Virus record (IMG/VR): IMGVR_UViG_3300025652_000533
Span: 1 to 24,331 of that record
Reading direction: 5' to 3' (one strand)
From: a virus
DNA: 24,331 bases
In this document: one piece after another, positions 1 to 24,331 of the stretch
Numbering within the stretch: position 1 is the first letter of the stretch
Layout of the letters: each line of letters begins with the position of its first letter
Translations under genes and position numbers: made by a program
The notes under the pieces: model-generated
The model's database searches: none
What the model saw: the letters and a program-made list of their open reading frames with translations, nothing else
What the model was told of the DNA's origin: nothing

Positions 1-99
1 TGTTGCCTTTCGCCCTTGTGTACTAGGCTTGCCACTCTTGGTTCTCCATTTTTGTTTTGTCCAAGATTTCAGTGATCTTTGTCTTTTTGTGAGTGCCAT
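1..99 (-). CDS. Small basic phage protein, C-terminus cut by window edge
   Basis: An ATG at 99 opens a frame that stays open to base 1, giving 33 residues beginning MALTKRQRSLKSWTKQKW. It is very rich in Lys, Arg, Ser and Thr, with two tryptophans in a WTKQKWRTKSGKPST stretch. From memory this resembles small basic proteins that recur in marine phage genomes (DUF5872-like); I could not check this. Its ATG shares a base with the stop of the 57-residue gene upstream (TAATG), so it is probably translationally coupled. Function is unknown; nucleic-acid binding would be a guess from charge alone. Confidence 0.6.
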   Translation of the reverse strand, partial: MALTKRQRSLKSWTKQKWRTKSGKPSTQGRKAT

Positions 100-272
100 T
101 ACTTATATCCACCACCTTTAGCTTTGTACTGCTTGGCAAGCATTTGTGCTTTCCTTGCAGACCATTGACCAGGCTTACCACCTTTACCACCAGACTTAAT
201 CCTTTGGAATAACTGCTTTCTCATAGTAGGTTTTGTGTAGTTACCTGATTTATTTACTGTAGATTTAGCCAT
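99..272 (-). CDS. Small Gly/Lys-rich basic protein (57 aa)
   Basis: The frame runs from ATG at 272 to TAA at 99 and encodes 57 residues with a central GGKGGKPGQWSARKAQMLAK segment and a C-terminal KAKGGGYK. The N-terminus (MAKSTVNKSGNYTKPTMRK) and the QWSARKAQ core match a small protein I recognise from cyanophages and other marine phages, always unannotated. A GGTAGG ribosome-binding site lies just before the start, inside the end of the 38-residue gene, and the stop overlaps the next ATG. No cysteine, signal peptide or membrane segment is seen. Strong basic charge suggests nucleic-acid or virion association, but that is inference. Confidence 0.8.
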   Translation of the reverse strand: MAKSTVNKSGNYTKPTMRKQLFQRIKSGGKGGKPGQWSARKAQMLAKQYKAKGGGYK

Positions 273-273
273 G

Positions 274-390
274 TTACCTACCTTTTACAAGTTTAGTCAG
301 TGTCTTTGCTTGTTTTGCGTGCATTCTTGATGCTTTTTTTAATGCTGTCGCAACTTTTTTTACTTTTCTAACTTTAGATTTGGACTTCAT
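274..390 (-). CDS. Very small Lys/Arg-rich protein (38 aa)
   Basis: ATG at 390 to TAA at 274, 38 residues starting MKSKSKVRKVKKVATALKKA. About a third of the residues are Lys or Arg, and the spacing allows an amphipathic helix. The start overlaps the stop of the three-TM holin gene by four bases (ATGA), and the next gene starts one base after its stop, so the reading frame fits the operon exactly. It could be a DNA-binding or cationic helical peptide; no family is recognised. The operon fit, not homology, is the reason to call it a gene. Confidence 0.6.
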   Translation of the reverse strand: MKSKSKVRKVKKVATALKKASRMHAKQAKTLTKLVKGR

Positions 391-782
391 TTTGTCAACC
401 CCTTTTGCTTTTCATAAGTTCTGAGACCACCTAATCCTAACATACCCATCAACACAGTCATCAATGAACCCATGTCAAAAGTAGGTAACTCAGGTATAGC
501 AACTCCGATATAAGCACACAAGAATATTGTTATTGGTGCTAATACAAAATGCCAACACAGTGCTACACCACAGGTCCAACCAATAAAAGGTCTCCACCCA
601 GCAACAAAGATAGACTTATGCTGTGCTTCTGCCTTGTTTATCTCTAGCTGTCCTTTAGCTAACTCCTGGGCATGATTCTCTGCCATTGTTGCCACCTCAT
701 GTGCCAACTTATTCTTCATGTCTTTGTCTTCTATAAACTTACCTAGTAAGTTGCTTACCGGTCCTATTAACGCTGTTAACAT
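387..782 (-). CDS. Three-TM holin of gene-transfer-agent type
   Basis: 131 residues. The first 55 are amphipathic and charged; hydrophobic segments follow at roughly residues 64-80, 82-96 and 104-120, and the protein ends LGLGGLRTYEKQKG. The GWRPFIGW motif before the first segment and the LRTYEKxKG ending are characteristic of the family known as 3TM holin for gene-transfer-agent release (GTA_holin_3TM). Its job would be to open the inner membrane at lysis. The start follows an AAGGAG site and is coupled to the previous gene by TAATG. No endolysin is encoded in the window, so the partner is missing from view. Confidence 0.8.
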   Translation of the reverse strand: MLTALIGPVSNLLGKFIEDKDMKNKLAHEVATMAENHAQELAKGQLEINKAEAQHKSIFVAGWRPFIGWTCGVALCWHFVLAPITIFLCAYIGVAIPELPTFDMGSLMTVLMGMLGLGGLRTYEKQKGLTK

Positions 783-991
783 TACTTATGCTCCTTATGT
801 TCGTGACCCATCCATATACCAAACACACCTGTCATTACACCCATCACCACAGATACAAAGGCTGATTGTGCAGCAGTCGGTGCATCTAAATCCATAAACC
901 ATTCAGCACAACGCCATGACATTACTGTACTAGCAAGCATCATACATCTTGGTAGTATTTTCCATTTAAGAAACTGTTCAACTGTAACCAT
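782..991 (-). CDS. Small two-TM membrane protein, holin-like
   Basis: 69 residues with two hydrophobic helices, about residues 14-33 (contains MMLASTVMSW) and 43-61 (SVVMGVMTGVFGIWMG), and a short His/Lys-rich tail. The size and two-helix layout fit a class II holin or antiholin. I recognise close look-alikes in marine phage lysis regions, usually unannotated. A GAGGGTG ribosome-binding site precedes the ATG, which overlaps the preceding stop (TAATG). It sits directly before the three-TM holin, so holin/antiholin pairing is possible. Experimental function is unknown to me. Confidence 0.7.
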   Translation of the reverse strand: MVTVEQFLKWKILPRCMMLASTVMSWRCAEWFMDLDAPTAAQSAFVSVVMGVMTGVFGIWMGHEHKEHK

Positions 992-1188
992 TAGTACACC
1001 CTCACTTTCTCTGTATCCACAAATGGTACGAGCTTACACATACACTCATATACTTGTGGCTTATCGTCTTTCATGTAGGATTGGTTGTTTAATTTATCTC
1101 TGTACTGCAAGCATACATTCACATTCTCAAAGTATATACCACCAGTAGCGATTCCATTTAATGTACAAGCTAGTAAGAAGGCTGTCAT
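991..1188 (-). CDS. Short cysteine-containing envelope-type protein (65 aa)
   Basis: The N-terminus MTAFLLACTLNG is a short hydrophobic stretch with Cys8 in a lipobox-like LLAC context. Further cysteines lie at 26, 49 and 51 (YECMCKL). Export followed by lipidation or disulphide formation is possible, but the hydrophobic stretch is shorter than a normal signal peptide and lacks a positive N-region. An outer-membrane spanin subunit is one candidate role from position and size; there is no proline-rich linker to support it. The ATG overlaps the TGA of the upstream membrane-protein gene (ATGA), with AAAGG as ribosome-binding site. Confidence 0.65.
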   Translation of the reverse strand: MTAFLLACTLNGIATGGIYFENVNVCLQYRDKLNNQSYMKDDKPQVYECMCKLVPFVDTEKVRVY

Positions 1189-1655
1189 ATCAAACCTTTC
1201 TTTTTAGCTATGATTGCCAGGACTGTGACTACACCTGATAATAAAGCAGTAATAAGAATAGCTAATATAACTTTCATTACTGTTTCTTTTATCTTTTCTT
1301 TACGTTTCTCTGCGTTAATACGAGCATCTCTTCTAGCTTTGCGTGCATCAGCACAGTAAGAAACATAGTCATTGTATAGACCTGCCCTGCCATATATCTG
1401 CATGAACTCACGGAGTTGTTCGTTCTTAACTCGTATCTCTTCCAAAGCCATAAACTCTTCTAGGTCATTGTCTTCTTTGCCTAGAAAGTTAGTCCAGATA
1501 CTATTCTTTTTTTTATGTAAATCTTGTTTAAGTTGTTCTTCAGCACTAACAAATTTAGATATTGCTGCACCTGCTGAAGATAGATCTCGACCATTCTGTA
1601 TGGTCTGTTTGATAATTGCAAAAGCACTATTAGCGACCACTAGCATTTCAAGCAT
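1185..1655 (-). CDS. C-terminally anchored membrane protein of the lysis cassette
   Basis: 156 residues. A mostly helical charged domain (about 1-120, with a dense Arg/Lys stretch at 105-123) is followed by one transmembrane helix at about 126-150 and a KKKGLI tail. The N-terminal phrase MLEMLVVANSAFAIIKQTIQ followed by GRDLSS resembles a protein found in many marine phages near holins. A tail anchor is the reverse of the usual inner-membrane spanin (N-anchored), so I do not call it Rz. A GAGGTGA ribosome-binding site lies a few bases before the start, within the end of the previous small gene. It probably acts at the inner membrane during lysis; this is inferred from neighbours. Confidence 0.7.
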   Translation of the reverse strand: MLEMLVVANSAFAIIKQTIQNGRDLSSAGAAISKFVSAEEQLKQDLHKKKNSIWTNFLGKEDNDLEEFMALEEIRVKNEQLREFMQIYGRAGLYNDYVSYCADARKARRDARINAEKRKEKIKETVMKVILAILITALLSGVVTVLAIIAKKKGLI

Positions 1656-1659
1656 AGCG

Positions 1660-1821
1660 TCACCTCAATAGTAAACCTGCCATCATAATTATCATAGTAC
1701 CTGCTGTACCAATCATTATATGTTCAATGCGTTTAATGCGTAAGATGGTTTCTTTCCATCTCTCAGCACAGACAGCCTCATGCGTATCTATCTGTGCCTT
1801 TACATCAGAAGCCTTAATCAT
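1660..1821 (-). CDS. Small coiled-coil plus single-TM protein, XhlA-like layout
   Basis: ATG at 1821 to TGA at 1660, 53 residues. A charged helical N-terminal half (MIKASDVKAQIDTHEAVCAE, then RWKETILRIKRIEH) is followed by a hydrophobic helix at about 36-52 (IMIGTAGTMIIMMAGLLL) and a terminal Arg. This layout is that of haemolysin XhlA-type or small holin-like phage proteins. It overlaps the end of the 77-residue gene by 8 bases and supplies the ribosome-binding region for the next gene. It fills the gap that would otherwise be left between 1655 and 1814. The role at the membrane is inferred. Confidence 0.75.
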   Translation of the reverse strand: MIKASDVKAQIDTHEAVCAERWKETILRIKRIEHIMIGTAGTMIIMMAGLLLR

Positions 1822-2047
1822 TAACAACCTCATCATCTTCTTTGTCTTCAGACTTTAAAGATTCAATCAATGAGTTAGTAAAAGCATTTTGTGCTACAGT
1901 TACTTGATCCAACTGAAACTTAAGACTACCTGCTTTAGTTTGCAAATCTCTAATCTGATTAATAAAGTAACTCTGATCTTGTGTAAGATCATCTTGGTTG
2001 TACTCTTTACCATCAATAGTGATTACGTTTGCTACTTGCTCACTCAT
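1814..2047 (-). CDS. Small acidic coiled-coil protein, DUF6447-like
   Basis: 77 residues: an N-terminal NVITIDGKEYNQDDL motif, then a predicted helix (about 25-65) with RDLQTKAGSLKFQLDQVTVA and QNAFTNSLIESL, and an acidic tail. The ITIDGxEY start followed by a QxxxxxIxxLxxxLxxxQxAxNAF helix matches what I remember of the DUF6447 family common in marine phages. The ATG overlaps the stop of the 81-residue gene (ATGA). No function is known for the family; proximity to the tail fibre suggests either a virion-assembly or a lysis-cassette role. Confidence 0.75.
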   Translation of the reverse strand: MSEQVANVITIDGKEYNQDDLTQDQSYFINQIRDLQTKAGSLKFQLDQVTVAQNAFTNSLIESLKSEDKEDDEVVND

Positions 2048-2289
2048 GCTGTATACCCTTGTCCTGCTGTGATTGCAGAGTTAACTGCTGTCATGTCTTC
2101 ATCTGTCCAATAGTCCTTAGCCACCATAATCTCTAAGTGTGCTACGTTCCTATTAACACAGTCTTGCTTATCTTCAGCTTCATCATCTGCCATTGCTGTT
2201 CCTGCAATGATAGCATTGATAAGCTCCACACTATGACCCATAGCTGTGTAGTCTTGTGCTATTTCTTCTGCTGTTTTTTCGTCTGACAT
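2044..2289 (-). CDS. Small acidic protein downstream of the tail fibre (81 aa)
   Basis: 81 residues, strongly acidic, starting MSDEKTAEEIAQDYTAMGHS and containing NRNVAHLEIMVAKDYWTDED. No signal peptide or membrane helix is seen. An AAAGGAG site precedes the ATG, which starts two bases after the tail-fibre stop, so it is the first gene after the fibre. T7-like phages and other podoviruses often carry a tail-fibre assembly factor here, but nothing in the sequence proves that; I recognise only that similar short proteins occur after fibres in marine phages. Confidence 0.7.
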   Translation of the reverse strand: MSDEKTAEEIAQDYTAMGHSVELINAIIAGTAMADDEAEDKQDCVNRNVAHLEIMVAKDYWTDEDMTAVNSAITAGQGYTA

Positions 2290-2290
2290 T

Positions 2291-5200
2291 TTATTCTCCT
2301 TTTAAAGTTGATATTTCAGATTGTAACGCTGTTATTTGTGCAGATAATTCTTGTACTGCTTTAACTAGATTTGTTATTAATTTTGCAGGTGCAAATTCTA
2401 ATTTATCTGGGTTTTCATCAGAAACTAATTTTTCATCTTCAAGTGCTTTTATACCCTTAATCGCAGTTGCAACTTCTTGTGCTATGAACCCTTGCCTTAA
2501 TCCAGAATTTGCTACTTCATTGTCATAATTAGCAGTAATTTTTGAGCCATCAGGTGTGCCATCATCATACCAATCTCGTCTATCCCAATGAAATGTTACT
2601 GGTCTTAAAGAATTTATTAGTGCTAATCCTGCTTCATTAGGTAAATCCTCAATATTGGTTTTATCCCTTTGGTCTGATAAAGCAGATATACTTGTATCAT
2701 TACAACGTAAATTCGTTATATCAGCATTTCCAAGTGTGAATGAATTATTAGTATTTGAAGCTGGTGTCGCAGATTCAAACCCAATACAAGTATTTTGACT
2801 TCCATCTACTAAAACTTTACCAGCTTCATACCCAATTAATGTATTTTTCGCACCAGTAGTCAATACTGCACCAGTATCTCTACCCACTGCTGTATTTCTT
2901 TCCCCAGTAGTAACATTATACAAAGACTGAATTCCAATAGATGTAGAATCATATGTTGAAGTAGCATTGTATAAGGCTTCATAACCAAATGCTGAATTAG
3001 CATTACCAGTACCTGTTCTAAGAGCTTCGCTTCCTACTGCTGTATTTCTTTGACCAGTATGAGATATCATACACTGATAACCAACTGCTGTGTTGCTTGA
3101 TGTTGTGGTGTTTGAAAGTAAAGCACTCAATCCAACTGCTGTGTTGTTAATTCCTGTAGTATTTGCTTGTAGAGCCTGTCTACCCAATGCCACATGATTA
3201 CCACCAGTAGTATTTGCATCTAATGCACTTACACCCATACAAATACTGTCGTTACCTGTTGTATTTGCTGACATACAAGCTGTACCTATTGCTACATTAT
3301 TTGCTCCTGTAGTATTTGCAAGTAATGCACCTTTACCTACTGCTGTATTGTTATTTGCTGTGGTATTTGCTTTAAGTGCCTCTAGACCAAGTGCTGTATT
3401 GTTACTTCCAGTAGTATTTTGGTCTAGTGCTTGTAATCCTATAGCAGTTAAACCTGTACCTGTTGTGTTGCTTCTTGCAGAATACCAACCGACAGCTGTA
3501 TTGTTATGTGCTGCATTTGTATATAAAGCTGAATGTCCAACTGCTGTGTTGCTTGATGTTGTACCATTTATAGCAAGTGCTGCATATCCAATAGCAACAT
3601 TACCAGTTCCTGTTGTATTTGAAAATAATGTGTGAAATCCAAGTGCTGAATTATTGCTTGCTGTAGTGTTTGCTGATAAAGAACCCTTACCAATAGATAC
3701 GTTATTTGCACCAGTAGTATTTGCATCTAATGCTTGATATCCTATCGCTGTGTTGTCTGATGCTGTGGTGTTTGAAAGTAAAGCACTTTGACCCATAGCA
3801 ACATTGCTTGCTCCAGTTGTGTTTTGTCTACCAGAACCATCTCCAACAAACGTATTTCCAATTCCAGTTGTTGTAAGTTTTCCAGAGTCAGTGCCAATAA
3901 ATGTAGATGAATTTCCTGTTGTGTGTGACAATCCTGCATTTTGACCAACAGCAGTCATATTATCCCCTGTGGTATTTGCTTCTAATGCTCTAAAACCAAT
4001 ACCAGTATTGTTACTTCCAGTTGTATTATTTTCTAATGCTTGTAAACCAAGTGCAGAGTTAGCAGTTCCACTTGTATTAAGCTCTAGTGCTTCATAACCT
4101 ACAGCAGTATTGTTAGAGCCTGTGTTTGAATATAATGCACTTAGACCTATAGCTACATTACTTTCCCCAGTAACATTTAATCGTAGTGCATTTTGCCCAA
4201 CGGCTGTATTGTTAGATGCAGTTGTATTACTCTTTAAGGCAGACAATCCAATAGCAGTATTTGAAGCACCTGTAGTATTTGATTCTAATGAATAGTTTCC
4301 AAATGCTACGTTAGGACTACCAGTAGTATTGGCAGTAAGACTGTTATACCCAACTGCTGTATTTTCTGATGCTGTGGTGTTAGCTGAAAGAGAAAGATAA
4401 CCTATTGCAGTATTATTAGCACCAGTAGTATTTGCATCTAAAGCATAAGTACCCAAAACAGAATTATTAGCACCAGTAGTAATGCTGTAACCTGCATTAA
4501 ATCCAACAGCTACGTTATTAGATGCTGTAGTATTTGAATACAATGAAGCTCCACCTATTGCCGTAAGACTTGAACCTGAAGTATTTGTAGTTAGTGACTG
4601 ATTTCCAATAGCCACGTTATTATTTGCTCCACTTATACTATCAAGTGCAGTATCACCCAAAGCTACATTACCACTGCCAGTAGGATAATTACCATCTAGC
4701 TTGATTGTGCCACCATCTACTGAGAGGTTACTATTGATTACCAATGCACCTGTCATTGTATCGCCAGTAGTCTGCACAAAGCCAGAGCTATCTATAGCTG
4801 CATCTTGCCAGGCAGAACCAGTGTATACTTTTAAAGTATTACTTGATGTATTAAAATACAAATCACCAGCATTTAAAGCATCACCATCATTATCAACAGA
4901 TGGATCAGAACTCTTAGAACCTAAGTATGTATCGTCAAAAGTATCAGCACTAGCTGCTGCTGCTGCTGCACTAGCTGCTGCATTGGTTTCTGATGTTGAA
5001 GCATTGCTTGCAGATGTAGCTGCATTTGTCGCACTAGTAGCAGCTTCGGAAGCCTTTGTAGTAGCTGTTGTTGCTGATGTAGATGCTTCTGTAGCTTTTG
5101 TCGTAGCAGTCGTAGCTGAAGTCGCTGCATTTGATGCTGACGTACTGGCTTCACTTGCTTTTGTGGTTGCTGTTGTAGCTGAACTAGCAGCACTCGTTGC

Positions 5201-6091
5201 AGATGTGCTTGCTTCAGATGCTTTGGTAGATGCAGTTGAAGCAGATGCAGCTGCATTTGTCTCAGATGTACTTGCTTCGCTAGCCTTTGTTGATGCTGTG
5301 CTTGCACTTGTCGCAGCATTTGTTTCGCTTGTAGCTGCGTTAGTTGCAGAAGTTGCTGCTTCGCTTGCTTTCGTTGTAGCAGTCGCAGCACTATTTGCAG
5401 CGTTAGTTGCACTTGTAGCTGCTGTAACAGCATCTATTAGTAATTCAAAGTGATCTGTATCTGTTAGACTGTCACCAACAACTGCGTCTGCAACACATAT
5501 ATACACGTTGTTTAGCTGTGCAGAAGTCGTTGACTTGATAATATCTCTTACAACATATGCTTCTGTTGTTACTGTTGCGTCTGTGCCTTTGTATGTACCT
5601 AGCTCTTGTGTAACAGATAATTCACCACTACCATCAAAAGCAAGGACCTTGTTTGCTCTGTCTGTTGCACCTACTGTAAATTCAGTAGATGTCATAGTAT
5701 TTGTTCGTGATAGTTTGAGGCTTCTGTCTACTTCTTCTTGCTGTTGCTGGTCAATAAAAGTCAACCTATCTAGTGCATCTTCGTGTGTAGCTGCTGGGAA
5801 AGGATCGTTTGCCACATAGTCTGTAGACTGAGTTTGTGCCATGTTACGTCTAATAACGACAGTAACACCACTAGCAGGTGCAGTTCCAAACACAACATTA
5901 CCACCATTAGCATTACCAGCATTTGTAACTGTGTAGTTTGTTGTTAGACTCTGTACTGTTTCTACACCAGTAGCCGATCTTAGTATGACTGTAAGGTCTG
6001 CATCAGCAAATATCTTGAAAGCATATGCAAATGTAGTGGTACTTCCGTTGCCACTGTAACTGTTTTTTGTGGTTGTGCTACTAACTGTCAT
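2291..6091 (-). CDS. Tail fibre: gp17-type anchor, coiled coil, 17-aa repeat array, S74 chaperone
   Basis: 1266 residues forming the host-recognition fibre, probably a trimer. Residues 1 to about 150 match the T7 gp17 N-terminal tail-attachment domain (TFAYAFKIFADADLTVILR, later FPAATHEDALDRLTF). Residues about 221-383 are Ala/Ser/Thr heptads. A short linker with GDLYFNTSSNTLKVYTG and TTGDTMTGAL follows. Residues about 468-1127 hold about 39 copies of a 17-residue NTTGxNNTAxGxxAL repeat, like YadA/Hia head repeats. Residues 1139-1266 are a peptidase S74 intramolecular chaperone with SDQRDKTNI (Ser1139, Lys1144) and a C-terminal helix. T7 gp17 is about half this length. A GAGGT site and a possible promoter lie just upstream. 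The receptor is unknown. Confidence 0.93.
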   Translation of the reverse strand: MTVSSTTTKNSYSGNGSTTTFAYAFKIFADADLTVILRSATGVETVQSLTTNYTVTNAGNANGGNVVFGTAPASGVTVVIRRNMAQTQSTDYVANDPFPAATHEDALDRLTFIDQQQQEEVDRSLKLSRTNTMTSTEFTVGATDRANKVLAFDGSGELSVTQELGTYKGTDATVTTEAYVVRDIIKSTTSAQLNNVYICVADAVVGDSLTDTDHFELLIDAVTAATSATNAANSAATATTKASEAATSATNAATSETNAATSASTASTKASEASTSETNAAASASTASTKASEASTSATSAASSATTATTKASEASTSASNAATSATTATTKATEASTSATTATTKASEAATSATNAATSASNASTSETNAAASAAAAAASADTFDDTYLGSKSSDPSVDNDGDALNAGDLYFNTSSNTLKVYTGSAWQDAAIDSSGFVQTTGDTMTGALVINSNLSVDGGTIKLDGNYPTGSGNVALGDTALDSISGANNNVAIGNQSLTTNTSGSSLTAIGGASLYSNTTASNNVAVGFNAGYSITTGANNSVLGTYALDANTTGANNTAIGYLSLSANTTASENTAVGYNSLTANTTGSPNVAFGNYSLESNTTGASNTAIGLSALKSNTTASNNTAVGQNALRLNVTGESNVAIGLSALYSNTGSNNTAVGYEALELNTSGTANSALGLQALENNTTGSNNTGIGFRALEANTTGDNMTAVGQNAGLSHTTGNSSTFIGTDSGKLTTTGIGNTFVGDGSGRQNTTGASNVAMGQSALLSNTTASDNTAIGYQALDANTTGANNVSIGKGSLSANTTASNNSALGFHTLFSNTTGTGNVAIGYAALAINGTTSSNTAVGHSALYTNAAHNNTAVGWYSARSNTTGTGLTAIGLQALDQNTTGSNNTALGLEALKANTTANNNTAVGKGALLANTTGANNVAIGTACMSANTTGNDSICMGVSALDANTTGGNHVALGRQALQANTTGINNTAVGLSALLSNTTTSSNTAVGYQCMISHTGQRNTAVGSEALRTGTGNANSAFGYEALYNATSTYDSTSIGIQSLYNVTTGERNTAVGRDTGAVLTTGAKNTLIGYEAGKVLVDGSQNTCIGFESATPASNTNNSFTLGNADITNLRCNDTSISALSDQRDKTNIEDLPNEAGLALINSLRPVTFHWDRRDWYDDGTPDGSKITANYDNEVANSGLRQGFIAQEVATAIKGIKALEDEKLVSDENPDKLEFAPAKLITNLVKAVQELSAQITALQSEISTLKGE
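2711..4690 (-). repeat. About 39 tandem 51-bp units in the tail fibre gene
   Basis: In-frame 51-bp units encode 17-residue repeats of consensus NTT[GA]xxNTA[IV]GxxALxx. Four units (residue sequences starting NTGSNNTAVG, NAAHNNTAVG, HTGQRNTAVG and GTGNANSAFG) lack one residue. Most units have diverged in DNA, but some pairs stay almost identical: 3101-3127 and 3761-3787 differ at a single base over 27. The motif resembles the beta-roll head repeats of trimeric autotransporter adhesins (hep_Hag/YadA head). Confidence 0.95.
4945..5431 (-). repeat. 21-bp heptad repeats encoding an Ala/Ser/Thr coiled coil
   Basis: About 22 consecutive heptads of the form TKASEAx / TSATNAx / TSETNAx, residues about 221-383 of the fibre. 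Alanine occupies the a/d-type positions, as in the stalk repeats of lambda-Stf-like tail fibres. Glu and Lys recur mainly in the TKASEA type, which returns every two to four heptads. The low-complexity 21-bp period leaves long open frames in other frames on both strands, which are not genes. Confidence 0.9.
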
Positions 6092-6108
6092 AACTACCTC
6101 GTTTCTAC

Positions 6109-6137
6109 GTTATAATATTTTTTGTTAAAATAATCAA
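6109..6137 (-). promoter_or_regulatory. Possible sigma70-type promoter before the tail fibre
   Basis: In the 47-base gap between the gp16b-like gene and the fibre, the minus strand has TTGATT (6137-6132), a 17-base AT-only spacer apart from one C, and TATAAC (6114-6109). That is 4/6 and 5/6 to the host consensus with ideal spacing. The predicted start would leave a leader of only about 10-12 bases, ending in the GAGGT ribosome-binding site. AT-rich DNA produces such matches by chance, so this is tentative. Confidence 0.35.
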
Positions 6138-6138
6138 A

Positions 6139-8739
6139 TTAAAACCTAACTGCTGACCTTGATGGAGATATGTAATATTCTTGATCCGTTTCTTTTTCTA
6201 TCTTTCTTTCCATCCTTGAAAGATAACCTGGATTTGTTTTTTCCATCATTCCATACAAGAACAAATAATCTAAGGCTGTCTTTGTGTAAAATAAATTAAT
6301 ATATGGTGTGTTAGATACCAAGGTTCTAAATGCGTTTTTTGTAACTTGATCTGTTTTGCCATCCCTTAACGCTGCGTATAATTTTAATACATCTGCTGCT
6401 GTGCCAAAAGTAGGACCAGCAAATGTTTCTAATGGAGATCTTCCAAATCTATTAAATTCACCAAACACAAAGTCACCATATATACCTGCACCACCACCTT
6501 GCGTAAATGCTCTTACAAATGTTTTATAGTTCAAACCTTCTCTCTCGTCATACACCTCTGCTGGACTCTTGCCTTTTAGTATGTCTTTTGTTGTCATTGA
6601 TAAATAACCCATAATGGTAGTACCAACCATCATTTGTGCTACGCCATATAAACCACTTTGCCCTGCTTGTTTCTTAGCGTGATATTGCTGAGACATACCT
6701 TTTGTTACATATGTAATTGGAAAACCTTTTAATTGCATCAATGCTCTTATTGCTTCACCTAATACAGTACCTCTTTCTGTGCCTTGATTCATAATGGCAC
6801 GTTCTTTTGCACCAGGTGTAGGAATAGCCGTATCTGCTGCATCTGTTAAATATGAAGATAATTTTGTTCTTAGATTATCTTTGTATCTTTGCAACTCAAC
6901 ATCAGTAACATTTTTTAGTTTTCTTTTTCTTGTAAGGTTAGCTTCCCTTAAAGCACCTGCTTCCAAGATAGAAGCATCAACATCATCTACAGCAGCAGGA
7001 ACTAAATAGTCATTTCCATCTAATGCCTTCTTTTCCATAGAACTATAGACTGCCCAATCTTCTGCATTTATTCCATATCTTTGTAAGTTTAATCTTGTTC
7101 TTGTTGGTATTTCATCAAATGCTCTGTTTGTATACATGGCTAAATCTGCTGAAATCATCCTAGCTAATCCAGTTTTCTGTGCATTGTTCCACCATGTCAT
7201 ACCATTTAATCTAAAAAACATTTGGTGTGCTTTACCCATCATTCCTGGCAAACTGTCATTTGCACCAAACCTTGAATGGACATCCCCTAAAAAGTTTTCT
7301 ACACCTACGTTTAACAAGTAAGCTAATTCTTTTTGTTGCTTACCACTATAATTTCTAAATATATCACTAAATGCCCTTAAATAAGATGTGAATATATTTC
7401 TTTCTGTCCTTGAGTTTATGAAATGTGCCTTTGTTGCTATATCGGAAAACGAGGATATTGTTGCTGCACCTAGCTTTGCCATGTTTTGCAACATACGCCA
7501 AGCTGCATTGATTCCAGCAAAGTCAACAGTACCACCTAATAATAATCTACCTGACCCCCTAGCTCTTGTGGTGCCGTCAAGTTCTCTAAATTGATTTTCT
7601 AATCTTTTTGTTTTGATTGTCTCTTTAGCTTTTAAATTAGTTTTGTTTATTTCTTGTGCATCTTTCATAACTCTATCAAACATAGCTCTTGGATTTGTGC
7701 CAAAAGTTTCCATAAGACCAATAGCTTGACCATCATGTAAAATGCCGTTTACAACAGCTTCACTAAAACTTTGCCTTGTAAATTTTTGTGCGTAATCATA
7801 TGCAGATTGCCCATCTTTGAAGTGTAAAACCCTTGACGTACTTAACTTTTTTGCCAAGTTAGCTGGACCTGAGAACCCAACTAATTTGTCACCCATATTG
7901 TCACCACCATCAACTTTTTGATGTTGACCTGAAACAAGATTATCGTATATATCGCCTATAAATTGTTCGTCTGTATATTCTACACCATCTTTAAACTGGC
8001 TTTTGCTTTCAAATGTTTGGTCACTTAATCTTACATAAACACCATTTCCATCCTTCTCTAACATATAATTAACCCAGTTATCTTTGCCAGTTTTCCTTAA
8101 TATTATTGGGTCATGCCCTTGACGAACAACATAATTTTTAAGCTCACCAATCACTGCACCATTTCTGTTTTTTCTTTGTAGTAATTGTTTTTGTACCTTT
8201 TGCACAACTTCAGCTATTTCTACAGCTTCCCTTGCACCAGCAACATTCAAGTCCATAGAATCAGGACCATCAAACATTGCTTTGTATATTAACTCGTCTA
8301 AATCACCTGATTTAAACAATGCTTCTAAATCTTTTTTCCTTAATGCTGCAACTAATTGTCCTGCATACTCTAAGCTAATAGCTTGCTGTCTCCTGTCAAT
8401 ACTTCCCAAGCCATCATCCATAACCCTTATGTCACCTGTCAGTATAGCTTCTAACGCTTGCCCTGGATTATCAGGATTGTTTTTTAGCTTAGTCATTATT
8501 TTAGTGTAGGCTCTCATATTTAAAAGCCTGGTTTTTCTCATTATCGCTGCATTAATTCTTGCTTGTTTTGCTATTTCTTTTGCTAAATTAAACAGGTCTA
8601 GGTCTTGATCTGCACCTGCGTTAGCCATTCTCTTAGCTAATTTCTTTTCTAAAATAGCTACTATTTCTTGAGCTTCATCTTCACCTAAATCTATACCTGC
8701 TCTTTTCCCAGCCTCTAATACTTCATCTACGCAACTCAT
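6139..8739 (-). CDS. Internal virion (ejected) protein, second half of a split gp16 equivalent
   Basis: 866 residues, in the position of T7 gene 16 just before the fibre gene. The N-terminal region is helical and charged, with a QEIVAILEKKLAKRM segment; the centre has RGSGRLLLGGTVDFAG. The C-terminal third has GGGAGIYGDFVFGEFNRFG and a NLFYTKTALDYLF segment followed by NPGYLSRMERK, a signature I recognise at the ends of large podovirus internal and virion-associated proteins. It probably forms part of the conduit that carries DNA across the cell envelope. Start: ATG in a TAATG overlap, with AGGAGT 8 bases upstream. No catalytic motif is recognised. Confidence 0.8.
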   Translation of the reverse strand: MSCVDEVLEAGKRAGIDLGEDEAQEIVAILEKKLAKRMANAGADQDLDLFNLAKEIAKQARINAAIMRKTRLLNMRAYTKIMTKLKNNPDNPGQALEAILTGDIRVMDDGLGSIDRRQQAISLEYAGQLVAALRKKDLEALFKSGDLDELIYKAMFDGPDSMDLNVAGAREAVEIAEVVQKVQKQLLQRKNRNGAVIGELKNYVVRQGHDPIILRKTGKDNWVNYMLEKDGNGVYVRLSDQTFESKSQFKDGVEYTDEQFIGDIYDNLVSGQHQKVDGGDNMGDKLVGFSGPANLAKKLSTSRVLHFKDGQSAYDYAQKFTRQSFSEAVVNGILHDGQAIGLMETFGTNPRAMFDRVMKDAQEINKTNLKAKETIKTKRLENQFRELDGTTRARGSGRLLLGGTVDFAGINAAWRMLQNMAKLGAATISSFSDIATKAHFINSRTERNIFTSYLRAFSDIFRNYSGKQQKELAYLLNVGVENFLGDVHSRFGANDSLPGMMGKAHQMFFRLNGMTWWNNAQKTGLARMISADLAMYTNRAFDEIPTRTRLNLQRYGINAEDWAVYSSMEKKALDGNDYLVPAAVDDVDASILEAGALREANLTRKRKLKNVTDVELQRYKDNLRTKLSSYLTDAADTAIPTPGAKERAIMNQGTERGTVLGEAIRALMQLKGFPITYVTKGMSQQYHAKKQAGQSGLYGVAQMMVGTTIMGYLSMTTKDILKGKSPAEVYDEREGLNYKTFVRAFTQGGGAGIYGDFVFGEFNRFGRSPLETFAGPTFGTAADVLKLYAALRDGKTDQVTKNAFRTLVSNTPYINLFYTKTALDYLFLYGMMEKTNPGYLSRMERKIEKETDQEYYISPSRSAVRF

Positions 8740-10433
8740 TAGCTTTTACTCCTAATAACGCATTGGGCACCTACTTGTGTCGCAGTATCATAAGATACTC
8801 TTGCTTTTTCTGCTGCATCATCTGCTTCTTTCATAGCTGCCTTTGCCTTTTGTAAAGTTTGTTTTGCAACATCTGGTAAAGATTCTATTATTTCAGGATC
8901 CTCTAACTCAAGCATCATAGCTTCATTTTCTGCTTCAATATCCTCTGCTTTTATTTCACTTAAGTCAGCAGTATCTGCATCCATCTTATCAATTTTGTCT
9001 GCATACTCATCTAATCTACCCAACTTATCTTGGCTTATACTAGCTGAATCTCTTTGATCGTTTATTTGCTGTGGTGTTAATTCTGCACCCTCTTGTGTAG
9101 TTACAGTTTCTTCTGTTGTGTTTGTATCTTTTGCACCAGGTTCGGTAGTTTGCTTTGTTATAGGATCTTTTGGTCTTACAACTTTCTTACCTTTCAATCT
9201 ATCCAAAGCAATATCTAAGGCTTTTAAACTTGTTTTTTTGCTTGCCACTTTAGCTTCATCTACAACAATTCTTTCTTTTTTAAATATTCCTCCTTTTATT
9301 TTGGTACCTGCTTCTAATTCTTTAAGCTGATTTTCTACAATAAACTTTGCATCTTCTAATGACTTGATGGCTTGTTTTTTGTTCATACCTCCAGGTTGAC
9401 CTACTCGTGTTAAATCATCTACAGTTGCAGACATATCATCTAAACCAACTTCGCTTAAATCAATTAAAAAGTCTTCATCATATGGAGATTTGCTTACAAC
9501 ATCACTCTGATCCACAACCTTTTCAGTACCATCAGTATCTTTTATAGTAATGATGCCCTCATCATCAACCCTAACCTTCTCTACAACTCTTGGCTCACCA
9601 TCAGAATTGTAAACTGTAATTGTGTCAGTTTGTTCAGCTTCTGGCTTTACTGTTGTTGTTTCTGCTTCATCAACAATACGATCAACCTGTACTGGCTGGT
9701 CAGTTAAAACTTGACCTATTGATGTTTGCTCTGCCCTAGCTCTTGTTTGTGGTGGCGTTCTGTTTATCCTGTCTGATATTTTACCAAAACCTACATGAAG
9801 ACCACCACCCAATGCACTACCTACGGCAACATTTAAAAAGCTATCCATTAAAGTGTAGCTTTCATCTTGCTCGGCAGCAGCAGCACCTATGATTAATGGC
9901 TCTAAAACAGCAGCACCAACAGCACCATCTACAGCACCTTTGACTGCCCTCGATCCACTTTTGCCCATCTTAGCTGCCATTGATGCAACTCTAGCTGGAC
10001 CAACGGCAGGTATAAACGCACTGGCTATATTCAATGGATCAAGGAAACTACCAGCTATAGCCACGCCAAACTGAGCAGCACCTAATCCAAATCCACCTTT
10101 AGACCTTTGTAATGTTATTTGAAACTCACGCCTTCTATCAACTCTTTCGGCTAAGAGTTGTGCTAATCCTTCTTTGATGCCATTATCGTCAACCTGTATG
10201 CCATCTCTAAAAAACTCACTTTCTTTCCAATCATCTTTAGATATTACTTTACCAGTTTGACCTAATCCTGTGTATTGTTCAGCAAGTCTATTTACAGCAT
10301 TTAATGGATTATAATACAGCGTTTCTTGAAATGTGGCACCTAATACATCTAAAGTACCAGCTTTGGCAATATCGTAATATTGATTTGTTAAATTAGGATC
10401 ATCACCCTGTTCTGGGATATACATTCCTACCAT
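8739..10433 (-). CDS. Internal virion (ejected) protein, first half of a split gp16 equivalent
   Basis: 564 residues. The N-terminal 110 residues are soluble-type (NPLNAVNRLAEQYTGLGQTG). Residues about 112-215 are rich in Gly/Ala with several hydrophobic stretches (GLGAAQFGVAIAGSFLDPLN, then AAVLEPLIIGAAAA and VAVGSALGGGLHVGFG), fitting insertion into a membrane after ejection. The rest is acidic and helical, ending in a coiled-coil-like region. T7 gp16 (about 1300 residues, one chain) carries an N-terminal lytic transglycosylase; no such motif is visible here. TAATG couples it to the gp15-like gene upstream and to the second half downstream. Confidence 0.75.
   Translation of the reverse strand: MVGMYIPEQGDDPNLTNQYYDIAKAGTLDVLGATFQETLYYNPLNAVNRLAEQYTGLGQTGKVISKDDWKESEFFRDGIQVDDNGIKEGLAQLLAERVDRRREFQITLQRSKGGFGLGAAQFGVAIAGSFLDPLNIASAFIPAVGPARVASMAAKMGKSGSRAVKGAVDGAVGAAVLEPLIIGAAAAEQDESYTLMDSFLNVAVGSALGGGLHVGFGKISDRINRTPPQTRARAEQTSIGQVLTDQPVQVDRIVDEAETTTVKPEAEQTDTITVYNSDGEPRVVEKVRVDDEGIITIKDTDGTEKVVDQSDVVSKSPYDEDFLIDLSEVGLDDMSATVDDLTRVGQPGGMNKKQAIKSLEDAKFIVENQLKELEAGTKIKGGIFKKERIVVDEAKVASKKTSLKALDIALDRLKGKKVVRPKDPITKQTTEPGAKDTNTTEETVTTQEGAELTPQQINDQRDSASISQDKLGRLDEYADKIDKMDADTADLSEIKAEDIEAENEAMMLELEDPEIIESLPDVAKQTLQKAKAAMKEADDAAEKARVSYDTATQVGAQCVIRSKS
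8748..8753 (-). promoter_or_regulatory. Ribosome-binding site that separates the two gp16-like genes
   Basis: AGGAGT on the minus strand lies 8 bases before the ATG at 8739 and inside the last codons of the upstream gene. Its quality argues that the downstream 866-residue protein is made separately by re-initiation, not by frameshifting into one polyprotein. Confidence 0.75.
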
Positions 10434-13033
10434 TAGAATAATTGTCCTGTAGTTTTAAAATGATTTATAAGTGCTTCTTTCTTTGCTGAAATTGTGCCTT
10501 GACCATCTTGAATTTCTTTGTATTTATCAAGCGTTGTTGTTAAACTATCAAAATTTACAGAAACAAAAGGTGCCATACCACCTATGTCTCCTGGCTCCAT
10601 TGCTGAATCTTTTCTTTTAACCATGTTACCTAACTGATCTACCATATAAACGCCACTGTTATCGGTTGTGGTTCTCCATGTACCTTTTTTAATAAGGTCA
10701 CTATAGTATGTGTTTCGCCATTGTTCTTTAGCACTTTCATCTAAACCTAATGGTGCTGGTGGTGCTTCTATGATTTCTTTTAAATAATCAATATTATTAG
10801 CTATTGAAGTCTCTAATATTTTTGACATAGGCTCTGCAACAGAATCATATTCTATACCAAACCTAACAGTAGTGTTATTGACTTGATTTGCTAAATTAAA
10901 ATGATTTCCAATAACCTCATTAAAAGCTCTTTTAGCTGCATCTGCTGGTTCCATGTTATCAATCATCTTGTAATAATTCGCTGTATTTACAATTATGTCT
11001 CTCATTGACATTACATGACCTGCCCTGCCTTTTGTAAAACCACCACCTAAAACATCATCAAAACCACCACCTAAAACAGTTTGACTATAACTTGACATTT
11101 CTGTTGCAACAGATTCCATAATAGTTGTTCTGTCATCTTTAGGAATATCACTTTTATATCTCTTAACTGTTTCTGGTGCATTAGCTAATATAGCACCTTT
11201 AATTCTTACATCATTTGGATATGCTAAAAGTAAGTTATCAATAGGTGTTATTGTGCCCGAAGATATTAAATGCCTTAAAACTTTGTTCTGATTTGCACCA
11301 TAACTATTTAAAAAATCTTTACCAACCTGTGCTTTTTCTGCGTAATTCAATCCTGGTGCCTTAAAAGCAGCTTCAAACGCATCTAATTCAGCATTACTTG
11401 TTACCCTTATGTCAAGCTCTGGTATATCCATTTGTTTTTGCAAACTAATCATTTTATCTACTGTGATTTCTTCTTCAGGATTTTGGCTCTTGTAATACCC
11501 TATAAAATCTTTTTTTATTTCTGCATCTCTAACAGAAACTTGACTAGCAAAAGAGGTATATATTAACTCATCTTCTTTTTTACCTGATCTTTGCCAATTT
11601 AATTTTAGCTCATTTAACTTATCTGTAGTTTGAGTTTTACTGCTAAACTTTATTGATTGAAATGAAGATGATGCTTTTATTTCTGCATTTATAGCAAGCT
11701 GCCATTCGTTAGCTTTTTGATATTCTTCTGCTAAAACCAAAGCATTGTATACGCCATCTTTTTTTGCCATGTTCTCTTGACTGATAACGCCGTCAACCTT
11801 TAAGTCAGAAACAATATTATCTTTTACCTGCATAGCATTAGCTAATTCTCTTTTAGCTTTATCTTTGATTTCTGTATTAATTATTTGTTTCATTTGCTCC
11901 CTTGAAGCAAAATTCTCAATCTCAGGTCTGTACCTGTCTTTACCTGTGGCATCTATACTATCTCTAATTTGTGTCAACTCAGACAAAGACTTACCTTGAA
12001 CCTCTGAACTAAGATTTACTTTTATGTCATTGATTTCTTTGGATAATAATTCGTTTCTTCTAGTTTGTGCTTTTGCTTTTATGGTTTCTAAAATGTTTAC
12101 AGGCAATTTTTTTGGATTAACATTTATTTGAACGCCTTTATCATTGGTAAAACTAATTAAATCTGATTTGTTAAGTCTTTGTATTTCTTTTTCAAATTCT
12201 ACATCATTTGTCAAAGCCTTGTCATTACTAAGAAATATGTCTCTTACAATAGCATCAGAGTACTCGCCATGGACTCTCTTTTCCTGTGCATCTAACAACG
12301 CATTTAATTTAAGGCTTGTGTCAGGCATAAACATTTCATTTTTAAGATTATCTTTTAATTCTTGTATTTGTTCAATACTTTGAGCATTACCTGACAAAGT
12401 GGTGTAATCATTTATTTTTATAGCATTAAAAGCCTGGTCAACTGTTTTGTAATCTAAGTTTGCAGTTTCACCATTTTCGTTGGCAACAGTAATTGTTTCT
12501 CGTAACTCATCTTCCATTGCATTACGCAAAGGATTACCAATAGGTAATTTATTTATTTCTATTATAAGATTGTTACTGGCGTTTTTGTGAAGTGTTGAAT
12601 TATAATCTCTACCTCTGTCAAAAGCTAAATTTTTACCAACTTGCATCTTAGCACCTTGATGCAAAACCATTTGCGTTTTGATAGATTTTAACTGGTTAGG
12701 CGTTAAGTTCTTTTTTGTATAGTTTCTTTCAAACTTTTTATTATAATCTTTTAATTCATTCTCAGCTTCTAACGTGCTTGTAGCTTTACTATTTCTAATT
12801 AAATCGTTCACTTCATTATTGTACTGTGTCTTTAGTTCAGCAAATGCAGCCTTGGTATTTTCTTCCTTTTCTTTCATACCAAATTCGTAAGCTATATTCC
12901 CAGCCTTTTTAAACAAATCAGCAGTCGCTAGTTGTGCACCAACAAATGCTTGTGTGTCTGCTCTTACACCAATCTGTGTAGTAGGTGCTTTTACTCTTTG
13001 CCCTAGTTGGTCATATGTAGGTATCTTTGGCAT
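10433..13033 (-). CDS. Internal virion protein, gp15-like
   Basis: 866 residues, almost entirely predicted helical and charged with no signal peptide or membrane segment. The N-terminus has MPKIPTYDQLGQRVKAPTTQ, a phrase typical of podovirus internal core proteins, followed by long coiled regions. T7 gp15 is shorter (about 750 residues). In T7, gp14, gp15 and gp16 form the internal core and are ejected to build the trans-envelope channel and DNA motor; order and size support the same role. A small tandem duplication gives VLGGGFDDVLGGGF. The start has GGGATAAG upstream; the stop overlaps the next ATG. Confidence 0.8.
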   Translation of the reverse strand: MPKIPTYDQLGQRVKAPTTQIGVRADTQAFVGAQLATADLFKKAGNIAYEFGMKEKEENTKAAFAELKTQYNNEVNDLIRNSKATSTLEAENELKDYNKKFERNYTKKNLTPNQLKSIKTQMVLHQGAKMQVGKNLAFDRGRDYNSTLHKNASNNLIIEINKLPIGNPLRNAMEDELRETITVANENGETANLDYKTVDQAFNAIKINDYTTLSGNAQSIEQIQELKDNLKNEMFMPDTSLKLNALLDAQEKRVHGEYSDAIVRDIFLSNDKALTNDVEFEKEIQRLNKSDLISFTNDKGVQINVNPKKLPVNILETIKAKAQTRRNELLSKEINDIKVNLSSEVQGKSLSELTQIRDSIDATGKDRYRPEIENFASREQMKQIINTEIKDKAKRELANAMQVKDNIVSDLKVDGVISQENMAKKDGVYNALVLAEEYQKANEWQLAINAEIKASSSFQSIKFSSKTQTTDKLNELKLNWQRSGKKEDELIYTSFASQVSVRDAEIKKDFIGYYKSQNPEEEITVDKMISLQKQMDIPELDIRVTSNAELDAFEAAFKAPGLNYAEKAQVGKDFLNSYGANQNKVLRHLISSGTITPIDNLLLAYPNDVRIKGAILANAPETVKRYKSDIPKDDRTTIMESVATEMSSYSQTVLGGGFDDVLGGGFTKGRAGHVMSMRDIIVNTANYYKMIDNMEPADAAKRAFNEVIGNHFNLANQVNNTTVRFGIEYDSVAEPMSKILETSIANNIDYLKEIIEAPPAPLGLDESAKEQWRNTYYSDLIKKGTWRTTTDNSGVYMVDQLGNMVKRKDSAMEPGDIGGMAPFVSVNFDSLTTTLDKYKEIQDGQGTISAKKEALINHFKTTGQLF
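11036..11077 (-). repeat. Short tandem duplication in the gp15-like gene
   Basis: An 18-base stretch (gttttaggtggtggtttt on the coding strand) occurs twice, at 11060-11077 and 11036-11053, with a 24-base period. It stays in frame and encodes VLGGGFDD followed by VLGGGF. Confidence 0.9.
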
Positions 13034-13036
13034 ATC

Positions 13037-13546
13037 TTATCCCATCAAAGTTGCTGCTTTTGCACCAGATTCAAGTAAATTTGCATAAGCTCTAGTTTTA
13101 ATTGCAGATGATCTCGAAGCACCTTCTGCTCTTATCATTGCAGCTTGTGCTGTCTTTGCCTGTTCCTGTATGCTACTTGCATATCTTATAGCTATGGCAT
13201 CCATTTCTGTTCCCATATAAGTATCTCTTAATGCTAATAAATTACTACCTGTACCAGTAACAACTCCACTTTTAGCAGCAGCTACTCTTTGTGCCGAAAC
13301 CAACTTTTCTGACCCTTGACGTAACCTAGCTTGCTCATCTCTTGCAGAACGCTGTAGTAAAACTCTTTCGTTTTCTGCAACTTTAGCGTTGTATTCAGCA
13401 GTCAATTTTGCTTGCTTTGCAGCAGCTTGGTCTGCCTTGAAACCCAGGATAGCACCAAGACCTGAAGCAGCAGCATATCCACCTCCACCACCTCCACCAC
13501 CAGAGGTTGAAGCCTGTGCATCATTTGCATACATAGTATTTGCCAT
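13037..13546 (-). CDS. Internal virion protein, gp14-like
   Basis: 169 residues. A run of eight glycines (16-23) leads into an Ala/Gly hydrophobic stretch (YAAASGLGAILGF), then a helical region with Gln, Ala, Arg and Lys (KAKLTAEYNAKVAENERVLL is the type of sequence seen), a conserved GVVTGTGSNLLALRDT segment, and an Ala-rich C-terminal helix. This is the common layout of podovirus gp14-like proteins, which in T7 are the first core protein ejected and form a pore in the outer membrane. It lies between the gp13-like and gp15-like genes, as in T7, and starts in a TAATG overlap. Confidence 0.82.
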   Translation of the reverse strand: MANTMYANDAQASTSGGGGGGGGYAAASGLGAILGFKADQAAAKQAKLTAEYNAKVAENERVLLQRSARDEQARLRQGSEKLVSAQRVAAAKSGVVTGTGSNLLALRDTYMGTEMDAIAIRYASSIQEQAKTAQAAMIRAEGASRSSAIKTRAYANLLESGAKAATLMG

Positions 13547-13968
13547 TACGCAACCCTCGCAAAACGATAATAATCTGATCCATCAGGACCAAACTTCTTC
13601 ATCAAACCTTCGTTCTCAAAACCCAACCACTCAACATATCTTATCGCTTGCTTGTCACCTGTGTGAACACTAGCTTGAATACGTTGTAAATCGTTGTCTT
13701 CTTGCACATGATCTAATAATAAACTAGAATACTTAGCTGCTGAAAAGGGCATCTTGTAGGCGTGCTTTGACATTACAAACCAGGCTTCTCCGACATTCTG
13801 CCATAATCCATATACACCACCAATCATAAATACCTTACTTTCTAGCAATGCTGTGTATGCACTTAAACACGTTTCTTTCATCATAGCTGCTTTTGAGCTT
13901 TCTGGAAAATGAAAATTTGTTTCAATCATATCTAAGTCTTCTTTATCAAACTTTTTAAACTTAAGCAT
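13546..13968 (-). CDS. gp13-like protein with GNAT acetyltransferase-type fold
   Basis: 140 residues from the ATG at 13968; a TTG in the same frame at 13971 is an alternative start. The C-terminal half reads RIQASVHTGDKQAIRYVEWL then GFENEGLMKKFGPDG, the usual last strands and helix of a GNAT domain. In T7-like phages the protein in this slot (gp13, DUF2833-type) is needed for internal-core assembly and is found in virions or assembly intermediates. I see no convincing acetyl-CoA loop of the RGxGxG type, so catalysis is uncertain. It overlaps the end of tail tubular protein B and is coupled to gp14 by TAATG. Confidence 0.75.
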   Translation of the reverse strand: MLKFKKFDKEDLDMIETNFHFPESSKAAMMKETCLSAYTALLESKVFMIGGVYGLWQNVGEAWFVMSKHAYKMPFSAAKYSSLLLDHVQEDNDLQRIQASVHTGDKQAIRYVEWLGFENEGLMKKFGPDGSDYYRFARVA

Positions 13969-16369
13969 CAAACGTATTAGACCTTCTCATTATAGCTAAT
14001 ATTGTCATAGGCAATGGCTGTGTTTGCCTTATAACAATCTTTGCATCATTGTCATAGCCTGATGGAAAAGATATTTCTTTATCCCCAGTAAACAATGGAA
14101 CGGCTTCATCCATACTCATACTACTATCTCTAAATGGTAACCTGTCAAGGTTTGCTGTATCAGGACCTAACTCTGCACCAACTGTTTGAAAGAATCTAGC
14201 TGTAACACCATGTATTCTCTTTATCTTACCTTGTGCAATGCCATCTTCTGCACCTGCTTCCATACGCAATGTTTCTAATGATGAAGTATAACCATAACCA
14301 ACATGAACCTTAGATGAGCTTCTATCTAATGTAATTGTGCCATTGCTGACTGTTTTATCAGCGTGTGCAGCACCATCTGCTAAAATGGTTACTGTTTCAC
14401 CCTCAAGGTGGTTTAGGCTTGTAATGGTCGTTGTAGCCGATCCACTGTATGTCAACCCACTATCTACAAAGAAAGCATCCTCGACATCATCATTAAAATA
14501 TAGTGACTTTAAATAAACAATATGTCTTACTGTGGCACTGTTTATAGTTCTTTTAACACTAAGATACACCTGGTCTTCTGCACCACTAGGTATAGCTGTA
14601 ATACTTTCTACTAGACCACTGCCACCTAAACTATGTTCATGCCATCCTACTGTGGCGTTTGCCCTGTCATATGTTAGTCCTATTAGCCTTCCATCATTAT
14701 GTACAAACCACAACAATAACTCTGGCTCTTGCTGCCATACCATGTCAGTCAAGCCACCTCTAGCCAAATGATCTGCAAGCACAGTCAAATCAACACCCAG
14801 CAATCCATCTGTGTCTAAATCAAAGGTTATCTCTTTTACCTTTTCTGCACCCTTCTGTATGAGTATGGTACTGTTACCTGCTCTCAAAGGCTTGATGTTA
14901 CCTGTACCAAAAGTTGTTTCTCGTAGCACGTTAACATTTGTAGGTGTTACCGGCTCTGATCCTGCACCACCTGACAAAGTAAACTCAGCACTTGTAGTCA
15001 ATAACTGCAAGAATCTAGCTGGTAATAAATGCTTTATGACGTTAACCTGATCTGATGCTATGGTTACATTAATCGCTGCATCATCTTCTGTTCCAGGTGT
15101 ATGGTTCTCAAAATCAGCAGATACACTACCAAAGATAGTCTGTGGCTGATCTGTGGTTCCAGCAAAGTATAATCTTTCTTCGTAAAAACCTATAGCTCTT
15201 GGAAATCCTGTGGTTGAGCTAAAACTTCCCAATGACCATTTTGTTGTAGCATTGCTCGATCCCACAACATTATGTGGTAATACTGATATGCCACCATCAT
15301 CTTCTTTAACTGTAGCTGTTACAACTGTTGAACTTGTGAACCCTGTTATCTTTACATAACCTGTATCGTCATGCCTGTACTCCCAATCAATCGCACCATA
15401 TGTTTCTGTACCTGATGTATGTACTGGTGGCGTGTTACCTGATGTTTGCGTTGATCCAGTAACCTGCTTGTAAACGTGACCATTGAATCTTACAAATACA
15501 TTATTAGCGTAACTTGTACTTGCTGCCCATTCATCATAAGTAACCTCTAATACCTCACGAAACCTAATTAATCTTCCAACATCTGTACTAACAAACAAGG
15601 CTGCACTTGCTGTAATCGTTACAGAACCTGTATCTGCTGAAGCGTATAATGTTGTTGCTGTTATGTTTTCATCAAGGTAAGGACCATCTGTAAAATCAAT
15701 ATCCGTCAATGTCCATGATGTATGACTTGTTCTTGTCAACTTTGCTGGTGCATGATCTTGTTGTGCAAGGAATAACACATCTGCTGATTGTGCATAATTA
15801 ATCGTAGATAGCTGTGCTGTCGTGTAAGTCGTTGTAATTTCTACTATTTTACCGACTGTGCCACCACTTGTATATGTGGTAAACGCAGAGCTATTGATAC
15901 CACTTAACTGAAATGTATTTGTTGTCTTTCCTGCAACTGTAAACTCTCTGTTATTTATCTCTGTCATACCAACAACACCAGTAATAAACACTCTGTCACC
16001 ATTATTCAAACCATGTGAGTTAGATGTTACTACTGCTGGATTAGCCTTTGTTATGGCTGTTATTGCTGTCGTAGCTTCTGTAACTAAGCCACCATCTTTA
16101 AATATACGAATATAATTATTACCAAACTCCAATACATAGGCTTGTGTATCACTAAACTCAAAGTTGATTAGCCTTACCTGACCACCATCCTTTGTTGTTC
16201 CTGCGTAATATGTACCTGGTCTGCGTGTTGTACCTCCCTGTGGAAATACAATCATGTTGCTTAAATCTTTTACAGCTTCATTATATTTTTGTAAGTCTAT
16301 TCTACCTTCTAGCCTAGGAGATATTTCACCTGCCCTGAAGTTGGTGATAATAGACGATACTCTAGCCAT
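13961..16369 (-). CDS. Tail tubular protein B (nozzle), gp12-like
   Basis: 802 residues, close to T7 gp12 (794). The N-terminus is diagnostic: ITNFRAGEISPRLEGRIDLQ followed by KYNEAVKDLSNMIVFPQGGT and TRRPGTYYAG. The body is beta-rich, with DDTGYVKITGFTSSTVV-like strands and a WQQEPELLLWFVHNDGRLIG segment shared with many podovirus nozzles. It forms the hexameric nozzle beneath the gp11 ring and carries the fibres. It starts one base after the stop of tail tubular protein A. Confidence 0.92.
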   Translation of the reverse strand: MARVSSIITNFRAGEISPRLEGRIDLQKYNEAVKDLSNMIVFPQGGTTRRPGTYYAGTTKDGGQVRLINFEFSDTQAYVLEFGNNYIRIFKDGGLVTEATTAITAITKANPAVVTSNSHGLNNGDRVFITGVVGMTEINNREFTVAGKTTNTFQLSGINSSAFTTYTSGGTVGKIVEITTTYTTAQLSTINYAQSADVLFLAQQDHAPAKLTRTSHTSWTLTDIDFTDGPYLDENITATTLYASADTGSVTITASAALFVSTDVGRLIRFREVLEVTYDEWAASTSYANNVFVRFNGHVYKQVTGSTQTSGNTPPVHTSGTETYGAIDWEYRHDDTGYVKITGFTSSTVVTATVKEDDGGISVLPHNVVGSSNATTKWSLGSFSSTTGFPRAIGFYEERLYFAGTTDQPQTIFGSVSADFENHTPGTEDDAAINVTIASDQVNVIKHLLPARFLQLLTTSAEFTLSGGAGSEPVTPTNVNVLRETTFGTGNIKPLRAGNSTILIQKGAEKVKEITFDLDTDGLLGVDLTVLADHLARGGLTDMVWQQEPELLLWFVHNDGRLIGLTYDRANATVGWHEHSLGGSGLVESITAIPSGAEDQVYLSVKRTINSATVRHIVYLKSLYFNDDVEDAFFVDSGLTYSGSATTTITSLNHLEGETVTILADGAAHADKTVSNGTITLDRSSSKVHVGYGYTSSLETLRMEAGAEDGIAQGKIKRIHGVTARFFQTVGAELGPDTANLDRLPFRDSSMSMDEAVPLFTGDKEISFPSGYDNDAKIVIRQTQPLPMTILAIMRRSNTFDA

Positions 16370-16370
16370 A

Positions 16371-16967
16371 TTAGAACCTTGCGTTAGTAAAAGTATCTGC
16401 CTGTATTTGTTCTGGATAACCCTCTAGTGCATCCATACCTCTAGCTTCACTTAATCTTGCTTGATACAAAGAATACATTGATTGAGCTAAAGCATTACTT
16501 CCTGTAATGGCATACGCAGTTTCTGCTGCAAGTTTATGTGCAATCGTACTACTTAACAAAGGATCGAATTGCTCTGTATCTGTTACCCTAGATAAATAAA
16601 CTATAGAACAAGTGCCTTCATTGGAAAGTATTTTTCTGCCTTCTATCTTATACATTACATTGCTATCGTAAGCTGCAACTTCATTATTGACGTTTGAGTT
16701 CCAAAAAGAAATAACCCTCAAGCAATAAGGGTCTGTAGGCAATGTATATTGATAGGTAAATCCGAATGGTGGTGCATCACTGTCTCTTGCTAATGTTGCC
16801 CTTGATATAGCTACATTCCAAGGATGCGATCTTATCACAGCATCTCTTACTGTTTCAAATCTTCTATTACAAAGTCGTGCTTCTTTAGAGTTCTCCGTTA
16901 ATGCAGTTATTGTCGCTGCACCAAGTAAATCCATAGCTTCATTACAAATATCTACTACTGACGGCAT
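16371..16967 (-). CDS. Tail tubular protein A (adaptor ring), gp11-like
   Basis: 198 residues versus 196 in T7 gp11. Motifs: ICNEAMDLLGAATITALTE near the N-terminus, then ARLCNRRFETVRDAVIRSHP followed by WNVAISRATL, and a YQYTLPTDPYCLRVISF strand pair. These are hallmarks of the gp11/gp4-like adaptor family that forms the ring joining portal to nozzle and to which fibres attach. An AGGAG site sits just after the hairpin in the leader, so translation may be influenced by that structure. Confidence 0.93.
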   Translation of the reverse strand: MPSVVDICNEAMDLLGAATITALTENSKEARLCNRRFETVRDAVIRSHPWNVAISRATLARDSDAPPFGFTYQYTLPTDPYCLRVISFWNSNVNNEVAAYDSNVMYKIEGRKILSNEGTCSIVYLSRVTDTEQFDPLLSSTIAHKLAAETAYAITGSNALAQSMYSLYQARLSEARGMDALEGYPEQIQADTFTNARF

Positions 16968-16984
16968 ATCAAACTCCTAAAGGT

Positions 16985-17007
16985 AAGGAGCAGATAAACT
17001 GCTCCCT
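16985..17007 (-). terminator. Strong hairpin between capsid region and tail genes
   Basis: On the minus strand AGGGAGCAG / loop TTTAT / CTGCTCCTT pairs over nine positions, one of them G·U. The same position is an A:C mismatch when read as plus-strand RNA, so the fold favours the operon's own transcript. T7 has its late terminator at the same place, between genes 10 and 11. There is no U-run after the stem, so it may be a partial terminator, an RNA-processing site or a 3'-end stabiliser. Confidence 0.55.
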
Positions 17008-17016
17008 ACTAATATT

Positions 17017-17496
17017 TTAGTTTACAACATACTCTATGATGTATGACATATCACCTGCTGTACCACCTGTGGCAGAAAAAGTTACTGCAACGTAGTAGTA
17101 TCCACCAGGATCGGCTGATGCACCTGCATCTTCCCAAACCTGTTGTCCAATAGTGTTAATATTGGCAGCTTCAGTTCTTACATCAGTCATAGCACCTTCG
17201 TCTGCGACTAAAGTTGCATATACATCTTCGTCAACGACTGTGCCATTTGTTTGATATAAACCTACATTAAATGTGCATGATCCACCTAAAGCATCTGATG
17301 CAATCTTTAGTGATGCGATAGATGCGTTACTAGGTATTGGTGCAAGCATAACAATATCATTGTCTGTGCTATCACCAGCAGCTAATGCGACTGTACCTTG
17401 AGCAACACGCAAAACGCCATGTAGCTCGTGGGCATTACTTGCAACTTGAGGACTAGCTTCAAAGTTAGCTACAAGTGTTGTATTTTTTGTAGTCAT
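17017..17496 (-). CDS. Beta-rich protein next to the capsid gene, possible head decoration
   Basis: 159 residues, low in Lys/Arg and rich in Ala, Thr, Val and Gly. The sequence alternates strands and turns (LHGVLRVAQGTVALAAGDST, then YYYVAVTFSATGGT and SYIIEYVVN). It lies immediately after the major capsid gene with only 16 bases between, a usual place for head-decoration or head-completion proteins, and I recall similar unnamed proteins there in marine podoviruses. GGGAGTGA is the ribosome-binding site. Location on the head is inference. Confidence 0.7.
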   Translation of the reverse strand: MTTKNTTLVANFEASPQVASNAHELHGVLRVAQGTVALAAGDSTDNDIVMLAPIPSNASIASLKIASDALGGSCTFNVGLYQTNGTVVDEDVYATLVADEGAMTDVRTEAANINTIGQQVWEDAGASADPGGYYYVAVTFSATGGTAGDMSYIIEYVVN

Positions 17497-17512
17497 TTAT
17501 TCACTCCCTTCC

Positions 17513-18376
17513 TTAAGCTGATTCATCACAATCGATTTGTACTACTTTGGATTCTTCCATTCTAGTAGCACCAATGCTCATGCAATAGTAAACTTGAGTA
17601 GCATAACCTTTGTCTGCTCTCTCATCTATTCTTGCAGAAACATCTTTTCCGACACCTAAAGCAATACCATCTTCTGCCCAAGCAAAACATGATCTGATAT
17701 TAGATGCAATCGATAGTCTGTTTGTTACAATGAATTTGAAACCCATGAATGTGTCCACTTCACCTTGAACAAGTGCCTTAACTGTATTAAAGTCAGAACT
17801 TGTTACTGAAGTAGTTCCAAGTAATGCTTCAATTTGGTTAGGACCAACTGCTATATATCTTGGTATTGATGGGTCAACGTCAGCTAAATCTAAAATCTTT
17901 TTAGCTTCAATTAACTTGGCAATAGACATATCGGCACTACCATTTGCAATCTGATTACCAGCAGCAAATGCTGTAGATGTTGAACCTGTTTCACCTGTAA
18001 AAGATGTTCCAAGTGCAGCAGAAATGATAACGTCATCCATTGCTCTTCCCATTGCAGCAGCAGCAGCCATTGCATAAGAAGATGTAGGATCGATTAACAT
18101 TCTAACCTTATCTTGGTCATCAATTAAGTCGGCATACTCATAGTCAGCTAGACTCACTCTACGTCTAGCGTGAGGTGTGTCCATCTGTGGTGTGTCGGCA
18201 TGGCGAGTGGTACGCAACTGAGCAGTAGCAACGCCTACCTGGTCGAAAAAAGCATTCTTTCCAGTAATATTCTCCACACGAACTGCATCTCTTAGACGGC
18301 TTCCCATCTGTTGAGATAGCATCTGCACGTTAGCAGAATACTGTTGGACAAATGCCGTAGTTACTGATGTTGACAT
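17513..18376 (-). CDS. Major capsid protein
   Basis: 287 residues. Segments typical of podovirus capsid proteins of the HK97 fold are the N-terminal arm MSTSVTTAFVQQYSANVQML, then TPHARRRVSLADYEYADLID, MGRAMDDVIISAALG, and IPRYIAVGPNQIEALLG followed by VQGEVDTFMGFKFIVTNRL. The protein is shorter than T7 gp10A (345). It follows scaffold and the 72-residue gene, as expected, and has the strong AGGAGA site of a highly expressed gene. The 45-base leader shows no clear promoter. There is no second, frameshifted gp10B-like extension that I can see. Confidence 0.92.
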   Translation of the reverse strand: MSTSVTTAFVQQYSANVQMLSQQMGSRLRDAVRVENITGKNAFFDQVGVATAQLRTTRHADTPQMDTPHARRRVSLADYEYADLIDDQDKVRMLIDPTSSYAMAAAAAMGRAMDDVIISAALGTSFTGETGSTSTAFAAGNQIANGSADMSIAKLIEAKKILDLADVDPSIPRYIAVGPNQIEALLGTTSVTSSDFNTVKALVQGEVDTFMGFKFIVTNRLSIASNIRSCFAWAEDGIALGVGKDVSARIDERADKGYATQVYYCMSIGATRMEESKVVQIDCDESA

Positions 18377-18421
18377 TTAAGTCTCCTTCGTAAAAGTTAC
18401 ATTTGATTTATTTGCAGTGTG

Positions 18422-18640
18422 CTACCCTTTACGGACACTCCTAGTTTTTTGAGCCAACTTTAGGCTATCGTCTTTCCGATTGTCTTGAGGACTTGTTGCC
18501 AAGCTACCCTGCATAACCCATTCGTAATATATATCAGCAAGTTTATCTGGATGCAACAAATCTCTTTGTGTACCAAATTCAACTGCAAGCCGTAAACATT
18601 CCAAACGGATTTCTTCTTCAGAGAGTGATTCATTATCCAT
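18422..18640 (-). CDS. Small unknown protein between scaffold and capsid (72 aa)
   Basis: 72 residues: a helical N-terminal region with EEEIRLECLRLAVEF, then a DKLADIYYEWVMQG segment and a basic tail ending KTRSVRKG. It overlaps the end of the scaffold gene by 8 bases and precedes the capsid leader. Similar short proteins with an ECLRLA and YYxW pattern occur in phage structural modules, but I know no function. A role in head assembly follows only from position. Confidence 0.7.
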   Translation of the reverse strand: MDNESLSEEEIRLECLRLAVEFGTQRDLLHPDKLADIYYEWVMQGSLATSPQDNRKDDSLKLAQKTRSVRKG

Positions 18641-19478
18641 GAATATATCCCATCAATTCTTGCATACGTTCAATAGCACGCTGCCTTCCTATAGGATCTT
18701 TCCTATTCCAATAAGCGTGTGTCTTGTCGTTCATAATTGAGTCAACTTCTTGTTGTGCCATTTGTGGTGTGTAAGCTCTGTTTACAGCATTATCAGATAC
18801 AGTATCTTCGCTTGTAACAGTAGACTTAAACTCACCCATAGCAGCAAATGCTTTGATAAAAGCTGGATGATTGCCAATCAATGTACCATCTTCTAGCTTC
18901 ATCTGTAGCAAATCACTACCACCAAATTGATCTACAACTTCTTTTGCAGCCGTTACCTTTTGCTCAAAAGCTGGACCCCATTCTCTTTGAAGTTCTGCTG
19001 CTGTTTGTTCTGCCTGTTGCTCTGCTTCCATTTGCATAGCTTCTGAACTTTGTGCAACTGTGCTCTTGTAATAATCCAAAACACCTTGTGCTTGCTGTGG
19101 TGTTAGTCTTAGAGTATGAGCAATATCTGCATATTGTTTGGCAACATCTTCAGTAATAACATTGCCATCAACAGGCAACTCATAGCCGTCTGGTGACTCT
19201 GGTCTGCCTAACTTACTGTAAATGTTATCTAAATCTTCGTCTGTTGGATTCTTAGGCAACGGAATCTTATCACTGCCTATTAATCTCTGTGCGTTTACAT
19301 AGCTCCTTGCTAGATTACCAACGTCTTTAATTGGTGATAAACTTGGATGCTCCCTTAATTCTTCTGGTATCATTTCAATGAAACTGTTACCAGACCCACC
19401 TTGTGCAACTTCAGCAGGTGTTTCCATAACTGAAGGCTGTACTGGTTCGGCTACCTGTTCAGCAACTTGTTCTGACAT
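18633..19478 (-). CDS. Capsid assembly scaffolding protein, gp9-like
   Basis: 281 residues; acidic, Gln/Glu-rich and helical. The N-terminal third is disordered (EQVAEQVAEPVQPSV). The centre has LGRPESPDGYELPVDG, TLRLTPQQAQGVLDYYKS and EWGPAFEQKVTAAKEVVDQF, a pattern I recognise in podovirus scaffolds. The C-terminal helix has IMNDKTHAYWNRKDPIGRQR, the usual capsid-binding end. Scaffold guides procapsid assembly and then leaves. A strong AGAGGAG site precedes the start. Confidence 0.88.
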   Translation of the reverse strand: MSEQVAEQVAEPVQPSVMETPAEVAQGGSGNSFIEMIPEELREHPSLSPIKDVGNLARSYVNAQRLIGSDKIPLPKNPTDEDLDNIYSKLGRPESPDGYELPVDGNVITEDVAKQYADIAHTLRLTPQQAQGVLDYYKSTVAQSSEAMQMEAEQQAEQTAAELQREWGPAFEQKVTAAKEVVDQFGGSDLLQMKLEDGTLIGNHPAFIKAFAAMGEFKSTVTSEDTVSDNAVNRAYTPQMAQQEVDSIMNDKTHAYWNRKDPIGRQRAIERMQELMGYIHG

Positions 19479-19480
19479 AT

Positions 19481-19684
19481 TTACTCCTCTTTTAACATAT
19501 TATAAATGTGTAGTATGACTGCCCTTTTACCTTCTTCAAAGGCTGTAGCATTGGCATCTCCAGCTACATAACTTGAAGCACGCCAGTTACAGCGTAACTC
19601 CAAATCCTCCAAAACTTTCTTTCCAGCATTGTCTTCAAATGTATCTTTATACATAACCTTAAGCTGTGCTATCTGGTCATTCAT
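19481..19684 (-). CDS. Bbp19-like small structural-module protein
   Basis: 67 residues from the ATG at 19684; an in-frame GTG at 19690 is a weaker alternative. The motif GKKVLEDLELRCNW followed by AFEEGKRAVILHIYNML matches the VLxDLxxxxxF...AFxEGxRxVxLxI pattern I associate with Bbp19-type proteins of phage structural modules. It overlaps the portal stop and ends two bases before the scaffold start. Function is unknown; a minor head or assembly role is likely from context. Confidence 0.72.
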   Translation of the reverse strand: MNDQIAQLKVMYKDTFEDNAGKKVLEDLELRCNWRASSYVAGDANATAFEEGKRAVILHIYNMLKEE

Positions 19685-21269
19685 TTGCACCCACCATTCT
19701 TACAGCTTGTGCAGCCTGACCTACAGTAGCAACATCTTCTTGCTCCATTTGTCTTTCCATCTGTTCTTGCTGCATCATTGCACGCTGTTCTCTTTCTTCA
19801 TCAACGGCTGACTGTGACTTCAGAACTTTCTTAGGAACACCTAGAGCTTCAGTTAGATAAGTTACCAATCCATCAGGATCAATGTGATCTCCAACAGGCA
19901 ATGTTTGTGACAATGGCATCAATATCTCTAAGGCTCTCATTACACCATTAACAGAACTAGACTTCTGTGCCCTAGCTAGTGGTGATACATATTCAATATC
20001 AATATCCATTCCCTGCAATACCTCTGGTGGTACTGCAAGCATATCAGCACGCAGCATCAAAGCAAACGCCCTGTCTATCAAAGGTCTTAGCATTTCATTC
20101 ATTAACCTACCAAGAACAGGACCAATAACTCTCATTCTTTCTTCCTGTCTTTGTATTACTTCTGTGGCTGTCATGTTTGGCTGATTGCCACTTAAAAGTT
20201 GGTCAACGAAGAACGCTGTACGGATTGCTGCCCTTCGTTGTTCTTCCATATTCAATCCAATAGGTATGTTAGCACCTGTTTGTAATGGTGTAATCGTATC
20301 CCTAGAACCTGATCTGTAAAAGTTGAGACCCCCAGGTTGGGTTCTTATAGGGAGCAAAAACCCATCATCAGGCACTAATAGTGGAGGATCTATCATTTTT
20401 TGTGCTGCTTGTATGATTGTTTTAGACATAAGATTTATCATCTTAACATCTGGCAACGCAACCATTGCTGGAGATCTCCCCATCACTTCTCCAGTTGCCT
20501 TCAAGAAGCGTGGTACAACGTAAGGTAGTTCTTGGAAACCACTCTCTGCCAAAATCATCTTTGTCTCCATGCAGATATACATAGATGCGTATGGCATATT
20601 CTTATTATTTTGTTTTGTTGGATCTCTATCTTTTCTTGGCATAACCACATGAAGTATCTCTACATTCTCATCTGGCTTCTTTTCAAATGTCCTAGCAATA
20701 AACGCACCTACGTTATCAATACCAAATCTTTGTACAGCTTGCCTTGCAGGTATCTCATACTTTCTAAAAACAGTATCAACCATACCATACTGGTCTTCTG
20801 TTACATAAAACTCTGATATATGTCTTGTGCTAAATCGTAATGTCTTGTCATCCATCTCCACAAACATACAGCCAGTACCAAAGACAACCAGGTCAACATA
20901 CATCTCATGAACCTCTGTTTCAAAGTTAGACATGGTAAAAGCACGCATCATTCTTTGCGAACTATCTTCTAGCCATCTCTGTACTTCTTCGTCTCTGCCT
21001 AGCTCCTCATCTTTCATTGTCAAATGAAACCAAGGTGTAGCACCTGACGTTAACATTCCATGTAGACTAGATGATAATAAATCTACTGCTTGTAAAGCTG
21101 TGCCATCAAAGATAAGTTCCATTCTCTTTTCGCCACGACTTCTCTTCTTTACTATGTCTGCTTTTCTTGGCAGCATATAGTCAGCTAACTCTTGGTAATG
21201 ATTATTCCAGTTGTCTCGCTGACCTTCAACGTGTTGAAACCTAGCAACTATATCTTTGACATTCATCAT
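19677..21269 (-). CDS. Portal (head-tail connector) protein, gp8-like
   Basis: 530 residues versus 536 in T7 gp8. The start DIVARFQHVEGQRDNWNNHY followed by QELADYMLPRKADI is diagnostic for this portal family. LFDGTALQAVDLLSSSLHGM, then TSGATPWFHL and QRWLEDSSQRMM, follow, and AAQKMIDPPLLVPDDGF lies in the centre. The C-terminal 30 residues are Gln/Met/Glu-rich (MMQQEQMERQMEQEDVATV). It forms the dodecameric ring through which DNA is packaged and released. Two adjacent ATGs (21269, 21266) follow an AGGATAG site. Confidence 0.93.
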   Translation of the reverse strand: MMNVKDIVARFQHVEGQRDNWNNHYQELADYMLPRKADIVKKRSRGEKRMELIFDGTALQAVDLLSSSLHGMLTSGATPWFHLTMKDEELGRDEEVQRWLEDSSQRMMRAFTMSNFETEVHEMYVDLVVFGTGCMFVEMDDKTLRFSTRHISEFYVTEDQYGMVDTVFRKYEIPARQAVQRFGIDNVGAFIARTFEKKPDENVEILHVVMPRKDRDPTKQNNKNMPYASMYICMETKMILAESGFQELPYVVPRFLKATGEVMGRSPAMVALPDVKMINLMSKTIIQAAQKMIDPPLLVPDDGFLLPIRTQPGGLNFYRSGSRDTITPLQTGANIPIGLNMEEQRRAAIRTAFFVDQLLSGNQPNMTATEVIQRQEERMRVIGPVLGRLMNEMLRPLIDRAFALMLRADMLAVPPEVLQGMDIDIEYVSPLARAQKSSSVNGVMRALEILMPLSQTLPVGDHIDPDGLVTYLTEALGVPKKVLKSQSAVDEEREQRAMMQQEQMERQMEQEDVATVGQAAQAVRMVGANE

Positions 21270-21273
21270 AGTT

Positions 21274-21495
21274 CTATCCTAATAAAGTTGGTGTACCACC
21301 TGTGCCACTCATGCTGGTAGATGTTTCTCCTAGCTGCCCAGCAACAATCGTGCTACCACGACCTCTACGCTTTCTTCTTTCTTGTGCTTCAGCTTCACCA
21401 GCTAATGCAGCAGCCTTCTCATAATCAGCTTTAGCAGGTTCTTCTGGAACTGGTGGTGGTGGTGGAACATATACTTTTGGTTTAAGAAATGACAT
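21274..21495 (-). CDS. Proline-rich small protein in the T7 gp6.7-type position
   Basis: 73 residues: MSFLKPKVYVPPPPPVPEEP, then a charged helix (YEKAAALAGEAEAQERRKRR) and a C-terminal RGRGSTIVAGQLG ... TLLG. Proteins with this SFLxPK start, proline run, RRxRGR patch and TLLG ending are widespread just upstream of portal genes in short- and long-tailed phages. T7 gp6.7, a small virion protein ejected with DNA, occupies a comparable place. I infer a minor virion or tail protein. TAGGAGA is the ribosome-binding site. Confidence 0.75.
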   Translation of the reverse strand: MSFLKPKVYVPPPPPVPEEPAKADYEKAAALAGEAEAQERRKRRGRGSTIVAGQLGETSTSMSGTGGTPTLLG

Positions 21496-21504
21496 TGCTA
21501 TCTC

Positions 21505-22080
21505 CTATGTTACGGCTCTTCCTGATTTCTTTCTTTGTATTACGCCATAGCCTTCCATAATTGTACCAGCTTGACCTGACCTTTTCCCTCTAGTAGCATA
21601 CCTAGTTGTAATAGTAGGCTTCTCATCTTCAACAACTTCAGGTGTAACTTCAGGCGTAACAACTGGAGCAACTGGTGCTCGATAATCTTCTTTGTCTGTA
21701 CCTGTTACAGTCTCCTTGACTTCCTTTAATATTTTTTTGCCTGGCTTTTCTATTATTTCTTCAAACGCTTCATCTGCAATATTTTTTACACCCTTGATAA
21801 CTTTTTTTACTGGTCTTTCAAGTGGCTCAACAATAGCTTTATCAACAGTTTTTATTATTGTCTTTGGAACTTTTACAACTTCCTTAGCTATTGGCTTTAC
21901 AACTTTCTTAACAATAACCTCTGGAGCCTTCACAACTTCCTTAACAGTTTTTTTAACTGGTTTTTCCAAAGGTTCTACAACAGCCTTTTCTATAGGCTTG
22001 ACAACCTTTTTCACAACCTTTTCAACAGGTTTTACTATTTTCTTAATCGGCTTGATTATTTTTTTTGGAGCACCACCCAT
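21505..22080 (-). CDS. Lys/Val/Pro-repeat protein in the T7 gp7.3-type position
   Basis: 191 residues. Residues 1-120 are a degenerate repeat of the form K[IV][IV]KP[IV]EK (KPIKKIVKPVEKVVKK and later PIEKAVVEPLEKPVKK), with no aromatic residue until Phe108. An acidic-Pro linker (VTPEVTPEVVEDEKP) follows, then a C-terminal basic tail with RGKRSGQAGTIMEGYG and KKSGRAVT. The layout (MGxxxKKxxKxxKK start, Pro/Val linker, basic Gly/Ser tail) recalls T7 gp7.3, a tail-associated protein ejected with DNA. It lies directly after the HlyC-like gene, two bases apart; its many lysines make it a possible substrate. That link is hypothesis. Confidence 0.75.
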   Translation of the reverse strand: MGGAPKKIIKPIKKIVKPVEKVVKKVVKPIEKAVVEPLEKPVKKTVKEVVKAPEVIVKKVVKPIAKEVVKVPKTIIKTVDKAIVEPLERPVKKVIKGVKNIADEAFEEIIEKPGKKILKEVKETVTGTDKEDYRAPVAPVVTPEVTPEVVEDEKPTITTRYATRGKRSGQAGTIMEGYGVIQRKKSGRAVT

Positions 22081-22081
22081 G

Positions 22082-22489
22082 TTACTTTCCTTTCAACATA
22101 TGCCAACCTAACTTTCTAGTTTCAGGTCTAAACCAAAAGGCTTTCTTATAGCCACTTCGCATGAACATCCTCTTTAATTCAAGGAATCCTTTTCTTGTAT
22201 AACCTTTTTTTGCAATAAAGTCTACTAGCCAAACATCATTGCCACCTCCCTTGTATCCATCAGTAGGGAAGTATGTGGTTCCAACATAGTCATAAACCTG
22301 CTCATCACTGGGAAATCCCCATGTAGCAAACATCAATGGCTCATGTAATTCGTTTCTCATAATCTTATATTGTCTTATCCCTAAAGGTTTTTCAATATAA
22401 TCTTGTATCATCCCATCATCCCAATCCCTATGATGCTCACTATACCTAACCATCTCCAGTGCATCTTCATAGTCGTGACCATACATCAT
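22082..22489 (-). CDS. HlyC-like (RTX toxin-activating type) lysine acyltransferase homologue
   Basis: 135 residues. Compared from memory with E. coli HlyC: SEHHRDW (17-23) aligns with SPLHRNW around catalytic His23; EPLMFATWGFPSDEQ (50-64) with YPVAYCSWANLSLEN; GGGNDVWLVDFIAKKG (81-96) with SGDRKWFIDWIAPFG around catalytic Asp92; and the C-terminal FRPETRKLG with VDPKTHVG. His20 and Asp90 here are 70 residues apart, against 69 in HlyC. HlyC-family enzymes move fatty acyl groups from acyl carrier protein to internal lysines of RTX toxins. The protein lacks the last 35-40 residues of HlyC. It overlaps the terminase stop (ATGA) and precedes a lysine-repeat gene; no RTX toxin is visible. A catalytically silent relative remains possible. 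Confidence 0.75.
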   Translation of the reverse strand: MMYGHDYEDALEMVRYSEHHRDWDDGMIQDYIEKPLGIRQYKIMRNELHEPLMFATWGFPSDEQVYDYVGTTYFPTDGYKGGGNDVWLVDFIAKKGYTRKGFLELKRMFMRSGYKKAFWFRPETRKLGWHMLKGK

Positions 22490-23772
22490 AGCGTAAATGG
22501 ATTGTACTCATTAACAGCCACCGATTGTGGTGCTTTAGCCATTACAGTACGATTCTCCAACCCAACAGATAAGTATCTAAAAGCATCAGCAGCGTGACTC
22601 GTAAAGTCATGCCTTGGCTGGTCACGGAATAATTTTTTCTTTTCATCCCATTCCTGCCTATACTGTCGCAACATTTCCAACCCTTCAGCACATTTGTCTC
22701 TATCAAAGTAACATTTAGGTATCATCATCCTAGCAGCGTTGATTCCATCAGCAATTTTCATTCGAGGTATCACCCTAAAGCGTATGCCCAAACTAAAAGC
22801 CGTCTCTAATCTCGATTTCCCACTACCCAGTTCTCGAACTTCAATATCATGTGGAGCAAGATGATCTCCCCAGTGATAATCTTTCTTTCGCAATACTTCA
22901 GCGTAATGGTCCAAGCCAACGCCACTATTCTCATAATAGTCGATAACATTAACAGCACCCCCTCTATAGACCTGTGCAAACCAAATAGCCGTACTATCAT
23001 TGATACCCAAATCCCAAGCCGTATGAACTGGCAGTGCAGGATCGTATGGAACCCTGGTAATCTTGCCATTGTCATCAGCATCAGCTAATAGTTTTCCATA
23101 ATACGCACCAATAATAGCAGCCGTAAATGAACACTCATACTCTTGCTCATATTGCTCAGGTGTCATTTGCAATTTAGCAGCTTCTAGTTCGACATCTTTC
23201 ACCAGCTTAGTCTCACTAGCCTTGGCAACTTTCCAGTACCACTGGTCAGATCCCTCTTCACTCTGTTCTTTAGCCGATTGTAGTATATCAAAAAAATGAT
23301 TATGTCCTGCTGGTGTACCTAGAAATATGGCTGCACCCTCTCTATCGGATAGTGCCGGTCTTACAACCTCCCCCCATACCCTAGGATTCTGCATCCCATA
23401 CTCATCAAAGACACACAAGTCTAAATATATACCTCTCAAAGCATCAGGGTTTTCTCCTGACAATAGCATAATCCTACCATTGTTAGGAAAGTCAGCTCTC
23501 AGTTCCGTCTCGTTAAACGTCACACCTGGTATCACCCCAGCATAATACTTCACATAATCCCAGCTTATCCTCTTAGCTTGCGTAAACGTAGGAGCAACTA
23601 ACGCAACTCTTGGTCTTGGTAATGGACAAGTTAGAACGTGTTTAATCATATGATTAACAGCAAATACAGTTTTACCAAAGCGTCTGTGCATCACCAGCAC
23701 ATTCCACCTCTTCAGGTCTTTGTGCATCTCAGCCTGTAAGTCTCTAGGCTTGTATGGTATCTTAACTTGCAT
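22486..23772 (-). CDS. terL: Terminase large subunit (packaging ATPase-nuclease)
   Basis: 428 residues. The ATPase half has HRRFGKT (29-35, Walker A), LDLCVFDEYG (117-126, Walker B with Asp123-Glu124) and LGTPAG (151-156, coupling motif). The nuclease half has AWDLGINDST (Asp254), APHDIE (Asp309) and HAADAFRY (Asp396), the three acidic positions of the RNase H-like fold. All catalytic residues I look for are present. It drives DNA into the procapsid and cuts genome ends. The ATG is 11 bases inside the end of the small-subunit gene. T7 gp19 is longer (about 586), so this resembles the shorter TerL of other marine podoviruses. Confidence 0.95.
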   Translation of the reverse strand: MQVKIPYKPRDLQAEMHKDLKRWNVLVMHRRFGKTVFAVNHMIKHVLTCPLPRPRVALVAPTFTQAKRISWDYVKYYAGVIPGVTFNETELRADFPNNGRIMLLSGENPDALRGIYLDLCVFDEYGMQNPRVWGEVVRPALSDREGAAIFLGTPAGHNHFFDILQSAKEQSEEGSDQWYWKVAKASETKLVKDVELEAAKLQMTPEQYEQEYECSFTAAIIGAYYGKLLADADDNGKITRVPYDPALPVHTAWDLGINDSTAIWFAQVYRGGAVNVIDYYENSGVGLDHYAEVLRKKDYHWGDHLAPHDIEVRELGSGKSRLETAFSLGIRFRVIPRMKIADGINAARMMIPKCYFDRDKCAEGLEMLRQYRQEWDEKKKLFRDQPRHDFTSHAADAFRYLSVGLENRTVMAKAPQSVAVNEYNPFTL

Positions 23773-24151
23773 CCTCTGAACCAGTCTCCCAAACTATCTT
23801 CAATGAACCATCACTGATCTCAACGCCTGTTCTGTTCTTAGCTTCGCCAAATCTCTCTGGCAATATCTTCTGCACCTTCCATCTTACATGATGCCCATAG
23901 TCTCTCAGTAGATTAGGATCGTAACTCTTTCGACCATGCAACGCATCTCCGTACATATCCTCTAGCTCTTCTAGTGCTTTCTCAGCAGCCTGTCTCTGTG
24001 CAGTCTTAACATCGGTATCTAAGTCTTTATCCTTGCCCATGTAGCGATATAACGTAGCTCTGCTTACCTTCGCATCTCGACAAGCCTTAACTAAGCTGTG
24101 TCCGTCTGTAATCGCTGCTATGATTCTCTCTTGTTTTGCTTTGCTTATCAT
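23762..24151 (-). CDS. terS: Terminase small subunit (DNA recognition)
   Basis: 129 residues. Residues about 8-38 form a helix-turn-helix (IIAAITDGHSLVKACRDAKV then SRATLYRYM), typical of phage terminase small subunits, followed by a charged helical region (RQAAEKALEELEDMYGDALH) for oligomerisation and a C-terminal strand region. It selects phage DNA at the packaging site and loads the large subunit. It is the first gene of the operon in this window. No strong ribosome-binding site precedes the ATG at 24151. A pac or terminus signal may lie in the leader just upstream. Confidence 0.85.
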   Translation of the reverse strand: MISKAKQERIIAAITDGHSLVKACRDAKVSRATLYRYMGKDKDLDTDVKTAQRQAAEKALEELEDMYGDALHGRKSYDPNLLRDYGHHVRWKVQKILPERFGEAKNRTGVEISDGSLKIVWETGSEDAS

Positions 24152-24193
24152 GTGTGTGCTGAACTATCTATTAACATATATAAAAGTGAGCCG

Positions 24194-24206
24194 ACCCCTT
24201 TGGGGT
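24194..24206 (-). terminator. Small GC hairpin upstream of the terminase genes
   Basis: ACCCC-TTT-GGGGT is a perfect 5-bp stem with a 3-base loop (minus strand ACCCC-AAA-GGGGT). On the minus strand it is followed, nine bases later, by TTTTATATAT. It could end transcription entering the operon from the right, but the stem is short and the T-run is displaced. Confidence 0.35.
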
Positions 24207-24243
24207 GTGCCGTCTATTAAAATGCCCCCCGTACCTTATTATT

Positions 24244-24277
24244 TGCGTGTGATTGCGTGCTATTATTTTTCTGCGTG
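24244..24277. repeat. Three TGCGTG direct repeats
   Basis: TGCGTG occurs at 24244-24249, 24254-24259 and 24272-24277. The first two share TTGCGTG and lie 10 bases apart, one helical turn. They lie about 95-125 bases upstream of the terminase small-subunit start, where a packaging-recognition or regulator-binding site could be. Confidence 0.5.
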
Positions 24278-24331
24278 TTCATGTTCATTCTTTGCCGTAT
24301 GAGATTGTCTCAATTATGTGTTTATAAAAAT

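Follow-up and report, generated by a model that had tools for sequence, protein, structure and literature searches.

Fibres, adhesins and chaperones of related types

Tail fibres of HTVC010P-like pelagiphages were described by Mizuno et al. in 2014 as having a T7-like N-terminus, one of them together with a YadA-like region (3S6L_A), and the text and legend of that paper name repeats and S74 among the fibre domains (PMC3909814, Figure 3). Metagenome recruitment was reduced over the C-terminal/YadA region, and the same authors inferred a role in host recognition (PMC3909814). During experimental host adaptation of cyanophage S-TIM4, a structural protein with a YadA domain was mutated (PMC6224464). 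No match came from searches of the literature for phage fibres with YadA head repeats or beta-rolls, and those on pelagiphage fibres and on YadA in marine phages led to the 2014 paper. In the ocean, HTVC010P-group phages are very abundant, and the way in which they recognize SAR11 cells is poorly known.

Two further systems are relevant here. The head of the trimeric autotransporter adhesin (TAA) BpaC forms a left-handed parallel beta-roll built of layers of 14 residues, with a conserved glycine at position 8 (G@8) and usually a threonine at position 5 (T@5); its array comprises 42 repeats, and TAA loop insertions are placed between position 14 and position 1 (PMC9543794). The chaperone of endosialidase NF (endoNF) is removed by self-cleavage with the dyad S911/K916 (PMC8326128).

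The DNA analysed, below called the window, is a virus record of 24,331 bases. Its fibre resembles the 2014 HTVC010P-like fibre, compared by description, in the phage group and in the combination of a T7-like N-terminus, a YadA-like region and S74, while the unit length, the unit number and recombination of the array were not found described in the accessible text of that paper (PMC3909814). Fibres composed of 17-residue units followed by an S74 motif are also encoded by HTVC111P (32 units), HTVC112P (30), Methylophilales phage Venkman (33), Roseobacter phage CRP-7 (23), and Prochlorococcus phage P-SSM2 (27), but they differ from the window fibre in their N-terminal parts, with 31–43% identity. 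Since the layout was published in 2014 and the module of array and S74 also occurs in isolated phages, the fibre is a further example of an already described type and not a new kind; the window provides a clean case of an adhesin-head-like tip that comes with a probably cleavable chaperone of its own. It is worth adding that in HTVC111P (L162, 5720–6601) and HTVC112P (L163, 5573–6454) a putative glycosyl transferase gene lies directly after the array fibre.

Genome context and domain layout of the fibre

The window has the gene order and the proteins of a short-tailed phage (large terminase, head-tail adaptor, major head protein, tail tubular proteins, internal virion proteins, fibre, and holin), and the preliminary description had correctly taken it for a podovirus. 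The nearest named relatives are the HTVC010P-group pelagiphages (72–74% over the capsid gene region), and the source is likely to be an HTVC010P-like pelagiphage-type podovirus, its host assigned via these relatives. The holin (387–782, minus strand) belongs to the gene-transfer-agent 3TM family (PF11351, E 4e-22). A tail protein encoded at 13961–16369 (minus strand) falls into PHROG 376 and matches Pfam E1_FCCH (E 5e-12), with a weak, sub-threshold match to CBM_5_12.

The fibre gene, an open reading frame at 2291–6091 on the minus strand, as are all the fibre features below, codes for 1266 amino acids and matches PHROG tail and virion structural families. Residues 1–130 (5702–6091) form a putative tail-attachment domain of the T7-like fibre/tailspike kind; in phmmer they match the solved tailspike Dpo31/Dpo36 (28lx, 8ck1; E 1e-18), and the N-terminus matches PHROG tail families 13893 and 1640, while PF03906, the T7-like tail fibre N-terminal domain, had no Pfam match in the fibre at E<=1. 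Residues 220–385 (4937–5434) comprise Ala/Ser/Thr-rich stalk repeats of the KASEASTSATNAATS type, recognizable in the sequence and in PHROG tail fibre families, which cover residues 220–451; this stalk is common to the Lederberg and HTVC203P fibres. A linker discerned in the sequence (residues 386–474, 4670–4936) joins the stalk to the array of 17-residue units (residues 475–1116, 2744–4669). The array is followed by a degenerate last unit with a segment reaching the predicted cleavage point (residues 1117–1138, 2678–2743; from sequence and alignment), and by the Peptidase_S74, or intramolecular chaperone, domain with a C-terminal helix (residues 1139–1266, 2294–2677; from Pfam and Foldseek). 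The C-terminal outer-membrane anchor of TAAs is absent, the fibre C-terminus being the S74 domain and the helix. A 250-codon open frame antisense to the stalk (4701–5453, plus strand) was set aside as a gene, as it is probably a by-product of the repetitive Ala/Ser/Thr codons.

The 17-residue array

Anchors of the NTAVG type are spaced 17 residues apart from residue 475 to 1116 (4669–2744), which gives 38 clear units, i.e. those passing a position-specific score. Together with the degenerate terminal unit SFTLG at residue 1117 the array has about 39 units, the number given in the preliminary description, with the consensus N-T-A-[IV]-G-x-x-A-L-x-x-N-T-T-G-x-N. At a lag of 17 residues the identity reaches 0.39; the highest value in 1000 shuffles was 0.15.

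Four units, already noticed earlier, have only 16 residues; they start at residues 645 (4112–4159), 848 (3503–3550), 1000 (3047–3094) and 1016 (2999–3046), and each lacks its residue in the inter-layer turn. Among 90 distinct 16-residue units from relatives the missing residue maps, with about two exceptions, to positions 10–17, centred on 13–14, and in 84 longer units almost all insertions lie beyond position 9, the anchor used for finding units biasing the mapping of missing residues against positions 1–5. At three of the four (residues 645, 1000 and 1016) the AlphaFold2 models continue at high confidence and without a drop. The register shifts or kinks previously suggested for these units are thus unsupported, as the missing residue sits in the turn between layers and the models run through.

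At the DNA level, the units reported as nearly identical share 24 exact bases (3104–3127 and 3764–3787), and the longest exact repeat in the array is 26 bases (3081–3106 and 3537–3562), compared with a mean of 18 after synonymous-codon shuffling (p = 0.002). Six exact 24-mer pairs were observed and 0.014 were expected from the same shuffle. The codons of adjacent units are no more alike than expected (0.453 vs. 0.464), and hence nothing indicates that single units were recently duplicated in tandem.

Predicted fold of the array

The AlphaFold2 model of residues 475–728 (15 units), run with 33 array segments, has a pLDDT of 86.7 and a pTM of 0.85, and in it each unit has a single short, regular strand, located at TAV. 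In VIA-align it is closest to BpaC (Z 17.6, rmsd 2.4, 211 aligned), followed by CbpF (Z 16.1–16.7), a curli subunit (16.0), YdcK (14.3) and YadA (13.4), with the left-handed helices of acyltransferases below these (Z 13.0 and lower, in the range of 12–13). A second model, of residues 949–1266, reaches a pLDDT of about 92–98 over its array part (949–1119), which agrees with the first in its matches (CbpF Z 15.7, YadA Z 15.5). Foldseek likewise returned TAA adhesins as the best matches of the array model, at weak E-values (0.08 or worse). Pfam YadA_head had no match at E<=1 in the fibre or in the 33 array segments, and PDB sequence searches with the fibre or the array gave no TAA match, so the link to TAAs rests on the predicted folds; given the weak Foldseek E-values and the alignment of acyltransferase helices as well, the class of roll has firmer support than membership does.

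The unit can be mapped onto the TAA numbering, with G15 as G@1, N17 as N@3, T2 as T@5 and G5 as G@8, and it is longer by three residues (NTT), which lie between positions 14 and 1, at the TAA insertion site. The likeness to TAA heads (BpaC, YadA, BoaA, CbpF) therefore comprises the predicted fold, the conserved Gly and Asn/Thr positions, and the site of inter-layer insertions; the fibre differs from them in having 17 residues per layer instead of 14–15, no autotransporter anchor, and an S74 chaperone. The array very probably folds as a left-handed roll of the TAA-head type, as modelled with single chains and with the handedness taken from the BpaC alignment. The adhesin-head fold proposed in the preliminary description gains support from the resemblance of the predicted 15-unit structure to TAA heads, which lead the VIA ranking.

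The S74 chaperone domain

The C-terminal domain, which the preliminary description lacked, matches Peptidase_S74 (PF13884) with an E-value of 4e-10 and 40.2 bits, the curated cut-off being 22. Ser1139 (2675–2677), the predicted cleavage nucleophile, is the counterpart of S911 of endoNF, and Lys1144 (2660–2662), the predicted catalytic lysine, that of K916. Both residues are invariant across 48 aligned sequences, and their spacing of five equals that of S911/K916. The C-terminal model resembles in Foldseek the MyRF ICA (7dc3, probability 1.00) and the endosialidase-type chaperones 3gud (0.94–0.98) and 3gw6 (0.82–0.96), at modest E-values (0.01 to 0.9) and with mixed model confidence in that part. 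A viral structure library gave matches, with E-values down to about 1e-16, to proteins that bear the name of S74 or auto-processing domain proteins. The fibre end is probably a cleavable intramolecular chaperone with a predicted Ser-Lys autocleavage dyad. It shares the Pfam family, fold and Ser-Lys spacing with the S74 chaperones of endoNF, the T5 L-shaped fibre and the MyRF ICA, but is placed behind a beta-roll array and not a triple beta-helix.

Proposed function of the fibre

Taken together with the podoviral source, the models favour, as the likely reading, a host-contacting fibre with a roll tip of the TAA-head type and an S74 chaperone that would be cleaved off. The N-terminal domain would join the fibre to the tail and the Ala/Ser/Thr-rich stalk would hold it outward. 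The 39-unit array, a predicted left-handed parallel beta-roll with one layer per unit, would form a rigid rod some 17 nm long at the distal end (39 layers × 4.3 Å, the rise per layer of BpaC), with its turns as the outer, variable surface that may bind a receptor on the host. The S74 domain would trimerize and fold the chain; cleavage before Ser1139 would then release this domain, and the roll would remain as the mature tip.

The array might instead be a mere length spacer, a shaft, with another protein binding the receptor. Such an arrangement is suggested by the isolated relative Lederberg, in which a 453-residue fibre with the same N-terminus and stalk has no array and is followed by a gene for a C1q-domain protein. 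It is also suggested by L107, where a gene of its own (8826–10676), downstream of a short fibre whose N-terminus is 90% identical, codes for the array and an S74-like end; the array module thus occurs both fused and separate. In the window, however, the array would be the distal end after the predicted cleavage, and no C1q match was found among the scanned genes downstream of the fibre. Moreover, the distal part of the fibre is variable among relatives while the N-terminus is conserved, with different arrays behind N-termini identical in 98% (L086) or 96% (L087, L088, L089). A spacer role is for these reasons rather unlikely, and a host-contacting roll is preferred.

Variation of the array among relatives

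As the preliminary description had foreseen, the array differs in length between relatives: the number of units varies from none to 71 (in L024), and L008, with an upstream protein identical in 98%, has a 552-residue fibre frame devoid of the array. Two contigs over 99.9% identical to the window (L002 and L003) carry the identical 39-unit array. In L088, by contrast, a 660-base block of 13 units (3712–4371, minus strand) is absent in register; in blastn the window pieces 4372–4731 and 3560–3724 adjoin there at 1803–2162 and 2150–2314. The block equals 12 × 51 + 48, made up of twelve units of 51 bases and a single one of 48. On either side of the missing block L088 and the window share about 90% identity, and with both flanks equally diverged this difference is less open to the doubt of a chimera. 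Past the missing block the units of L088 differ, and its S74 domain is only 38% identical to that of the window.

L013 has an array identical to the 39 units of the window and a different N-terminal half, its left part being identical to L088 and its right part to the window. The mosaic junction lies inside a stretch of 127 bases (5112–5238, minus strand; 1020–1146 in L013) identical in all three. A length of 127 bases is a common maximum k-mer of short-read assemblers. As the shared stretch has exactly this length, L013 was dropped as a proof of recombination, a chimeric contig being quite possible, and a switch between L087 and L088 inside the array, preceded by 857 identical bases, has the same weakness.

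It could be supposed that the array has grown unit by unit, through slippage or duplication that still continues, and that its length drifts within strains, and the exact DNA repeats in excess of the synonymous-shuffle null would fit. Nevertheless, the window, L002, L003 and L013 share 39 units, adjacent units have no excess of common codons, and three SPO1-group isolates have 481 residues each, which makes this origin quite improbable. Near-identical contigs keep the unit count and relatives differ by blocks, which points to block recombination between arrays as the source of the variation, with chimeric contigs possible in some cases. The ongoing duplication proposed in the preliminary description is supported in part only: the arrays of near-identical contigs are the same, and the differences resemble an exchange of blocks. 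Tentatively, the array may serve as a platform for in-register recombination: every unit could pair with every other one, the frame and fold being left unbroken, and the distal half would be swapped together with its matching S74 chaperone, changing the length and surface of the tip at a single stroke. With relatives that differ in the tip, a link of the array sequence to host range can be tested.

Likenesses outside the phage relatives

Thr-rich faces are common in ice-binding rolls. That the roll binds ice, a glycan or another general surface and not a specific receptor is highly improbable, as the ice-binding left-handed roll of Lolium perenne (3ult), although aligning with Z 12.0 and 13.5, ranks under the top TAA heads with an alignment limited to 114 residues, and the context of a tail fibre and the S74 domain speak for host contact.

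Arrays of 17-residue units were also found in 68 genome loci, mostly of Bacteroidota, with up to about 120 units; the contigs were scanned with a single sequence, no stretch being conserved enough for a profile. The N-termini of many of these proteins resemble signal peptides by eye, and S74 was present in all six proteins tested. The preliminary description called the window array giant, a term to be taken as relative, next to the 42 repeats of BpaC, the 71 units of L024 and the longest array, that of an Ignavibacteria protein (L173, 3160–11205), which with about 120 units far exceeds the phage arrays seen.
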